From: Mesotoga sp. BH458_6_3_2_1
GTDB lineage: Bacteria; Thermotogota; Thermotogae; Petrotogales; Kosmotogaceae
NCBI RefSeq assembly: GCF_003664995.1
Contig: NZ_JFHL01000029.1
Span: forward strand, 1 to 64,000
Direction: 5' to 3'
DNA length: 64,000 nt
This document shows positions 1 to 64,000 of the stretch, piece after piece (within the stretch, counting starts at the first letter, position 1; the number at the start of each line of letters is the position of its first letter). The notes under the pieces were generated by a model. It saw nothing but the letters and a program-made list of their open reading frames with translations, searched no databases and was not told the origin of the DNA. The position numbers were made by a program, and so were the translations under genes.

Positions 1-63
1 AAGTTACAGGTTCGTTTCCTCTACTCGCTTCTCAGGGTGAATTCACTTAAAAGGAAAAGAAAA

Positions 64-1071
64 TCATATGTAATCGGACAGCTCTGCCTCAATTTCCGTC
101 AGAGTCTTGTTTTCAAGAATCGAAATTCTCATCGCTATTGGTGGATGAGTGCTCCAAAGGGATGCAAAGAATGAAGTCCTGTTGTTTATGCCTCTCTTTA
201 GAGGATCGGAGATGAATAGATGGGCAGTGGCAACGTTGGCTGTCTGAAGTTTCGCCGAAGAGGTAACGATTTTCCTCAAGGCATTGGCAAGGCCCGAAGG
301 ATTCCTTGTCAACTCCACTGCGCGCGCGTCGGCGAAGTACTCTCTTGTTCTAGAAACGGCTAGCAGAGAGAGCCTGCCAATAAATGAAAAAAGCGCACCC
401 AATCCAGCAACTGCCGCCAGGAAGGCGATTATTGCAAGAACAGAATTATCGTTTTTCTTGGAGGAGCGTCTCGATCTCGTAGCAGCACCAATTGCGCCAA
501 ATCTGAGATAGGTGATCAGGGCCCTGAATGCAAGGAGCTGAACTATCACAACGGCCCCCAGTAGTGCGGAAATAAGCGTCATGAGAAGAATATCTCTGTT
601 GACTATGTGACTCAGCTCATGCCCGATCACTCCGGAAGTTTCTTCACGATCGAGGTTCTTCAGAAGTCCGCTAGTCACACAAATAACTGAATCCTCCTGC
701 TTCCTTCCAGTGGCAAACGCGTTGATCACGGAATCGTCATCGATTACGTACACTTCGGGAGGTTTTCCCATTCCTGCGGCGATCGACAGTTCATCTACTA
801 TGTTCTTGAGCTGCCGCTCCTCGGGGTCGTTCGCTTTGAGTTCGCGAGCTTTGACTGATCTGAGGACGATCTCCTTTCCTGAAGTCAGGGATACTAAGGT
901 CTGTATAGATGCTATGGCCAAGAAAACCAAGGTAAATATGGGTAGTATTCCGAACACCAGATCAATAATCAGGCCAAATGCAATCATCATTACAAGGAAG
1001 ACCATCACAAGGATGACGGTCTTCCTTACGTTCTTTCTGCTTTCCTCGTAGAAATCTACAGTAAAAGACAT
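64..1071 (-). CDS. htpX: HtpX-like M48 membrane metallopeptidase
   Basis: Membrane-bound zinc endopeptidase of family M48 that degrades damaged membrane proteins. The zinc site HELSH lies at about residues 151-155 inside GVIGHELSHIVNRD, and the likely third ligand is the Glu of REYFADARAVEL. Two hydrophobic segments open the protein and two more follow the zinc motif, the usual HtpX topology. At 335 aa it is longer than the common 280-300, partly because of a Lys/Arg/Ser-rich cytosolic loop after the first post-motif helix. The ATG lies 5 nt after the lemA stop, with GAGG just upstream, so it is read from the same message. The lemA-htpX pairing is common in bacteria. Confidence 0.93.
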   Translation of the reverse strand: MSFTVDFYEESRKNVRKTVILVMVFLVMMIAFGLIIDLVFGILPIFTLVFLAIASIQTLVSLTSGKEIVLRSVKARELKANDPEERQLKNIVDELSIAAGMGKPPEVYVIDDDSVINAFATGRKQEDSVICVTSGLLKNLDREETSGVIGHELSHIVNRDILLMTLISALLGAVVIVQLLAFRALITYLRFGAIGAATRSRRSSKKNDNSVLAIIAFLAAVAGLGALFSFIGRLSLLAVSRTREYFADARAVELTRNPSGLANALRKIVTSSAKLQTANVATAHLFISDPLKRGINNRTSFFASLWSTHPPIAMRISILENKTLTEIEAELSDYI

Positions 1072-1076
1072 TGTCC

Positions 1077-1640
1077 TCAGAAATTGAGATCTACGTTGGG
1101 AGTTCCTCTTTCGGCTTCTGTGACTTCAAAGAGCGGGAAGGATTCGAACTTGCCCCCAAAGAAACCAACGATGACGTTATTAGGGAAGATCTCGATCTTT
1201 GTATTGAACTTGGTAGCAGAATCATTGAAGAACTGTCTTGCGTAAGAGATTTTGTTCTCCGTAGTAGTTAGTTCTTCCATCAATTGTGAGACGTTAGTGT
1301 TCGCCTTAAGATCAGGGTAGTTTTCGGCTATGGCAAGCAGTCTACCAAGCGCACCGCCGAGTTCCTGCTCAGCCTTGATCTTATCTCCAACTCCTTGAGC
1401 GGACACGGCCTTTGCTCTTGCCTGAATTACTTTGTCCAGGGTTTCCTGCTCGAACTTCATGTAGCCCTTCACCGAATTGACCAGGTTGGGAATCAGATCG
1501 TGTCTTCTCTTGAGCTGAACATCGATCTGCGACCAGGCATTCTCGACTCTCTTCTTAAGGGTTACTAAATTGTTGTATACACCGATGAGCCAAAGAGCTA
1601 AGACAACAAGAATTCCAATTACAACGAAAAGGATGACCAT
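1077..1640 (-). CDS. lemA: LemA family protein
   Basis: Small membrane-anchored coiled-coil protein of the LemA family. One N-terminal transmembrane helix (about residues 2-22) is followed by the family signature: NNLVTLKKRVENAWSQIDVQ, then LKRRHDLIPNLVNSVKGY. The rest is a helical bundle facing the cytoplasm or periplasm. The molecular role is unknown; it often sits beside HtpX, as here, suggesting a shared envelope-stress function. The start has an ideal GGAGGTGATTCA leader. Length of 187 aa is normal for the family. Confidence 0.95.
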   Translation of the reverse strand: MVILFVVIGILVVLALWLIGVYNNLVTLKKRVENAWSQIDVQLKRRHDLIPNLVNSVKGYMKFEQETLDKVIQARAKAVSAQGVGDKIKAEQELGGALGRLLAIAENYPDLKANTNVSQLMEELTTTENKISYARQFFNDSATKFNTKIEIFPNNVIVGFFGGKFESFPLFEVTEAERGTPNVDLNF

Positions 1641-1664
1641 TGAATCACCTCCAACTTATGGCAA

Positions 1665-2453
1665 TTATACAGTATCGTGATCTCTAATCTTCTTTGCCAG
1701 AGATCCCACGTTTTCTACGACTTTGTAACTATGTCTGTCCGGAATCATGTCTCTCGTGGTTTCCCCGGACAGAACAAGGAAAGTATCTACCCCCGCCTTG
1801 AGACCACATTCAATATCGGTATATAATCGGTCTCCTATCACGACAGTTTCTTCCTGACTGCAATCGAAATCCTCCATTACCATCTTCAAAATCGTGGGGT
1901 CGGGCTTTCCTATTATGTGATCCGGCCTACGGCCTGTTGAGGTTTCAAAGAGACTTATCAAGCTTCCGACATCGGGTATGGGACCCTCTTCAGTCGGGCA
2001 GTTGATGTCCGGGTGACTGGCAACATAAGGAATACCCTGTCTAATTAGAAGCGCTGCCCTTCGGATTTTTTCATAAGTAATCGATGTGTCGAATGCAAGT
2101 ACCAGCACTTCGGGATCAAAATCATCCAGCATTACTCCGCCCTTTTCGAACATTTCTCTCACAGACGGAGTTGAGAGAAGAAATGCTTTCTCTTTGGGAA
2201 AGTCTCTCTTGAGAAAACTAATTGTTGCTTCTCCCGAGGTGTAGACTTCGAAGAGTTTTCTGTCCACACCCATTTTTTCTAGTTTTCTGATATATTCTTC
2301 AGGTGTGCACGATGAATTGTTCGTCAGAAATACCAGTCTTGCGCCAAGGCGGTGAACAGCCATGGCGAAGTCAAGACTACCCGGCAGAAGAGTGTTTCCC
2401 AGGTAGAATGTTCCATCCATATCCGAAACGAAGAGCCGTTTGCATTTAAGCAT
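1665..2453 (-). CDS. HAD-IIA (NagD/PNPase-like) sugar-phosphatase
   Basis: Cytosolic HAD hydrolase of subclass IIA. Motif I is FVSDMDGTFYLG, with the nucleophile Asp and general acid Asp near the N-terminus; motif II is LVFLTNNSS; motif III is the Lys of IIGKPDPTI; motif IV is VVIGDRLYTDIECG. These match NagD/AraL/p-nitrophenyl phosphatase-type enzymes acting on sugar phosphates or nucleotides; the substrate cannot be told from sequence. Two in-frame ATGs exist. The second (position 2453) is chosen because GGAGGAAGAG directly precedes it, while the first, four codons earlier, lacks a site. It is first in a probable three-gene operon with lemA and htpX. Confidence 0.88.
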   Translation of the reverse strand: MLKCKRLFVSDMDGTFYLGNTLLPGSLDFAMAVHRLGARLVFLTNNSSCTPEEYIRKLEKMGVDRKLFEVYTSGEATISFLKRDFPKEKAFLLSTPSVREMFEKGGVMLDDFDPEVLVLAFDTSITYEKIRRAALLIRQGIPYVASHPDINCPTEEGPIPDVGSLISLFETSTGRRPDHIIGKPDPTILKMVMEDFDCSQEETVVIGDRLYTDIECGLKAGVDTFLVLSGETTRDMIPDRHSYKVVENVGSLAKKIRDHDTV

Positions 2454-2514
2454 CTCTTCCTCCATTTTCTAGATAGTTTTCATAAGCAGAGTATAATACA
2501 AAGGGTGAGATGAA

Positions 2515-4116
2515 ATGAAAAGGAAATTCGAAAGAAAGTATTTCTTTATAATATTCATGATGGTCAGCGGCTTCTTCATGTTTATCGCGCTCGGCAATGG
2601 TTTCTGGAGAGAATCGGCTCCATATAAGATCGATTCAGTCGAGATAAATGCAAAACTCGACGAACAGGGTGATCTTCACGTCGAAGAACTTTCAGTCTAC
2701 TCGCTCTCTCGCAATAACCGCACAGCATCAAAGAGACTTCACTTATCGTATCCTTCCGTCTTGAACTCGTATTCTATCGATGTTTCGCAGGAGGTTGGGG
2801 TCGTTAGAGAGATCTCCTCCTCTCCCGGAGGCTTTGATGCTAGGATTTTCCTTGAAGAGGAAGTCAGCGGATTCACAATGACTACTGAATATATTATTTC
2901 CGGTGTCGTCGAAATTGGGTCAGATATAGCGGTCTTGAGTTACAGGTTTTGGGAACCAAACTCGGATGCCATGACTAGAGACATTACTCTCTCAATAGAA
3001 CTCCCCGAATCGATTGCCACCAGGATAACCAAGAGTGATATTTCAGTGAGACCATACAAAGAAGCCAGCGTAGAGATAGTCGGAAATTCCGTGAAACTCC
3101 AGATGAAATCGGTACTTTCGAATGCTTCTGGTGAGATGAAAGTCTCGTTTTCAAAGAGTATCGCAAATACTATGTCAAATGCCGTGAGCACAACGATAAG
3201 CAAGAGTTCGATTCGTAAAGAACACGAAATCGCTATGTTCCAGCAGGCATTCTTGTCTGGCTTGATAGGATTTCAAATCGCGGTGCCCTTTTTCGTATTG
3301 TTTTTCACGTTTATTCTCTTTGGCGTAGAGCCTCAGGTGAAGTCCGAAATCGGCTATCGGATTTACGATGTGCCAGGATATCTTCTTAACGCAGTAATCA
3401 AAAACCCTTTCCAGGAAGTGGATAACAATGGATTTCTAGCAACAGTTCTTGAGATGCATAACAGCGGAGAGATCAACCTTGGGGAGAATTCGATATCCGT
3501 TGGTGCCGGTAACAATGGGATCCCGACTCAACAGCAGTGGGCCTTACAGACGCTGAAATCACTTCGAAGAAACAACGTCGGTTCAGTGGAAGTTCCTGAT
3601 GCAGAGAAGGACAACTTCTCTCTTGACGAGTTCAAAGAGCAATACGTTTTCTGGCAGAAGCATGCAATGCGTATTGTTAAGTCTGGAAGGTTCTATGAGT
3701 ATCTGGGTTCTACCGTTATGTCTGTTTTTTCGGTTTTCTACTTGATAATCTGGTCTGTGATACTCAAATTTGTTTTTGGAAACTGGCAGGTGTACCTGTC
3801 TTTTCCTGATGAATCACTGGTAATTTCGATTGTACTTTATGCCGATTGGTGTCTTGGGTGGCTTCTGCTAGTTGTTCCGAAGAAAATTTTTGCAAGGTGG
3901 ACTCCATCAGGGAGACTTTTCTATATGGAATGGAAGAAATCTGAGAAAGAGCTTCTCTCTAAGCAGTCGCTTAGCAACGACGACCTCGCAAAATTGGTGG
4001 CCCTAGGTCATCTGCAGAATCTGATCGCCAACAGAAAGAGGGTGACAGAGCAACAACTCATTCTGCTCCGCCAGTTGCAGAAGCTTGAAATTCTTCTTAA
4101 CAAGGTGAAACCATAA
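2515..4116 (+). CDS. DUF2207-type predicted membrane protein
   Basis: Predicted membrane protein resembling the DUF2207 family. Residues 10-28 form a signal or anchor helix. Residues of about 35-230 make an extracytoplasmic beta-rich region beginning with VEINAKLDEQGDLHVEEL, typical of DUF2207 N-termini. A membrane helix follows (about 245-270), then a cytosolic stretch and a helix pair near 400-465, and a charged coiled C-terminus. Function is unknown in this family. A TATAAT at 2492-2497 sits just before the start, giving a very short leader if it is used. It is divergent from the HAD operon. Confidence 0.75.
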   Translation: MKRKFERKYFFIIFMMVSGFFMFIALGNGFWRESAPYKIDSVEINAKLDEQGDLHVEELSVYSLSRNNRTASKRLHLSYPSVLNSYSIDVSQEVGVVREISSSPGGFDARIFLEEEVSGFTMTTEYIISGVVEIGSDIAVLSYRFWEPNSDAMTRDITLSIELPESIATRITKSDISVRPYKEASVEIVGNSVKLQMKSVLSNASGEMKVSFSKSIANTMSNAVSTTISKSSIRKEHEIAMFQQAFLSGLIGFQIAVPFFVLFFTFILFGVEPQVKSEIGYRIYDVPGYLLNAVIKNPFQEVDNNGFLATVLEMHNSGEINLGENSISVGAGNNGIPTQQQWALQTLKSLRRNNVGSVEVPDAEKDNFSLDEFKEQYVFWQKHAMRIVKSGRFYEYLGSTVMSVFSVFYLIIWSVILKFVFGNWQVYLSFPDESLVISIVLYADWCLGWLLLVVPKKIFARWTPSGRLFYMEWKKSEKELLSKQSLSNDDLAKLVALGHLQNLIANRKRVTEQQLILLRQLQKLEILLNKVKP

Positions 4117-4174
4117 TCACTTTCTCCGATCTTTCTCAACTGAAGCCAGGAATGAAGCCAGTGACGAAGCGGGG

Positions 4175-4203
4175 TTGACACAAAAAAGAGGGTGTTCTAT
4201 AAT
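4175..4203 (+). promoter_or_regulatory. consensus sigma-A promoter for the glutaredoxin gene
   Basis: TTGACA at 4175-4180 and TATAAT at 4198-4203 are separated by exactly 17 nt, a perfect housekeeping promoter. The predicted start is near 4210, so a palindrome just downstream overlaps the initiation region. Confidence 0.85.
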
Positions 4204-4212
4204 GTAATTAAA

Positions 4213-4227
4213 TACCCCACGGGGGTA
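4213..4227. promoter_or_regulatory. CsoR/CstR-family-like operator
   Basis: TACCCC-ACG-GGGGTA is a perfect 6-3-6 inverted repeat lying at about +3 to +18 of the predicted transcript. G-tract palindromes with TACCC/GGGTA ends are the known operator type of the CsoR/RcnR/FrmR/CstR repressors, which sense Cu(I), Ni, formaldehyde or persulfide. No such repressor gene is visible in this window. The operator reading is inference from pattern and position. Confidence 0.6.
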
Positions 4228-4244
4228 ACCGGAGGTGTAAAATT

Positions 4245-4484
4245 ATGAACGCAAAGGTTATTGTATATTCTACCCCATCCTGTCCCTGGTGCAAGAGAGC
4301 GAAAGATTATTTCAAGACTAACGGGATTCCTTTCAAAGATTACGATGTGAGTAAGGACAAAGCCAAGGCAGAGGAAATGGTGAAGAAAAGCGGGCAGATG
4401 GGTGTCCCAGTCATAACAATAGGTAGTCAGGTCATTGTTGGATTCGACAAGAGCAAGATAGACAATCTTCTGGGAATTCACTAG
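4245..4484 (+). CDS. glutaredoxin-family mini-redoxin, CPWC active site
   Basis: A 79-residue thioredoxin-fold protein of the glutaredoxin/NrdH group, acting as a cytosolic dithiol-disulfide carrier. The active site is CPWC in YSTPSCPWCKRAKDY (residues about 11-14). The cis-Pro region is MGVPVITIG, followed by the GFD near the C-terminus that completes the glutaredoxin fold. This length and CPWC site resemble stand-alone electron donors that Thermotogota use with thioredoxin reductase-like partners. The gene is monocistronic, with a consensus promoter, a TACCCC/GGGGTA palindrome and a strong terminator. This suggests it is induced by metal or reactive sulfur stress rather than expressed constantly. 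Confidence 0.9.
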   Translation: MNAKVIVYSTPSCPWCKRAKDYFKTNGIPFKDYDVSKDKAKAEEMVKKSGQMGVPVITIGSQVIVGFDKSKIDNLLGIH

Positions 4485-4506
4485 TAAAGAGCCTAGAAAC
4501 TATCTG

Positions 4507-4533
4507 GCGGGCCATGGCCCGCTTTGTTTTTTT
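4507..4533 (+). terminator. intrinsic terminator of the glutaredoxin gene
   Basis: GCGGGCC-AT-GGCCCGC is a perfect 7-bp palindromic stem followed by TTTGTTTTTTT. It insulates the glutaredoxin gene from the galactokinase gene. Confidence 0.9.
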
Positions 4534-4599
4534 GTTCTGGCGGTGCTATCCTCTCAATAAGGACAGACAGCATATATGTACAATGTTGGAGGTGTTGTT

Positions 4600-5700
4600 T
4601 TGAAGAGGTATTTTGTTGCACCTGGTAGGATTAACGTCATAGGTGAGCACACCGATTACAATGAAGGATTTGTTTTACCCGTTGCGATTGACAAATACGT
4701 CCTTCTATCGGTCGAGAAGACAAGTGGTAGTAAGATATCACTGAGCTCGATGGGAAGGGAACCAGTCTCATTTGATGAATCAAAGATCCAAAAGACCGAT
4801 GACTGGAGCGATTATCTGAAAGGGGTCTTGTGGGTTCTTAAGGATGAGCTTGGCACAGAGTTTGGTGGTATGAGCATTGAGATTAACTCCAATCTCCCAG
4901 AAGGAGCAGGTCTTTCAAGTTCGGCCGCAGTTGAAGTAGCCATGATTGTTGCACTGAACTCGTCTTTCAATTTGAAGCTCGATGAGACTGAGCTCTATGA
5001 TTATGCTCGAAAGGCTGAAAATGAGTTTGTCGGAGTCAAGTGCGGAGTCATGGACCAGTTTGCGGCTGTAATGGGCAAGAAGGACAAGGCCATATTCCTT
5101 GATACCCTTGAGATGCGCTACGAATATGTACCTCTAGAACTTGGAGATTATACGTTTCTCGTTTTTGATTCCAAAGTCCATCATTCTCTTTCTAAAGGAG
5201 GCTACAACACAAGAAGAGAGGAAGCGAGAAAGGCTCTTGAAATTCTTGGAAAGAGCAGCTATCGCGATGTCTCCATGGTAGATCTCTTTCCAAATAGGAG
5301 CAGATTGGGTGAGCTGTACTACCGGCGTGCGTTGCACGTAGTTTCGGAAAACATGAGAGTCCTGGAGTCAGTAAAAATTATGTCCAACTCAAATTTCGAG
5401 AACCTTGGTAGGCTTCTAATTCAGTCTCACGAATCCCTCGCTCTTGACTACGAAGTAAGCTGCGATGAAACCGACTTCATTGTCAATACACTAAGAGAAA
5501 TGAAGGGCGTCTCAGGTGCGAGAATGATAGGGGCAGGATTCGGGGGGTCGGTACTTTCCCTGTGCGAAAAAGAAGAAGAGAAAAAGATTGTTGAAGTGAT
5601 CAAGACCAGATATAAAGAGAGATTCGGGATAGATTTAGACTCATACGAAGTGAGGACATCAGATGGGGCAAGAGAAGTTGATTCCTCTTTCAGCCTATAG
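4600..5700 (+). CDS. galK: galactokinase
   Basis: GHMP-family kinase that phosphorylates galactose at C1 in the Leloir pathway. The galactokinase signature GRINVIGEHTDYNEG lies at residues 9-23. The GHMP ATP loop is PEGAGLSSSAAVEVA, the catalytic-base region is GVKCGVMDQFA, and motif 3 is GARMIGAGFGGS near the C-terminus. TTG at 4600 is chosen over the ATG at 4576 because GGAGGTG sits 5 nt before it and the family starts right before this position. This gives 366 aa, a usual size. It opens a run that includes an alpha-galactosidase, so released galactose is the likely substrate source. No galT or galE is in the window. Confidence 0.95.
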   Translation: MKRYFVAPGRINVIGEHTDYNEGFVLPVAIDKYVLLSVEKTSGSKISLSSMGREPVSFDESKIQKTDDWSDYLKGVLWVLKDELGTEFGGMSIEINSNLPEGAGLSSSAAVEVAMIVALNSSFNLKLDETELYDYARKAENEFVGVKCGVMDQFAAVMGKKDKAIFLDTLEMRYEYVPLELGDYTFLVFDSKVHHSLSKGGYNTRREEARKALEILGKSSYRDVSMVDLFPNRSRLGELYYRRALHVVSENMRVLESVKIMSNSNFENLGRLLIQSHESLALDYEVSCDETDFIVNTLREMKGVSGARMIGAGFGGSVLSLCEKEEEKKIVEVIKTRYKERFGIDLDSYEVRTSDGAREVDSSFSL

Positions 5701-5772
5701 TGTAATCTTGGGGTCAACAAATCCCTCGGATCTCTTGCATCTTAAGTTGAATTACCGAAGGAGAGGATTCGT

Positions 5773-6774
5773 ATGAAAATTAATTTAGGTGTGGTTGGGG
5801 CCGGTATAGCCTCAAGGGAACTCCATCTTCCGGCACTGAGAAAGCTCAGTGAGTCATTTACAGTTGTTGCCGTCAACAGCAGAACTAGAAAGAAGGCTGA
5901 GGAATTCGCCGGGATAGTTGGTGGCGACGTAAGGGTCTTTGATTCTTATGAAGAGATGCTCTCTTCAGACTCGGTCGATGCTGTTGTTTTGGCAGTTCCG
6001 ATTTCCCTGAATCCGAAGATGATTATAGCTGCAAGAAGAGCTAATAAGCCGGTAATCTGCGAAAAACCGGTTGCGGCCTCTGTCAAGGAAGCAGTGCCTT
6101 TGTTGAGGCTTCCCGGCAGTTCTCCCGTCTACATAGCCGAAAACTACAGACACATAGAAGTCTATGAGAAAGCTGCCGAACTGCTGAAAGAAGGCAGGAT
6201 AGGAATACCCCTTGCTTTCAGCTGGCTTAAATGGGTTGATTTTGGACAGGATAACAAATATGTACAGACCAAGTGGAGACAGACGCCAGAACACGTCGGG
6301 GGTTTTATTTCTGATGGTGGTGTTCACGATGTAGCAGCCTTAAGAAAAACCCTCGGCGACGTAGAAGAAGTTAGCGGATTCACAAAGAAAAGTCTTGACT
6401 ATCTTGGTGCAGAAAACTGCGTAGTCTTCAACATGACTCTTGAAAATGGAGTAATCGGAAACTACTCTGTTGTTTACGGTGCTGCCTCTCCCCTCAACAG
6501 GTTCGAAATAGTCGGGACAGACGGGCTTATGCTTGTTGATAAGGACGGAGCAACTATCGAAATCTTCGCCGCTGATCGTGAAAAAATCTTTGTAAACAAG
6601 ACGGATGGTTTCATTGAAGAATTCAGGGACTTCTATAATGTAGTTGAAGGTGAGAAGAACTCTCTTGGCACGGTTGGAGAAGCCCTCTTGGATCTTGCCA
6701 CCATCGAGGCTGGGCTGGTTTCTGCAGTAGAAAAGAGAGTAGTAGCTGTTGATTCCTTGTTAGAGGAAAGCTGA
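5773..6774 (+). CDS. Gfo/Idh/MocA family NAD(P)-dependent oxidoreductase
   Basis: Cytosolic sugar or inositol dehydrogenase-type enzyme. The Rossmann nucleotide-binding start is LGVVGAGIASRELHLPAL, and the family EKP motif with its catalytic Lys is VICEKPVAAS near residue 97. A GFO_IDH_MocA C-terminal beta-sheet domain follows, including FISDGGVHDVAALR with the conserved Asp and His. The 333 aa length is standard. The substrate is not deducible, but its place between galactokinase and alpha-galactosidase suggests a hexose derivative. The next gene starts 7 nt after its stop, indicating co-transcription. Confidence 0.88.
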   Translation: MKINLGVVGAGIASRELHLPALRKLSESFTVVAVNSRTRKKAEEFAGIVGGDVRVFDSYEEMLSSDSVDAVVLAVPISLNPKMIIAARRANKPVICEKPVAASVKEAVPLLRLPGSSPVYIAENYRHIEVYEKAAELLKEGRIGIPLAFSWLKWVDFGQDNKYVQTKWRQTPEHVGGFISDGGVHDVAALRKTLGDVEEVSGFTKKSLDYLGAENCVVFNMTLENGVIGNYSVVYGAASPLNRFEIVGTDGLMLVDKDGATIEIFAADREKIFVNKTDGFIEEFRDFYNVVEGEKNSLGTVGEALLDLATIEAGLVSAVEKRVVAVDSLLEES

Positions 6775-6781
6775 TAGACAG

Positions 6782-7924
6782 ATGAGCGGATTCAATACTA
6801 GAGCGGTTCACATCGGAGAAGAGAGAAAGATTTTTGACGCGGTGTCGACTCCAATCTTTCAAACATCTAACTTCGTGGTCGACGATGAAAAGTATGCGAG
6901 CGAAAACTCAGAGACTTTTTATACAAGGGTTGGAAATCCTTCAATAGGTGTTGTAGAAAGAAAGCTTTCAGACCTCTTTGGAGGAGCTGGAGGAATCTTC
7001 TTTTCCTCGGGAATGGGAGCGATAACTACAATCTTTCTCACTTTTTTGAGATCGGGAATGAATTTGGTAATTTCTAGGAATATCTACGGTGGTACACAGA
7101 GCCTTCTTGGAGACCTGCCGGATATGGGTGTGGAAATAAGGCGATTCGACCAGTCCCAGCTTGAAGGTCTTGAAAGTCTGGTTGACGATAATACTGGAAT
7201 TGTCTATGTTGAATCCATGACAAATCCTAATTTGATTCTCTCCGATATCCAGAGAATATCACACATTACAAGCAGGAGTAGAGCTCTACTTGCAGTAGAT
7301 AATACCTTCTTGTCACCTTACAATTTCAGACCCCTTGAGTACGGAGCAGACATCGATGTCCAAAGCCTCTCGAAATACGTGAACGGTCATTCAGATGTTA
7401 TTGCTGGATTTGCAGCTTTCAGAAACAGAGAGCTGGAAACACGTGCAAGGAAGAAAATGATCAAGCTGGGCACAAACGGGGCTCCTTTCGAAGCTTTTCT
7501 TGTATGCCGAGGAGTCAAGACACTTGGACTCCGGATGGAACTGCACAACAATAACGCAAAAGAGATAGCTCTTTTTCTTTCAAAGAGTCCGAAGGTTAGT
7601 CTGGTTTCTCACCCATCTTTAAAAAGTGCCGTCCCAAACTGTTTCGCCGACTGCAAGGGGTTCGGAGGTGTCGTTTATCTCGAAGTGAAGGATCTAAAGA
7701 CGGCAAAGGAGTTCATAAGGAAGAGCGAGCTCTTTCTTGAAGCTACAAGTTTGGCCGGAGTCGAGTCTCTAGCAACGATTCCGGTTCTTACAAGTCATTC
7801 TTCATTCACAAGCGAGCAGTTATGTGAGGTAGGACTTTCTGAAGGAGGAGTAAGACTCTCTGTAGGCATTGAGAACATTGAGGATCTTCTTGCAGATCTG
7901 GACAGTGTGTTGAAGGAAATCTGA
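6782..7924 (+). CDS. Cys/Met-metabolism PLP-dependent enzyme (gamma-lyase/sulfhydrylase type)
   Basis: Fold-type I PLP enzyme of the Cys/Met metabolism family, which includes cystathionine gamma-synthase/lyase, methionine gamma-lyase and O-acylhomoserine sulfhydrylase. The PLP lysine is K198 in VQSLSKYVNGHSDVIAG. The phosphate-binding SSGMGA lies near residue 78 and the cofactor Asp is in AVDNTFLSPYNFRPLEYGAD. The substrate-binding Tyr/Arg motif YTRVGNPS is present. Which reaction it performs cannot be decided by eye. The pairing with a Gfo/Idh/MocA gene is odd for either pathway; they may simply share a transcript. Confidence 0.88.
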   Translation: MSGFNTRAVHIGEERKIFDAVSTPIFQTSNFVVDDEKYASENSETFYTRVGNPSIGVVERKLSDLFGGAGGIFFSSGMGAITTIFLTFLRSGMNLVISRNIYGGTQSLLGDLPDMGVEIRRFDQSQLEGLESLVDDNTGIVYVESMTNPNLILSDIQRISHITSRSRALLAVDNTFLSPYNFRPLEYGADIDVQSLSKYVNGHSDVIAGFAAFRNRELETRARKKMIKLGTNGAPFEAFLVCRGVKTLGLRMELHNNNAKEIALFLSKSPKVSLVSHPSLKSAVPNCFADCKGFGGVVYLEVKDLKTAKEFIRKSELFLEATSLAGVESLATIPVLTSHSSFTSEQLCEVGLSEGGVRLSVGIENIEDLLADLDSVLKEI

Positions 7925-8132
7925 AACCTGTTAGCCATAAACTCGGTTCTCCTTTGTGAAGGAAGATGTTCCATGCAAATGCTAGAAACTGAGCGTCTGA
8001 GAGAGTATCAAAAACACACAATCAGAATTGATAGCGTAAACGGCTTTCCCACTGGTACCAATGGTGAGACAATGATTCAACTTGTTTTTGCACTGGCCTA
8101 TAATTGAAAGCAAAGCTGTGAGGTGATCTAGA

Positions 8133-9902
8133 GTGCTTAAAATAAGAGTTGAGAGCATCAAAGAGTTGATTCTTGCCGGCGGGAGAGAATTCAAGATAGA
8201 GAAAGAAGACCTGAGCGTTGACTATGCCTTCTCCAGTCTTCCCGATTCATCTGCTGTTCTTGTTCAAGTTACGATTCGAAACGTGAGCGATACTCCACTG
8301 AGAGTTGGGAAGGTAGATCTGATTGAAATTCAAGACGTCAGTGAACCTGTTTATTATAACAATTGGCAGTCCTGGTTTCCCTTCAAGGCCTACTGGGAAC
8401 AACCTTTAGTGGAACCTCTAGTTCAATTTGCCGATTCACAGGGGATCAGCCTTCTTGCAGCTACCCCTATTCCGGAAATCTTGAGAGAGGGGTTTAGACC
8501 GAGCGACTACTTTATCGCCACAGATGAACTTCTGGTGGGTTTCGTCTCCAATGAATTTTCTCATCAGTACTTCCTATGGAACGATGAATCTTCAAGCATT
8601 AAGGGTGTTGCAGATCTCTTTGGGACCAGATTACTGCCTGGGGAATCGATTGAACTGGAGACAATGGCCATATATGGCAGTAACACTCTCTGGGAAATGC
8701 TTGAAGAGTATGCAGACTTGATAAATAAGAAGAACTCAGTAGAATTCAGAGAGTTTGAAGGGATCGGATGGTGCAGCTGGTACCACTATTTCACAGAGAT
8801 CACTTTCGAGGAGCTGTCTAAGAATGTGAGACTCCTTGCAGAAATCAGAAAGCGCGAGAAGATAGATTACAGGCTTGTTCAACTGGATGACGGCTATCAA
8901 GAAGACATAGGTGATTGGCTTCAAACCAACTCCAAGTTTCCCGAATTGAAGGAAATTGCGTCGGAAATCAAGAGAGAAGGGTTCATGGCAGGACTTTGGA
9001 TAGCGCCCTTTTCCGCTTCTGAGACTTCCAGACTGTTCAATGAGCACAGAAATTGGTTTGTTAGAAACGATGATGAAAGCCCCAAAGTCGCTTACAGAAA
9101 CTGGGGGAAACGGATATTCGCACTTGACAGCACGAACCCCGAAGCCTTGACTTATCTAAAAAACTTGATAAAGTCGATTAGAGATTCTGGCTTTGATTAC
9201 TTGAAGATAGATTTCCTCTTCGCGGGTGCCATCCCGGGAAGGAGGTTTGATGAAAGCGTTAGTCCCGTCGAAGCCTACAGAACAGGCATGCGGATGATCA
9301 GAGACGCTGCTGGAGAGGATTGCTTCATTCTTGGTTGTGGGGCGCCGCTCCTCCCTTCAGTTGGTTTTGTCGACGGAATGAGGATAGGATCAGATACTGC
9401 GCCTCATTGGAACGGTGAACCCATGGATATCGGGGTTCCCAGCGCAAGATTCTGCTTGAGGAACGCATACACAAGATCTTTCATGCACCGAAGACTGTGG
9501 CTCAACGATCCTGATACGATAATCCTCAGAGACTGCGACCTCACCGAAGATGAAAAGAGAATCTTTGCTCTGTCGGTGGGATTGCTTGACGGAATGATGC
9601 TCAATAGCGATGACATGGCGCGAGTAGACAAAAATGGAATAGAGCTGCTAAGAGAAGCGATATCGCTTAGAGGGGGAGAACCAAGGGTATTCCTTGACGG
9701 TATGAATGGGGTTTTTGCGGCCTGCACGAGAAAGGCATCTCAAAGTAACGTGATTTCATTTGTGAATCTTACTGATACACCGAGGCATTCGATAAAACTA
9801 AAGGAAATGTATCGGGATTGGTCCGGTGTGGTGCCTTCTGTCGATGAAGTTGAGCTTCCTTGCAGAAGCATCTGGATACAAAAGAGTAGATCCACAAAAT
9901 AA
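8133..9902 (+). CDS. galA: GH36 alpha-galactosidase
   Basis: Retaining alpha-galactosidase of family GH36 that removes terminal alpha-1,6-galactose from melibiose, raffinose-type oligosaccharides or galactomannan fragments. An N-terminal beta-sandwich (about 1-200) precedes the TIM barrel, marked by GWCSWYHYF and VQLDDGYQEDIGDW. The nucleophile is D360 in YLKIDFLFAGA and the acid/base is D421 in MRIGSDTAPHW. This arrangement resembles the Thermotoga maritima enzyme. No signal peptide is seen, so it is cytosolic and would act on imported oligosaccharides. The GTG start has GAGGTGAT 5 nt upstream. At 589 aa it is slightly longer than the T. maritima protein. Galactokinase upstream would use its product. 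Confidence 0.92.
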   Translation: MLKIRVESIKELILAGGREFKIEKEDLSVDYAFSSLPDSSAVLVQVTIRNVSDTPLRVGKVDLIEIQDVSEPVYYNNWQSWFPFKAYWEQPLVEPLVQFADSQGISLLAATPIPEILREGFRPSDYFIATDELLVGFVSNEFSHQYFLWNDESSSIKGVADLFGTRLLPGESIELETMAIYGSNTLWEMLEEYADLINKKNSVEFREFEGIGWCSWYHYFTEITFEELSKNVRLLAEIRKREKIDYRLVQLDDGYQEDIGDWLQTNSKFPELKEIASEIKREGFMAGLWIAPFSASETSRLFNEHRNWFVRNDDESPKVAYRNWGKRIFALDSTNPEALTYLKNLIKSIRDSGFDYLKIDFLFAGAIPGRRFDESVSPVEAYRTGMRMIRDAAGEDCFILGCGAPLLPSVGFVDGMRIGSDTAPHWNGEPMDIGVPSARFCLRNAYTRSFMHRRLWLNDPDTIILRDCDLTEDEKRIFALSVGLLDGMMLNSDDMARVDKNGIELLREAISLRGGEPRVFLDGMNGVFAACTRKASQSNVISFVNLTDTPRHSIKLKEMYRDWSGVVPSVDEVELPCRSIWIQKSRSTK

Positions 9903-10011
9903 AGAGTCCGTTGCCCGAACCTGTTCGTGAAGATTGAACAGTGCTTATTGCACTATCATCATTCATGCAATACTGTCTTCGGTAGCTGATTTCTGTTCCG
10001 GAGGTGAGGTT

Positions 10012-12021
10012 TCAATCCTCCTGTACTAGAATCCAGACGGTCAACGGTGGGATCTCGGCCGTGTTTTCGTATAAAGAAATGTTTCTTCCAGAAAGGTATT
10101 CGCAGAATTCTCCTTCGAATTCAGGGTTGAAAAAGGCATTTTCCCTTGAAGGGTTAATCACAACGATCACTTCGTCATAGTCCTTCCATCTCCTGAATGA
10201 GAAAACCGGTCCTTCAGCCGTCAATACTTCATATTCTCCATCTCTAATCGATTCATGAGCTCTTCTAAGATCAATAAGGGTTTTGTAGAAGTCGTAGATC
10301 TCCCAATTCCATTTCTCCTCATCCCAAAGCATGGGAGCCCTGTTTTCGGGATCCTTTCCGCCCTTCATTCCAACTTCATCTCCGTAGTAAATAACAGGGC
10401 TTCCGATGAAAGTCATCTGAATCGCCACTGCTATCTTCAGAAGATCAACCTGATTGAAGGCAAGGGTAAGAATTCTCTCGGTATCGTGGCTGTCTAGAAT
10501 GTTCCATAGAGAATGCAGCATCTGAGGTGGATAAGCGTTCAGATACAGATTAGTCATGGCTGCGAACTTTGCAGCGGAGTTTCCCGCTCTGAATACATAC
10601 TCGATCACAGCTTCCTTGAAAGGATAATTCATTGCCGAATCGAAGGTCTTACCCCTCAGAAGAGATCTTGCATCGCCCCAGAACTCTGCGACAAGAATCA
10701 TGTCCTTCTCAAGGCTCTTTACGAGTGGTCTGAAAAAACCGCTCCAGAAGAGAGGGTCGACTTCTGTAGCGACATCGAGGCGCCAGCCACCAATTCCTTC
10801 AAAATCGTACTTGCGCACAAGTCTTTCCACGTAAGCCTGCCAGCCTTCGTTGAGGCTGTTTACCTTAGGCATGTATGCGTAGCCGTTCCATCCCACATAT
10901 GTCATTGCCCTATCCTGGATCTTCCTTATTGGAAAGCGTTTGACAAAATACCAGTCCTTGTAGGGGGAAGTTTCCTCTCTTTCACGGAGATCTTTGAATG
11001 CGAAGAAGTCGTAGCCGGTATGATTAAAAACTCCATCGAGAATCAACTTGATACCAGAATCTTCTGCCAGTGAAATGAATTCCTCGAAAACATAGTCGTT
11101 GCCGAAATTATCATCGATCTTAAGGTAGTCTTCAGTATCGTACTTGTGGCTTGAAGGACTCTCGAAAATGGGATTCAGATAGATGGCCTCTACCCCCAGT
11201 TCAAGAATATGATCGAAGTGATCGATGATTCCTTTGAGGTCTCCGCCAAAAAAACCGTCACCCCCCAGGTTCGCATAGGCGGGGTCAACATCCCAGGACT
11301 GGGATCCGTTGGGGTCGTTACTGGGATCTCCGTTTGCGAATCTCTCGGGAAATATCTGATAGTAGAGCACTCCTTTAGACCATTCAGGTAGTTCGAAGTA
11401 GGAGATAGGAAGTCTCTCTTTGGAAAAACTGAAGAAAGCACGAGGCTCTCGACATAGTCCAAGAGAATCGAGGATGACTGAGTCCTTTCCTGTTCCAATC
11501 TTGAAGTAGTATTCAAGTATTTCGACCTCAATTCTTTCGCTTCGATAGAAGCTTTGGTTGCCGAAATCACGGAGATATTCGAGTGGGTACTCTTTGTCAT
11601 CGATTACCAACTGCACTTCATAAGTTTCACCTGAGGGCAGTGAAACAGCGAAGTAAAACTCCTTTTCATTTACCGGGTTGAAATAATCCCTATTTCCAAA
11701 ATCATGAATGACAGAATTCTGAAGCTCCCCGAAGTCCTCGACGAACAGAAGAAAAAGTCCGTTTTCAGTTTCGCTTTGATTGCCACGATCGCTTTCGGCT
11801 GTGAGAGTGGATTCTTCCGTAGAGAAATAGTAGTGATACATGCCCGGTTCAAGAGTCGTTTCGGTTCTCCACCAGTTGTTTTCTAGCCGCGACATTTCCA
11901 GCTCAGATGACTTCTCGAGAATTACTACCGTAGGCGTAGACTCCGATGTGGTAATGAATGAAACTCCATGAGTCATAACTATTGCCGAGATGAATATCAA
12001 GACCATCGTTCTCTTCATCAT
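10012..12021 (-). CDS. secreted GH13 alpha-amylase/neopullulanase-like glycosidase
   Basis: GH13 alpha-glucan hydrolase of about 669 aa. A signal peptide (residues 1-21, basic then hydrophobic) is followed by a beta-rich N-terminal region (about 30-235) like the CBM34/N domains of cyclomaltodextrinase and neopullulanase. The catalytic barrel then starts at WSKGVLYYQIFPERFANGDP. The four GH13 motifs are DGVFNHTGYD, GGWRLDVATEVD with the nucleophile Asp, ILVAEFWGD with the acid/base Glu, and LDSHDTER. The reading frame stays open far upstream. The true start is placed at 12021 because AGGAGG precedes it and its ATG overlaps the upstream TGA as ATGA. Substrate is probably starch or maltodextrin outside the cytoplasm. 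Confidence 0.88.
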   Translation of the reverse strand: MMKRTMVLIFISAIVMTHGVSFITTSESTPTVVILEKSSELEMSRLENNWWRTETTLEPGMYHYYFSTEESTLTAESDRGNQSETENGLFLLFVEDFGELQNSVIHDFGNRDYFNPVNEKEFYFAVSLPSGETYEVQLVIDDKEYPLEYLRDFGNQSFYRSERIEVEILEYYFKIGTGKDSVILDSLGLCREPRAFFSFSKERLPISYFELPEWSKGVLYYQIFPERFANGDPSNDPNGSQSWDVDPAYANLGGDGFFGGDLKGIIDHFDHILELGVEAIYLNPIFESPSSHKYDTEDYLKIDDNFGNDYVFEEFISLAEDSGIKLILDGVFNHTGYDFFAFKDLREREETSPYKDWYFVKRFPIRKIQDRAMTYVGWNGYAYMPKVNSLNEGWQAYVERLVRKYDFEGIGGWRLDVATEVDPLFWSGFFRPLVKSLEKDMILVAEFWGDARSLLRGKTFDSAMNYPFKEAVIEYVFRAGNSAAKFAAMTNLYLNAYPPQMLHSLWNILDSHDTERILTLAFNQVDLLKIAVAIQMTFIGSPVIYYGDEVGMKGGKDPENRAPMLWDEEKWNWEIYDFYKTLIDLRRAHESIRDGEYEVLTAEGPVFSFRRWKDYDEVIVVINPSRENAFFNPEFEGEFCEYLSGRNISLYENTAEIPPLTVWILVQED

Positions 12022-12947
12022 TTCAACTCCTCCTTGATTCTTCTCCTGGTCAATGCGTTCGCACCCCAAACTCCGAATAGAATGAGAGCTACTCCAAGAA
12101 TCTGAATTGAACCAAACCTTTCGCCCCTGAAGACAACACCGGCCAGAAGAGACACAACAGTTGACAGGTAAACAAATACAGTTGAACGCGAAGCTTGGAG
12201 TTTGGACAACATGAAGTTTATAAGAAAGAAGGCTCCAACCGACGATAATGTACCGAGGTAAAGCGCAGCAATGGCGACACGAGGCTGAGCGATTCCACCG
12301 ATGTATAGCAAAAACTCTCCTCTTGACAGGGACAGTATAACTGCAATCACGGTGAAAGAGATGAAACCCATCGTCATCATATGATATGTGATCTCCCATG
12401 ATCTGAACTTCACCGAGGCTTTTCGGGAGAGAATGTTATAGAAGGCTGCCGAGATTGTGCTGCCTATTAAAATGACAGGCCCCAGGGGACTGCTTCCTGC
12501 GGAAATACCCTTTCCGGCGGTGATCAAGGTTATGCCAAACAGCGCAGTCAAGACCGAGATTATCTGTGGGGCGGCAAGTCTCTCTTTAAGGAATATCCTG
12601 GCGAAGATCAGGACGAAGATAGGAATTGTCGAAAGGAGAATTCCAGCTTCCGATGAAGTTGACAAAGAGACGCCAACATTTTCGAAGATGAAGTACATGA
12701 CTGGTTGAACAAGACTGAGAAGAAGCAGGTCTTTGAAAACTGCTCTATAGGGTCTGATTCTGATGATACCAGACAATCTGAACAATGAAATAGTCAGAAA
12801 GGCAACGGAGAACCTGTACGAAAGAAAGTACATGGGATTTGTGTATTCAAGAGCGTTCTTCGTAAATAGAAAGGAAAGACCAAAGATAACTGAAGAACCG
12901 ATTCCTGCAAAATATGCCAAGAGCCTATCTCTTTCTATCTCTGCCAT
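12018..12947 (-). CDS. EamA/DMT-superfamily transporter
   Basis: Ten-helix drug/metabolite transporter (about 309 aa) with two EamA repeats of five helices, residues about 8-145 and 155-300. Hydrophobic helices alternate with short basic loops such as SRKASVKFRSWE, and the C-terminus is basic (LTRRRIKEELK), as in inner-membrane exporters of this family. Substrate is unknown. The start is placed at MAEIERDRL because GAGGTG lies 6 nt upstream; the reading frame stays open for 33 more codons without a ribosome site. Its stop overlaps the start of the GH13 gene, so the two are translationally coupled. Confidence 0.88.
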   Translation of the reverse strand: MAEIERDRLLAYFAGIGSSVIFGLSFLFTKNALEYTNPMYFLSYRFSVAFLTISLFRLSGIIRIRPYRAVFKDLLLLSLVQPVMYFIFENVGVSLSTSSEAGILLSTIPIFVLIFARIFLKERLAAPQIISVLTALFGITLITAGKGISAGSSPLGPVILIGSTISAAFYNILSRKASVKFRSWEITYHMMTMGFISFTVIAVILSLSRGEFLLYIGGIAQPRVAIAALYLGTLSSVGAFFLINFMLSKLQASRSTVFVYLSTVVSLLAGVVFRGERFGSIQILGVALILFGVWGANALTRRRIKEELK

Positions 12948-13061
12948 AAAGCACCTCAACCAATAATAGCACTGCGATGAAGTAACCGGCAACCTTAGGG
13001 CTTTGTCGCCTTTGCATAGTCTATAATAGTAGTGATCTCCTTTCAAGAAGGCGGTGTTGTT

Positions 13062-15533
13062 TTGTTCAGAAGGTATATGCTGGTCTTTGTTCTGCTGATT
13101 TCAATAATTGTCAGTGGATACTCATTCAGAGATTTGGACTGGTTGAAGCATGAATCAGAGCACTTTGTTTATATATACCACGACGAAGTGGCAGGCTCTG
13201 TTTCCCAAATTGAAGAGATTGCAGAAAACGCCTTCCTTGGCTTGAGCGAGCTGCTCGGAAACCCTTTCAGAGACAAGATCTCCATATTGATTGGAGGCTA
13301 CGAGGATCGATCAAACGGTCTGGCAAATCCAATCATGGAATCAATCTACATAATGACGATCGGTCTCGACTATCCCTACAGAAATGACGGCTTCTGGTTG
13401 GAGGAAGTAATCACTCACGAACTTAGTCATCTATTTCAGATGACCGCAACAACTCCAGTGGGAAACTTTCTGAGGAATTATTTCTCAAGGCTTTACCTTC
13501 CTAACGCCCTTCAGCCCATGTGGTTCACCGAAGGCTTTGCCCAGCTAGGTAGCGAGCTTATTGGAGACCTTTATGAGTACGATTACAGACGCTTGCCTTT
13601 TCTTTGGGATCAACTTGACAAAGAAGATTCCTTTCTCGAGGAGACCGTTGTGTCTGGTTACAGCGGCATCGGGGGAGAGGCGTATTACAATTACGGCTAT
13701 GCATTCCTGACATTCCTATATGAGACCTATGGCTTTGAAAGCATTCAGGAATTGGTCAAAATAAAGTCGGGGATTCTTGGATTCGCCGGAGTTGAAGTCG
13801 CTTTCAGAATGGTTTATGAAAAGAGTTATGAAGAATTGAAGGCAGAATTCATAGAGATTCAGACGCATAGATGGAAGGAAATTGAAGTCCCCACGATTAA
13901 CAAATACTCTCAGAAAATCGAGGAATTTGTCAGTCACTTCAGACCAAAGAATTATTCAGGTGGATTGTACTATCTCGCTTACGATAGAGAGATGAGATGT
14001 TACTCGCTGTACAAGGAAGGAACCGAAATTCTCAATTCAACCATGGAGATTCTTGATTTCTCCGTTTTCGAAAATGAAATAGCACTTCTCGTTTTCGAAA
14101 GAGAAGTATCTGAGACAAGGCTATATTTCTTCAGAGAAGGAAAACTGGAAAGGACAAAACACGCCCATCTTCTGGGGATTGATTTTCTAGGTAAGGACCG
14201 CCTGGTTGTTCTGAAGAATAACTTTGGAATTCCTTCAGTGGAGATTCTTTCTCTAAGAAATGAAAGGATCACACCGATCTTCGAATCTTCTGCCGGTGCT
14301 GAAATGCAGATTGACAACCTCAGAGCTTCTCTTGAAGGAACTCTGGTCGCATTCAGGGTAAATATTCTTGGAAGTAAGTATTTGGCGCTTTATTCTTCAA
14401 TTGACGAGAATCTAAACCTCTTTGAGGTAACTAAGGATTTTTCAATCGGCAGCTGGACGGCTAATGGGTTTCTTATTTCCATTCAAAACGGCGTCGGCAG
14501 CGGCATTTATCTCCTGACACCAGGAGGAAAGATGTCCGGACAGGCCTCCTTTGCCAGGTACGTCAGGGAGCCCGCCAGAATTAGAGATGGATTTGTTGCC
14601 GCGGGTCAGTTTCATGGCAACAAACTGCTCCAGGCCTCAGATACTAAGCCTGCCGACTTTGAACTGGATGCAGTCGAGATTGATTTTCACTCTGCTGAAC
14701 CCGTAGAGGGGACTAAGTATGATGGTTTTGCAAACTGGAAGTTCATTTCACCGATCCCATACAAAGGATTATCGGTCCTTTTCACCGACCTGACGTTTCA
14801 CAACAAACTCATTGCAGGAGGTTCATTTAATTTCGAAACGATGCAACCGGGTCTTCACATAGAACTCCTCAGTGAAGATTACGCGCCAGTCGATTTTGCT
14901 CTTTCAGTTGCATTTTCGGATCTTAGGCCACAAGCTTCTTTGGATGCCTACAGACAGTACAGAATAAACCCGAAACTTTCATTCGGCTGGAGGGCCAGAT
15001 TTGAATACCCTCTGCGAGTCTCTGGATCGGTCAATGCGATTCTTCAAGATTCTTCAGCTCTTTATGGTGGTCAAGCTTCGCTAGAGACTCTAATCAATAT
15101 TAGAGATACTCAGACAGCGACATCGAATCTCGTCGATGTAGGTATAAACGTTGATTTTGACTGGAAGAGAGGCGGATTCACCATCGATTCTACTATCTTC
15201 TCAAGAGTAACCTTCGGTGCTGATCCTTCTGTTGTGCCGGTCGAAATGTGGGACTTCAGAGATACTTCAAATATTGTTGTCGGGCTATCAGTTTCTTCGG
15301 ATTACGCTGTTTCTAGGAGAGGAATCAATCTCTTGAATCTCGTCCATCTTTCAGAAGAAGGGATAGGGGCGAAAATTGACCTGCTGATTGGAAGCCGTTT
15401 TTCCTGGAGATTGGCATTGTACAAATTCGAGACTGCCTATCTTTACGCAGCATACCCGATAGACATCAGAATGGGAGTCATGCTCCAGAACATGAAGCCC
15501 CTTCCATACTTTGAATTCAGACTACTCTACTAG
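13062..15533 (+). CDS. surface gluzincin metallopeptidase (peptidase MA-like) with repeat and putative beta-barrel tail
   Basis: Large exported protein of about 823 aa. TTG at 13062 with AAGGCGGTG upstream gives RRYMLVFVLLISIIVSGYS, a clear signal peptide. Residues about 40-270 form a gluzincin domain: zinc motif HELSH in EEVITHELSHLFQMT and the downstream Glu of MWFTEGFAQLGSE. The middle (about 290-540) alternates short strands like TolB/WD-type repeats. The C-terminal third is rich in alternating polar/aromatic strands and ends in FEFRLLY, as expected for an outer-membrane beta-barrel. Function is inferred as cell-surface (toga) proteolysis. Its 3' end overlaps the convergent GH31 gene by 12 nt. 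The barrel reading is less certain than the peptidase. Confidence 0.75.
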   Translation: MFRRYMLVFVLLISIIVSGYSFRDLDWLKHESEHFVYIYHDEVAGSVSQIEEIAENAFLGLSELLGNPFRDKISILIGGYEDRSNGLANPIMESIYIMTIGLDYPYRNDGFWLEEVITHELSHLFQMTATTPVGNFLRNYFSRLYLPNALQPMWFTEGFAQLGSELIGDLYEYDYRRLPFLWDQLDKEDSFLEETVVSGYSGIGGEAYYNYGYAFLTFLYETYGFESIQELVKIKSGILGFAGVEVAFRMVYEKSYEELKAEFIEIQTHRWKEIEVPTINKYSQKIEEFVSHFRPKNYSGGLYYLAYDREMRCYSLYKEGTEILNSTMEILDFSVFENEIALLVFEREVSETRLYFFREGKLERTKHAHLLGIDFLGKDRLVVLKNNFGIPSVEILSLRNERITPIFESSAGAEMQIDNLRASLEGTLVAFRVNILGSKYLALYSSIDENLNLFEVTKDFSIGSWTANGFLISIQNGVGSGIYLLTPGGKMSGQASFARYVREPARIRDGFVAAGQFHGNKLLQASDTKPADFELDAVEIDFHSAEPVEGTKYDGFANWKFISPIPYKGLSVLFTDLTFHNKLIAGGSFNFETMQPGLHIELLSEDYAPVDFALSVAFSDLRPQASLDAYRQYRINPKLSFGWRARFEYPLRVSGSVNAILQDSSALYGGQASLETLINIRDTQTATSNLVDVGINVDFDWKRGGFTIDSTIFSRVTFGADPSVVPVEMWDFRDTSNIVVGLSVSSDYAVSRRGINLLNLVHLSEEGIGAKIDLLIGSRFSWRLALYKFETAYLYAAYPIDIRMGVMLQNMKPLPYFEFRLLY

Positions 15534-17771
15534 AATATCGCAACCCTCGGGAGAATCGCAGATTTCTGCTTCATGAAGCCCCGATTCATTATATATTTCA
15601 AACGACAAGACTCTCTCCTTACACATAAAGGTTCCTTTCTGAGGTCGGATCTCGATCTTGATTCCATAATGTGTGTTGGTTACAACTAGCTTTTTGATTG
15701 AGTATTCACCAGTTTTATAGGCGTAAGTGAAGCCATCGTCCTCGTATAGATCGAATTCGGCTCGTTCTTTCACAAAGCCAGTGATATGAAGGTCTCCCCA
15801 GGAGCCACTCTCTGTGTACTGTGAACTGGCTGTAGTAACTAGTAGGGTGTCCCGCCTCTGAAAGTGAGGAACCGTGTTCAAAGGAGCGTTCACCCAAATG
15901 TGGCCGCCTTCGATAACACTCTTACTGTTGAGATCAAGCCACTCTCCTTCCGGTAGGTACACATGTCTTCCCTCTGAATTCCTTTGATAGACGGGTGCTA
16001 CCATTATAGCTGAACCCAACATAAACTGGTCATCGGCGTAGTAAGTCTCCCTGTCTTGGGGCCAGACTAATGAGAGAGGTCTTATCATAGTGGTCTCACC
16101 ATCTACTGATTGCTTGTGAATCGAGTAAAGGTATGGAAGTAATGAATATCGGAGATCGATAGCCTTCTTGACAAGCCTTTCCACTTCTTCATCGAAGGCC
16201 CAGGGTTCCTGTCTTCTAGTGCCAATGGCGCTGTGATTTCTGAAAAAGGGAAGAAATGCCCCGAACTGTGTCCAGCGGACAAGCAACTCTCCGCTGCAAT
16301 CACCTCCGAAGCCCCCCACATCACAACCGGTGAAGCTCACCCCGGCCAGCGAAATAGATTGCACCAGCCTTATTTCACTCAGAAGGTGCTCCCACTGGCT
16401 ATCATTGTCTCCGGTCCACAGGATGGCGTATCGTTGAATTCCGGGGTAAGATGACCTTGTAATGTTGAACGGTCTTCTTCCAGGATCGTATCTCCTAATA
16501 CCTTCATAGGCGGCTCTAGCCATATTGAATCCGTAGATGTTTCTAACCTCACTGTGCAGGTGTACTATTCCTCCGTCATCTCTCTGTGTGAAATCATTCC
16601 CATAGTCATGATACTTTTTCTTCGACATGATTCTACCGAAAAGAAACTCGGTTTCTATTCCTCGGTCCTCCAGTTCAGAAGACATCAGTCTTAGTTCTTT
16701 CAGTGATTCCGGCGTGTAGAATATTGCAGGTTCATTCATGTCGTTCCAGAATCCAGCTATTCCATTCTTCAATAAGCGATCGTAATACTTTCCCCACCAA
16801 CTTCTCGTGGCCGCGTTCAGGAAGTCGGGAAAGCTCGATTCTCCAGGCCAGACAGCCGCTCTGAAAAGTCTGCCGTCTTCCCGCTTGCAGAATGAATCAT
16901 TTTTGATTCCTTCTTCGAATACGTCATATCCATCGACGGCCTTGACTCCTGGATCGACTATCGCGACAACTTTCATTCCCATACTGGAGAGTTCATCGAT
17001 CATCGAGGATGGTTCGGGAAAGCGATCGCTGTTCCAAGTGAAGACCATAAATTCATCCATGTAGTCTATATCAAGGTAAATAGCGTCACAAGGAATCTTC
17101 CGGTCTCTGAATTCCTTTGCGATGTCCAGAACAGTTTTTTCGTCTGCGTAGGACCATCTTGATTGGTGATAACCTAAAGACCAGATGGGCAAGAACATGG
17201 GATTGCCTGTGAGCTTGAAAATATCCCTCAGGATCTCTTCGGGTTTCTCGAAAAACATGAAGAGATCAAAACCACTGCCTTCCACATCAATCTTCAGCCG
17301 GTCTCTGATCTCGAACCCTACGTCGAATCTCGAATAGCCTGGATGATCAAGGAAGAAGCCAATCTGCCTCTCGGGAGAGGAAATGTAGAAGATTGGAAGG
17401 GTTGAGTATAACTTTTTTTTTGATGGCGAGTGATCCGGTTCGTCTGTGTTGTACATCTCATAGACCCCGCCTCTCTTGTTCAGGGGTCCGATGGTCTGTC
17501 CAAGTCCGAGAACTGCCTGGTCGTTATGTAGTTCGATCGTAATACTGAATCCATCTGTCTTTTCTTCAATCTTCATCTCGTTGAAGTCCTGCGATGAGGA
17601 TCCTTCTAGCCCATGCAGTCTCAACCCTTGGAAGAGATGATTTGCCGCGGCGCTATCCAGTTCTTCTTCAGGCGCCGCCAATACCGAACCAGTTTCAAAC
17701 TTCGTCTTACCCTCTCTTTCAACTTCCATTTTGATTACTGAATCGAAGTAGCGAAAGAATCGTTTCCTCAA
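15522..17771 (-). CDS. GH31 alpha-glucosidase
   Basis: Family GH31 exo-alpha-glycosidase, probably an alpha-glucosidase acting on maltose-type oligosaccharides in the cytosol. An N-terminal beta-sandwich carries the galactose-mutarotase-like strand LGLGQTIGPLNKRG. The barrel contains IPCDAIYLDIDYMD and the nucleophile D344 in GFWNDMNEPAIF. The acid/base Asp is in ILWTGDNDSQWEHL, and RNHSAIG is conserved. Two C-terminal beta domains end the chain. TTG at 17771 is chosen because GGAGG lies 7 nt before it; an ATG 12 codons upstream has no site. There is no signal peptide. About 749 aa. Confidence 0.92.
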   Translation of the reverse strand: MRKRFFRYFDSVIKMEVEREGKTKFETGSVLAAPEEELDSAAANHLFQGLRLHGLEGSSSQDFNEMKIEEKTDGFSITIELHNDQAVLGLGQTIGPLNKRGGVYEMYNTDEPDHSPSKKKLYSTLPIFYISSPERQIGFFLDHPGYSRFDVGFEIRDRLKIDVEGSGFDLFMFFEKPEEILRDIFKLTGNPMFLPIWSLGYHQSRWSYADEKTVLDIAKEFRDRKIPCDAIYLDIDYMDEFMVFTWNSDRFPEPSSMIDELSSMGMKVVAIVDPGVKAVDGYDVFEEGIKNDSFCKREDGRLFRAAVWPGESSFPDFLNAATRSWWGKYYDRLLKNGIAGFWNDMNEPAIFYTPESLKELRLMSSELEDRGIETEFLFGRIMSKKKYHDYGNDFTQRDDGGIVHLHSEVRNIYGFNMARAAYEGIRRYDPGRRPFNITRSSYPGIQRYAILWTGDNDSQWEHLLSEIRLVQSISLAGVSFTGCDVGGFGGDCSGELLVRWTQFGAFLPFFRNHSAIGTRRQEPWAFDEEVERLVKKAIDLRYSLLPYLYSIHKQSVDGETTMIRPLSLVWPQDRETYYADDQFMLGSAIMVAPVYQRNSEGRHVYLPEGEWLDLNSKSVIEGGHIWVNAPLNTVPHFQRRDTLLVTTASSQYTESGSWGDLHITGFVKERAEFDLYEDDGFTYAYKTGEYSIKKLVVTNTHYGIKIEIRPQKGTFMCKERVLSFEIYNESGLHEAEICDSPEGCDILVE

Positions 17772-17861
17772 AGCAGTGCCTCCAGTTCTAGGAAATATCG
17801 ATCTCATTGTACAACAAGATGATAGACTTTGTATGTAAAGTGATGCCAGGGAGGTAGTCTG

Positions 17862-18176
17862 ATGACAGTCAGGAAAGCTATTGAGAAGATCAAAGGATTG
17901 GAAGCTGAGAGGCTTTCGGAGATTAGCGGAAAATACTCGTTCTTTATTGAAGGAGGTGATCCACAGAGATTCACTGTTGAGATCTGCGATGGCAGGCTAG
18001 AGGTTTTTGAAGAAGAACGACCTTCGGATTGCTCAATACGCACAGATTTTGCGACCTTTGAAGGACTGATTGAAGGAGCTGTGAATCCTCTGACGGCTTT
18101 CATGACTGGGAGTTTGAGGGTATCGGGCGATCTGGCCTTTGCGATGAAGCTTAACAAATTGCTTGGAGGTGAATGA
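17862..18176 (+). CDS. SCP2 sterol-binding-domain protein
   Basis: A 104-residue single-domain protein of the SCP2 fold, which forms a hydrophobic lipid-binding tunnel. Visible family features are KYSFFIEGGDPQRFTVEICDG, the CSIRTDFATFEGLIEGAVNP strand-helix and the closing PLTAFMTGSLRVSGDLAFAMKL helix region. Bacterial stand-alone SCP2 proteins are cytosolic and of uncertain ligand. GGAGGT precedes the ATG. The next gene begins immediately after its stop, so this is the first gene of a four-gene run. Confidence 0.88.
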   Translation: MTVRKAIEKIKGLEAERLSEISGKYSFFIEGGDPQRFTVEICDGRLEVFEEERPSDCSIRTDFATFEGLIEGAVNPLTAFMTGSLRVSGDLAFAMKLNKLLGGE

Positions 18177-18527
18177 ATGGCACATGAAGTACTGATACTG
18201 GCTTTTGAAGGGAAGAAATCCTGTTTTCTTCATGCTTTGCTGAATGCTCTCGACATGTCAGAAAAGGGATTTGCCGTATCTGTCGTAATGGAGGGAGAAT
18301 CTCCCAGTCTCATGAAAGAGATTACAAATGAGAAAGATCCTGTTCATGAGATTTACATCGAAACGAAGAAAAGGGGCCTCATAAAGGCCGTATGCTATGG
18401 TTGTTCGAAAATGATGGGCGTCCTTGAGATTGTAGAGAAAGAGGGTCTTCCTCTGAATGGAGATATGAGGAACCACGTTCCGCTCGCAACATACGTGGAG
18501 CGTGGAGCCGAGATCATTACGTTCTAG
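18177..18527 (+). CDS. DsrE-like small protein
   Basis: A 116-residue protein with a DsrE/DsrF/YchN-like alpha/beta fold: beta strand VLILAFEG, helix, then FAVSVVMEGES and a glycine/cysteine region KAVCYGCSKMMG, ending with a PLATYVERGAEIITF strand. DsrE-type proteins handle sulfur or act in small-molecule relay complexes; two Cys in CYGC could be redox active. The start codon directly abuts the SCP2 stop (TGA ATG), with GGAGGTG upstream. Family call is by fold resemblance. Confidence 0.6.
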   Translation: MAHEVLILAFEGKKSCFLHALLNALDMSEKGFAVSVVMEGESPSLMKEITNEKDPVHEIYIETKKRGLIKAVCYGCSKMMGVLEIVEKEGLPLNGDMRNHVPLATYVERGAEIITF

Positions 18528-18594
18528 AAGGAGCTCGAGCTATTACTGCGGAGAGCTTATAAAAGCAGATTTCTCTCAAAGAAGGGAGTTCGTG

Positions 18595-19236
18595 ATGAGG
18601 AACAGTCTTAGACGATGGAAGAATGAAAAACTGGCACAGAAACTCAAAAAAGTCTTTGAAAGCAAATCCGTGAGAGTGATTTACCTTCCAGATATAGAAA
18701 TGGTAGTCGAAGAAGTTCATAAACTGATTCCCGATGGAGCTACCGTCAGTTCAGGAGGATCGGTGACGCTTCAGGAAACGGGAGTAATGGATTTGCTGAG
18801 ATCGGGGAAATATGAATTTCTTGACAGAGACTCGGTTTCTGAAGATAAAGAGAGAAGAAAGATCATGATCAAGGCATTTGAGTCCGACTATTATCTCTGT
18901 AGCGCGAATGCTATCACAGAGAATGGAGAGATTCTTCTGCTGGATGGGAGCGGCAACAGGGCCGCTGCAGTGACGTTTGGGCCTGAAAAGGTGATTTTTG
19001 TTGCCGGAATAAACAAAGTCGTGGAAGATCTGGACGCAGGTATCAAAAGAATCAAGTCGATAGCGCCGATGAATGCAAAGAGGCTGAACCTGCATACTCC
19101 CTGCGCGACAACCGGATTCTGCTCCGACTGCAGCAGCGAAGAAAGAATATGCGAAATGTACTCAATAATTATCGATTCGAGAAGAAGGCCATGGCGCTAT
19201 ACGATAGTTTTGATAGGTGAAGAGCTTGGCCTGTAA
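18595..19236 (+). CDS. LUD-domain (DUF162/LutC-like) protein
   Basis: A 213-residue LUD-domain protein related to LutC/YkgG and the DUF162 group. Hallmarks are the VSSGGSVTLQETGVMDLLR block near residue 47, DGSGNRAAAVTFGPEKVIFVAGINKV, and the C-terminal Cys cluster CATTGFCSDCSSEERICEMY. Stand-alone members are linked to lactate or other hydroxy-acid oxidation, but no lutA/lutB is near, so the role is open. ATG at 18595 is chosen because AAGGGAG lies 6 nt before; the frame stays open upstream to 18502 without support. The Cys-rich tail could bind a metal. Confidence 0.85.
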   Translation: MRNSLRRWKNEKLAQKLKKVFESKSVRVIYLPDIEMVVEEVHKLIPDGATVSSGGSVTLQETGVMDLLRSGKYEFLDRDSVSEDKERRKIMIKAFESDYYLCSANAITENGEILLLDGSGNRAAAVTFGPEKVIFVAGINKVVEDLDAGIKRIKSIAPMNAKRLNLHTPCATTGFCSDCSSEERICEMYSIIIDSRRRPWRYTIVLIGEELGL

Positions 19237-19504
19237 GAAGACTCTTAGGATCAGAGTCTTTGGGCGTGTGCAGGGCGTTGGTTTCAGGTACTTTGCCCTT
19301 CACACCGCCACGTCTCTAGGTGTAACGGGTTTTGTGAGGAACGAGCCCGATGGAAGTGTAGAGATCCTTTGTTCCGGATGTGATGAAGAAATTGATGCTT
19401 TCGTTGAAAGAATAGATAGGGGTCCATCCTATGCCAGCATCACAAGGACAGAAATTGAAGAGCTCCCCTTCAAGTCGTTCAAGAGCTTCGAGATTAGGTA
19501 CTGA
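19226..19504 (+). CDS. acyP: acylphosphatase
   Basis: Small enzyme (about 92 aa) that hydrolyses acyl phosphates such as carbamoyl or 1,3-bisphosphoglycerate. The active-site loop is FGRVQGVGFRYFA, with the phosphate-binding Arg, and the catalytic Asn lies in GFVRNEPDGSVEI. The start is uncertain: TTG at 19226 has AGGTGA 5 nt upstream, while GTG at 19217 would sit within that site. Either start overlaps the end of the LUD gene, so translation is coupled. Confidence 0.92.
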   Translation: MACKKTLRIRVFGRVQGVGFRYFALHTATSLGVTGFVRNEPDGSVEILCSGCDEEIDAFVERIDRGPSYASITRTEIEELPFKSFKSFEIRY

Positions 19505-19507
19505 AGT

Positions 19508-20167
19508 TTAGATTTGTCCCCATTCGGCTAGGAACCTCTGCACAAATTCCACAACGAAACTGTAGCGGTCCTCAGCCATTTTTCTTGCAGTTTCCGTCCA
19601 GAAAGTCTCCGGTCTTATCTTAAGTATCTTCTCGTGAAAGTGATTTATAGAACTACGCGAATTGCCGCTATAAGAGCTGCGCGGACTGAATTGGAGAGAG
19701 TGAAGAGGAGTTCCGGTCTTTCCGGAATAGGAAAAGACTCTTGCTATCGCTACCGCACCTATTGCGTCTAGTCTGTCTGCATCCTGGAGGATCTTTCCCG
19801 TCAGACTGGTAGGTGTTAAGCCACCGGAGTATCTGTGAGACCTAATAGCCTTTGAGACTTCCGCGACAAACGAAATGTCAAAACCCATTGTCGGTAGAAG
19901 TCCTGAAGCATATTCCGCACCGGATTCAGCATGATCGACTCCGGTAAGAGCTTCGTGAGGCCTCTTTATGTCATGAAGTAGTGCGGCTATTATCGCCTTT
20001 TGAAGGTCACACTTCTCCCGAGAAGCTATTTCGCTCGCATTCTCCATTACCCTGAAAGTGTGCGAAATATCATGAGCAGGGTCATCATAGTCTTTGAAGG
20101 CTTCCCTAACGATGTTGAGGATTTCTCTCAAATGTGGAATGCGTTCCATAAGCTCTGTAAGATTCAT
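19508..20167 (-). CDS. HD-domain phosphohydrolase
   Basis: A 219-residue metal-dependent phosphohydrolase of the HD superfamily, YedJ-like subgroup. Metal ligands are the His of DISHTFRVM, the HD of AALLHDIKRP and the Asp of LQDADRLDAIGA, plus a further His pair in RSHRYSGG. Members cleave nucleotides or other phosphomonoesters; substrate is unknown. It faces the acylphosphatase gene, with only 3 nt between the stops. The ATG follows CTAGGAGAG. Confidence 0.85.
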   Translation of the reverse strand: MNLTELMERIPHLREILNIVREAFKDYDDPAHDISHTFRVMENASEIASREKCDLQKAIIAALLHDIKRPHEALTGVDHAESGAEYASGLLPTMGFDISFVAEVSKAIRSHRYSGGLTPTSLTGKILQDADRLDAIGAVAIARVFSYSGKTGTPLHSLQFSPRSSYSGNSRSSINHFHEKILKIRPETFWTETARKMAEDRYSFVVEFVQRFLAEWGQI

Positions 20168-20197
20168 ATTTCTCTCCTAGAGTGAAAAAGAAAAGTT

Positions 20198-20225
20198 TTG
20201 ATGCATAATGTAAAATAAGTATACA
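20198..20225 (+). promoter_or_regulatory. probable promoter of the surE operon
   Basis: TTGATG at 20198-20203 and TATACA at 20220-20225 with a 16-nt spacer, in the AT-rich gap before the surE-def-fmt genes. It matches four of six bases at -35 and five of six at -10. Confidence 0.5.
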
Positions 20226-20264
20226 AGATGATTTGTTCGAAATAGTTGAAAGGAGGCACGAATA

Positions 20265-21029
20265 TTGAATATCCTGGTTACAAACGATGATGGAATCATG
20301 TCGCCCGGAATTATTCTGCTCGCCGAAGCGCTTTCTGAAGATCATGAAGTCCTTGTGGTTGCGCCTGACGTTGAAAGAAGCGCGACTGGACATGCGATAA
20401 CAATCAGAACTCCGTTGTGGGCCAAGGAAGTAAAAGTTGGTAATAAAAACATCGGCTATGCAATCAATGGTACCCCGGCAGATTGCGTTAAGCTCGGACT
20501 GCTGGCGATTTCAGATAGGAAGATAGATCTGGTGATAAGCGGGGTAAACAAAGGGCAGAATATGGGAATAGATGTTCTTTATTCCGGGACAGTTTCAGGT
20601 GCTCTTGAGGGTGCGGTAACTGACACTCCGTCTATTGCGGTTTCTAGTAGCGACTGGAGTAACCCCGAGTACGAAACCGCGGCTAGATTCATGGTTAATT
20701 TTCTCAAAATCTACGATGTCAGTAAGATGCCGGACTTCACGGCTCTCAATATAAATGTTCCTTCAATCAAGTACGAGGAGCTGAAGGGTTGGAAAGTGAC
20801 CAGACAGAGCAGAAGAAGATATAAGGATTATTTCGAAAAGAGAAAGGATCCCTATGGAAACAACTACTACTGGATATTCGGAGAGGTAGTTGAAGATGAA
20901 TGTTCTACTGATTGTGATTTCAATGCAGTAAAGTCCAACTTCGTGTCGATAACACCTCTCCACGCCATTATGACCGATAAGAAGTATTTTGATGAATTGA
21001 AGGAGATTTCGGAAGGGTGGTCGGAATGA
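20265..21029 (+). CDS. surE: 5'/3'-nucleotidase SurE
   Basis: Stationary-phase survival nucleotidase that dephosphorylates nucleoside monophosphates and possibly polyphosphate. The metal site is ILVTNDDGIMSPG at the N-terminus. The conserved SATGHAIT and NGTPADCVKLG segments and the SGVNKGQNMG loop are intact. At 254 aa it has the family length. TTG start with AAAGGAGG 7 nt upstream. Its TGA overlaps the def start. Confidence 0.96.
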   Translation: MNILVTNDDGIMSPGIILLAEALSEDHEVLVVAPDVERSATGHAITIRTPLWAKEVKVGNKNIGYAINGTPADCVKLGLLAISDRKIDLVISGVNKGQNMGIDVLYSGTVSGALEGAVTDTPSIAVSSSDWSNPEYETAARFMVNFLKIYDVSKMPDFTALNINVPSIKYEELKGWKVTRQSRRRYKDYFEKRKDPYGNNYYWIFGEVVEDECSTDCDFNAVKSNFVSITPLHAIMTDKKYFDELKEISEGWSE

Positions 21030-21517
21030 AAGTTATTTATATCGGAAACCCCATACTTCGGAATGTTTCCGAAAGTGTCGAAGTTTTCGACGATGATCTC
21101 AGAGCTTTTGTGAAAGAGTTAAGCAAGACAATGTACGTTGAGGACGGTGTGGGTCTTGCGGCACCGCAAGTGGCAGTGTCACGAAGGATTTTTGTTTACG
21201 ATCCTGGAGACGGATTGAGGGTAGTCATTAACCCGGAAATTCTTTCCAAGAGTGATGAGATAGTCAAGATGGAAGAGGGTTGCCTTAGCATACCTGGAAT
21301 CTACGCGGATATCGACAGGCCCTCCGCGGTTCGGATTCATTATCAGGATGAATATGGACAGCACCACGAAGAGGATTTGACGGAATATCCTGCGAGAATA
21401 GTGCAACACGAGAGCGATCATCTTGAAGGAGTACTATTTGTTGACTATCTTTCTGCGTCAAAAAGAGCGATGCTGAAACCGAAATTGAATCAGATCATTA
21501 AGGAAAGCACCAGATAA
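21026..21517 (+). CDS. def: peptide deformylase
   Basis: Metalloenzyme that removes the formyl group from nascent proteins. All three motifs are present: GVGLAAPQV, EEGCLSIPG with the metal Cys, and QHESDHLEG with the two metal His and catalytic Glu. About 163 aa from the ATG at 21026, whose ATGA overlaps the surE stop; an in-frame GTG three codons earlier is less favoured. It is followed without a gap by fmt, the usual partner that adds the formyl group. Confidence 0.97.
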   Translation: MKVIYIGNPILRNVSESVEVFDDDLRAFVKELSKTMYVEDGVGLAAPQVAVSRRIFVYDPGDGLRVVINPEILSKSDEIVKMEEGCLSIPGIYADIDRPSAVRIHYQDEYGQHHEEDLTEYPARIVQHESDHLEGVLFVDYLSASKRAMLKPKLNQIIKESTR

Positions 21518-22450
21518 ATGAAGATCGTATTCATGGGAACTCCTGAATTTGCAGCCGCTCATCTCAAGGAAATTGTCGAATCGGGGAACAAGGTGGCAGG
21601 AGTCTTTTCACAGCCTGACAGGCCGAAGGGGAGGGGTCAAAAAGTAGAACCCACCCCTGTAAAGACAGTCGCGACCAACTACGGAATACCAGTTTTTCAG
21701 CCTGAAAAGATCAATTCAGATGAAGGGTTCGAAAAACTTTCGGAGCTATCTCCAGATATTATTGTGGTTGTCGCATTTGGAAAACTTCTTAAATCGGGTG
21801 TGATAAACCTCCCAACCATCGGTTGTTTCAACGTCCATGCTTCTCTTCTGCCAAAATATAGAGGTGCAGCCCCGATTCAGCGAGCAATAGAAAATGGAGA
21901 GACGAAGACGGGCATAACGATATTCAAGATTGATGAAGGAATGGATACGGGAGCGATCGCTCTGAAGAGGGAGCTTGAAATCCATCCATCAGACAGTTTT
22001 GGCTCGCTCTATTTGAAGCTGGCAGAACTCGGGAAAAAGACGCTGGTCCATTTTTTGGAGAGGGTGAAAGAGGGAAGGTTGGAACTCGCTCCACAAGATG
22101 GAATTCCTTCTTTTGCTCCAAAGATCCAGCCTGAGGATCTCGTAATTTCCGACTTATCGGATGCTGCGAAAGTGGTTAACAAGATTAGGGCGTACGATCC
22201 ACAGCCTGGAGCGAGGGTGAGCGTTGAGGGAAGGATAGCAAAGGTTTTCGGAGCCAGCCTAAAATGTAGAAATGAGGGAAAAGGTATTGTCGGAGAAATA
22301 GTCAAGATCGATGACCGAGGAATGATTGTAAGCTGCGGTGCCGAAAATGTTATTATATCCTTAGTACAGTTCCCGGGCAAGAAGCCTATGAGGCCGAAGG
22401 ATGCGTTAAGCGGGCGACTCATCAGTGAAGGGATTATATTGGGGGGATAG
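21518..22450 (+). CDS. fmt: methionyl-tRNA formyltransferase
   Basis: Formylates initiator Met-tRNA using 10-formyl-tetrahydrofolate. The N-terminal domain begins IVFMGTPEFAAAHL, with the folate and catalytic region HASLLPKYRGAAPIQRAI (Asn/His/Asp type) and GMDTGAI. The C-terminal OB-like domain contains IRAYDPQPGA. 310 aa is normal. The ATG directly follows the def TAA. Confidence 0.97.
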   Translation: MKIVFMGTPEFAAAHLKEIVESGNKVAGVFSQPDRPKGRGQKVEPTPVKTVATNYGIPVFQPEKINSDEGFEKLSELSPDIIVVVAFGKLLKSGVINLPTIGCFNVHASLLPKYRGAAPIQRAIENGETKTGITIFKIDEGMDTGAIALKRELEIHPSDSFGSLYLKLAELGKKTLVHFLERVKEGRLELAPQDGIPSFAPKIQPEDLVISDLSDAAKVVNKIRAYDPQPGARVSVEGRIAKVFGASLKCRNEGKGIVGEIVKIDDRGMIVSCGAENVIISLVQFPGKKPMRPKDALSGRLISEGIILGG

Positions 22451-22452
22451 AA

Positions 22453-22668
22453 ATGCCCAGGGTAATAAGGCTTTTTCAAATAAGAAACGAGATTTCGGAG
22501 AACGATGCGGAGAAGATTGTAGCGAGACTCAGGCTTCTGGACGGAATAGTTAAGGCCCAGGCAGATGTTGCGAGTGGAGTAATTGAAGTTGAATACGAGA
22601 ACGCGATTATCGACAGATATATAATTCAAGAAGAGCTCTCTGAACTCGGTTTTGATATGCTTATATAA
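22453..22668 (+). CDS. small ferredoxin-fold (HMA-like) protein lacking the CxxC
   Basis: A 71-residue protein starting 2 nt after fmt, with GGGGGATAGAA before its ATG. The order strand-helix-strand-strand-helix-strand is predicted: IRLFQIRN, ENDAEKIVARLRLLDGI, KAQADVAS, GVIEVEYEN, IIQEELSELGF. It ends ELGFDMLI, like heavy-metal-associated (HMA) domains. The metal-binding CxxC of that family is absent; its place is taken by EISENDA. I do not recognise a specific family, so the role is unknown. It is probably the last gene of the surE-def-fmt transcript. Confidence 0.65.
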   Translation: MPRVIRLFQIRNEISENDAEKIVARLRLLDGIVKAQADVASGVIEVEYENAIIDRYIIQEELSELGFDMLI

Positions 22669-22689
22669 AGCATTCTCGCTATTTGCTTC

Positions 22690-22718
22690 TTGACAAAGGA
22701 ATCCGGTCAAGTTATAAT
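22690..22718 (+). promoter_or_regulatory. consensus promoter for tRNA-Leu
   Basis: TTGACA at 22690-22695, a 17-nt spacer and TATAAT at 22713-22718. The mature tRNA begins 17 nt further on. Confidence 0.9.
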
Positions 22719-22735
22719 TTTTGACGTGTGAAGTT

Positions 22736-22824
22736 GCCGAGGTGGTGGAATTGGCAGACACGCATGGTTGAGGTCCATGTGGGCAGTTTAGCCTATGCGG
22801 GTTCAAGTCCCGCCCTCGGCACCA
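22736..22824 (+). tRNA. tRNA-Leu (GAG)
   Basis: An 89-nt class II tRNA with encoded CCA. The acceptor stem is GCCGAGG/CCTCGGC. The anticodon stem is CATGG/CCATG around loop TTGAGGT, giving anticodon GAG. A long variable arm precedes GGTTCAAGTCC. It reads CUC/CUU codons. Confidence 0.96.
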
Positions 22825-22827
22825 CTA

Positions 22828-22852
22828 AACCGGGTTTGTAACCCGGTTTTTT
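22828..22852 (+). terminator. intrinsic terminator after tRNA-Leu
   Basis: AACCGGGTT-TGT-AACCCGGTT is a 9-bp perfect stem followed by TTTT. The dinG gene begins just 16 nt later, so dinG needs readthrough or its own promoter. Confidence 0.85.
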
Positions 22853-22867
22853 CTTTCGAGGTGCTTC

Positions 22868-25420
22868 TTGGGAGAGATTCTGCTAGGCAATATTTTCAAA
22901 CGGAACGCAAAGACAAAAATTAGCTTGAGACGAGTTTCTCAGAATTCTCCATTCGTCTCAATGAAAATAGAAGACCTTCCTTCATTCTTTTCAGAGAGGG
23001 GTGAAGACTGTGTTTTCATTGACGGGCCGGTGGATAGCGAGTATTTACAAAAGATAGCAATTGATGAAGGATATTTGAGAAGCTTTCTTTTTCAGTCGGA
23101 GTCTAAGGATCTCAAGACTAGGATCCTTCAGTACAGAAAGGCTATTGAGAAAATGCCGGCAGGGCTCTCGTCTATAGTCGGAAAGATCTTAGAAAACGGC
23201 GGACTGAGGAACTTCCTTCTTCTTGCACTTAGGGAAAGCGAGTTTCTAGATCCGTGGGAGGATTATGTGCTTTCCGCTCTCAAGAGAAACGAAAGAAGAG
23301 AAAGAGGCAATCCCAGGATCAATCTTCAGAAGACTGTAAAACTAGTATTCAGCGAGGGTGGACTCCTTCAGGATTCAATGAAGGGATACGAATTCAGACA
23401 AGAGCAGTTCATGACTGCTCTCGAAATCGCTGAGTCAATTGAAAGAGACAGTAATTTAATGATCGAGGTCGGTACTGGAACTGGAAAGAGCATTGCATAC
23501 CTGGCACCGGTTGCATACGCCTGTATTTCGACTATGAATCAGGCTGTTGTCTCAACTAGAACAAGAATTCTTCAAGATCAGCTCTTCAAGAAAGATGTGG
23601 AGATACTGAAGACCTTTCCTAACCTTGATGATCTTCGTGTTTCGGTTATGAAGGGTAGAGAAAGGTATCTTTGTGCCAGAAAGCTCTTTGAGGTTGTGAA
23701 CCTTGCTCTCAACAAGATGTTGGATGAAGAAATGTCAAAGGAGCTTTCAGGAATACTCATCTGGTCAATGATCACTGGTGAAGGAGATCTCGACCCGCTT
23801 CCAATAAAAGAAGAGATGAGAAGAATGATTTCTGGAAACAGATTCGACTGCACCAGACGACTCTGCCCTTTCTTCGAGATCTGCCCTTACTACGTCCAGA
23901 GAGAAAACGCGAAAAGCTCCGACATAGTTATCACGAATCATTCCTTTCTCTTCAGCGAAGCAAACATAAGACTTTCCGACGGAGACGCCGAAGAGCGAGA
24001 AGATATCGGGACACTTCTCCCGAGATTCAAATATCTCGTTGTAGATGAGGCACATGAGCTCGAGGCTTCATTGACACAGGCCATGAGCTACCGCTTTGAG
24101 CCGTACGAGCTGGCCGGCACTGTGAGAAGACTCATAAAGACGGTAAGGGATTCCTTTGGATTTCTGAAGAGGCACTTTGACGAGGGATTTCTGAGAAAAT
24201 TGTGGGCAAAGCTCAAAGAAGCAACCGCTAATCTGGACAAGCAGAGCACGGAGCTAGTTAGAGTTACTGGCAGTCCTGAATCTGGAAGTCGGATAACATT
24301 CACTGGAAAAGAACTCGAAGTGATGATACCTTTGCTCACAAAAATTTCCGATACTCTTCAGACACATGTTTATATTGGCACTCAGACGATGCAGATGCTG
24401 GATGATGTAGAGGATAGAAATGAAAAGATAGATGGTTTAGAAGCTGAAGTGAGCAGGATTCTAACTGAAACAAGGGAATGGATGAAACAGATAGCGGGTA
24501 TCACTTCTTCGCAGGAGTCGAGGGTTATATATGTAAACCGATTAGAAAGGCGCCCCGATAATCTCAGCATAATCTCCTCGCCTGTCGAAAACGATACCTT
24601 GATGGCATCGATCTTCCCCGACGTGAGCGTCAAGATTTTCATCTCTGCGACTCTGTGGGTATACAGCAGGGGCAGTGATGGCTTCAATTATGCCAGAAGA
24701 ATATTGGGAACTAGCAGCAACAATGAAGCTGTTAGGCTCGGAACTTCATTTGATTATACGCAGCAGCTGAAGTTCTTCGTCCCAGTCGATCTGCCGGACT
24801 ATTTTCCGAATTCGCTCACGTATCTCGAAAGTGCGTCGGATATAACGCTCAACGCCTTGAATATAGTAGGAGGTGGTTCAATGGTGCTCTTCACTTCTTA
24901 CGAAGACATGAAATGGACTCTCTCCAGAATCTCCGGCAGACTTGGCGATATGTCGATTCACATTCAAGATAGGGAGGACAGTCCGACTACTATTCTTGCA
25001 GACCACGTGAATTCAGAGAAGTCCGTGATTTTCGGAGCAAGAGCATTCTGGGAGGGTGTAGATCTTCCTGGCGAACAGCTTAGACTATTGATAGTATACA
25101 AGCTCCCCTTTGAAAGACCAGATGAACCGCTAATTGAGGCTAGAATAAAGCATTACGGGAAGAGGAGTTTCGTGGAAGGTATGAACAAGTACTATTATCC
25201 AAAGATGATAACGGCATTCCGACAGGGCCTTGGCAGACTCATAAGGACAAGGAACGATCACGGAGTCGTGATTGTCATTGACAAGAGAATAGTCGACCCT
25301 AACAGAGTATATTCGAAAAAGCTCTTGGCTTCTCTTCCGGCAGGAACGAATGTTCAAGCTATTGCCAGTAACCGGATTCTGCGTGAGCTTAGAAGACTCA
25401 AGAGGGAGAAGTGGATCTGA
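22868..25420 (+). CDS. DinG/XPD-family ATP-dependent DNA helicase
   Basis: Superfamily 2 5'-3' helicase of the XPD/DinG type, 850 aa. Walker A is EVGTGTGKSIAYLAP, Walker B is LVVDEAHELE, and motif VI is RQGLGRLIRT. The iron-sulfur cluster is indicated by the Cys of RYLCARK and by DCTRRLCPFFEICPY, whose C-x4-C-x5-C spacing matches that of E. coli DinG. The N-terminal 160 residues do not look like the DEDD exonuclease found in some DinG proteins. TTG start with CGAGGTG upstream. It overlaps the ComF gene, suggesting a DNA repair or uptake role. Confidence 0.9.
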   Translation: MGEILLGNIFKRNAKTKISLRRVSQNSPFVSMKIEDLPSFFSERGEDCVFIDGPVDSEYLQKIAIDEGYLRSFLFQSESKDLKTRILQYRKAIEKMPAGLSSIVGKILENGGLRNFLLLALRESEFLDPWEDYVLSALKRNERRERGNPRINLQKTVKLVFSEGGLLQDSMKGYEFRQEQFMTALEIAESIERDSNLMIEVGTGTGKSIAYLAPVAYACISTMNQAVVSTRTRILQDQLFKKDVEILKTFPNLDDLRVSVMKGRERYLCARKLFEVVNLALNKMLDEEMSKELSGILIWSMITGEGDLDPLPIKEEMRRMISGNRFDCTRRLCPFFEICPYYVQRENAKSSDIVITNHSFLFSEANIRLSDGDAEEREDIGTLLPRFKYLVVDEAHELEASLTQAMSYRFEPYELAGTVRRLIKTVRDSFGFLKRHFDEGFLRKLWAKLKEATANLDKQSTELVRVTGSPESGSRITFTGKELEVMIPLLTKISDTLQTHVYIGTQTMQMLDDVEDRNEKIDGLEAEVSRILTETREWMKQIAGITSSQESRVIYVNRLERRPDNLSIISSPVENDTLMASIFPDVSVKIFISATLWVYSRGSDGFNYARRILGTSSNNEAVRLGTSFDYTQQLKFFVPVDLPDYFPNSLTYLESASDITLNALNIVGGGSMVLFTSYEDMKWTLSRISGRLGDMSIHIQDREDSPTTILADHVNSEKSVIFGARAFWEGVDLPGEQLRLLIVYKLPFERPDEPLIEARIKHYGKRSFVEGMNKYYYPKMITAFRQGLGRLIRTRNDHGVVIVIDKRIVDPNRVYSKKLLASLPAGTNVQAIASNRILRELRRLKREKWI

Positions 25421-26049
25421 TGCTGAAGTCAGTCATCTCTTATTTCTTACCCAATTACTGTTTGGTCTGCGAAAGGGAAATCGACCCCAATGACTACCTC
25501 TGCAAAGACTGTTTGACTTCTATTAGAGGTCCGATAATGGCTCCCGTTGAGGTCTTGAACATAGACTCGGCTCATTCTTATTGGAAGTATGAAAGCCCAA
25601 TGAAAGAGCTTATTCGCGCTTACAAGTTTGGAGATAGGCCCGGCGTCGCTCGCCTTTTCGCAAAGATTGTCTTCGAAATGATAGATGTCTTTGCTCCATC
25701 TACAGATGTAATCGTCCCGGTTCCAACATCTTTGCAGGCGTTCATTAGGAGAGGTTTTGACACCAATCTGAGGATTCTCCGGCATCTTGCAAGAACGATC
25801 GATATTAAGATCGACAATGTTCTGTCGATTTCTGGAAAGACTGTCCCGCAGTCAACACTGAAGATGCAGGACAGGATAGATAATGTTAGAGATAAGTTCT
25901 TCTTGAGGAAGAAACCAAGAAGCACCTCGGTTATTCTTTTCGATGATGTGGTTACAAGCGGTGCAACTGCAAGTCAGTGTGCTAGAGTTCTAAGAGAAGG
26001 CGGTGTCAAGGAGATCACTTTACTTGCAATTGCCAGTGCAAAGAAATAG
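25420..26049 (+). CDS. comF: ComF-family phosphoribosyltransferase-like protein
   Basis: ComF-type protein of about 209 aa, linked to natural competence and DNA handling. A zinc-ribbon start CLVCEREI...YLCKDC precedes a type I PRTase domain with the PRPP loop VILFDDVVTSGATA. The conserved IVPVPTSLQAFIRRGFD is also present. The ATG at 25420 overlaps the dinG TGA (TGATG). A GTG three codons earlier lies too close to AGAGGGAG to be favoured. Confidence 0.92.
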   Translation: MLKSVISYFLPNYCLVCEREIDPNDYLCKDCLTSIRGPIMAPVEVLNIDSAHSYWKYESPMKELIRAYKFGDRPGVARLFAKIVFEMIDVFAPSTDVIVPVPTSLQAFIRRGFDTNLRILRHLARTIDIKIDNVLSISGKTVPQSTLKMQDRIDNVRDKFFLRKKPRSTSVILFDDVVTSGATASQCARVLREGGVKEITLLAIASAKK

Positions 26050-26062
26050 GGCCTCTCGGCCC
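26040..26062 (-). terminator. terminator for tRNA-Gln (possibly bidirectional)
   Basis: GGGCC-TCTC-GGCCC at 26049-26062. On the minus strand it is followed by TATTTCTTT, just after the tRNA-Gln 3' end. It may also end the comF transcript. Confidence 0.5.
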
Positions 26063-26063
26063 C

Positions 26064-26138
26064 TGGCTGGGAGAGGAGGACTCGAACCTCCATCGGCGGA
26101 TCCAGAGTCCGCTGTCCTACCAATTGGACGATCTCCCA
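26064..26138 (-). tRNA. tRNA-Gln (CUG)
   Basis: A 75-nt tRNA with encoded CCA. The acceptor stem is TGGGAGA/TCTCCCA and the anticodon stem GCGGA/TCCGC surrounds CTCTGGA, giving anticodon CUG. T arm is GGAGGTTCGAGTCCTCC. Confidence 0.96.
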
Positions 26139-26196
26139 AGACAGTAAAGATTATAAAGCAGAAGACAATTGGTGTCAAGACGTTTGGAGGCATATG

Positions 26197-27354
26197 ATGA
26201 ACATAGCGATGTTCAGTGATACTTATTCTCCTCAGGTTAACGGAGTGGTAACCATGATCAGGATGCTTGAGGAAAATCTTCAGAAAAGAGGACACAATGT
26301 CTACATTTTCACAGTGGATCACCCCGAGGCCGGCATTCAGGAGAACGTTTACCGTGTTCCTTCGCTGAGATTTCCGTGGGAGAAGCAACATAGAATTGGC
26401 CTTCCAACGAACTTCAAAGAACTCATTCAAATTGTGAAGAGCCTCGACATCGATGTTGTACACTCGCATACATCACTGATAGTCGGCTACCTGTCCGGTC
26501 TCGTAATCTCGAATCTACATATCCCCGGAGTTACGACCTATCATACAATGATGGAGGAGTATGTTCACTATATTCCTTTTATGGAGCCTATTTTGAGAGT
26601 GTATATTAGAGGTCAGGATAGAAGGTTTTGCGACAAGAACAGAGCTGTCATCGCACCTTCGATCAAAATAAGGAAACTGCTGCTCTCTTACGGCGTTTCT
26701 TCTCATATAGAGGTCATTCCAAATGGCGTTGACCTGACTCCTTTCATGAAAGAAGTCGATTTTGATGAAATCAGATCGTTCAGGAACAAGTACAATATTG
26801 GCGAGAATGAGAAGGTTCTGATCTTTGTCGGCAGGCTGGGAGAAGAAAAGAGTATAGACAAACTCATCGAGAACTTCGCCAGGATAAACACAGCTCTGCA
26901 GGATTCACATCTGCTGCTAGTTGGAGACGGACCTCTGAAGGCCAAACTGAAGGAACTTGCAGGAAATTTGGGTGTTGGTGAGAGAGTTCACTTCACGGGT
27001 TTCTTGAAGTGGCCAGATGAGATTACGTTAGCCTACAAGAGCAGTAATGCGTTCATGATTGCATCTCACACTGAGACCTTCGGCTTGGTAACGCTTGAAG
27101 CCATGGCATCCGGTCTGCCAGTAGTAGCTTACAAGGATGACAGCATTGCAAATATGGTTCTAGATGGAGAAAATGGTTTTATGTGCCCCTCAAAAGAAGA
27201 GTTATCTACTGCGGCGATTGAGCTGCTTAGAGATAGAGAGCTCATGGAAAGAATGTCGAAACGTTCCGTTGAGATTTCTCGGGACTTCTCTGCTGAAGCT
27301 AATGTGGATAGAACGGTGAGTCTCTATGAAAAGGTTGTCAGGAACGAGATCTAG
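26197..27354 (+). CDS. GT4 glycosyltransferase, diacylglycerol-glucosyltransferase-like
   Basis: GT-B fold retaining glycosyltransferase of family GT4, about 385 aa. The N-terminus NIAMFSDTYSPQVNGVVTMI matches lipid glucosyltransferases acting on diacylglycerol. The donor site has LIFVGRLGEEKSIDKLI and the E-x7-E motif of HTETFGLVTLEAMASGLP. It probably makes a membrane glycolipid at the inner leaflet. Two adjacent ATGs exist; the second is 6 nt from TTGGAGG and is preferred. Its 3' end overlaps the convergent flippase gene by 17 nt. Confidence 0.85.
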   Translation: MNIAMFSDTYSPQVNGVVTMIRMLEENLQKRGHNVYIFTVDHPEAGIQENVYRVPSLRFPWEKQHRIGLPTNFKELIQIVKSLDIDVVHSHTSLIVGYLSGLVISNLHIPGVTTYHTMMEEYVHYIPFMEPILRVYIRGQDRRFCDKNRAVIAPSIKIRKLLLSYGVSSHIEVIPNGVDLTPFMKEVDFDEIRSFRNKYNIGENEKVLIFVGRLGEEKSIDKLIENFARINTALQDSHLLLVGDGPLKAKLKELAGNLGVGERVHFTGFLKWPDEITLAYKSSNAFMIASHTETFGLVTLEAMASGLPVVAYKDDSIANMVLDGENGFMCPSKEELSTAAIELLRDRELMERMSKRSVEISRDFSAEANVDRTVSLYEKVVRNEI

Positions 27355-28348
27355 ACTTGAAACCAATTTCGTGTGCCGTGAGCAGTCCTCCGAAGATGAT
27401 GTTAGCAAAGTAGCTGAAGAATCTCCAAATCAGCAGTGCGGCGCCGATTCCTTCTCCGAAGAAAGATTTGAAAAAGAGCACGTATCCGCCCTCAGAAACT
27501 CCGCTTGCACCGGGAGTCGGAATCAAAGAAACAACAAGAAACAGAATAAGTTGGACTGCGGTAATTTCCAAATAATTCACCGGAATTCCGATAGAAAGCG
27601 CCACAAAATAGGGAATAGATATCATGCAGATCAGCTGAGCCAGGGTACTTAGTGATGCGATGCCTAGAGTAACTGGCCTTCTTATCAAGTCTTTCATGGA
27701 AGAGTGAAAGAAGCGCAATTCTCTCATGGCTTTTTCTATCAACTCTCTTTCTTCCTTGACTATCTTGATTTTGCTGAGGAAGCCAATCACAAGACGAATG
27801 AGCTTTTCTGTGAATCCGGGACTCAGTGAGAATAAGATGAGCACGACAAGAACGAGGCTGTTTAGTGCGAAACCGAAGATCGACAGAATGGCAAGATTAG
27901 AAATCTTTCCGGCAACTAGGGGATATGCCTTGAGAATTGCGGCTACGCCAAGAAATGTTATAACGAACTGATAAATCAGAAACCTTGAGACCAGCATTGC
28001 AGTGGATTCACCTACCGAAATGCCCCTTCTCTGCATGAATACTATTTGGGCCGGCTGGCCTCCAGAGGAGAAGGGAGTAATCCCGTTGAAGAACGTACCG
28101 ATTACCGTTATCTTGAAAAGATAGGTGAAGGGAATCGACAGGCTACGCATTAACGCAAAAACCTTGAGAGTTATCGCTTCAAAGAGCCAAGTTCCAACTG
28201 TTAGAGAGAAGGTCAGGAGAATCCATCCTGGTTTGGCTGCAGAAAGATACGAAATCGACTTGCTGAAGTCGGTGACCAGCAAAATAATCAGTATGATCAG
28301 GATACTCAATGCGATCGCGATCATAGAGTTTCTGGTCGATTTCTTCAT
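27338..28348 (-). CDS. lysylphosphatidylglycerol-synthase-type transmembrane (UPF0104) protein
   Basis: Polytopic membrane protein of 336 aa with about eight helices, belonging to the LPG-synthase transmembrane domain/UPF0104 family. Diagnostic stretches are ITPFSSGGQPAQIVFMQRRG and SLIPTPGASGVSEGGYV, the two conserved Gly/Pro-rich loops. Stand-alone members are thought to flip lipids or lipid-linked sugars. It is translated with the upstream GT4 gene by a 4-nt overlap, which supports a role moving that enzyme's product across the membrane. Confidence 0.87.
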   Translation of the reverse strand: MKKSTRNSMIAIALSILIILIILLVTDFSKSISYLSAAKPGWILLTFSLTVGTWLFEAITLKVFALMRSLSIPFTYLFKITVIGTFFNGITPFSSGGQPAQIVFMQRRGISVGESTAMLVSRFLIYQFVITFLGVAAILKAYPLVAGKISNLAILSIFGFALNSLVLVVLILFSLSPGFTEKLIRLVIGFLSKIKIVKEERELIEKAMRELRFFHSSMKDLIRRPVTLGIASLSTLAQLICMISIPYFVALSIGIPVNYLEITAVQLILFLVVSLIPTPGASGVSEGGYVLFFKSFFGEGIGAALLIWRFFSYFANIIFGGLLTAHEIGFKSRSRS

Positions 28349-29355
28349 TGCTTTTTATCAAGAACCTCAAGATAGATGTTTTTCAGTTTTTGGCCGATTA
28401 TCGAGAGATCCCTTTCCAAAGCGGTCTCTTTTCCGCATGAAGACAGTTTCTTCCGGAGATTGTTGCTTTCCAGCAGTCTGTCGATATGTTTGATGAATTC
28501 CTGGTTGTCTTTGCCTTTGAGACAGTTCTCTTCGTGTTTCATCCATTCACTGTAAACCGGAATGTCTCTGAGGACAATAGGTGCTTCAGTAGCCAGAGCC
28601 TCGAGAACGACAATCCCTTCAGTTTCCTCATAGCTTGGAAAAAGGAAGACATCACAGGCAGAGTATGGACCGATAATCATCTCCTGTGGAATGAACCCGG
28701 GGAACTTCACGTTATCCGGAGGATTCTTCAGAAGACGCCTTATCTTTGCGGGCAGGAGACTGCTTATCTTCGCTCCAAACCAGTAAAATGTCAGATCCTT
28801 TCTTGTATCGGCGATCTGGCAGAAATCTATTACCCCCTTCCTTTCAAAAGGGAGCCCGACAGAGACGACCAAGGGTTTCCGGATGTGGTTTTCAGAAAGA
28901 AAGCTCTCTGCCAGAGATTTACTTCTTGTGAATTTCTTATTGTCGACACCGTTTGAAACGGCCTTAATAGGCAGAGTGATACCGTAGTTCATGATTAACT
29001 TCTTCGCATACTCCGTGGGCGAAATAAGGAAGTCGGCCGAAGAATACAGCTTAATCAACCTTTTTCTTAGCCAAGGAGCAATCGCGTTCGAAAGAGTGAA
29101 CGAGTTTCTGAAATCCTCATAGGTTGTATGTGTGTGGTAGATAATGGGAATCCCCAACTTCTTCGATTTCTTGAGAACTCTTTCTGCTCCGGGTCCAATT
29201 GTGTTGATGTGGACGATGTCAAAGCTGTCTTCCTCATTAGTCGTGTATTTAACGCCCACCTTGTCAAGAGCAGACATCTGATGTTTGAGAGCTATTCCAA
29301 CGCCCGACTTACTGAAAAGCTTTTTACCTTCGGAATATAGCAGAACCTTCATCAC
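28345..29355 (-). CDS. GT4 glycosyltransferase
   Basis: GT-B fold glycosyltransferase of about 336 aa. The acceptor half includes HTHTTYEDFRNSF and FLISPTEYAKKL. The donor half includes VVSVGLPFERKGV and the E-x7-E motif in YEETEGIVVLEALATEAP. Donor and acceptor are unknown. The gene is preceded by GGAGGTAGTG and overlaps the flippase-like gene by 4 nt. Confidence 0.85.
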   Translation of the reverse strand: MMKVLLYSEGKKLFSKSGVGIALKHQMSALDKVGVKYTTNEEDSFDIVHINTIGPGAERVLKKSKKLGIPIIYHTHTTYEDFRNSFTLSNAIAPWLRKRLIKLYSSADFLISPTEYAKKLIMNYGITLPIKAVSNGVDNKKFTRSKSLAESFLSENHIRKPLVVSVGLPFERKGVIDFCQIADTRKDLTFYWFGAKISSLLPAKIRRLLKNPPDNVKFPGFIPQEMIIGPYSACDVFLFPSYEETEGIVVLEALATEAPIVLRDIPVYSEWMKHEENCLKGKDNQEFIKHIDRLLESNNLRKKLSSCGKETALERDLSIIGQKLKNIYLEVLDKKQ

Positions 29356-29849
29356 TACCTCCAGGAGATCTCTATGCAGATCTTTAGTGTAGCTTCGCCA
29401 AAGATGACCATCTGCTAGAAGCGATTCTGTAACAGAAAGTAATTGCGAAACTTAAACCGAAGAGATCTCAGTTCTGTTGTCAGTCGCAAAACTCTGTATA
29501 TTTTGCATTCGACTCATGAAGCGCCGAGACGCTCTTCAACGACTATTTTACCCCATCTAGAAGCATTTAGCATATCCAATGGATTCAGTTCGAAAAAGGT
29601 TAACCCCGACAGAACTAGCGAGTCTCCTTATTCGTCTTAATTGTCCATACTTGTTTCTCGATTTTGGAAGAAGCGAACCACACTTCACAAATAAGACACA
29701 GAAGATCTTCTGAAGCTTATTAGGCATGGAGCGTATGAACCAAGTCATTAAGGTATACTGATGCGTATTGCAAATAGAGTATTATGGAGGCGTAGGTTGT
29801 TGAGTTGCCGCCTTTGTGAGGCTTCTTTGATAATGTTGGGGGAATTCCT
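29356..29849. other. gap without a recognised gene
   Basis: About 490 nt between divergently oriented genes. No convincing open frame with a ribosome site and no tRNA was found. It must hold promoters for the glycosyltransferase operon (minus) and the NTPase gene (plus). A TATACT at about 29754 is a candidate -10 for the latter. Confidence 0.5.
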
Positions 29850-30368
29850 ATGAAATTTTTCATAACTGGGGAGAGAAATGCAGGAAAGAGTTATCTACTT
29901 GAAAGAGTCAAGTCCTTGGCCAAATTCACAGGTTTTGAGACGCGCTTTGACGAAGATCTTGTCAACCTATCCATCAATTTCTTTAATGGCAATTCGTTTC
30001 TAATAGGCTGCAGAGACAACGGGCGATTGAGAATTGTTGAAGAAGGGTTCGCATCAGCGACAAGACTCCTTGGAACTATGGAGATCCCGTCCGATCATAT
30101 TCTGATAATGGATGAGATAGGTTTTCTCGAGGAAGACTCCCCCGAGTTCCAGCAAGCTGTAGTATCTTCTCTACGACGAGCAAGGCATTGTCTCTGTGTT
30201 CTCAGAAAGGGCAACTTCTCGTTTATTGGACACCTTAAGGCTTCGATGGGTGTCGGGAGCATCGAAATCACTCCTGAAAACAGAGAGGAAGTCTATAGCA
30301 GAATCGTCAGGGAGATAGAAAAAGAGAGGGCTTATCTACCCTCTCCTGGAGGCGACGAAGGGATTTGA
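29850..30368 (+). CDS. THEP1-type nucleotide triphosphatase
   Basis: A 172-residue P-loop NTPase resembling the THEP1/NTPase_1 family. Walker A is FITGERNAGKSYLLERV and Walker B is ILIMDEIGFLEE, followed by the conserved LRRARHCLCVLRKGN block. Family members hydrolyse a range of NTPs; the cellular role is unknown. The last seven codons (GGDEGI and stop) are read from the antisense of the tRNA-Cys 3' end, and the codons before them contain that tRNA's terminator. Confidence 0.82.
   Translation: MKFFITGERNAGKSYLLERVKSLAKFTGFETRFDEDLVNLSINFFNGNSFLIGCRDNGRLRIVEEGFASATRLLGTMEIPSDHILIMDEIGFLEEDSPEFQQAVVSSLRRARHCLCVLRKGNFSFIGHLKASMGVGSIEITPENREEVYSRIVREIEKERAYLPSPGGDEGI
30319..30345 (-). terminator. 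intrinsic terminator of tRNA-Cys
   Basis: On the minus strand GAGAGGG-TAGATAAG-CCCTCTC is followed by TTTTT. It lies wholly within the 3' coding part of the convergent NTPase gene. Confidence 0.85.
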
Positions 30369-30423
30369 ACCCTTGAGTAGAGATTTTGCAGACCTCCGCC
30401 TTTGACCCCTTGGCTACGTCGCC
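30347..30423 (-). tRNA. tRNA-Cys (GCA)
   Basis: A 77-nt tRNA with encoded CCA. Acceptor is GGCGACG/CGTCGCC and the anticodon loop CTGCAAA gives GCA. T arm is AAGGGTTCAAATCCCTT. It overlaps the end of the plus-strand NTPase gene by 22 nt. Confidence 0.96.
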
Positions 30424-30434
30424 CAACGAGATTT

Positions 30435-30463
30435 ATTCTAGCATGTAAACGAGATCATTTCAA
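30435..30463 (-). promoter_or_regulatory. promoter for tRNA-Cys
   Basis: On the minus strand TTGAAA (30463-30458), a 17-nt spacer and TAGAAT (30440-30435), ending 11 nt before the tRNA. Confidence 0.85.
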
Positions 30464-30464
30464 C

Positions 30465-30487
30465 AAAAGGGCCGCTATCGGCGGCCC
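30465..30487 (-). terminator. intrinsic terminator upstream of tRNA-Cys
   Basis: GGGCCGC-loop-GCGGCCC, a 7-bp GC stem followed on the minus strand by TTTT. It should end transcripts from the redoxin-like gene, whose stop is about 300 nt upstream. Confidence 0.8.
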
Positions 30488-30790
30488 TCGGGGTGGAAAA
30501 TTCTTCAGGAGGGAGGTTGGCTCCCTTGTTCCTTGTGTTCCTTGGGTCTGGAACCAACTTGCAACAGGACGCGGGGACATCCTTTGCATCTCAATGATAT
30601 ATCGTTGCTTACCCGATACCAAATGCGAATTTATCCGACCTGAAACGAGCAAAGTGATTTAGCACTCTTTATCTACACTATGAACACCAATTTGAAAGTA
30701 TGCTCTTTGCTCTTGTATCCGTAACATTCAGATACTCGTGTGAAAGATAGAGTTCTTGCAAGCACCCTCTGCTGAATAAACAGGTCTGGA
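30488..30790. other. gap without a recognised gene (long 3' region)
   Basis: About 300 nt between the redoxin-like stop and its terminator. Short direct repeats of the AAGGAACA type and a loose GGTTGG/CCAAC inverted repeat occur near 30517-30565. No plausible gene is seen. Confidence 0.4.
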
Positions 30791-32077
30791 TCACTCGTCA
30801 AAAACGAACTCCCTGAACCAAATATAACTGGTAAGCCCGAAAGTGGGAATTCTGAAAACTGGATATGTGGGAATCGGACCGTCTCCCGCCTGAAGGACAT
30901 AATCGTCAAGATACTCGATCCTACCGTCCTTAGAGATCAGGAACATGCCGTTCGACAACGGAGTGCTGTAAAGCTCCACTGCCAATTTGTCGGCAATCAG
31001 GTGTAACCAGGAGTATTCTTCAAGAGAGTCTGCAGAAGTGATCTCGTCGCCGGAGTAAAGCCATAAGAGCTCAATTTCTGGTTTTGCGGAATACTCGTTC
31101 CATGTGACAAGCTCGTTTAAAAGGCTTCTCAGCCTCTTCTCTTCTCTGCCAGTATCTTCGCAATCACCTGTAGCGCATGGAAATCCGCCGTTGAAAACTT
31201 CAAGCGGTGTCTTTGAAGTCACGACTACGATGATGGGATTTCCGAGATAATCGCTCATAGAGAAGGTCTCTCCAAATACGTCTCTGGCTTCGAACAGAGG
31301 TGCGATCGAACCCTTTTTCAACAGAGGCCTGTTCTGGGCATCTTCATCGACCTGCTCGAATGTGACTTTTCTGCCATCCCTGCTGATCTCGCTTACTCTG
31401 TAGTTCTTGTCGTTGATTCTTATGACGCTGGTCGCTTCGAAAAGCTCGTGATTCTTATGAACCATGTCTATAGTTCCATCTCTGTCCAGATCTATTCCGA
31501 TGAAGACTTCGTCTATCTTATCGGCCAGGCCATCGGGCGCGGTAGGAAACAGGGCGATTTCGATAAGCTCTCCGTCGACTTCCAGCAAACCTTCTCTTCT
31601 ACTCATGAGCAAGTAGTCGACTTCGACGCCTTCCTTTTTTGGAAGGATCGCGTGAATTTCAAGATCCTGGGTCATGTAAGATGAATTCCCGTTGGAAAGA
31701 TATTCGACCCTTAACTGTTGACTGAATTTATAGGTACGGCTTTCATTGATAACGGTCCCTCTATATTGTCCCTTTATCGGAATGTTGTTTAGGAAACAGC
31801 CGTCGTAATCGCTGTCGATCCAGAGGATCGGAGGCTCGACGTTCATGATCGCTATGTTGACAGTTGAATCCCCGATTGTGATTTGTCCGTAGAAAATACG
31901 CTCATCTGCGATTGCGCTGACTCCTTCCGGTGGATAAATACTCATTTCGACATCGCTTCCGCTCGCGATGTATGTCCAGCCCATCCGTTCCGTAAGATAA
32001 CCGGACAGAGTACCGGAAAAAAGCATCGCCGACGAAATCAACGAAACGACAAGCAATATCGCTACCTTTTTAGCCAT
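30791..32077 (-). CDS. secreted protein with a C-terminal redoxin (AhpC/TSA-like) domain
   Basis: An exported protein of about 428 aa. MAKKVAILLVVSLISSAM is a signal peptide. Residues about 30-250 are a beta-rich region with Ca-site-like acidic loops (DSDYDG, IDLDRDGTID). From about 260, KKGSIAPLFEARDVFGETFS and LGNPIIVVVTSKTP match the opening of a peroxiredoxin/thioredoxin-like fold. The usual catalytic Cys position is not filled; a CATGDC pair lies about 17 residues further on. I do not recognise the N-terminal half. ATG at 32077 has AGGAGGTGA 5 nt upstream. It is probably co-transcribed with the Cys-rich gene ahead of it. Confidence 0.65.
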   Translation of the reverse strand: MAKKVAILLVVSLISSAMLFSGTLSGYLTERMGWTYIASGSDVEMSIYPPEGVSAIADERIFYGQITIGDSTVNIAIMNVEPPILWIDSDYDGCFLNNIPIKGQYRGTVINESRTYKFSQQLRVEYLSNGNSSYMTQDLEIHAILPKKEGVEVDYLLMSRREGLLEVDGELIEIALFPTAPDGLADKIDEVFIGIDLDRDGTIDMVHKNHELFEATSVIRINDKNYRVSEISRDGRKVTFEQVDEDAQNRPLLKKGSIAPLFEARDVFGETFSMSDYLGNPIIVVVTSKTPLEVFNGGFPCATGDCEDTGREEKRLRSLLNELVTWNEYSAKPEIELLWLYSGDEITSADSLEEYSWLHLIADKLAVELYSTPLSNGMFLISKDGRIEYLDDYVLQAGDGPIPTYPVFRIPTFGLTSYIWFREFVFDE

Positions 32078-32095
32078 ACGAATCACCTCCTCAAT

Positions 32096-32119
32096 TCATA
32101 TGTCAAATCATATGTCAAA
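32096..32119. repeat. perfect 12-bp tandem duplication
   Basis: TCATATGTCAAA occurs twice head to tail at 32096-32107 and 32108-32119, between the Cys-rich gene and the ribosome site of the redoxin-like gene. On the minus strand each copy reads TTTGACATATGA, containing a TTGACA hexamer. Confidence 0.9.
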
Positions 32120-32560
32120 GATCAGAGCAAAAACAACTTTCACTCACAGCTTCGGCTTCAAAATCATCTTCGATTTGAAAGAAATAGAACATTATTGTGC
32201 ATTTGTTGCAGCTGGCTACACCAAATCCTTCGCAGTCAACATCCACGTACTCCCAGCTCCACGGACTTGCGTCAATCGAGTATCTGCATTCTCCGCAAGC
32301 GCTTGCAAATACACTCAAAGGGTTGTTGTTTGCGTCGTAATGACGTGCTTCTGGAGAAATACAGCAATATACTGCATAGGTACAAATCTCGTATTAATTA
32401 TCAACTCTTTGCTGTAAGAAAATTCTGAATACAAGAAACAATCGCATTCATACAAATAGCAACCTGGGTCCTCCACTCTTGCGATCACGCCTCCAGTCAG
32501 TCCAAATGTCAAAATCGACAGGAATACGAAAGAAAAAATCAAAAAACACCTTTTAAACAT
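32115..32560 (-). pseudogene. small secreted Cys-rich protein, frameshifted
   Basis: MFKRCFLIFSFVFLSILTFG is a signal peptide with AAGGAGGG upstream of the ATG at 32560. The reading frame as given stops at 32315. If one T is added at the TTT run (32384-32386), the frame continues to 32115 and yields about 148 aa. It then gains YCCISPEARHYDANNNPL, ACGEC and ASCNKC. The exported part would hold 13 Cys, including two CxxC motifs. The restored frame has no stop and a protein-like composition, supporting one gene with a single-base loss or sequencing error. I recognise no family. It is 37 nt upstream of the secreted redoxin-like gene. Confidence 0.6.
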
Positions 32561-32972
32561 CAGAGTTCCCTCCTTTCTAGTTAGTTAAGGGACTGAAATA
32601 ATATCACCATATATGTCATATAGAAAAATAGTAATAAACAAAATCAGATATGCTTAGCGCTAAATATTCGTGAACAGCTGTCCTGTGTTACCTAAATCGC
32701 AGATTTTCACAGTAATATTGTAATATGACCGTGATTATTAAGAGAAGTACACGATAAAATGTAGTGTACGCGACGCGTGTACGTATTGAATCATAAAAAG
32801 ACATATGAGGCTATATGTAGTTCTCTCCAGAACTTGGTGGTACCTCCCGGTGATGATAAGTTCTTCATGTTCAGGTTTGCTCTAGATCATTTACGACGGA
32901 TCACTTCATTTGCCGGTAGTTATTGCTTGGCCTTCTCAATTTACACCAATATCATCACGGCATATCGGGCTA
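32561..32972. other. AT-rich gap without a recognised gene
   Basis: About 410 nt, clearly richer in A+T than its surroundings. It holds the perfect inverted repeat TATATG-T-CATATA at 32610-32622, a possible operator upstream of the Cys-rich gene. A second near-palindromic stretch around ACGCGACGCGTG lies at about 32767. No gene is supported. Confidence 0.5.
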
Positions 32973-33001
32973 TTGACAGAAAGATGCGAGTAATGTAGAA
33001 T
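32973..33001 (+). promoter_or_regulatory. promoter for tRNA-Asp
   Basis: TTGACA at 32973-32978, a 17-nt spacer and TAGAAT at 32996-33001, 11 nt before the tRNA. Confidence 0.88.
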
Positions 33002-33012
33002 CTTTTATGTTT

Positions 33013-33090
33013 GGGGACGTGGTGAAGTTTGGTTATCATGCCGGTCTGTCACACCGGTGGCCGCGAGTTCAAGTCTCGTCGTCCCCGCCA
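33013..33090 (+). tRNA. tRNA-Asp (GUC)
   Basis: A 78-nt tRNA with encoded CCA. Acceptor is GGGGACG/CGTCCCC, the anticodon stem CCGGT/ACCGG surrounds CTGTCAC-type loop, giving anticodon GUC. Discriminator G fits tRNA-Asp. Confidence 0.96.
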
Positions 33091-33091
33091 G

Positions 33092-33116
33092 AGGGAGTCC
33101 TTAGGGGCTCTCTTTT
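33092..33116 (+). terminator. intrinsic terminator after tRNA-Asp
   Basis: AGGGAGTCC-TTAG-GGGCTCTCT forms a 9-bp stem with two G-T pairs, followed by TTT. Confidence 0.75.
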
Positions 33117-33384
33117 CATTGATGGAGTACCTTCTGATATAGTTTCAGAAGATAGGCATCAGGAAAAAGATCTTCCGGTCAATATCTGCTTAACTTCTTT
33201 CTGACAGTACGCGGTTAGAATATATTCAGGGCGGTAACTTCAAGATAATCACCGGATTATTGGTCAAGCTGATCTAAATGCGCGATGTCGATTTTGCATT
33301 TGAAGATTGTGACCGTATGAGGCTCTGTAAATGCTATTTTGCATATTCTATAATCATGATTCGTTTTTTTGGAGGTGCTGGTAA

Positions 33385-33891
33385 TTGCCGGCTTGTGTGA
33401 GGGTCCTGGGAATTGATCCGGGGTTTGGTACTGTTGGATACGGTGTACTCGAGATGAGGGCGTCAAAGATTGAACTCGTTTCATATGGAGCGATCAGAAC
33501 CGAACCCGATGAACCGATTCCAGACAGACTTCTGAAGATCCATGATCAGCTGGAAAGACTTCTACAGGAATGCAGTCCCGACGAGTCGGCAGTTGAGGAG
33601 CTTTTCTTTTTCAGGAATGTCACCACTGCGATACAGGTTAGCGAAGCACGGGGAGTGATTCTTCTTGCTATGAGGAGACATGAAGTGCCCATTTTTGAAT
33701 ATACTCCCCATCAAGTGAAGCTTGCGGTTACAGGTTACGGAAGAGCCGAGAAGGGACAGGTTCAGAGGACTTTGAAAGCCTTTCTGCGGATGAAGGAGAC
33801 TCCGAGACCCGATGATGCTGCCGATGCTCTTGCGGTAGCCTGGTGTCACCTTGCCGCAAGGAAGTTTCCCGGAGGTGTTCGAAAGGCATGA
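33385..33891 (+). CDS. ruvC: Holliday-junction resolvase RuvC
   Basis: Endonuclease that cuts Holliday junctions. The first catalytic Asp is in VLGIDPGFGTVGYGV, the Glu in AVEELFFFRNV, and the final Asp pair in RPDDAADALAVAWCH. 168 aa is typical. TTG start with GGAGGTG upstream; a TATAAT at 33349-33354 is a candidate -10. Its TGA overlaps the polC ATG (ATGA). Confidence 0.96.
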   Translation: MPACVRVLGIDPGFGTVGYGVLEMRASKIELVSYGAIRTEPDEPIPDRLLKIHDQLERLLQECSPDESAVEELFFFRNVTTAIQVSEARGVILLAMRRHEVPIFEYTPHQVKLAVTGYGRAEKGQVQRTLKAFLRMKETPRPDDAADALAVAWCHLAARKFPGGVRKA

Positions 33892-36800
33892 AGCTGTGCA
33901 TGAGGAATTTAGAGCTCCCAATAAAAAGACTTCTATCGAATATTATCGAAGCCGATTTGTCAGTAGAATGTGAAGGCACAGAAGTATCAGAGATATCTAT
34001 CGACTGCGATTCAAAAGAAATTATGATCATGATCGGATGTGAGGTCAGCATAGAGCTCAAGGATTTTCTGGAGTCTGCATTTCTCGAAAAGGCTTCTCAG
34101 TTCCTCAAGTCCTCGGTCCGTCTCTATTTCCAGCCCGTGGGAAGCGGAACAGTCGATGCCGATGAAGAAATATCAAAGGGAGTTAGTGATGCGCAGTTCA
34201 GAGAGATATTGAAGCTCACAAATGGGGCGTCTTCATATTTGGCTTCTTCAGAAATGGTATTCAGTGATGACAGAATATTGATTACTGTTCACGATCAGTT
34301 CTCTTTTCAGCGAATCGGTGCGAAAAAACAGGACTTGAGAAAGGCAATTGAAAAGGTTTGCAAGAAAGCCATTCCATTCGAAGTAATACTAGATATCCGA
34401 GACGATCAGAATGATTTGATCAATGAAGAAGTTTCTAAAAGAGAGGTAGAAAAGGAGACAACCGTTTCTTCGGATGAAGTCGATACAGTCTTGATGGGCA
34501 GAGAGATAAGAGCCGTTTCTAGGAAGATGAAGGAAGTTCTCGGGAATGAATCCGATCTGGTTGTGAGAGGAAAGGTCTTCGGACTTGAAAGTAGGAACGG
34601 TAAGATTTTCATCCTCACATTCAACGTTACTGACCACACAGACTCTCTCACGGTGAAGTTAATTGGTGAAAACGCCCGCTCTCTTTCAGAGAAGCTCCGC
34701 GAGGGTGATGAGATAACTATCAGGGGGAAGATGGAAACAGACAGCTGGATGAAAGACGAAATCCTTATTCCGAGAGACATACAGAGAACAGCTCTTCCCA
34801 AACGTGTTGACGAATCTCTTGAGAAGCGAGTTGAACTCCATCTTCATACAAAAATGAGCGCTCTCGATTCGGTTGTGGATGTTCGAGAACTGGTCAATAC
34901 CTTGAAGGATTGGGGACATGAGGCCGCCGCGATAACCGACCACGGTGTGGTCCAGTCCATTCCCGAGTTCTATTTTGCTGCAAAGAAGAAGGGAATCAAG
35001 CCAATATTCGGTATGGAAGGTTACATGATCAACGACTCCCAGCAGATATCAATGAATCTGGATGAAGAAGACTCATCGCTCGATGACGCTTTGTTCCTGG
35101 TTTTTGATCTCGAGACTACCGGTCTCAATCCCAAAGAAGATGAGATCATTGAAATAGGCGCCATCAAAATGAAGGGAAGTGAAGTCTTAGGCACTTACTC
35201 CACCTTTGTGAAGCCGGAAAAAGAACTCTCGGCAATGATCACAAGCCTGACGGGAATTACCGAAGATATGCTTTCCGAAGCACGCCCGATCAAAGAGGTG
35301 CTTCCCGAATTCACGAAGTTTACTGAAGGCTGCATACTAGTTGCACATAACGCTTCTTTCGATTATGGATTCGTCCGCAATTCAGTGAAGAAGCACTTCG
35401 GAGGCGACTGGGAAATGCCGTGCATCGATACCCTGGCACTCGCAAAGAGCCTTTTCAGGTCGAAGAGTTATTCCCTCGATAATGTTGTCAAACGGTTGAA
35501 GCTAGGTCATTTCGATCATCACAGAGCTTTCGAAGACGCAAAGGTGACGGCCGAAGTTCTGAAAAAGTTTGTTCAGCTGGCAAAGAAGAGAGGGGTTCAG
35601 AATGTGAATGAACTTGAGAAACTCAGGAAGAACCAGAATCTCGATTCGTTGAAACCCTTTCACATAAGTATACTTGCAAAGAACAAGAAAGGACTGGAGA
35701 ATCTCTACAGATTGGTCACAGCTTCTCACACGAAGTATTTCTACATGAAGCCAAGAATCCCCAAGAGCTTGCTCGCTGATATGAGGGAAGGCCTTCTAAT
35801 TGGCAGCGCATGCGTTTCCGGGGAGCTGTCTAAAGCCTATATAGGTGGAGCGAGTACTGATGAACTCGAGGAGATCGCAAAGTTTTACGATTACATTGAA
35901 GTCATGCCACTGGATAACATCGACACTTCGGAAGGCGAGACTAATATGTCGAGGGAAACGCTTGCGAAAATGTACCGGGAGTTCTATAAGGTGGGAAAGA
36001 GATTGAACATTCCAGTTGTAATGACGGGGGATGTCCATCTCTTGAATCCTCATGACGATATCTTCAGAGCAGCGATAAATGCAGCTCAGGATTACGATAA
36101 CTTCCAGAACCAACCTTCGCTGTATCTCCACACTACAGAAGAGATGTTGGATAAAGCAAGCGAGATATTTGAAGACGAGATAATTGTCAGAGAAGTAGTC
36201 ATTGACAATTCCAGATACATAGCTTCGCTAATTGAAGAAGTGACACCCGTTGAGGGCAAACTTCACCCTCCAGTAATCGAAGGAGCTGATGAAGAGGTAC
36301 GGAAAATGGCAATCGAGAATGCCGAGAGTCTCTATGGCAGTCCTTTGCCAGAGATCGTTGAAAGAAGGCTTAATCGAGAGCTTGAAGCCATTATAGGCCA
36401 CGGATACGCAGTTCTATATCTGATTGCTCAGAAGATGGTGAAGAAGTCTAATGAAGACGGTTACGTTGTTGGCTCAAGAGGTTCCGTAGGCAGCTCTCTA
36501 GTGGCAAACGTAATCGGTATAACTGAAGTAAACCCGCTCCACCCACATTATCTCTGTCCTGAATGTGGTAAGTCGATCTTTCCAGAAACTGATCTCGAAT
36601 GCGGTTACGATCTTCCCGATATGAATTGTCCCATCTGCGGGAAGAAGATGTCGAAGAACGGGCAGAGCATACCATTCGAGACTTTTCTCGGATTTGAGGG
36701 AGACAAAGTGCCTGATATTGACCTTAATTTCTCCGGTGAATATCAGGAGCGCGCTCATTCTTTCATCGAAGAGTTGTTTGGAAGGGATCACGTGTTCAGG

Positions 36801-38129
36801 GCCGGTACAATTTCTACTCTTGCCGAAAGAACAGCCTTCGGTTTTGTCAGAGCCTATTCAGAAAAGAGCGGTAGAAACCTTCGAAGAGCAGAACAGGAGA
36901 GAATAGCGCGAGGAATCGTAGGTGTCAGGAGAACAACTGGTCAGCATCCCGGCGGACTGATGATCGTGCCAAAAGACATGGATGTTCATAGTTTCACACC
37001 GGTACAGCACCCCGCAAATGATACGAAGGGTTCAACGTTGACAACACACTTTGCTTATGAAGTCATACACGATGATCTTGTGAAGATAGATGCTCTGGGT
37101 CATGACGATCCCACTTTCATCAAGATGTTGAAAGACATCACTGGGGTCGATCCTGAAAAGATCCCTATGGATGATCCGGAAACGTTGTCAATCTTTTCTT
37201 CTTTGAAGTCCCTAGGTGTCAAGTATCACGAGCTAGGAACGGACATGGGAACCCTTGGGATTCCAGAGTTCGGCACTACTTTCGTTCGTAGTATGCTTTC
37301 AGATACTAGACCTTCTACCTTTGGTGAGCTTGTCAGAATCTCCGGTCTTTCACACGGAACAGATGTGTGGTTGAACAACGCTAAAGATATTATCACTTCT
37401 CGGCAGGCATCGCTGTCGAATGTCATTGCCTGTCGTGATGACATAATGAACTATCTGATTGCGAGGGGAATGGAGCCAAAAGATGCCTTCAAGATTATGG
37501 AGAAGGTCAGAAAGGGTAAGGGCTTAAGCGAAGAGGATGAAAGAGAGGTAAGGTCTTGCGGTGCTCCTGAGTGGTTTGTCAATTCCTGTAAGAAGATCAA
37601 GTATCTCTTTCCCAGAGCACATGCCGCTGCATACGTTAGTATGGGATACAGAGTGGCGTATTTCAAAGTACACTATCCCCTCGCCTTTTACAGCACCTAT
37701 TTTTCGATTAAAGGCGGAGAGTTTGATATAGACATCTGTACCTCGGACACAAACTCAATCAAAAAGGAGATAATAAGATTAAGAGCTGATCAAGACAGAA
37801 ATGTGAAAGACAGGGCGAAGGAGACACTCCTTGAAGTAGTGATGGAAATGATATACAGGGGATTCAACTTCTTGAATGTTGACCTCATGAAATCACATCC
37901 TACGAGATTCTTAATTGAAGGCAAATCCCTCAGGATACCCTTCAACAGACTACAGAACATGGGGTATAAAGCAGCGAGATCTATCGAGCAGGAAAGAGAG
38001 AAGAGGGTATTCTCTTCGGTTGAGGATCTGGTTAGGAGAACTTCTCTAAACAAAACAAGTGTAGAAATGTTGAGAAAGTATGGTGCGTTGAAGGGGCTCG
38101 CCGAGAAAGAACAGATAAGGCTGTTCTGA
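33888..38129 (+). CDS. polC: DNA polymerase III alpha subunit, PolC type with proofreading exonuclease
   Basis: Replicative polymerase of about 1413 aa. An N-terminal domain and an OB-fold (about 215-305) precede the PHP domain, which begins ELHLHTKMSALDSVVD. The DEDD exonuclease is inserted in PHP: FDLETTGLNPKEDEIIEIG, VAHNASFDYGF and HRAFEDAKVTAE. The palm includes a zinc site (CPECGKS and CPICGKK) and the catalytic VPDIDLNFSGEYQ. The protein ends EKEQIRLF, matching the QxxLF sliding-clamp-binding motif. ATG at 33888 is chosen for its ATGA overlap with ruvC and GGAGGTG upstream. A clamp-like gene follows after 8 nt. Confidence 0.96.
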   Translation: MKLCMRNLELPIKRLLSNIIEADLSVECEGTEVSEISIDCDSKEIMIMIGCEVSIELKDFLESAFLEKASQFLKSSVRLYFQPVGSGTVDADEEISKGVSDAQFREILKLTNGASSYLASSEMVFSDDRILITVHDQFSFQRIGAKKQDLRKAIEKVCKKAIPFEVILDIRDDQNDLINEEVSKREVEKETTVSSDEVDTVLMGREIRAVSRKMKEVLGNESDLVVRGKVFGLESRNGKIFILTFNVTDHTDSLTVKLIGENARSLSEKLREGDEITIRGKMETDSWMKDEILIPRDIQRTALPKRVDESLEKRVELHLHTKMSALDSVVDVRELVNTLKDWGHEAAAITDHGVVQSIPEFYFAAKKKGIKPIFGMEGYMINDSQQISMNLDEEDSSLDDALFLVFDLETTGLNPKEDEIIEIGAIKMKGSEVLGTYSTFVKPEKELSAMITSLTGITEDMLSEARPIKEVLPEFTKFTEGCILVAHNASFDYGFVRNSVKKHFGGDWEMPCIDTLALAKSLFRSKSYSLDNVVKRLKLGHFDHHRAFEDAKVTAEVLKKFVQLAKKRGVQNVNELEKLRKNQNLDSLKPFHISILAKNKKGLENLYRLVTASHTKYFYMKPRIPKSLLADMREGLLIGSACVSGELSKAYIGGASTDELEEIAKFYDYIEVMPLDNIDTSEGETNMSRETLAKMYREFYKVGKRLNIPVVMTGDVHLLNPHDDIFRAAINAAQDYDNFQNQPSLYLHTTEEMLDKASEIFEDEIIVREVVIDNSRYIASLIEEVTPVEGKLHPPVIEGADEEVRKMAIENAESLYGSPLPEIVERRLNRELEAIIGHGYAVLYLIAQKMVKKSNEDGYVVGSRGSVGSSLVANVIGITEVNPLHPHYLCPECGKSIFPETDLECGYDLPDMNCPICGKKMSKNGQSIPFETFLGFEGDKVPDIDLNFSGEYQERAHSFIEELFGRDHVFRAGTISTLAERTAFGFVRAYSEKSGRNLRRAEQERIARGIVGVRRTTGQHPGGLMIVPKDMDVHSFTPVQHPANDTKGSTLTTHFAYEVIHDDLVKIDALGHDDPTFIKMLKDITGVDPEKIPMDDPETLSIFSSLKSLGVKYHELGTDMGTLGIPEFGTTFVRSMLSDTRPSTFGELVRISGLSHGTDVWLNNAKDIITSRQASLSNVIACRDDIMNYLIARGMEPKDAFKIMEKVRKGKGLSEEDEREVRSCGAPEWFVNSCKKIKYLFPRAHAAAYVSMGYRVAYFKVHYPLAFYSTYFSIKGGEFDIDICTSDTNSIKKEIIRLRADQDRNVKDRAKETLLEVVMEMIYRGFNFLNVDLMKSHPTRFLIEGKSLRIPFNRLQNMGYKAARSIEQEREKRVFSSVEDLVRRTSLNKTSVEMLRKYGALKGLAEKEQIRLF

Positions 38130-38137
38130 GGATTGAG

Positions 38138-39184
38138 ATGAATTTCAGGTTGGTTTCCTCGGATTATTCAAAGTTGATAGATCTATTTGGAAGGGTGTCA
38201 GGTACAGTTGAGCCCTCCTATCGCTATTTTCAGATCTATTATAGAAGGGGTCTGAAGTTCTTTGCGACAGACGGGTGTCTGAAGCTTGAGTTCTCATCCA
38301 GCATTCCTGTTGATCCTTTCACCGGTGTCTATTCTGTTCCAATAGATTACGCTCGAGCTTTGAAGAGCTCAGACGAAAAGTCCTTTGTCTCTTTCTCCTC
38401 TGAAGGCGAAACCATTGAAATTAAGACTGATTCAGAGACTCTAAGCCTTCAGAAAGCTCGAGATGATGCGCTTCCTGCCATGGAAAGAAAGTTTGAGTTC
38501 TCTTCGCGTTTTCCTTTGAAAGAGTTCAACGAATCTCTGAATTTCGTTTCCGCAGCATCTATGGAAGGCGATACCGTTGAGATCTTCTCTAAGGGGAGCG
38601 AAACGATTCTTGCAGCATCGGCCGGTAGATTGGTCTTGCTGTCGATTCTCGAATATGAGCCGAGAACTGACTTTCACTTCTCTCTTCAGTACGTAACCGT
38701 CAGACATCTCGTAAAGACGTTAGAGTTGCTGAAAACACAAGTGCTTGATGCTGGAAGCGGGATTTCCGAGCTGGGATTAAAGGCAGGGACGCTGCTTTTT
38801 TCAATCTGCACGGATGAAACTGAATTTCCCAAACCACCATCCTTTCTCTTCGGTGAGACTGCCTCGGGAGTTGGTGTGCAGAAAAAGGCCTTCCTTTCTG
38901 CTTTACGAAAGATCACAAGGCTATCCAGGCGCGGCTTTTCTGTTCTTATGATATCGGATGGAAAAAAACTGAAGTTGTTTCTCAAAGCCGGCAGCCTCAG
39001 GTATGAGTGTGAAATTTCGGCCTTCAGTGGAGAAGAGTTCGTGATCCAGCTAGATCCAAGAAAGCTGCAGTCCGCTCTTTCGAGGATCAACGATTCCTTG
39101 ATTCTCCTTTTGATGAAAAAGGGGAATCTTCTAATGGTGGGCAAGAAAAGCAAGATGTACCTACTGATTCCACTCATCAATTAA
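38138..39184 (+). CDS. divergent sliding-clamp (DnaN-fold) protein next to polC
   Basis: A 348-residue protein laid out like the DNA polymerase III beta clamp: three similar domains of about 115 residues. Clamp-like landmarks in order are LKFFATDGCLKLEFSSSI, PLKEFNESLNFVSAAS, FSLQYVTVRHLVKTLELL, TEFPKPPSFLFGE, VQKKAFLSALRKITRLS, FVIQLDPRKLQSALSRI and the C-terminal YLLIPLIN. The last resembles the YxxMPxRL end of DnaN. The domain II ATDGFRLA motif is reduced to LAASAGRLVLL. It could be a second clamp or this organism's only one; dnaN is not otherwise in the window. It is 8 nt after polC, whose C-terminus carries a clamp-binding motif. Confidence 0.72.
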   Translation: MNFRLVSSDYSKLIDLFGRVSGTVEPSYRYFQIYYRRGLKFFATDGCLKLEFSSSIPVDPFTGVYSVPIDYARALKSSDEKSFVSFSSEGETIEIKTDSETLSLQKARDDALPAMERKFEFSSRFPLKEFNESLNFVSAASMEGDTVEIFSKGSETILAASAGRLVLLSILEYEPRTDFHFSLQYVTVRHLVKTLELLKTQVLDAGSGISELGLKAGTLLFSICTDETEFPKPPSFLFGETASGVGVQKKAFLSALRKITRLSRRGFSVLMISDGKKLKLFLKAGSLRYECEISAFSGEEFVIQLDPRKLQSALSRINDSLILLLMKKGNLLMVGKKSKMYLLIPLIN

Positions 39185-39284
39185 GATGGATGGCTTGGAT
39201 CTGATAGTATTGAATCAAGCGTGATCCTTCGCGGATTTCCCGGAAAAGGGTTGCGAGGACTTTCTCAACTGGAGTTGAGGCCGG

Positions 39285-40631
39285 ATGAGTATTCTTGAAG
39301 TTAGAGGAATTGAGAAGACATACAGTGGCAAGAGAATTCTGAAAGCTGTTAGTTTTGATCTGGAGAGTGGAAAACTGACTGTTCTAGGAGGTTTGAACGG
39401 CATAGGAAAGTCGACGCTCATCAAGATGATGAGCGGGGACATCCGTCCGGATTCAGGCGAGATAGTCTTTGACGGTCACCACGTCGAACTGCGGTCAATT
39501 GTTGAGGCGAGGCGGATCGGTCTAAGTGCCGTTTATCAAGAATATATGCTTGTTCCCGATCTTACAGTCGCTGAGAATATCTTTCTTGGATCCGGCAAGT
39601 TTACAATCAGCAGAAAAAAGATGAACAGCGAGGCTTCGCGACTGCTTTCCAAATTTGGTCTAAGCTTTGATCCTTCGTCAAAAGTCTCTTCACTTTCATC
39701 TGACGAGCAGGCGCTGCTGGAGTTTGCAGCTGCTGTCTTTTCGGAGCCCAAAGTTCTAATGATCGATGATCTGTTCTCAGTTTTGCAGACAGAATCCAGG
39801 AAGCGGCTTCTCCAAATGATTGAAGTGATCAAGAATAAAGGAACCGCAGTCCTTGTTGTAACCACCGATCCAGACTTGATGCTAATGGCAGATCATCTCC
39901 TTTTTATGGACGAGTCGGGAGTTGAGTACCTACCATGCCCGATCGAAAGGGGAGCGATACTTGAGAGAATGGGAGCCTCGAGCGATTTCTCAATACTTCC
40001 CGCAGAAGGAGAACTGCTGATTGAAATAAGTAACCTTGCCGGTTCAGGGCAAGATCTCAGTTTGAAAAGAGGAGAGGTTCTGAATATCTTTTGTGAAAGT
40101 GGAGAGCTGGTGAGAGCATTCACACGAGCTATGATCAGACAGGATCCTTTTACAGACAACTCGGTCCCTTTATTTAGAGAGGCGAAGAGTTTCTTCGATA
40201 GGTTTTCCTCCAGATCGTCTTCTACTCCAGCCGAAAAGTATTTCTGCTCAAACCTTAAGAATACAGGACTTGTTTCTCAGGTGATGCTGAAGAAATCGGG
40301 GAGTTTCAAATCATCCAAGTCACTCAAGAAAAGCTTCATTCTGAACAAGGAGAGCGTTGTTTCAGTCAAGAGTTTTCTTGCGGGTCTTGAAAGAATCCCG
40401 GGGTTCTCCGGCCTCGTGTCTGAGGAAGACAAAAAGCTTTCTCAGTTGAGGTTCGATGCCTGTGATCTCTATGTATTCGTAAGACCCCTGCTGGGGCTAG
40501 ACCCGGTTTCAGTAAATGCTCTTTCGACCGTTCTTCAGGAAATTGTAAATAGATCTAAGGCCGCAGTAATTATCTCTGACGAGGCCGGAAGCAGTATGTT
40601 GAGCACGAGGAAAATGAGGAGCTCCGAATGA
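39285..40631 (+). CDS. orphan, degenerate sugar-ABC-type ATPase
   Basis: A 448-residue protein shaped like the two-domain RbsA/MglA sugar-ABC ATPases (usually about 500 aa). Domain 1 starts LEVRGIEKTYSGKRILKAVS with Walker A GGLNGIGKST (residues 35-44) and the Q-loop YQEYMLVPDLTVAENIF. The signature is altered to SSLSSDEQALLEFA and the Walker B end is VLMIDDLFS, so the catalytic Glu is replaced by Asp. Domain 2 has lost Walker A altogether. No permease or binding protein is nearby. ATP binding may remain but normal transport catalysis looks unlikely. The next gene overlaps it (ATGA). Confidence 0.75.
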   Translation: MSILEVRGIEKTYSGKRILKAVSFDLESGKLTVLGGLNGIGKSTLIKMMSGDIRPDSGEIVFDGHHVELRSIVEARRIGLSAVYQEYMLVPDLTVAENIFLGSGKFTISRKKMNSEASRLLSKFGLSFDPSSKVSSLSSDEQALLEFAAAVFSEPKVLMIDDLFSVLQTESRKRLLQMIEVIKNKGTAVLVVTTDPDLMLMADHLLFMDESGVEYLPCPIERGAILERMGASSDFSILPAEGELLIEISNLAGSGQDLSLKRGEVLNIFCESGELVRAFTRAMIRQDPFTDNSVPLFREAKSFFDRFSSRSSSTPAEKYFCSNLKNTGLVSQVMLKKSGSFKSSKSLKKSFILNKESVVSVKSFLAGLERIPGFSGLVSEEDKKLSQLRFDACDLYVFVRPLLGLDPVSVNALSTVLQEIVNRSKAAVIISDEAGSSMLSTRKMRSSE

Positions 40632-41623
40632 ATCCCGACTTCTCTTATGAAAAAAAGAAGATAGAGTTCTCCAGTGGTTATATATTCAAAGGTAAACACT
40701 ATCGGTGCTCTATCATAAAGTATGCTTCTCTCTACAAGAATTGTACAAAGGGGACAGAAAACGTAGAGATCTATCATTTTTCTCCAAGAGAACGCTCTGT
40801 CGGCTCGATACTGATACTTCACGGTTTGGGCACAGTCAATATTCCCTTCCTCTTCTGGATGGGAAGCCATTTGGCAAGTGCCGGTCTCCAAGCCTCTGTG
40901 ATGATTCTTCCGGGAAACTATACGAGAACGGCAAGTGGTTCTACTAGCGGAAAGGACTTTTTCTCGCCTGATTTGAGAAGGCTGACAGCGTTCTGGGAAC
41001 AGGCCGTTGTAGATACCATGACGACCATAGATTTGCTCCAGCAAGAAAACATCTGGTGGGACAATAACTGCCTTTTCGGCTATTGCCTCGGAGGTATGGT
41101 CTCCACAATAGTCAGCGCAATTGACAAGAGAATAAACGACTTGATTCTGATGACCGTTGGAGGCAACATCGCCAAGATAATCTGGCAGTCCCCAGTGCTG
41201 AAGTCAATTCGCCTGTCGCTTCGAAGCGGTTCCGGTGAAGAAGGTTATCTCAACGATGAGAAGAGACTCAACGCGAGATTCAAAGAAGACTCTTTGGCAG
41301 TCAAGAAAATGAAGAGTGCTTCGGAGTTACTGGAATCCGATCTTCATCCCCTGTTCAAAATTGATCCCCTTGCTTATGCCCGGTTCAATGATAGCGAAAA
41401 AGTGACCATGATCGAGGCGCTTTTTGACAAAGCCCTTCCAGTACAGACGAGAAAACAGTTATGGGAGGCTTTCGGCCGACCCAAGAGATACATAGTGCCG
41501 ATTGGACACGTTTCCTGGTTTCCCTTTGAATATGCTCTTGGAAAGTACATTCTGAAGAAACTGGGGATCAAAGAGGCAAGAAAAAAGATGCGCCTTCTGG
41601 AGAGTACCAAACCTACTGAATGA
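40628..41623 (+). CDS. alpha/beta hydrolase with a Cys nucleophile elbow
   Basis: A 331-residue alpha/beta-hydrolase-fold protein. SILILHGLGT forms the oxyanion region. The nucleophile elbow is LFGYCLGGMVS with Cys153 in the position normally held by Ser. The remaining triad could be the Asp of ALFDKALPVQTR and the His of PIGHVSWF. GxCxG elbows are known in PHA synthases and dienelactone hydrolases, but the rest does not clearly match either. No signal peptide. It begins with ATGA overlapping the degenerate ABC ATPase stop. Confidence 0.75.
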   Translation: MNPDFSYEKKKIEFSSGYIFKGKHYRCSIIKYASLYKNCTKGTENVEIYHFSPRERSVGSILILHGLGTVNIPFLFWMGSHLASAGLQASVMILPGNYTRTASGSTSGKDFFSPDLRRLTAFWEQAVVDTMTTIDLLQQENIWWDNNCLFGYCLGGMVSTIVSAIDKRINDLILMTVGGNIAKIIWQSPVLKSIRLSLRSGSGEEGYLNDEKRLNARFKEDSLAVKKMKSASELLESDLHPLFKIDPLAYARFNDSEKVTMIEALFDKALPVQTRKQLWEAFGRPKRYIVPIGHVSWFPFEYALGKYILKKLGIKEARKKMRLLESTKPTE

Positions 41624-41640
41624 TTGTGAACCTCAGAAAG

Positions 41641-41686
41641 GGCTATCAACTGTTTCCTGGTTGATCATCACACACAGTGGATAGCC
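41641..41686. repeat. imperfect inverted repeat between convergent genes
   Basis: GGCTATC-A-ACTG at 41641-41652 can pair with CAGT-G-GATAGCC at 41675-41686, an 11-pair stem with one A/G mismatch and a 22-nt loop. There is no T tract, so it is not a normal intrinsic terminator. Confidence 0.6.
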
Positions 41687-41877
41687 GATGTAGTGATCAG
41701 GCCTTTCGATTCAGGAAAAGCTGCTGTATCAGGTCTCGCTTCAGATGACAGAGTGTAATCGTTCTGAGGATTGAATGCCCTTTCACATTGGCCAACAACG
41801 AAGAACCTCTTTTCCGACAAGTAACATCTAGACTACGTGAGCTTGTCAGAGAATAGAATACACATAAATGAAAAATC

Positions 41878-44649
41878 TCATACGTTCAAGAAACTGACAA
41901 AGGAGTCAACCAGCCCGGGATCGAACTGCTTTCCAGAACATCTGCGCAGCTCTTCGATTGCCTCTTCGGAGGATACAGGGTGTTTGTATGGTCTTCCGCT
42001 TGTCATAACGTCGTAAGCGTCTATTATTGACATGATTCTCGCTAGAAGGGGAATCGATTCGCCAACCAGCCCTCTGGGATATCCTGAGCCGTCCCACCAT
42101 TCATGATGACTCAAGATCTCATCCGCGATTCCCACCAGCTCGGGCGAAGAGAGGGCGATTCTAAATCCCGCTTCGGGATGGGACTTGATTTTCTTCCATT
42201 CTTCAGAGGTCAGACTGCCGGCTTTGGTGAGTATCTCCTCTGGGACTGCTATCTTTCCAATATCGTGCAGAGCGCCAAGGAGCAGAAGATTATCAAGTTC
42301 CGTTTCAGATAATCCGATGAATTTCCCGAAATCCCTGCTGAGAGTCTTGATCCTTTCCGTGTGTTCTTCCGTCTCATAACTCTTGTTAAGCAGGCTCTTC
42401 TCAAGGACCTCGACCGTTCTGCTTCTCATAGAAATGTTGTTAAGGAGCTTGTCTCTGTACATTTTCTCTTCGGCAGAAACAAGCGTCTCGCGAAAATCCT
42501 GATCGACGTCGGATTTTGTTCCAATCCCGAATGAAACGCTAATCGGCAGATCGAATCCCGTTATTTGAGCAAGGGCCTTCTTGATTCTGCTTACAAGAGA
42601 TTCCGCAGACTGAGTGTTGGTTTGGGGAAGAAGCATTATGAACTCGTCACCTCCCCATCGGGCAATAATATCGTCAGATCTAATAGAGGACCTCAAGCAT
42701 TCGGCTACGGCTTTCAGCAGCCTGTCACCTTCCAGATGGCCGAAAGCGTCATTAACAATCTTCAGTCCATTGACGTCTCCCATAACTATGCTCATTGGCA
42801 TTTGACGCCTCACATTCAGTCTCTCCACCTCTTCTTCGAAGAAAGGTCTGTTGTAGAGAGAAGTAAGGGAGTCATGGAAGGTTACATAGTGAATCTCTCT
42901 GTCTGACCTTATTCTGAAAATCGCTTCGACTGCATGAGCCATCATTGTTTCGACAAGTTTAACTTCCTCCTGTTTCATAGGAGATTCATGGTACGACACG
43001 AAGGCGCCTATGCTCTTCATTGGAACTATGGAAATCGATACGCTGCAATCGGGGATTACTTTGCGAAGTGAAGCGGCATCTATGAACGCTGATCTCCCGC
43101 TCTCTATAGAGTCTCTCAAGATTCCGCTCCTGAAAAGGTAGCCTTGGAGGGGTGAAACCTCCCCTTCGGTTTCAAGAGTTACGAGTTCCTGATTGTAGAA
43201 TAGATACAGTCCAAACTTATCCATGCCGAATATGTTGACTGAAGCGTCAATTATCGAATGATATATCGTGTCCTCTTCATTTGACTTCTCCATCTTCAGG
43301 GCAACATCGTGGAGTTTGGACACTTTTTCTTTCGTCTTTTCCAGTTCATCTTTAGCGAGTTTTTCGTCGGTTATGTCTCTGATCGCGCCGCAAATGTTTT
43401 TGATGTCGGAAGCTCCGTCTGAGTAACTCGGTCTTGAGAACTCGTTTACCCATCTCAAAGTGCCGTCTTTGCGGATGATTCGGTACTCAAGTTGCTGACT
43501 GTTGCCAGACTTCACGCTCTCCAAATGTCTCCTGTAAGAATCGAGATCGTCGGGATGGACTATCGACTCCCAGTCAAATTTCTGAAGTTGCGGTTCGTCG
43601 ATACTGTATCCACTGATCCTTTCGTAGGAGTTGCTTCTCCAGACTTCTGGATCTCCCCCATTGTCTGAGTATTCAACCTCATAGTAGTAATCGGATATTG
43701 TTTCAGACATCGATTTGTACCTCTTTATGGAAAGCGAGAGCTGAGCTTCAACCAATTTCTCTTCTTCAAGCCTTTCACTCAATGAAGCCGTTTTCTCCCT
43801 GACCTGTCTTCTCAAAGCTCTATTCCATAAATACATACCGCCAAGTACCAGAAGAATAATCATTCCACCAGGAAGAAAGAAGAAGAGAAAAATCTGCCAG
43901 AAGCCGCTTTTTTCCGTACCGTTAATGCTTCCAAACCACTTGTTGTAGATTCGTCTGTATTCACCATTTGAAGAGATTATCGAGAGCCCTTCATTTAGTA
44001 AAGAGAGCAACTCTCGATCTCCCTCTCTCACTGCGAAACAGTATTCGAGCCGGACAAAGGGATTGTCGGACATTACAACATCCTCAAAAGAGAGTTCATC
44101 AATCAGAAAGAGTCCCTGTAAAGTACCGAGCAATACGGCATCAACCTGCCCTTCATTAAGCATCCTGAGAGCGATCTCAGGATACTCAACTCTCACGATT
44201 TCACTCCCAACCAGCTCGTTGGAGGCAATCTCGTCCATAACGTCGCCCTTCTGCACGGCTATTCTTGACTCTCTCAAATCATTCAACGAAGAAAACTTGC
44301 CGGCAAGTTTTTTGGAGAAGATGGACCCATGAAGGACTATATGTGGATTGGAAAAGTCTACGAGCGAATCTCTTCCTTCTGAGTAGTACATTCCGAGCAA
44401 ACCGTCAATTTGACCACTCTCAAGCGTGGTCCGCGCGATAGTCCAGGTACGCAGTTCTATCTCTATTTCGAAATCGAGAGCTTCGGAAATCCCCCTGAGG
44501 ATATCAACATTGAATCCTACTGGAATTCCTCGTTCATTCTCATATTCAAACGGCGGATAGTCAATATCACCGCTGAATCTGTACTCTGCTTCAGCAAAAA
44601 CGACCAGAAAAACTAAAACGAAGAAAGCAGTTGATAATGCTTTTCTCAT
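41878..44649 (-). CDS. periplasmic-sensor PAS-GAF-GGDEF-HD-GYP signalling protein
   Basis: A 923-residue bifunctional cyclic-di-GMP protein. Order: signal peptide RKALSTAFFVLVFLVV; a type 3 solute-binding domain (SGDIDYPPFEYENERGIPVG to about 245); a membrane helix GMIILLVLGGMYLW; a coiled linker; a PAS domain (SIVHPDDLDSYRRHL); a GAF-like region; GGDEF with ARWGGDEFIMLLP and an inhibitory RxxD (RSDD) five residues before it; and HD-GYP with LHDIGKIAVPEE and HHEWWDGSGYP. Both output sites look intact. ATG at 44649 has GGGAG upstream. It likely senses an amino acid or similar ligand. Confidence 0.9.
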   Translation of the reverse strand: MRKALSTAFFVLVFLVVFAEAEYRFSGDIDYPPFEYENERGIPVGFNVDILRGISEALDFEIEIELRTWTIARTTLESGQIDGLLGMYYSEGRDSLVDFSNPHIVLHGSIFSKKLAGKFSSLNDLRESRIAVQKGDVMDEIASNELVGSEIVRVEYPEIALRMLNEGQVDAVLLGTLQGLFLIDELSFEDVVMSDNPFVRLEYCFAVREGDRELLSLLNEGLSIISSNGEYRRIYNKWFGSINGTEKSGFWQIFLFFFLPGGMIILLVLGGMYLWNRALRRQVREKTASLSERLEEEKLVEAQLSLSIKRYKSMSETISDYYYEVEYSDNGGDPEVWRSNSYERISGYSIDEPQLQKFDWESIVHPDDLDSYRRHLESVKSGNSQQLEYRIIRKDGTLRWVNEFSRPSYSDGASDIKNICGAIRDITDEKLAKDELEKTKEKVSKLHDVALKMEKSNEEDTIYHSIIDASVNIFGMDKFGLYLFYNQELVTLETEGEVSPLQGYLFRSGILRDSIESGRSAFIDAASLRKVIPDCSVSISIVPMKSIGAFVSYHESPMKQEEVKLVETMMAHAVEAIFRIRSDREIHYVTFHDSLTSLYNRPFFEEEVERLNVRRQMPMSIVMGDVNGLKIVNDAFGHLEGDRLLKAVAECLRSSIRSDDIIARWGGDEFIMLLPQTNTQSAESLVSRIKKALAQITGFDLPISVSFGIGTKSDVDQDFRETLVSAEEKMYRDKLLNNISMRSRTVEVLEKSLLNKSYETEEHTERIKTLSRDFGKFIGLSETELDNLLLLGALHDIGKIAVPEEILTKAGSLTSEEWKKIKSHPEAGFRIALSSPELVGIADEILSHHEWWDGSGYPRGLVGESIPLLARIMSIIDAYDVMTSGRPYKHPVSSEEAIEELRRCSGKQFDPGLVDSFVSFLNV

Positions 44650-44812
44650 AGCACTCTCCCAGAAGAAGATAATCTTCCTCAGAACCAACTATAACATTAT
44701 ATGGCAGAAATAATCGAACATCTTCGGGAGAGGTTTCAGCAAACAGTCGACCGGCGGACCAATTATTCTTGCCCCAAGCTATTCTGTGCAATAATGGAAA
44801 GAGGTGATTGTT

Positions 44813-46006
44813 TTGAGTAGAACTCGTGGAACCGTTGATATTGGCCTAATCATAGGAGTACTCGCGATAGCGGCGCTGGGAATTCTTTCCTATCTCTTTC
44901 CTACGGCGAAAATTCCCGATCCCGGAGGAGAGTATGAAGTGGGTCTCCAGGTAGTCGAACTAAATGATGAGACGAGGTTTGACCCCTTTTCCGATGTCGA
45001 AATGACCAGGCGGCTGGTTATTGATATATGGTATCCGGCAGATGAGACTGAGGGTAAGAGAAGAAGTCCGTGGTTCAGGAGTCACAGGCTGTTCGTGAAT
45101 AGCCTGGCTGACAACTACGATCTTCCTCCCGTATTATTCCAGTTTCTGAGATCAGTCAAGACGAACTCTTTTATAAATGCCGTGCCTTCTGAAGACGCGA
45201 AAAACTTGCCCGTGGTCATCCTGTCCCCGGGAACTCCTGCTATTGTTCCATTGTATTTTTCTTTTGCAGAGTACTTGGCCAGTAGAGGGTTTGTCGTGAT
45301 AGGAGTAGAACACCCCTATGGAGCGGCGGTGGTTGAGTTTTCCGACGGCACGCAATTTCATTTTGACAGGGAAAGGGTGATGGACCTTCCTGGCGTCGAG
45401 ACATTCGAAGAAGGGGTCAGACTTTCTATGCAACTGATGGCAGAAGACCTCTCCTTCGTGATAGATTGGTTAGCACGGTTAAATCGAAGCGACCACGAAC
45501 TAGCGGGAAGCTTCGATACTAGTAGACTGGTAGCATTTGGTCATTCGGGCGGAGGAGGAGCAGTCTACTTTGCTTCAATCAATGATCCAAGGATTAAGGC
45601 ACTGCTCTCATTTGATCCTGCTCTGTTTGCAATGAGCGATGAGGAGATAGAGAGAGGGGTTGAGATTCCCTCATTGATTATGGAAACCGACGAATGGAAG
45701 TATCGTGAGGAATCGGGAAGAATCTCTGACATGATACAGTCCAGCTCCGTTCCACCCTTTCATATAAGGATACCAGAGGCCAAGCATCCCGACTTTGCAA
45801 TGTTGGATCATCTTTCTCCGTTGGCCCGTTATTTGGGATTTACAGGTTCATTCATGAAGGATGGCGGAGAGGGCTATCTTTACAGAGCAATTTACAGCTT
45901 CATGCAATATGTCTTTGAAAACCATAGCAGAGAAGAACTGCGTTCAACTCTTCTTCAAAGAGAGGACGTTCGAGTCTTCGAGGGCCTGAATGAAATACTC
46001 AGATAG
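44813..46006 (+). CDS. membrane-anchored PAF-acetylhydrolase-like alpha/beta hydrolase
   Basis: About 397 aa. Residues 8-25 form an N-terminal membrane anchor (GLIIGVLAIAALGILSYL). The body resembles platelet-activating-factor acetylhydrolase and related esterases: RRLVIDIWYPADE, PVVILSPGTPAIV, RGFVVIGVEHPYG, and the nucleophile motif AFGHSGGGGAVYF with Ser. Likely triad partners are the Asp of LSFDPALF and the His of EAKHPDFA. TTG at 44813 is used with GAGGTG 6 nt upstream. It is divergent from the signalling gene. Confidence 0.82.
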   Translation: MSRTRGTVDIGLIIGVLAIAALGILSYLFPTAKIPDPGGEYEVGLQVVELNDETRFDPFSDVEMTRRLVIDIWYPADETEGKRRSPWFRSHRLFVNSLADNYDLPPVLFQFLRSVKTNSFINAVPSEDAKNLPVVILSPGTPAIVPLYFSFAEYLASRGFVVIGVEHPYGAAVVEFSDGTQFHFDRERVMDLPGVETFEEGVRLSMQLMAEDLSFVIDWLARLNRSDHELAGSFDTSRLVAFGHSGGGGAVYFASINDPRIKALLSFDPALFAMSDEEIERGVEIPSLIMETDEWKYREESGRISDMIQSSSVPPFHIRIPEAKHPDFAMLDHLSPLARYLGFTGSFMKDGGEGYLYRAIYSFMQYVFENHSREELRSTLLQREDVRVFEGLNEILR

Positions 46007-46639
46007 TCTTTTTTGGGGTATCAGAATTATTTTGATGAACTTTGGCAAGACCGTGTGAGGATTCCGAGTGATAGGGAGTCCTAGCCCGAAGAAGAGCATT
46101 ATCTAAGAAAAAAGAAGGGAGCGGTATCCTTCCACAGGGATGATTGTGTTTGAAAGAATCGCTTGCGTTCGTTGCTGGTTACAACCCTGAAGTACGATTC
46201 TATTCATATCCCACTAACGAGCCCAAAGAGGTGCCGCGTCCTGAGAGGAGCTTGCGCCAACTTCCATTAAGCCTTGAAAGGTAAGTAAAAGAAAGAACAA
46301 ATCCCTACGAAGTTCGTTATTAAGAAGGTCAGCAGCTATCATGACGTAAACTTTATGATTCGTGCTGCCAAAATGTTCTGTCCTTAGTGTTTTCTTCTTG
46401 AAGGAAGATCTCGAATCAAAGATTTGCTACGGTTAACGATCTATAGCTGAAAGAGCGAATTTACGGACACCGGTGTTAGAATGGCGAAGGATGGTACTGG
46501 AGCAAAAAGTAATTCGCCTCAATTGGACTTTCATAATAGATTGTGCCAACCGATAGGGAAAAGTCGCGAGTGTGTTCCGTAACTTCCAATAATAATTGAG
46601 AATTCTTACTCTGAAAACTACGATTGGAGGCGTTTTACG
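46007..46639. other. gap without a recognised gene
   Basis: About 630 nt before the MarR gene. No open frame has both a ribosome site and protein-like composition; no tRNA or hairpin terminator stands out. Composition is mixed and no internal repeat is evident. Confidence 0.5.
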
Positions 46640-47107
46640 GTGATCGAAGATGATAAGACTGACAAACCGGCCATACTCGAGACTGTTTTCGACTTGCTCA
46701 GGAATTTTACGCAGTTTATTTCCTACAGTAACGAGGCTGCTGAACTCAAGACAATGGAATTTTATTTACTTCTATATATTGGTCTCAAGGGTCCTCAGAA
46801 CATGTCTGCCCTTGCAAAGGCTTATTTGATGACGAAGAGCAATATTACAGTACTGGTAGACGATCTTGAAAACAAGAGTTATGTTGGACGGGAGAAATCC
46901 GAAAGAGACAGAAGAGTAACGATAATCAAGCTCACACGGAAAGGAGAAGCTGTCTTCAAGGAGTTTTCGAAAAACTTCTCAGAGTTGATCGATATCTTCC
47001 TGGAAAACGTGCAGGAGGATGATCTCGTTGTCATGACTGATGGTTTCGAGCGAATAGCACGTCTTGTTGTCCAAAGAGGATTGAAAAGACGTAAAAGTGG
47101 CTCTTGA
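46640..47107 (+). CDS. MarR-family transcriptional regulator
   Basis: A 155-residue winged-helix repressor. The recognition region is NMSALAKAYLMTKSNITVLVD, and the wing is SERDRRVTIIKLTRKGEA, with the family D-R-R pattern. The flanking helices form the dimer domain. GTG start with TTGGAGG upstream. No obvious target operon follows; the downstream stretch is repeat-like and non-coding, so it may act on itself or elsewhere. Confidence 0.9.
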   Translation: MIEDDKTDKPAILETVFDLLRNFTQFISYSNEAAELKTMEFYLLLYIGLKGPQNMSALAKAYLMTKSNITVLVDDLENKSYVGREKSERDRRVTIIKLTRKGEAVFKEFSKNFSELIDIFLENVQEDDLVVMTDGFERIARLVVQRGLKRRKSGS

Positions 47108-47940
47108 AGATCAAAAGAACTTGACACGGAGTAAGAAGTCGCATACGCAATGTCCTATGCAGGGACCTCGCTCCAAAAAACTACCGTTCGCTTAGGGACA
47201 AGAACCCGCTGATCGCCGTGAAAAACCGAGAAAGAGCATTTCGAGACGCCCGCTTCGCTCACGAGAAGACGAGAAATATCGATGCAAGTCTGCTTAAGCA
47301 GGCCAGTCTGGCTTCGCCCGGCCGGTCTTTGCTTGGCAAAGGCCAGTTCCGCTTCGCGGGAAGAAGAGCCGATTCTAGGAGCGGGTTACAGAGAACGGGT
47401 TAGAAAGCTCGGGTTGATAGAAGCGGGTCATCACAATCGGACAACATGCAACATAACACTTGCAGCTGTTTCAAGGACCGAGATCCTGGACAAAGTCATT
47501 CCAGGATGACGCAAAGCAAGAAGGGCCATCATTCCGTTCATAACTGGCTAGAGGCCAAACGCTCTTGAATCATGACCTCGGCCAGGAACTAAGAACAGAT
47601 CCTCGCTCTGGAACGAAGAACATCTTTCTTTGCCAACCCCCAACCCCGGTCTTTCCAGCGTGCAGCGTCTCTTAGCAAGCGACAAGCGGCTCTTCTCGGC
47701 TAACGGAGAACCGTTCAACGGCCAACGAGTTTGTGTTGTTCTTCCGACCTCCGACTCCGTACCCCAATCCCCGTTCTTGTTATTCTTACTCAACTCGGAA
47801 CTTGCAACTGACCTTTCGCTCTTTCCTACCCCCTACCTGCTTACCCCAACCTCGGTTTTCAAAGGCCCAGATCCCGGATAAGGTTCGAAATGACAGTATT
47901 ATGCGATTCCGAAAACCTTGCTTCTCGCCTGATGCATTAG
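47108..47940. repeat. repeat-rich non-coding mosaic
   Basis: About 830 nt with no plausible gene and many small hairpins. GGTCTTTGC-TTG-GCAAAGGCC lies near 47323 and a TTCCGCTTCGCGGGAA-type element near 47346. ATCCTGGA (47483-47490) pairs with TCCAGGAT (47500-47507). The block AGATCCTGGACAAAG near 47481 recurs as AGATCCCGGATAAGG near 47870. It looks like an assembly of intergenic repeats. Confidence 0.55.
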
Positions 47941-48777
47941 CTAAATATCAAGCAAGAGACCGTCACTTGCCACAGAGATTCCGAATCGCCCGTAAAACTC
48001 TTCGAGATCTCTTTGCGGTGGATTTGGATAGTGAGAAAAATGATGAGCTACTAAGAGACTACTGCCGTCTATTATCCCTATCTCCCTCATTTTGTGCATT
48101 GTAGTGATTACCTGTTCCGCGGTGTGATGGTAAGGAAAGGTAATCTCCTTCATAAATCCTAGAGTCGAATCTAATGCGACAATATCTACCGGGTCGTCGA
48201 GAAATTCTCTCAACAGCTTAAGTGAAGATTCATCAATCGGTCCTGTGTCGGTAGCATAAAAAAAGGATTTGCCCCCTTTTTTGAGCAGGAACAAATAGGG
48301 CTGCTCGCCCTCCTTCACTTTGTGAACGGCGGGTACGGGGAAGATGCTGCACCCATTTACCACGACTTCCTTGTAGGGTTCTGCTTCTATTAGCACTGTC
48401 TTGTCCGGGTCGAAGTATAGCGAACTGGAAATCATTGAGAGAACCGTTGAATTCGCCAGAATAGTTAATGTGGGAAGTCTATCATATGAAGCGTTGTATC
48501 TGTTCATTCTGTAACCGAAGTTTGGCAAATAGAGATGATCTGAATGGGAATGAGTTATTAACAGCGTCTTCACATTGAAAAGTGTGACTCCGGCTTCATG
48601 AGCTCCGGCCATAATATTTGGTCCGAAGTCAATTAATAGATCGTTATCGACATGCACGGCCGAAGTGAGCCGGAAATTCCTACTACCGGCTTCCATAACT
48701 TTTCTGCAGTTCTCGCAGTCACAAAACACATTCGGATGTCCCTCGTATGCCGCTGTTCCAAGAAATACTACTCTCAT
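47941..48777 (-). CDS. metallo-beta-lactamase-fold hydrolase (PhnP-like)
   Basis: A 278-residue MBL-fold hydrolase. The metal-binding motif is LLITHSHSDHLYLPNFG, with later ligands in PAVHKVKEGE, YATDTGPID and LVAHHFSH. An N-terminal Cys pair CDCENC after FLGTAAYEGHPNVF is like the PhnP phosphodiesterase group, where it binds structural zinc. Substrate is probably a cyclic phosphodiester; not certain. The ATG has GGAGGGAA upstream and overlaps a small upstream frame by 4 nt. Confidence 0.88.
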   Translation of the reverse strand: MRVVFLGTAAYEGHPNVFCDCENCRKVMEAGSRNFRLTSAVHVDNDLLIDFGPNIMAGAHEAGVTLFNVKTLLITHSHSDHLYLPNFGYRMNRYNASYDRLPTLTILANSTVLSMISSSLYFDPDKTVLIEAEPYKEVVVNGCSIFPVPAVHKVKEGEQPYLFLLKKGGKSFFYATDTGPIDESSLKLLREFLDDPVDIVALDSTLGFMKEITFPYHHTAEQVITTMHKMREIGIIDGSSLLVAHHFSHYPNPPQRDLEEFYGRFGISVASDGLLLDI

Positions 48778-48977
48778 GTTCCCTCCTTTTCTTCTGATGG
48801 TTCGTCAGTCAGTGAAACCCGAGGTACTCCATCGTTCAAAACAATCATGAACAAAACAGCTACTCCTTTTCCGTTCTCTTCCTCAAAATGCTTTCCCTCA
48901 GTAAATATGCTCTTCAGCTCTTTGAGCAAAAATCGGCCACTCTCTTCCCCAGCCACTGAGCAAGACCACAGAATCAT
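48774..48977 (-). pseudogene. possible gene remnant upstream of the MBL gene
   Basis: An open frame of 67 codons with protein-like use: LLKELKSIFTEGKHFEEE, then VAVLFMIVLNDG. It ends ATGA-coupled to the MBL start, as real operon genes do. It lacks a ribosome site at its ATG and the frame extends 11 codons further before a stop, so it looks like the 3' end of a longer, broken gene. Family unknown. Confidence 0.35.
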
Positions 48978-48984
48978 TTCGTGA

Positions 48985-49480
48985 AAGGGCTCAGGAAGCT
49001 TTCGGTTTCTTCAGAATCCTTCTACCGACTTTGATTGCTTCTGCAGAACCAGTTTAAGGCAGTAAAATGTGGGACTCTTTCCAGATCTGACGACCGGACT
49101 ATCTTTCCAAGTCATGCACTAGTATCCGGTACATCTTCTTTGCAAGCTCATCGCCTAAGTTGGTTAAAGACATCGTAATTGCCTTCAGGTTTTATAGATT
49201 AAGCTCACTAAGAGTGGTTTGGTTCAGCCGACGATCCTTTACCGCGGCCTCACCAACCTACTGTGAAGAATCTACTGGTCATGAAGGCTGGTGGAGGCAA
49301 CGCTTTCCGACTGAGACTTTGGCGTCATGCCCTCCGGAAAGGCAGACGAACCTTGCCAGGTTGCCGACAGGGTCTGCAAGTTCAGTAAACAGCACTCCAT
49401 TGATCGATATTTCTCCAATTTCACATTGAAAAGCCTGGAGCTTTGCCCTTGAACAAACATGGCTTTGGTCAATTCACCTA
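48985..49480 (-). pseudogene. decayed HD-domain gene fragments
   Basis: No intact frame, but minus-strand translation gives successive protein-like pieces. They are GEISINGVLFTELADPVGN (near 49390), LTNLGDELAKKMYRILVHDL (near 49140) and, one base shifted, GKIVRSSDLERVPHFTAL. Joined with one base added near 49105, the last two read LVHDLGKIVRSSD, resembling the HDxGK motif of HD-type phosphodiesterases. In-frame stops and shifts interrupt it. It sits directly before the MBL gene and after two GGDEF genes on the same strand. Confidence 0.35.
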
Positions 49481-49520
49481 AGAGTCGGACATTCTTTCTT
49501 GGGTCTCAGTCAGGAGTTCT

Positions 49521-51083
49521 CTAAGATTCTATTCTGTTCTTTCCCTTGCTCTTCGCTTGATACATAAGTTTGTCAACTCTAAGCAGTAATCCTTGAGCAG
49601 ATTCAGACTGCCATTCTGTCACACCGGCACTGAAGGTAATCGGTAGATCATCCGTTTCCTCAACCGAGTTTCGAATTCTTTTCGCCGTAGAAGTCGCGCC
49701 TTCCAGAGCAGTGGAAGGTAGTAGTATTACAAACTCTTCTCCTCCATACCTGAAAGCATAGTCAATCTTCCTTATTTCTGAGACGATAAGCGAAGAAAAG
49801 ATTTCGAGTATCTCGTCTCCCTTCAGATGGCCGAGCCGGTCATTGAGCTCCTTAAAGTTATCTATGTCAAGCATGATAATTGAGAGCGCATCTCCGTATC
49901 TCCTGGCCCTATTTATTTCGTACTCCACTACTTCAAACATCTTCTTCTGGTTCATAAGGCCGGTTAAGGGATCTGTCTCGGTTCTTTGCTTCAGGAGATC
50001 GTTAGCAGACTTCAATTCTCTTTGCATGTTCATGAGCTCTTCGTTCTTTCTGTCGATCAGTTTGTTGGCTTCTGAGAGCTCTTTGTTTCTTGCAGTCATG
50101 TTCTCAATTTCCCTTAGCTTCTGCATAGCGGCAAATGATGCTCCCAGCTTTGCAATCACTCTGGCTTCTTCTTCCCTGAATATCTCGGAATTCAATCTTG
50201 CCATCTCCCTGTACAGTTCCAGGGCTCCCTCAACATCACCTTTCGCCTCCTGGATCTCGGAGATAGCCTTTAGCTTTTGAAAGATTTCGGATTTGTTCCC
50301 CTTCGATCTGTGATACTCCAGTGAATCTTCGAGAGAGGCCAAAGCAGAATCAAAGTCTCCCGTCGCCTTGTAGTATTCGGCTTCGTAACGACAAATTTCT
50401 GCAAGAGAGTAATCATCACAATTTTGGTTTGCTACCTCACGGGCTTTCCTTAGGAGGTCAACTGCCTCATCCTCTCTTCCGGTATACAGGAAGATGTCGG
50501 CGAGGTTCATATAGCTGTTGGGAAGATCTCTCTTAAGAGAGTTTCTCTCTTTGATTTCAATCGACTTTCTGATGAACTGGGCACCTCTACCATCTTCCGT
50601 AATGTTTTCGATAGCTATTCCCTTATTGTTGAGATACTTGGCAAGAGATAGCTCGTCGTTGTCCCTTTCGGCAAGGCCAATCGCCTTTTCCGCATATTCC
50701 AGCGATTTCTCGTAATCTCCCATTTTCAAGTAGACGCCGGCGATGTTGTTGTAGATCATCGACAAAGGCTTTTCATCTCCCAATTCGTTGAAGACGTCAA
50801 TTGCATCGGAAGCATATTCGAGAGCCCTTGAAAACTCGCCCGATTGACAACTGATTCTTATCATACCGTTGTAGGCAAGACCGAGCTCCCGGGAAGTCTG
50901 TCCACGGAATTTCTCAAGTTCTCTGCTCACAGTTTCGAAGGCGACTAAAGTCTCTCCCGAGTTAAGCAGAGCTTGCTGGAACTTTCTGAGAAGCGACAGC
51001 CTTTCCCCGACACACGACTCATCCTTCGAAAGATATTCTTCATAGTAATCTGTGTAGCTTTTCTCGTAATCTGTCTGGCCCAT
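49521..51083 (-). CDS. TPR-repeat diguanylate cyclase
   Basis: A soluble protein of about 520 aa with N-terminal tetratricopeptide repeats (about 40-320; e.g. ALEYASDAIDVFNELGDE, MGDYEKSLEYAEKAIGLAER). A coiled coil rich in Asn/Glu follows, then a GGDEF domain with YGGEEFVILLPS. The active-site GGEEF and the inhibitory RxxD (RKID, five residues before) are both intact, predicting feedback-controlled cyclic-di-GMP synthesis. No membrane segment. ATG at 51083 with AAAGGTGG upstream is chosen; an in-frame TTG at 51101 would overlap the upstream stop. Confidence 0.9.
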   Translation of the reverse strand: MGQTDYEKSYTDYYEEYLSKDESCVGERLSLLRKFQQALLNSGETLVAFETVSRELEKFRGQTSRELGLAYNGMIRISCQSGEFSRALEYASDAIDVFNELGDEKPLSMIYNNIAGVYLKMGDYEKSLEYAEKAIGLAERDNDELSLAKYLNNKGIAIENITEDGRGAQFIRKSIEIKERNSLKRDLPNSYMNLADIFLYTGREDEAVDLLRKAREVANQNCDDYSLAEICRYEAEYYKATGDFDSALASLEDSLEYHRSKGNKSEIFQKLKAISEIQEAKGDVEGALELYREMARLNSEIFREEEARVIAKLGASFAAMQKLREIENMTARNKELSEANKLIDRKNEELMNMQRELKSANDLLKQRTETDPLTGLMNQKKMFEVVEYEINRARRYGDALSIIMLDIDNFKELNDRLGHLKGDEILEIFSSLIVSEIRKIDYAFRYGGEEFVILLPSTALEGATSTAKRIRNSVEETDDLPITFSAGVTEWQSESAQGLLLRVDKLMYQAKSKGKNRIES

Positions 51084-51097
51084 TTCATCCACCTTTC

Positions 51098-52669
51098 TCA
51101 AATAGCCGCTTCACTTATCTGGAGTCTGTCCTTTCCCCTTGCTTTTGCTTCGTAGAGCAATTTGTCCACAATGGAGATGAATTCGTCAGAGGACTCACCT
51201 TTCCACTGTCTTGCACCTGCACTGAAAGAGACAGGTATTTCAAGATGCTCCCGAAGAGACTCCTTCAATCTTGAGTAGACATCCGTCGTCCTTCGCATAT
51301 CCGCCGAAGGAAGGAGGATTAGAAACTCCTCGCCACCGTATCTGAAAGCGAAATCATTCTTCCTTATAGACGATCTAATCAGTTTCCCTATGGCAGCGAG
51401 TAGCTCGTCGCCCTTCAAATGCCCGTAAGAGTCATTGATTGATTTGAAGTTGTCCAGGTCAATCATTATCATTGTAAGGGGAGTTTCGTATCTCTCTGCT
51501 CTGGAGATCTCACTGTCCAGTACTGATTTCATCTTCCTGTGATTCAACAGCCCGGTCAGCGGGTCAGTTTCCGCTTGCTTTTCCAGAAGTTTATTGATTT
51601 CCTCCAGCTTGGCTTTCATTTCCTGGAGTTCGTTGTTTTTCTCGGATATCTCTTCATTGACAGTTCTGAGTCTCTTGTTTTGCTCGGCAAGGTAGTTAAT
51701 TTCCTTCAGTTTTTCCCTCGCCTCGAATGATGATTCCAGCTGGGCAATCGACCTTGCCTGTTCTTCCTTGAAAATGCTCCGGCTTAATTCCGTGATCTGT
51801 TTGAATATGTTTAAGGCATCTTTCGAGTCTCCCATCAACTCATATACTGAAGAGATGTCGTTCAGCACTCCCAGCAATTCAGTCTTGTTACCATTTTCTT
51901 GATGGTATTCCCTGACTTGCTCAAGCAGGTTCATAGCGGAGGCGAGATCTCCCTCGCCTTTCAAGAAACGGGCTTCGTATTTCATGGTCTCGGCAATTGC
52001 ATACTCGTTTTCGGTCGCTTTGGCGATTTTCCTGGCTTTTTCGAGAAGCTCTGCTGCTTCTGCTTTTCGTTCCGAATCGTAATACAGTTCGGCAAGGTTC
52101 ATATAGCTGCTGGGGAGCTCCGTATTCATACTGTGCTTTTCCTTGATCTTCACTGCCTCTTCAAGATAGGGAATACCCGACTCTCCTGTCTCTCCGTTTT
52201 CATGAATAATAGCGATATTATTTAGGCAGCAGGCGGCATTGATCTCGTCACCGTTTTTCTTGGCCATTTGAAGGGCCTTGTTTGCACACATCAATGCCTT
52301 GTCGTAGTCCTTCATTTTGAAGTAAAGTCCCGAAGTGTTAATAATGACTTTCGTGAGCAGTTCTCTTTCATTCTTTTCCGTGCATATAACCTGGGCCCTC
52401 TTCGAGTGTTCTATCGCGCTCGCGAAATCTCCAACAAGAGTACTCAGTTTAATCATCATATTCAACAAAATGGCCATCTCTACTGTCGAGTTGTCTTCAA
52501 ATTTCCTTAGCTCTTTCTCAAGAATCTCATGCGCAGCGAGAGTCTTACCCTGACCATTAAGGATGAATACTGCTTCCTTAAGATATGATAACCCCCTTGA
52601 AGGTTCGTCCTCAGGCGTAGACATGTATTGTTTGAGCAACTCGACAACTTTGTTCTTATTTTCTTCCAT
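51098..52669 (-). CDS. TPR-repeat diguanylate cyclase (paralogue)
   Basis: About 523 aa, laid out as its downstream neighbour: tetratricopeptide repeats (MKDYDKALMCANKALQMAKK, LNNIAIIHENGETGES), a long coiled coil rich in Asn/Glu/Lys, and a GGDEF domain with YGGEEFLILLPS and an inhibitory RKND. The two clearly arose by tandem duplication. ATG at 52669 follows GAGGAATGGGGAC; the open frame extends 14 codons further. The two genes are 14 nt apart and probably form one transcript. Confidence 0.9.
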   Translation of the reverse strand: MEENKNKVVELLKQYMSTPEDEPSRGLSYLKEAVFILNGQGKTLAAHEILEKELRKFEDNSTVEMAILLNMMIKLSTLVGDFASAIEHSKRAQVICTEKNERELLTKVIINTSGLYFKMKDYDKALMCANKALQMAKKNGDEINAACCLNNIAIIHENGETGESGIPYLEEAVKIKEKHSMNTELPSSYMNLAELYYDSERKAEAAELLEKARKIAKATENEYAIAETMKYEARFLKGEGDLASAMNLLEQVREYHQENGNKTELLGVLNDISSVYELMGDSKDALNIFKQITELSRSIFKEEQARSIAQLESSFEAREKLKEINYLAEQNKRLRTVNEEISEKNNELQEMKAKLEEINKLLEKQAETDPLTGLLNHRKMKSVLDSEISRAERYETPLTMIMIDLDNFKSINDSYGHLKGDELLAAIGKLIRSSIRKNDFAFRYGGEEFLILLPSADMRRTTDVYSRLKESLREHLEIPVSFSAGARQWKGESSDEFISIVDKLLYEAKARGKDRLQISEAAI

Positions 52670-52763
52670 ATAGTCCCCATTCCTCTGAAAAACCTTAGGT
52701 TGCAGTTCCAATCAGCGGGCAAATCGAGACGCCTCTTCCGTCAGTGGTGCTGGAAATTATGTA

Positions 52764-53099
52764 CTAGACATCAAACGGTGGGGTTTCTCGATCACCACTA
52801 TTCCAATATACCGTGATTACTTCGAAGTTGGCAAGCTTCTTCTCAAGTATCACAGTAATTTCTTCATCCATTATCTTCATTCTGTTGTAGTTGGTAATCT
52901 CTACTTCACGGCCCTCTTTGAGAACTCTCAGTATCCTTTCCGGCTCGATATCTCTTTCATTCATTCTCAGAATCGCATGCTGACTGAAAGTGATCTCACT
53001 CTCTTCCTCTTTCTGTTTTCCATCGTCTTCCCTGCTCAAGTACTTTATCAGAAGTGCAGTGACTATCACAGCAAAGATCACAGCCATAGTGAAAAGCAT
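52764..53099 (-). CDS. membrane-anchored DUF4258-like protein
   Basis: A 111-residue protein. Residues 2-20 form one membrane helix, followed by a charged linker and a DUF4258-like domain: ITFSQHAILRMNERDIEPE and ILRVLKEGREVEITNYNRMK. DUF4258 resembles RelE/toxin-like folds but is of unknown function, and no antitoxin gene is adjacent. GGAGGCAACT precedes the ATG. Confidence 0.72.
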   Translation of the reverse strand: MLFTMAVIFAVIVTALLIKYLSREDDGKQKEEESEITFSQHAILRMNERDIEPERILRVLKEGREVEITNYNRMKIMDEEITVILEKKLANFEVITVYWNSGDRETPPFDV

Positions 53100-53141
53100 A
53101 GTTGCCTCCAGACATCCGGATATTAGTCTATTCTCAGTCTT

Positions 53142-55643
53142 CTAGTCTATCTTGATCAAAATATCGTCCATAACATACGGATCTTCCTTGTTTCCTCCTC
53201 CGAAATGATAGCTTTTTGGCTCGGGATAAATATCGCGATAAACTGCTTCAATTCCGTCGAAGTCCCAGGTGGTTATGTAAATGTTGAATCCCTTCAAATC
53301 ATCTGGCCTTCCGATAGTATCCCCGGCGATCCTTAGAATGACTTCGTTGTTCATCTTGTTTGTCTGGACGAGGGGAGTTGGTGAAATGGCAGTTCCGAAA
53401 GATCCGGGACCGCTTCCCTCTGCGGAGTATGCAACTATGGACCAACCGTTTGCGAAGATGAAGTAATCCCAATCTAGCCCATCGGGCATGGATGCATTCT
53501 GGAACGGCAGGACTGTAGCGCCCTTCTTGTCTGGGTCGTCTATGAAGATCTGGAATGTAACGTGATCAAATCCGTTTTGTGGTCCCCATGAGTCAGTCAG
53601 ATCCTTTATCTTCATTCCCAAGACCAGCGAAGCCCCGATCTGTTTTACATTTGCTCCGAGAAGATCCATCTGGTTCTTGAAAGTAATGTCTGTAGGATAC
53701 TCATATCTTCCCTGAGGGCCTCTGTCGTCGTCTTCGGGATCGGCAAGAGATGCCAGAAGCAATTCAGGGATGTCTAGTATTACGGTGTAGTCGTCACTGT
53801 AAATTGATTCTCTTCTTGTCTCACCGTAAATCTTAAATAGAATTGAATGAATTCCCGGATCGAATTTAGATATATCCCATTCGTAAGACCATTTTCCGTC
53901 TACGATCTCAATGTCTTCCGCTTCTTCAATTTTCGTGTCGAATATTATCTTTGCCGATGATGCTCCTGATGCGGTGCCTGTTATAGTGTAAGTCGAGTCT
54001 ATCTTTTGATGATCTTCGAGATCTGCCTTGAACTCAATATTCGGAATCTCGATTTCGCGAGACTCATCCGAAGCGATTCCCACGTAGACTGAACGAGGAT
54101 TCATTGACATAACGAGCTTCCCTTCTCTTTCGACGGGATAACCCTTTGCCAGCGAGTTGAACGTGTAGATCGGCTCGATGACCTGGCCCTCTTCCAGTCC
54201 GCTTTTCATATTTGCGAGAACTCTTCTTTCACCCGCAGTGTTCATTATCACAAATATCTTGTCGCCGTTGTGTTCGAGTCGGTAGGCAAAGATTCCGGGT
54301 CCATTGGAGTCCGATTTCAAGATCTCGATTGTTCCATATCTGAAGACCGGGTACTCCTGTCTTAGTTTCGAAAGATCCCTTACATAGTTGTAAAGCTCCG
54401 ACTGAGTGTCAAAATGGTCTATTCCGCCAGACTGAAAGCCTTCGGCAAACATAGTGGCTCTTGTCTCGAAGAATCCTTGTTCTGTGCCGTAATAGATCAC
54501 CGGAATTCCAGGGATTGTGAAGATGAAAGCTAACGCCTGTTTGAGGCTCGCGAGTCCTCCCCCTTTCAGGAACCGCTCCATATCGTGATTATCTATGAAG
54601 GTTAAGAGCCTTGTCTGATCGAGTCTGCTCTGTCTAACTTCAAGCCTGTATCCTAGATTTGCAGTGGCTTTCCCTTCTTTGAACACACTTCTGAGCTCAA
54701 TGTTCAACGGAAAATCGAGCATTGCGTTCATGCCGGCATCAAAGAACTCTCCAATCACGATTTCTCCGCTGTCGTCGAAGGGATCGCTCCTCACCCATGC
54801 CTCTCCAAAGGTAAGAAACTCCGTTTTGTCATTCCTGGTGGCAACTTCGTAGACCCCAGCCTCACCGTTCAGGAACTCTTTCCAGAACTCCATAGGAGCA
54901 TAAATTGCCGTGTCGATTCTGAAGCCATCGATATCGGCCTCTTCTATCCAGAAAGTGAAGGAGTCCTTGAGGGCCGTGACAACCGCCGTATTCTCGGTGT
55001 TGAGGTCGTCGAGGCCCGACATCTGATAATTGAGTTTCTGGTATTGATCGTTGAAGTCAGAGATATCCGGCGTCCAGTGATATATTTGATCAGTCTCGTT
55101 ATCTTCGAAGTCGTTCAGGGAGAATGGATATTGCTCAGGAGAAGATGTCGGTATGCTTTCTGTGTTCAACTCGAACTCTCCATTCACGAAGCGGAAGTAA
55201 TCACCGACATGGTTCGGAACAATGTCCTGAATCACCAGCAAACCCTTTTCGTGAGCTTCTTTCACCAATTTCCTGTATAGCTCGATGTCGCCAAAGTGTT
55301 CGTCGACTCTCTTGAAATCTCTTGCCCAGTATCCGTGGTAGCCTCCGTAGTTTGCCCAAGGATTCCACCACTGATTGGCAACGGGAGGGGTAATCCATAT
55401 GGCCGTTGCGCCCAGTCTTTTGACATAATCCAATTTGTCGATTATTCCCTTGAGATCTCCGCCGTTATATCTCGAGTTGTCGCTGCCGGATTCTCCATAT
55501 CCCATGTCATCGTTGGTCGGATCGCCGTTCGAAAAACGGTCTATCATAATGAAATAGACAATCTGATCCTCCCAGGCAGTTCCTGCAAAGCAGACCATCG
55601 TCGCAAAAGCAATCAGAAGAAGAGAAAGAAGCAGCTTTCTCAT
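53142..55643 (-). CDS. secreted GH13 alpha-amylase with C-terminal glucodextranase-type module
   Basis: About 833 aa. RKLLLSLLLIAFATMVCFA is a signal peptide. The GH13 barrel starts WEDQIVYFIMIDRFSNGDP; its motifs are QDIVPNHVGDYF, DGFRIDTAIYAP (nucleophile Asp), FLTFGEAWVRSDP (acid/base Glu) and FIDNHDMERF. A beta C-domain follows, then a second beta module near 520-590 and a terminal region (PEDDDRGPQGRYEYPTD, TFQIFIDDPD) like the C-terminal binding module of glucodextranase. It probably digests starch at the cell surface. The ATG lies 4 nt after GGAGGTGGG. Confidence 0.9.
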   Translation of the reverse strand: MRKLLLSLLLIAFATMVCFAGTAWEDQIVYFIMIDRFSNGDPTNDDMGYGESGSDNSRYNGGDLKGIIDKLDYVKRLGATAIWITPPVANQWWNPWANYGGYHGYWARDFKRVDEHFGDIELYRKLVKEAHEKGLLVIQDIVPNHVGDYFRFVNGEFELNTESIPTSSPEQYPFSLNDFEDNETDQIYHWTPDISDFNDQYQKLNYQMSGLDDLNTENTAVVTALKDSFTFWIEEADIDGFRIDTAIYAPMEFWKEFLNGEAGVYEVATRNDKTEFLTFGEAWVRSDPFDDSGEIVIGEFFDAGMNAMLDFPLNIELRSVFKEGKATANLGYRLEVRQSRLDQTRLLTFIDNHDMERFLKGGGLASLKQALAFIFTIPGIPVIYYGTEQGFFETRATMFAEGFQSGGIDHFDTQSELYNYVRDLSKLRQEYPVFRYGTIEILKSDSNGPGIFAYRLEHNGDKIFVIMNTAGERRVLANMKSGLEEGQVIEPIYTFNSLAKGYPVEREGKLVMSMNPRSVYVGIASDESREIEIPNIEFKADLEDHQKIDSTYTITGTASGASSAKIIFDTKIEEAEDIEIVDGKWSYEWDISKFDPGIHSILFKIYGETRRESIYSDDYTVILDIPELLLASLADPEDDDRGPQGRYEYPTDITFKNQMDLLGANVKQIGASLVLGMKIKDLTDSWGPQNGFDHVTFQIFIDDPDKKGATVLPFQNASMPDGLDWDYFIFANGWSIVAYSAEGSGPGSFGTAISPTPLVQTNKMNNEVILRIAGDTIGRPDDLKGFNIYITTWDFDGIEAVYRDIYPEPKSYHFGGGNKEDPYVMDDILIKID

Positions 55644-55664
55644 GTTTCCCACCTCCAGATCTTT

Positions 55665-56234
55665 TCAGATAAGTATAAAATCTAGAAACTCCCCAAGACT
55701 CTTTACTCTAAGCCGATGTTCGATATGTCTGTTGTATGGCCAATCCATAATGTAAGTATTGATGCCGTGATCGAGAAGGTTCTCAATATGATGCGGAGCG
55801 TCATCAACGGCGTATTCAATGCCCAGAACTTCACATAGCTCACCCTTTCTGGAGCTTACAATTACCGAAACCGGTTCGTCAATCTCCTTCTGAATCCATC
55901 TCTGAGATTGTATCTGAACGTTTCTTCCCTTAGTCGGGAATCGCGATGTAATAAAGTAGAATTCGTGGCGACCTTCGGCAATCAAATCGCCGAGCCTCAT
56001 CAAGTCCTCCTGTGAAGCATATGGAGGCAGCGATTCATAGAAATTCTCTGTATTTCTTATGACTTCCCACACCTTTTCTTCCATCTCAAGCGTGAGGTTG
56101 GGGACGCTTTTCCAGAAATCCCAGACCCTGACTTCTGCCTCTAGCGGAACTTCTTCGAACATTTCGTGGGCGATACCTAGAAAGGCTCGATTGAAGTCCG
56201 TAAGAATGTCATCTATATCGATCATTATCTTCAT
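55665..56234 (-). CDS. 5'(3')-deoxyribonucleotidase-like HAD phosphatase
   Basis: A 189-residue HAD-superfamily protein resembling the NT5C group. The nucleophile motif is MIDIDDILTDFNRAF, motif II is FYFITSRFPTKGRN, and motif IV is YAVDDAPHHIENL. It should dephosphorylate nucleoside monophosphates. CGGAGGTGAACG precedes the ATG; the amylase start is 21 nt downstream, so they share a transcript only by proximity. Confidence 0.85.
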   Translation of the reverse strand: MKIMIDIDDILTDFNRAFLGIAHEMFEEVPLEAEVRVWDFWKSVPNLTLEMEEKVWEVIRNTENFYESLPPYASQEDLMRLGDLIAEGRHEFYFITSRFPTKGRNVQIQSQRWIQKEIDEPVSVIVSSRKGELCEVLGIEYAVDDAPHHIENLLDHGINTYIMDWPYNRHIEHRLRVKSLGEFLDFILI

Positions 56235-56358
56235 CGTTCACCTCCGTATAGAACAGTATATATCATACTATTGCCTCTTTTTTCTCTTTCGGCAAGTTTT
56301 CCAGCACGGAGTGTTTGTGGGATAATCACAGTAGGTTTTATCAAAGGGAGGAAGTAGG

Positions 56359-57027
56359 ATGTTCGAATTGAAGGAAGTCGCATTGATATATGAGACGAAG
56401 AAGCAGGCTCTGGCGGCGCTCAAATCGACAGACCTCAAGATAGAGAAGGGAGATGAAGTTGGGATATTCGGGCCTTCTGGTTCGGGGAAGTCATCGCTTC
56501 TCTTCATTATGAGCACACTGAAGGAGCCAAGTCGCGGAGAAGTAAAATACGAAGGCAAGGAGCTTACAGCTCTGACTCCTTCCGCAAAAGCCGAGCTCCG
56601 ACGCAAAGAGTTCGGATTTGTGTTTCAAGAGCACTTTTTGATAAACCACCTAACTGTCATGGAGAATATTATGCTCCCCCTGAAAGAAAAACGAGGAGCA
56701 AGAAAGAGACTCGAAGAAATCACTACTGCGCTTGGATTGAACGAACTCCTCAAGCGATTCCCGTATGAGCTCTCACTTGGACAGAGTCAAAGAGTAGCTG
56801 TGGCAAGAGCATTGATAGCAAGTCCGAAAGTTGTTTTCGCCGATGAACCGACAGCTTCCCTTGATGACGAGAATGGCAGCAGGGTAATAGAGCTCCTGAA
56901 GTCTTATTGTTCGAAGTCAGGTGCGACTCTGATACTCGTTTCTCATTCGTCTGAGATTATTGGGGATTTCAGAAGAAGACTCAGAGTGGAGAATGGCCAG
57001 GTCTATGAGGTTGGGGTGAATGCTTAA
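56359..57027 (+). CDS. MacB/LolD-type ABC transporter ATPase
   Basis: A 222-residue nucleotide-binding subunit. Walker A is IFGPSGSGKSSLLFI, the signature is YELSLGQSQRVAVARAL, Walker B is VVFADEPTASLDDEN, and the H-loop is LVSHSSE. All catalytic residues are present. The type is that of lipoprotein or peptide exporters. Overlaps the permease gene by 8 nt. Confidence 0.95.
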   Translation: MFELKEVALIYETKKQALAALKSTDLKIEKGDEVGIFGPSGSGKSSLLFIMSTLKEPSRGEVKYEGKELTALTPSAKAELRRKEFGFVFQEHFLINHLTVMENIMLPLKEKRGARKRLEEITTALGLNELLKRFPYELSLGQSQRVAVARALIASPKVVFADEPTASLDDENGSRVIELLKSYCSKSGATLILVSHSSEIIGDFRRRLRVENGQVYEVGVNA

Positions 57028-59194
57028 ATACATGTGGTTATATCTCAAAAGAAGGCCGGGCAGAATTCTGGTTTTCATATTCGTTGTCGCTCTCGGTGTA
57101 TCAATGAGCCTTGTGATTAGCTCAATCTTTCTGTCCTTCGGAGAGACGAGAAGCAGGATATCAAAGATCAACGAAAGCTGGATTACGGTACAGTATCTCT
57201 CTGAAAGCGGGAGAGACGAATCTATTGACAGCAGTCTCATCGAGGTTTTTCAAGACGTATTTGGTCTTTCAGATGCTATCCCGGTAGACATAGCCTATCT
57301 CGGCTACAACCTTTTCGGAAGTGCAAGAGCCAATTTCCCTGTTTATGGAATCAAGCAGACAGAGATATCTCGGATGCTGCGGGAGAGCAATGCCTACATC
57401 TCAGAAGGGGCGGTATTTGCTCCGGGGACAAATGAAATCATTGTCTCCGATTCATTTCTAAGAGCCGCAGGAGTAGATCTGGGAAATGTTTATGAGGAAA
57501 TCTCCGAAATGTCGAGCGTCGGTCTATATGAAGTGGTCGCATCTCTGGAAGGATCCTCGGTGTTTGGACTGGGGCCGTCGGGAATTTCAAGGGGTAAGGG
57601 GTCCTTTGGCTTTCTGGTATTCGCTGAAGATGGGTTCCTAATAGCAGTTGAAAACGAGCTGAGATCAAGGATCATCGGAGAAGAGCTTTCAGTTTCGATT
57701 AGTGGACCTGTTTCTTCCCGGGAGACACTTAAGAGGCAGTACGCAAGTTACTATTTGGGAGTCTTCTTGACAAATCTTTTTGTCGCTCTGGTTTTCATAA
57801 TTGCTCTTACAATGCTTAATTCGGTAAGCATTCGTGAAAGAAGAAAGGAGTATGCTATTCTTGCCGCCATAGGGCATTCTCCCGGGAGTCTGAAGGTAAG
57901 ACTCTTTCTGGAGTCGGTTTATCAGGGAATTGCCGGTTGGATCTTGGGCCTCCTTGCGGGTGGAGCCGTTCTTTCACTATTCGAAGATCGCTTTTTCACG
58001 CCTAATGGTCTTTACATAGGCGACAGCACCATCTCTTCCATTTGCACGTTATTCATACCGTTCACCACAATTGTTCTATCTCAGATATTGATTGGGAGAC
58101 ATCTGAGAAGAGATCTCGTCGGTCTTCTGAAGAGCTCTGAAGAAAGAGTCGGTCTGCTTAAGAACAGATTCAGGAATGTAGGTTTGCCCTGGCTCCAATT
58201 TCCTCTGAGAAGCGACGGCTACAGATCACTTTTTGTGAACATCATCGCGTTTGCCGTGCTAGTGACTGTTTTTGGTTCGCTTCTATCTTCATTGACGGAC
58301 ACTGTTCGAGACAGCGGCCGGCTGTTCGATCGATGTTCTTATATTCAGAACTCGGAATTGGAGGATCTCAGGCTTCCAGAAGAGATTTCATCGAGGTCAA
58401 CGGCTGTCCTTCCTGCCGATCTTCTCTACTCGGATGTAAAGCTTATGTTCGGCACCACGAAACTCTTCATTCCAGTGGTATCTACTGAGCATTCGAGATT
58501 TCTCTCAGTATTCGACGAAGACCCGGTGGCCGGTACGCTATATGTTAGCAGGAGCCTTTTCGACTTGATTGTGAATGGTTCCGTCAGGGGGCTGGATTAC
58601 TCTTCGGTGGAGGTTCTGACAAATCTCGAAAGCCTCGCCGGTGTTCTTGTTGAAGACAGAACAGAATCTGAAGGTCTCCTGGTATTGTACGATGATCGTA
58701 ATCTTGCAGGAGAGATCAGACGTTTCGCCTCGGAGGTCGGTCAGTTGGAAGTGGTCGACAGGAGGACTTTCGAGTTGAAGATCCGTGCCGAGACGCAGTT
58801 CTTGGAATTGATTTCTTCGATTATCATTTATCTTCAGTTCTTCGTCGTCACAATAATCGGCGTGGTTACCGTTACAAGGGTGACCTTGGCAAGACGGAGT
58901 GAGATATCAATTAGAAACATCTTGGGGCAGAGGAGAGATGAGATCGGTCTTCTCTTTTTCGGAGAGCTTTCATTGGTGCTTTTCACAGGTGCAGCAACTG
59001 GATATCTTCTGGCAACGGCCTGCTGGCATATTTTTAGATTTGCCTTTCTGCAGGGACTGTATATTTCGTCGATCGTGGTTCCCGGGACGCTCTTCAGAAT
59101 CTCTGTAATGACCTTTGTTGTACTATTGGCCGGAGTACTCACGGCAAGATGTTTGATTTCGAAGCAGGATCCAATATCGATTATCGAAAGATAG
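57020..59194 (+). CDS. FtsX-like ABC permease
   Basis: A 724-residue permease with two FtsX-like cores: NSVSIRERRKEYAILAAIGH near residue 270 and RVTLARRSEISIRNILGQRR near 625. It has large extracytoplasmic regions after helices near 15-40 and 405-430. The double-core layout resembles LolC/E-like or MacB-type exporters of substrates from the membrane. It ends 8 nt before the P1 peptidase gene. Confidence 0.88.
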   Translation: MLKYMWLYLKRRPGRILVFIFVVALGVSMSLVISSIFLSFGETRSRISKINESWITVQYLSESGRDESIDSSLIEVFQDVFGLSDAIPVDIAYLGYNLFGSARANFPVYGIKQTEISRMLRESNAYISEGAVFAPGTNEIIVSDSFLRAAGVDLGNVYEEISEMSSVGLYEVVASLEGSSVFGLGPSGISRGKGSFGFLVFAEDGFLIAVENELRSRIIGEELSVSISGPVSSRETLKRQYASYYLGVFLTNLFVALVFIIALTMLNSVSIRERRKEYAILAAIGHSPGSLKVRLFLESVYQGIAGWILGLLAGGAVLSLFEDRFFTPNGLYIGDSTISSICTLFIPFTTIVLSQILIGRHLRRDLVGLLKSSEERVGLLKNRFRNVGLPWLQFPLRSDGYRSLFVNIIAFAVLVTVFGSLLSSLTDTVRDSGRLFDRCSYIQNSELEDLRLPEEISSRSTAVLPADLLYSDVKLMFGTTKLFIPVVSTEHSRFLSVFDEDPVAGTLYVSRSLFDLIVNGSVRGLDYSSVEVLTNLESLAGVLVEDRTESEGLLVLYDDRNLAGEIRRFASEVGQLEVVDRRTFELKIRAETQFLELISSIIIYLQFFVVTIIGVVTVTRVTLARRSEISIRNILGQRRDEIGLLFFGELSLVLFTGAATGYLLATACWHIFRFAFLQGLYISSIVVPGTLFRISVMTFVVLLAGVLTARCLISKQDPISIIER

Positions 59195-59202
59195 GTGAAG
59201 AG

Positions 59203-60204
59203 ATGAGATTTAGAGAGCTTGCTCGCCCGGGAGACGGGTACGAAACGGGGACTTTGAACAAGATCACCGATCTTGAGGGAATAAGAGTCGGGCATTACAC
59301 TTTGATTGAGGATTCACCTAGATGTCTACGAACGGGAATAAGCGTCATAAGGATTCTTTCCGTATATGAAAGACCCGTACCGGCAGCTTCCAGCGTATTC
59401 AACGGTTATGGAAAGTCGATGGGACTTATTCAGATAGAAGAACTCGGGACCATCGAGACCGATATCTTTTTGACCAACACGCTTTCAATTGGAGCCGTAC
59501 ATCAGGGTGCTGTAAGACTCGCCCTTGAGAGCAATGCTGAATTGTCGTCGCTCAACGTAGTCGTCATGGAGTGCAACGATGGCTATTTAAACGAAATTCG
59601 AGCGCTGGCGATAAAGGAAGAGATGGTTGCCGACGCGGTCGGGAACGCGAAAAGGGATTTCCAGCTCGGCAGCTGTGGCGCGGGGACCGGGATGGTCTGC
59701 TTTGGTTATAAGGGTGGGATCGGTTCGTCTTCGAGAATCATAGAGTTCGGAGGGAGGAAATACACTTTGGGGGTTCTCGTTCTTTCGAATTTCGGAAAAT
59801 CGTCCGACCTTAGAATTCCTTCTATGGAATTGCGTCCCAAGCTACAAGATTCCGATAGGGAGAAAGGATCTCTCATCATGATCCTGGGAACAGATCTGCC
59901 TTTGATGCCACATCAGTTGAAGAGAGTAACGCGCCACATGAATCTTGCGATAGGGATACTTGGAGCTCCAGGGCACCATGGAAGTGGAGACATTTCACTT
60001 GCTTTCACTACATCCAGAGAGTACAGTCTGTCCGAGCAGAGCTTTATGAACGAAGGGAACACGATCAGTGAAATATTCGGGGCAGCTGTCTGGGCGTGCG
60101 CCGAAGCCATAGTAGATTCGATGCTTTCTTCTGACAGTATGACTGGCTTCAAAGGATCGGTCGAATCGTTGAGGAGCGCACTGATTAGCGGACCTCGAAA
60201 TTAG
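59203..60204 (+). CDS. P1-family (DmpA-type) aminopeptidase-like protein
   Basis: About 333 aa, of the P1/DmpA beta-peptidyl aminopeptidase family, Ntn-hydrolase-like proteins that self-cleave. The opening NKITDLEGIRVGHYTL, FLTNTLSIGAVHQGAV and GSCGAGTGMVCFGYKGGIG blocks are family hallmarks. In the usual processing region VLVLSNFGKSSDLRIPS, the Gly is followed by Lys then Ser-Ser, so the nucleophile cannot be fixed by eye. ATG at 59203 with AGGTGAAGAG upstream is preferred to the more upstream ATG, which lies inside the permease gene. Confidence 0.85.
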   Translation: MRFRELARPGDGYETGTLNKITDLEGIRVGHYTLIEDSPRCLRTGISVIRILSVYERPVPAASSVFNGYGKSMGLIQIEELGTIETDIFLTNTLSIGAVHQGAVRLALESNAELSSLNVVVMECNDGYLNEIRALAIKEEMVADAVGNAKRDFQLGSCGAGTGMVCFGYKGGIGSSSRIIEFGGRKYTLGVLVLSNFGKSSDLRIPSMELRPKLQDSDREKGSLIMILGTDLPLMPHQLKRVTRHMNLAIGILGAPGHHGSGDISLAFTTSREYSLSEQSFMNEGNTISEIFGAAVWACAEAIVDSMLSSDSMTGFKGSVESLRSALISGPRN

Positions 60205-60283
60205 TATGGTTGAACTGTGTCGATCACTTGGTACGGATAGTCAATTGATGTTATCATCGGTGGGTATTTATCGGGAGATGAAA

Positions 60284-61711
60284 ATGAGTGTTTCAAACTT
60301 GAGACCTAACAGCGAAAAAAGTGCTGGAGGAGCGTTCGACAAGAGTAATTTTATAAGTACCGATGATTGCCGAGACTTCTTTTCGTTCTTAAGAAATGGC
60401 ATAATTCTGTGTGGATTGACAATCGAGGGACGCTGCAAAGTAATCGATGCCAATCCGGCTGCGCTCAAAATAGAAGGTCTTCTGAGAGAAGCTGTCATTG
60501 GGATGGACTTTGAACGTGTGTTTCCCGTGGTCAGGGAATTCGGCATATTGGCTGCCATCCAGCAAGTAAACAGAACCGGTATTTCGCTTCGCATAGAACC
60601 AAAACGGGATTCAGATGCAAAAGGCGAAATCTGGAAAAACGTATCGATCACAAGGCTTTCTTCAAATGTCATCGCCATCGTATTCAATGACTTTGATGAA
60701 TCGTCTGGAGGGAGCAAGGACCTGCAGAAGAGCACATTGGAGCTAGGTAGGCTCTTCGCAAACCTTCCTGGAATTGCCTTCCGATGCAAGAACGACAGAG
60801 ACTGGACTATGGAAGTTGTCAGCGGGGGATTGGCTGATCTTGCAGGTTATAGACCAGAGGAAATAATCGGAAACGAAAAACTATCATATGCTGATCTAAT
60901 CCTTTCGGAAGACAGGGAAATGGTATGGAAAAGCATACAGGAGTCTTTCACCAGGGACGATCATTATGAGATTGAGTATAGAATCGTAACCAAGTCCGGC
61001 CTTGTCAAACACGTACTGGAAAGGGGGAAAGTAATCAGGGGCACTGCTGAAGATGAGCCTTTCGTTGAGGGCTTCATCTCAGATGTTACCGATCTAAGAG
61101 TCGCGAGAAGAGAGGCCGAGGAGAGTAAGGAGAAACTTGAGGCTACCTTCACAAGCACAATTAATGCGCTTTCTAGAATCGTGGAGATCAGAGATCCCTA
61201 CACTTCGGGGCATCAGAGAAAAGTGGGGCTTCTCGCAGCCTCGATTTCCAGGAGAATGGGACTTGAAAATAGACTTTGCGAGAACATAAGGATAAGTGGC
61301 CTTCTCCACGATATCGGGAAACTCTGGATCCCTTCCGAGATTCTAAGCAAACCCGGGAGACTCAATCATATAGAGTTTGAGATGATCAAAGAGCACTCTC
61401 GGCTTGGCTATGAAGTTCTAAAGGAAATTGAGTTTGATTTTCCGATTGCCGACTACGTGATTCAACACCATGAGAGGTTAAACGGTTCTGGATACCCCTT
61501 TGGGCTAAAGGGAGAGGAGACACTCATGCCGGCAAGAATAATCGCTGTCGCAGATGTTGTCGAAGCTATTTCGTCGCACAGACCCTACAGGCCAGCACTT
61601 GGAGTAGAGGTGGCGATAGAAGAGATCACTTCCGGAGCAGGTACTCTTTACGATGGTTCGGTAACGAGAGCTTGTGTCGGCTTACTGGAAGATGGTTTCT
61701 CTTTCGAGTAG
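60284..61711 (+). CDS. PAS-HD-GYP cyclic-di-GMP phosphodiesterase
   Basis: About 475 aa, soluble. Two PAS regions: the first near 50-145, the second near 165-275 with DLAGYRPEEIIGNEKLSYAD. The HD-GYP domain follows with SGLLHDIGKLWIPSEIL, EHSRLGYEVL, and HHERLNGSGYPFGL, all metal ligands present. No GGDEF is attached, so this is a dedicated phosphodiesterase. ATG at 60284 lies 6 nt after GGGAG; the open frame reaches 60206 without support. Confidence 0.88.
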   Translation: MSVSNLRPNSEKSAGGAFDKSNFISTDDCRDFFSFLRNGIILCGLTIEGRCKVIDANPAALKIEGLLREAVIGMDFERVFPVVREFGILAAIQQVNRTGISLRIEPKRDSDAKGEIWKNVSITRLSSNVIAIVFNDFDESSGGSKDLQKSTLELGRLFANLPGIAFRCKNDRDWTMEVVSGGLADLAGYRPEEIIGNEKLSYADLILSEDREMVWKSIQESFTRDDHYEIEYRIVTKSGLVKHVLERGKVIRGTAEDEPFVEGFISDVTDLRVARREAEESKEKLEATFTSTINALSRIVEIRDPYTSGHQRKVGLLAASISRRMGLENRLCENIRISGLLHDIGKLWIPSEILSKPGRLNHIEFEMIKEHSRLGYEVLKEIEFDFPIADYVIQHHERLNGSGYPFGLKGEETLMPARIIAVADVVEAISSHRPYRPALGVEVAIEEITSGAGTLYDGSVTRACVGLLEDGFSFE

Positions 61712-61712
61712 A

Positions 61713-62069
61713 TCAAGGAGAGGGGATCGCCTCGATGATATTTCTCTTCATTCCAAGAATAGGTATTCTTCTTCCCGTCACGAGTGCCTGATAGGTTCCT
61801 CCGACTTCAAGCATCTTGAAGACCTTTGAAGCACCATAGAAGCCCTGGCTTTCGGCGTTCTGAATCACGAATTCCTCTCCGGTATCTGCCATGACCCTAT
61901 AATCAGATTTTCCAGCTTCGGAATTGTCAACTTTCTCGACCACGGTTATCTCAATCATAGTCACGGCCCTGTCGCCCCAGGTAAAGACGAGGTAGAAAGC
62001 CACTGCGACGAGAACCGTTCCTAGCACTACGAAGATCTCTCCCGAAAGATTCTTGAGTCTTCCTTTCAA
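61713..62069 (-). CDS. small membrane-anchored protein of unknown function
   Basis: About 118 aa. One membrane helix (residues about 12-29, EIFVVLGTVLVAVAFYLVF) is followed by a beta-rich soluble part: EITVVEKVDNSE, DYRVMADTGEEFVIQN, VFKMLEVGGTYQALVTG. The pattern is that of DUF-type OB-like periplasmic proteins, but I do not recognise a family. The start is ambiguous: TTG at 62069 (10 nt after GGGGAG) or GTG at 62078 (too close). It is 27 nt after the sua5 stop and convergent with the HD-GYP gene. Confidence 0.7.
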   Translation of the reverse strand: MKGRLKNLSGEIFVVLGTVLVAVAFYLVFTWGDRAVTMIEITVVEKVDNSEAGKSDYRVMADTGEEFVIQNAESQGFYGASKVFKMLEVGGTYQALVTGRRIPILGMKRNIIEAIPSP

Positions 62070-62096
62070 ACTGACCACTCTCCCCGAGTCGGAATT

Positions 62097-63134
62097 CTAA
62101 GCTCTTTCAATTTTCCAGGCAGCCTTCCTCAGCCTGTTCATAATCGCAAGTCCCACACCTGTTTCAGGGAAAGGCTCGGCAATGATCTGAGAGTATTCCA
62201 TGTTCTCTTTATTTCTCAGTTCTTTGAAGAGATTCGATGCAACCTCAAGGAGGTTGTCTCTCGAACCGAGAACGACCTTCTTGACCTGAACGGGATAATA
62301 ATCCTTCATTTCTTCAGAGCAAAGAACGAGAGACTTCTTTCTTCCAGCCAGTATCCCCACCTTCGCGACAACCATGCCGGTCTCTCCTTCGACGAGTATC
62401 AATGGAATGTCTGGAGAATAATGCCGGTATTTCAAACCCGGTGACATCGGATCACCAAGATACTCTTTTCTGCCCGAAACAAATTCCGGAACATGAAGAT
62501 CTGGAAGAACTCCCTTCAGTTGATCCGGGTCGATCGGGCCAGGTCTCAAAAGAGAGGGTCTTCCTCTTGAGAGATCAATAATCGTTGATTCCAGTCCGAA
62601 AACCGTCGGACCCGAAAGGATTATGCAGCTTACTCTTTCGTCCATGTCTTCGATCACATGTTCTTCCATTGTAGGGCTTGGTCTGCCTGAAAGATTTGCG
62701 CTAGGCGCTGCGATAGGAACGCCCGATAGTCGTATCAGTTCTTGGGCCACCGGGTGGGAAGGAAATCTTACGGCCACGCTCTTCAGGCCTGCGGTAACTG
62801 AGTTAGGTATTTCCTTGTTTTTATCGAAGATCAACGTCACCGGCCCTGGCCATACCAGATTCATCAGAGCCGAAAAACTTCCGACATCCTGTGACACGAC
62901 TTCTTTCAACATCTCCATGTTGGAAATGTGTATTATAAGCGGGTTGTCCTGGGGCCTGCCTTTTGCCTCAAAAACCTTCATGATGGCAGTTTCGTCAAAG
63001 GAATTTGCGCCCAACCCATATACGGTCTCCGTAGGAAAAACGACCAGTTCGCCTTTCCGGATTAGTTCTGCAGCCTTCTTTAGACTAGTTTCATCGGGGT
63101 TCTCGGAATTCACCCGTAAGTAGACAGTATCCAT
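62097..63134 (-). CDS. tsaC: threonylcarbamoyl-AMP synthase, Sua5 type
   Basis: About 345 aa, makes threonylcarbamoyl-AMP for the t6A modification of tRNA. The YrdC domain includes GELVVFPTETVYGLGANS, GRPQDNPLIIHI and AAPSANLSGRPSP; a C-terminal Sua5 domain follows (SPGLKYRHYSPDIPL onward). ATG at 63134 is preferred, with GGAGGAAAA upstream, over an ATG 20 codons earlier. Confidence 0.94.
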   Translation of the reverse strand: MDTVYLRVNSENPDETSLKKAAELIRKGELVVFPTETVYGLGANSFDETAIMKVFEAKGRPQDNPLIIHISNMEMLKEVVSQDVGSFSALMNLVWPGPVTLIFDKNKEIPNSVTAGLKSVAVRFPSHPVAQELIRLSGVPIAAPSANLSGRPSPTMEEHVIEDMDERVSCIILSGPTVFGLESTIIDLSRGRPSLLRPGPIDPDQLKGVLPDLHVPEFVSGRKEYLGDPMSPGLKYRHYSPDIPLILVEGETGMVVAKVGILAGRKKSLVLCSEEMKDYYPVQVKKVVLGSRDNLLEVASNLFKELRNKENMEYSQIIAEPFPETGVGLAIMNRLRKAAWKIERA

Positions 63135-63651
63135 TTTTCCTCCGTCGATGAGAACAATCTTCTGATTATTCTCCAGAGCCAAGGGCTCCCGCAATTATAA
63201 CACTCACGATTAGTCCGGAAGTGATCGGGAACCACAATTCTAAATCGCTACGGTTTATGTGAATATCTCTCGGCAGTCTTCCGAGGTGCAGACCGAGTCT
63301 TCGCAGCAGAATTGAACAAGCGTCACCGTAATTCAAACAAGTCCTATTCTGATCAGCAGTTTCTCAAAATACTCCAGAATAATCACCTCTTTGCCTTCTA
63401 GATAGATTATAGACCCTTTCCCGATCGACAAATCGGGCGTCCGTGAAGTCGATACTATCCTAAAACTAAGGACTTTGTAGTGCTTTCAAGAGAGCCAGAT
63501 AGCGAAAGCACGCCGCGGGCTTCCATGGTAGGCTTCGCATGAGCGCTCTGCGGCGTGAAGATGACCGTAAGCTCTAGAACACTGAATAAGATACATAGTT
63601 TTTGAAGTCTATGCGATTCAACTCTCCATAGCTGCAAATTGCTTGATCAGT
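63135..63651. other. gap with a GC-rich inverted repeat, no recognised gene
   Basis: About 515 nt. CACGCCGC at 63509-63516 pairs with GCGGCGTG at 63550-63557 around a 33-nt loop rich in GCTTCGC/GAGCG words that resemble the non-coding mosaic near 47.3 kb. No gene is supported. Confidence 0.5.
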
Positions 63652-64000
63652 TCAGTTCGATTCGTTCAATGTGAGCATGAAGTCGGCAGCGTCGGTTCTT
63701 TCTTGCCAACCCTGTTTCGAGTAGAATCCACGGCGATAGGACTCTCTCGATCTGATGTTTATCAGCCTTATCCGGGAGCAGCCTCTCTTCTCGGATTCAT
63801 TTACAGCCCTTCTCAGGAGCTCTCCTCCGATACCCTTTCCCCGCCAGAGTGTCTTCACAAACAACTCCCCAACATAACCCTCGGCTCCGCCCATGAATAG
63901 ATAAGGCATGAAATGCACGCTGGCGTATCCTGTCAACTCGTTTCCCTCTTCTGCAACGAGAATGAGGTGATCATCTTTCTCCATACTCCACTGAACCATC
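63652..64000 (-). CDS. GNAT-family N-acetyltransferase (5' end cut by window)
   Basis: C-terminal part of a GNAT acetyltransferase. The acetyl-CoA-binding signature is FVKTLWRGKGIGGELLRRA (Q/RxxGxG/A type), then SRIRLINIRSRESYRRGFY and GWQERTDAADFMLTL, the usual end. The window edge lies at its first visible Met, and part of the N-terminal fold is missing, so the true start is beyond the window. Substrate unknown. Confidence 0.85.
   Translation of the reverse strand, partial: MVQWSMEKDDHLILVAEEGNELTGYASVHFMPYLFMGGAEGYVGELFVKTLWRGKGIGGELLRRAVNESEKRGCSRIRLINIRSRESYRRGFYSKQGWQERTDAADFMLTLNESN

Follow-up and report, generated by a model that had tools for sequence, protein, structure and literature searches.

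In the standard view, bacteria have one sliding clamp with one pocket that is common to every client, and eukaryotes offer an example of split clamp functions with the PCNA-like 9-1-1 ring. The Bacillus clamp DnaN-2 (B. anthracis dnaN-2) is a second chromosomal beta clamp that has about 40% in common with DnaN and is regarded as capable of participating in replication (PMC3290774). GriR and MypR are self-resistance copies of DnaN located inside antibiotic biosynthetic clusters (PMC10817943). In addition, Foldseek matches in BFVD include DnaN-like clamps of phages, which are divergent clamp folds (8-16% identity).

Here, we analysed a 64,000-nt stretch of DNA from Mesotoga sp. BH458_6_3_2_1 (positions 1 to 64,000 of contig NZ_JFHL01000029.1; hereafter the window), which encodes a clamp homologue termed clamp2. 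Like Bacillus DnaN-2, clamp2 is an extra chromosomal clamp, but it is far more divergent and is near-universal in another phylum, the Thermotogota. Like GriR and MypR, it is a second DnaN-type gene; unlike them, it has no biosynthetic-cluster context and is kept phylum-wide. It shares the divergent clamp fold of the phage proteins, yet occurs in nearly all Thermotogota genomes, and searching the phage and plasmid records with the protein gave no match. To be grouped with DnaN-2 and GriR/MypR, a protein would have to be a close relative of DnaN and have its pocket; clamp2 shows 16-22% identity to DnaN and has lost the pocket. These second clamps are all described as DnaN.

The clamp2 locus and its clamp homology

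The gene order in the window is ruvC, polC, clamp2, with the following features:

33385..33891, forward strand: ruvC, 5' of polC and overlapping it (Pfam, neighbourhood)
33843..38129, forward strand: polC, with PHP, exonuclease, polymerase and HhH domains and the C-terminal clamp motif QIRLF (Pfam)
38123..38140, forward strand: polC stop codon TGA (38127-38129) and a GAGG motif resembling a ribosome-binding site before the clamp2 ATG (sequence)
38138..39184, forward strand: clamp2, a divergent DnaN paralogue of 348 aa with an ATG start (profile comparison, AlphaFold, Foldseek, family alignment)
within 38138..39184, forward strand: three clamp domains of clamp2, at about residues 1-106, 120-224 and 245-348 (AlphaFold, alignment)

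The sequence bears out the first-pass annotation of this DNA, which described a 348-aa ORF beginning 8 nt past a polC that ends in EKEQIRLF; the clamp2 ATG lies 8 nt downstream of the polC stop (38129). The two genes are probably part of one operon, and the polC stop codon with the GAGG motif just ahead of the clamp2 ATG suggests that they are probably translationally coupled. The overlap between ruvC and polC holds if polC begins at the listed GTG, and its start may be further downstream. Neighbourhood comparison revealed the same gene set, with ruvC first, in the relatives L125 and L127-L132 as well. That Kosmotogaceae-type genomes, and most of the Petrotogaceae type, have these three genes together would suit a function in replication or repair. 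The closest named relatives are from Mesotoga sp. and other Kosmotogaceae MAGs, with 94% identity to Mesotoga sp. WOFB36. The window also encodes an ABC ATPase (39285-40631), of which Pfam recognises the first ABC domain alone and whose C-terminal half looks eroded.

The clamp homology of clamp2 is detectable only with profiles, and single-sequence searches were nearly silent. The single protein had no match in Pfam, and phmmer against the PDB gave little or nothing, as with Pfam and NCBIfam. The DnaN model TIGR00663 matched clamp2 with E=2e-4 and 20.5 bits, far short of the curated equivalog cut-off of 137.65 bits, and was matched by just 2 of 31 clamp2 family members even at E<=0.1. At the profile level, hhalign placed residues 1-347 of the clamp2 family collinear with residues 3-365 of Thermotogota DnaN, which confirms the beta-clamp order of landmarks noted earlier along the full length. 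The top 15 PDB matches of the 31-sequence clamp2 profile were all beta clamps, including the T. maritima DnaN structure 1vpk over residues 1-328.

The comparison with the T. maritima DnaN structure that had been proposed as a check was carried out with an AlphaFold2 model built from 8 sequences (pLDDT 87.8, pTM 0.86). The model contains three clamp domains, each of eight strands and two helices, and its top Foldseek matches are beta clamps only (1vpk, TM 0.80). For a clamp2 member at 23% identity, the prediction arrived at this fold too, though less confidently (pLDDT 76.3). The ORF at 38138-39184 is a full-length three-domain beta-clamp homologue.

It shares with DnaN (TIGR00663; PF00712/PF02767/PF02768; T. 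maritima TM0262, 1vpk) the three-domain fold, the full-length collinearity and the basic helices. However, identity is about 16-22% and clamp2 remains under all curated cut-offs. Furthermore, it has no QxxLF pocket, a shortened alpha1-beta2 loop in domain II, invariant residues of its own and another locus. Since it fails on both the curated score and the pocket, two defining tests for DnaN, we did not file clamp2 as DnaN despite its clamp fold.

Between close Mesotoga-type genomes, dN/dS was 0.07-0.09 for clamp2, and the same pairs gave 0.02-0.04 for polC and dnaN. Judged from these low ratios, clamp2 is under purifying selection, yet evolving faster than polC and dnaN.

Distribution of clamp2 and DnaN in the Thermotogota

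Considering that clamp2 has a clamp fold, it could in principle be the lineage's own dnaN in an unusual place. This reading has practically no probability left, as the same genome carries a normal, full-length DnaN of 368 aa, in which each of the three Pfam clamp domains scores over cut-off; across the phylum, a DnaN over cut-off is present in 100 of 103 genomes. A search of the source genome located this ordinary dnaN on another contig than clamp2 (G000:C2:539986-541089), so that the second clamp is distinct from dnaN, as had been supposed, and clamp2 as the sole dnaN of the genome is ruled out. Thus, neither of the two outcomes that the first-pass annotation had named as refuting, a structure lacking the three clamp domains or a sole, normally placed dnaN, was encountered. 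Some genomes deviate from this pattern. Two drafts (G041, G042) have a clear clamp2 and no DnaN match, probably due to assembly gaps; G083 has two DnaN over cut-off in addition to clamp2, and G050 encodes, besides clamp2, a second DnaN-type clamp in a 502-aa frame slightly under cut-off. A broken second copy of DnaN with in-frame TAG and TAA codons (G018:C1:1818024-1819064) accompanies an intact DnaN.

The profile search covered 390 genomes, i.e., 103 Thermotogota and about 287 others that were not chosen for PolC, and is the real test of phylum restriction. The related-locus search with close alignment reached 7 Thermotogota loci only, and its silence outside the phylum says little. Within the Thermotogota, clamp2 was found in 97 of 103 genomes by single sequence and in 98 of 103 by profile; those without it (G043, G044, G065, G086, G087) are all draft assemblies. 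The other genomes, about 287, gave weak profile matches only (best 1.4e-10), and the three compared by coordinates (G119, G166, G168) fall within the DnaN gene. In one genome (G059), a partial tandem duplicate comprising domains II/III (L072:1808-2401, 197 aa) directly follows clamp2.

In a tree of 79 clamps, clamp2 formed a single clade (SH-aLRT 100), whose branch measures 3.2 changes per column. This clade attaches to the region of the tree that holds the Thermotogota DnaN, a placement for which long-branch error is possible. Following the tree, the divergence of clamp2 from DnaN would date to the common ancestor of the Thermotogota or earlier, and clamp2 would then have been retained nearly phylum-wide. 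The family is nameless in the libraries searched and stays under the Pfam and NCBIfam cut-offs. The clamp2 of G090, the gene after alaS, is probably TM1395 of T. maritima, and we found nothing relevant in the literature on TM1395 or on a second clamp in Thermotoga. Together, these results make it almost certain that clamp2 is a second clamp-fold family, distinct from DnaN and phylum-wide in the Thermotogota, and it is apparently an undescribed DnaN paralogue.

Linkage to PolC and the canonical binding pocket

The first-pass annotation had considered a clamp dedicated to PolC and suggested a search for polC-clamp neighbours across the Thermotogota. This search recovered the linkage in two families. 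In the family of the source (Kosmotogaceae-type), clamp2 adjoins polC in 16 of 17 genomes, and in the sister family (Petrotogaceae-type) in 14 of 21, which amounts to 30 of 38 for both. However, adjacency is confined to these families. None of the 20 genomes from other families with both genes on one contig showed it; there, the distance is 35 kb to 1.7 Mb, and clamp2 neighbours unrelated housekeeping genes (alaS, D-Ala-D-Ala ligase, tsaD/clpX, ychF, gcpE). Several genera of the sister family encode a second, shorter PolC-like ORF of about 900-1025 aa that is 37-47% identical to the C-terminal part of the source PolC (genomes G018, G020-G022, G024, G025, G027-G029, G036, G037).

To compare the pocket between both clamps, positions were numbered after what we take to be the E. 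coli DnaN sequence and the residues of its QxxLF pocket; residue identities and length were checked, and at 16-22% identity the equivalence between clamp2 and DnaN is uncertain in loops. In Thermotogota DnaN, conservation reaches 100% at D173, R176, P242 and P363 and 96-98% at L155 and M362. In clamp2, the positions of D173, R176, P242, M362 and P363 are variable, and the loop 152-155 holding Y153-L155 is missing from all sequences. The elements of the canonical pocket (the ATDGxRL turn, FPDY and the C-terminal MPxR) are near-invariant in DnaN of this phylum and lost or variable in clamp2. One of them lies at:

38618..38635, forward strand: domain II turn, residues 161-166, ATDGFRLA in DnaN, eroded here and unconserved in the family (alignment)

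The erosion of ATDGFRLA in domain II had been read from this one sequence, and the family alignment bears it out. Both the LAASAGRLVLL stretch that replaces it and the YLLIPLIN tail, regarded as DnaN-like, are present in clamp2, and domain I retains ATDG (residues 43-46). The tail is a trait of this lineage, with P345 found in only 36% of clamp2 sequences, and was rejected as a feature of the family. Judging from the alignment, the canonical QxxLF-binding pocket is lost in clamp2.

These data bear on the proposal that PolC docks on clamp2 through its C-terminal QxxLF for replication, with DnaN serving DnaE and repair. The direct linkage in 30 genomes of two families and the co-occurrence of clamp2 and PolC across the Thermotogota are in line with it. 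Yet the linkage is absent in all 20 same-contig cases from other families, the pocket that would receive the motif appears lost in clamp2 and intact in DnaN, and the genomes sampled from other phyla, which were not chosen for PolC, yielded no clamp2. The motif itself is the ordinary one, reported in 98% of PolC sequences (PMC3919608), so that the end of PolC, initially taken as a pointer to clamp2, was rejected as special evidence for a private clamp. A clamp dedicated to PolC was therefore not borne out, and we consider it improbable.

Candidate partner site and DNA-facing helices

The family alignment revealed residues that are near-invariant in clamp2 (G22, E25, D45, G46, C47, E143, R189, H190, K193, C224, R316). 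The equivalent DnaN positions mostly hold different residues, D45 being common to both. They include the following sites:

38201..38224, forward strand: alpha1-beta2 loop of domain I, G22 and E25 near-invariant, P26 and R29 mostly conserved (alignment, model)
38270..38278, forward strand: D45-G46-C47, beta3-beta4 turn of domain I, near-invariant (alignment)
38702..38716, forward strand: R189-H190-x-x-K193, start of domain II alpha2, with R and K in 69/69 and H in 67/69 sequences (alignment)
38807..38809, forward strand: C224, end of domain II, near-invariant (alignment)

One family has lost both C47 and C224; this joint loss counts as one evolutionary event and fits a physical contact between the two residues.

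Shifted back by one domain, the canonical pocket elements correspond in domain I to the alpha1-beta2 loop and the beta3-beta4 turn, between the domains to the I/II linker, and in domain II to the alpha1-beta2 loop, the start of alpha2 and the end of beta8. Of the 11 clamp2 positions that are conserved to at least 90%, 9 belong to this mirror set (expected 1.5, p=3e-7), a post hoc figure, given that the site was defined by secondary-structure equivalence and noticed after the conserved residues had been seen. The canonical-site set holds 1 of the 11. We infer that a partner may be recruited through a new candidate site at the domain I/II junction, formed by E25, R29, D45-G46-C47, E143, R189-H190 and C224, which would be the internal-symmetry counterpart of the classical II/III pocket. 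With such a site, clamp2 would probably recruit a factor other than PolC.

The invariants are polar (E, D, R, H, K, C) and could equally well form a metal, catalytic or structural site. This leads to another reading, in which the clamp fold no longer encircles DNA and E25, D45, C47, E143, R189, H190 and C224 constitute a metal-binding, redox, catalytic or structural core of an enzyme or scaffold. The invariants are indeed nearly all charged or Cys/His and clustered by fold equivalence, two cysteines were lost jointly, and the canonical partner pocket is gone. On the other hand, the family without both cysteines retains most of the other conserved residues, and the helices that would line the channel are strongly basic. 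Their median net charge, summed over six helices, is +11 in clamp2 vs +4 in DnaN; outside these helices, clamp2 is less acidic than DnaN. In addition, each domain has conserved R/K positions in its second helix (K/R73, R189/K193, R316), as would be expected of a DNA-facing surface. This makes a protein that does not encircle DNA rather unlikely.

The basic helices fit a DNA-facing channel, and we slightly favour clamp2 being a DNA-encircling ring with a private partner. It would form a two-chain ring with the basic helices towards the DNA, and its task would probably not be to hold PolC but to bring another factor to DNA or the fork. More tentatively, and at somewhat less than even odds, clamp2 may represent a second kind of Thermotogota clamp, a repair-clamp counterpart whose partner site has moved from the II/III to the I/II groove (or which has a metal or catalytic site there) and whose partner does not use QxxLF. 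If true, a phylum-wide second clamp without the pocket would mean that clamp functions are divisible in bacteria, as with 9-1-1. The probable presence of clamp2 in T. maritima makes this testable in a workhorse of structural biology.

Finally, clamp2 could pair with DnaN in a mixed ring or act on the clamp loader and thus regulate DnaN loading. Both proteins occur in nearly every genome and have a homologous fold, and the interface strand of domain I keeps the hydrophobic residues L102 and L104. Nevertheless, clamp2 has other residues in place of the charged ones at the DnaN interface (E304 and R103, for example), and we give this reading slightly less weight still than a clamp dedicated to PolC.
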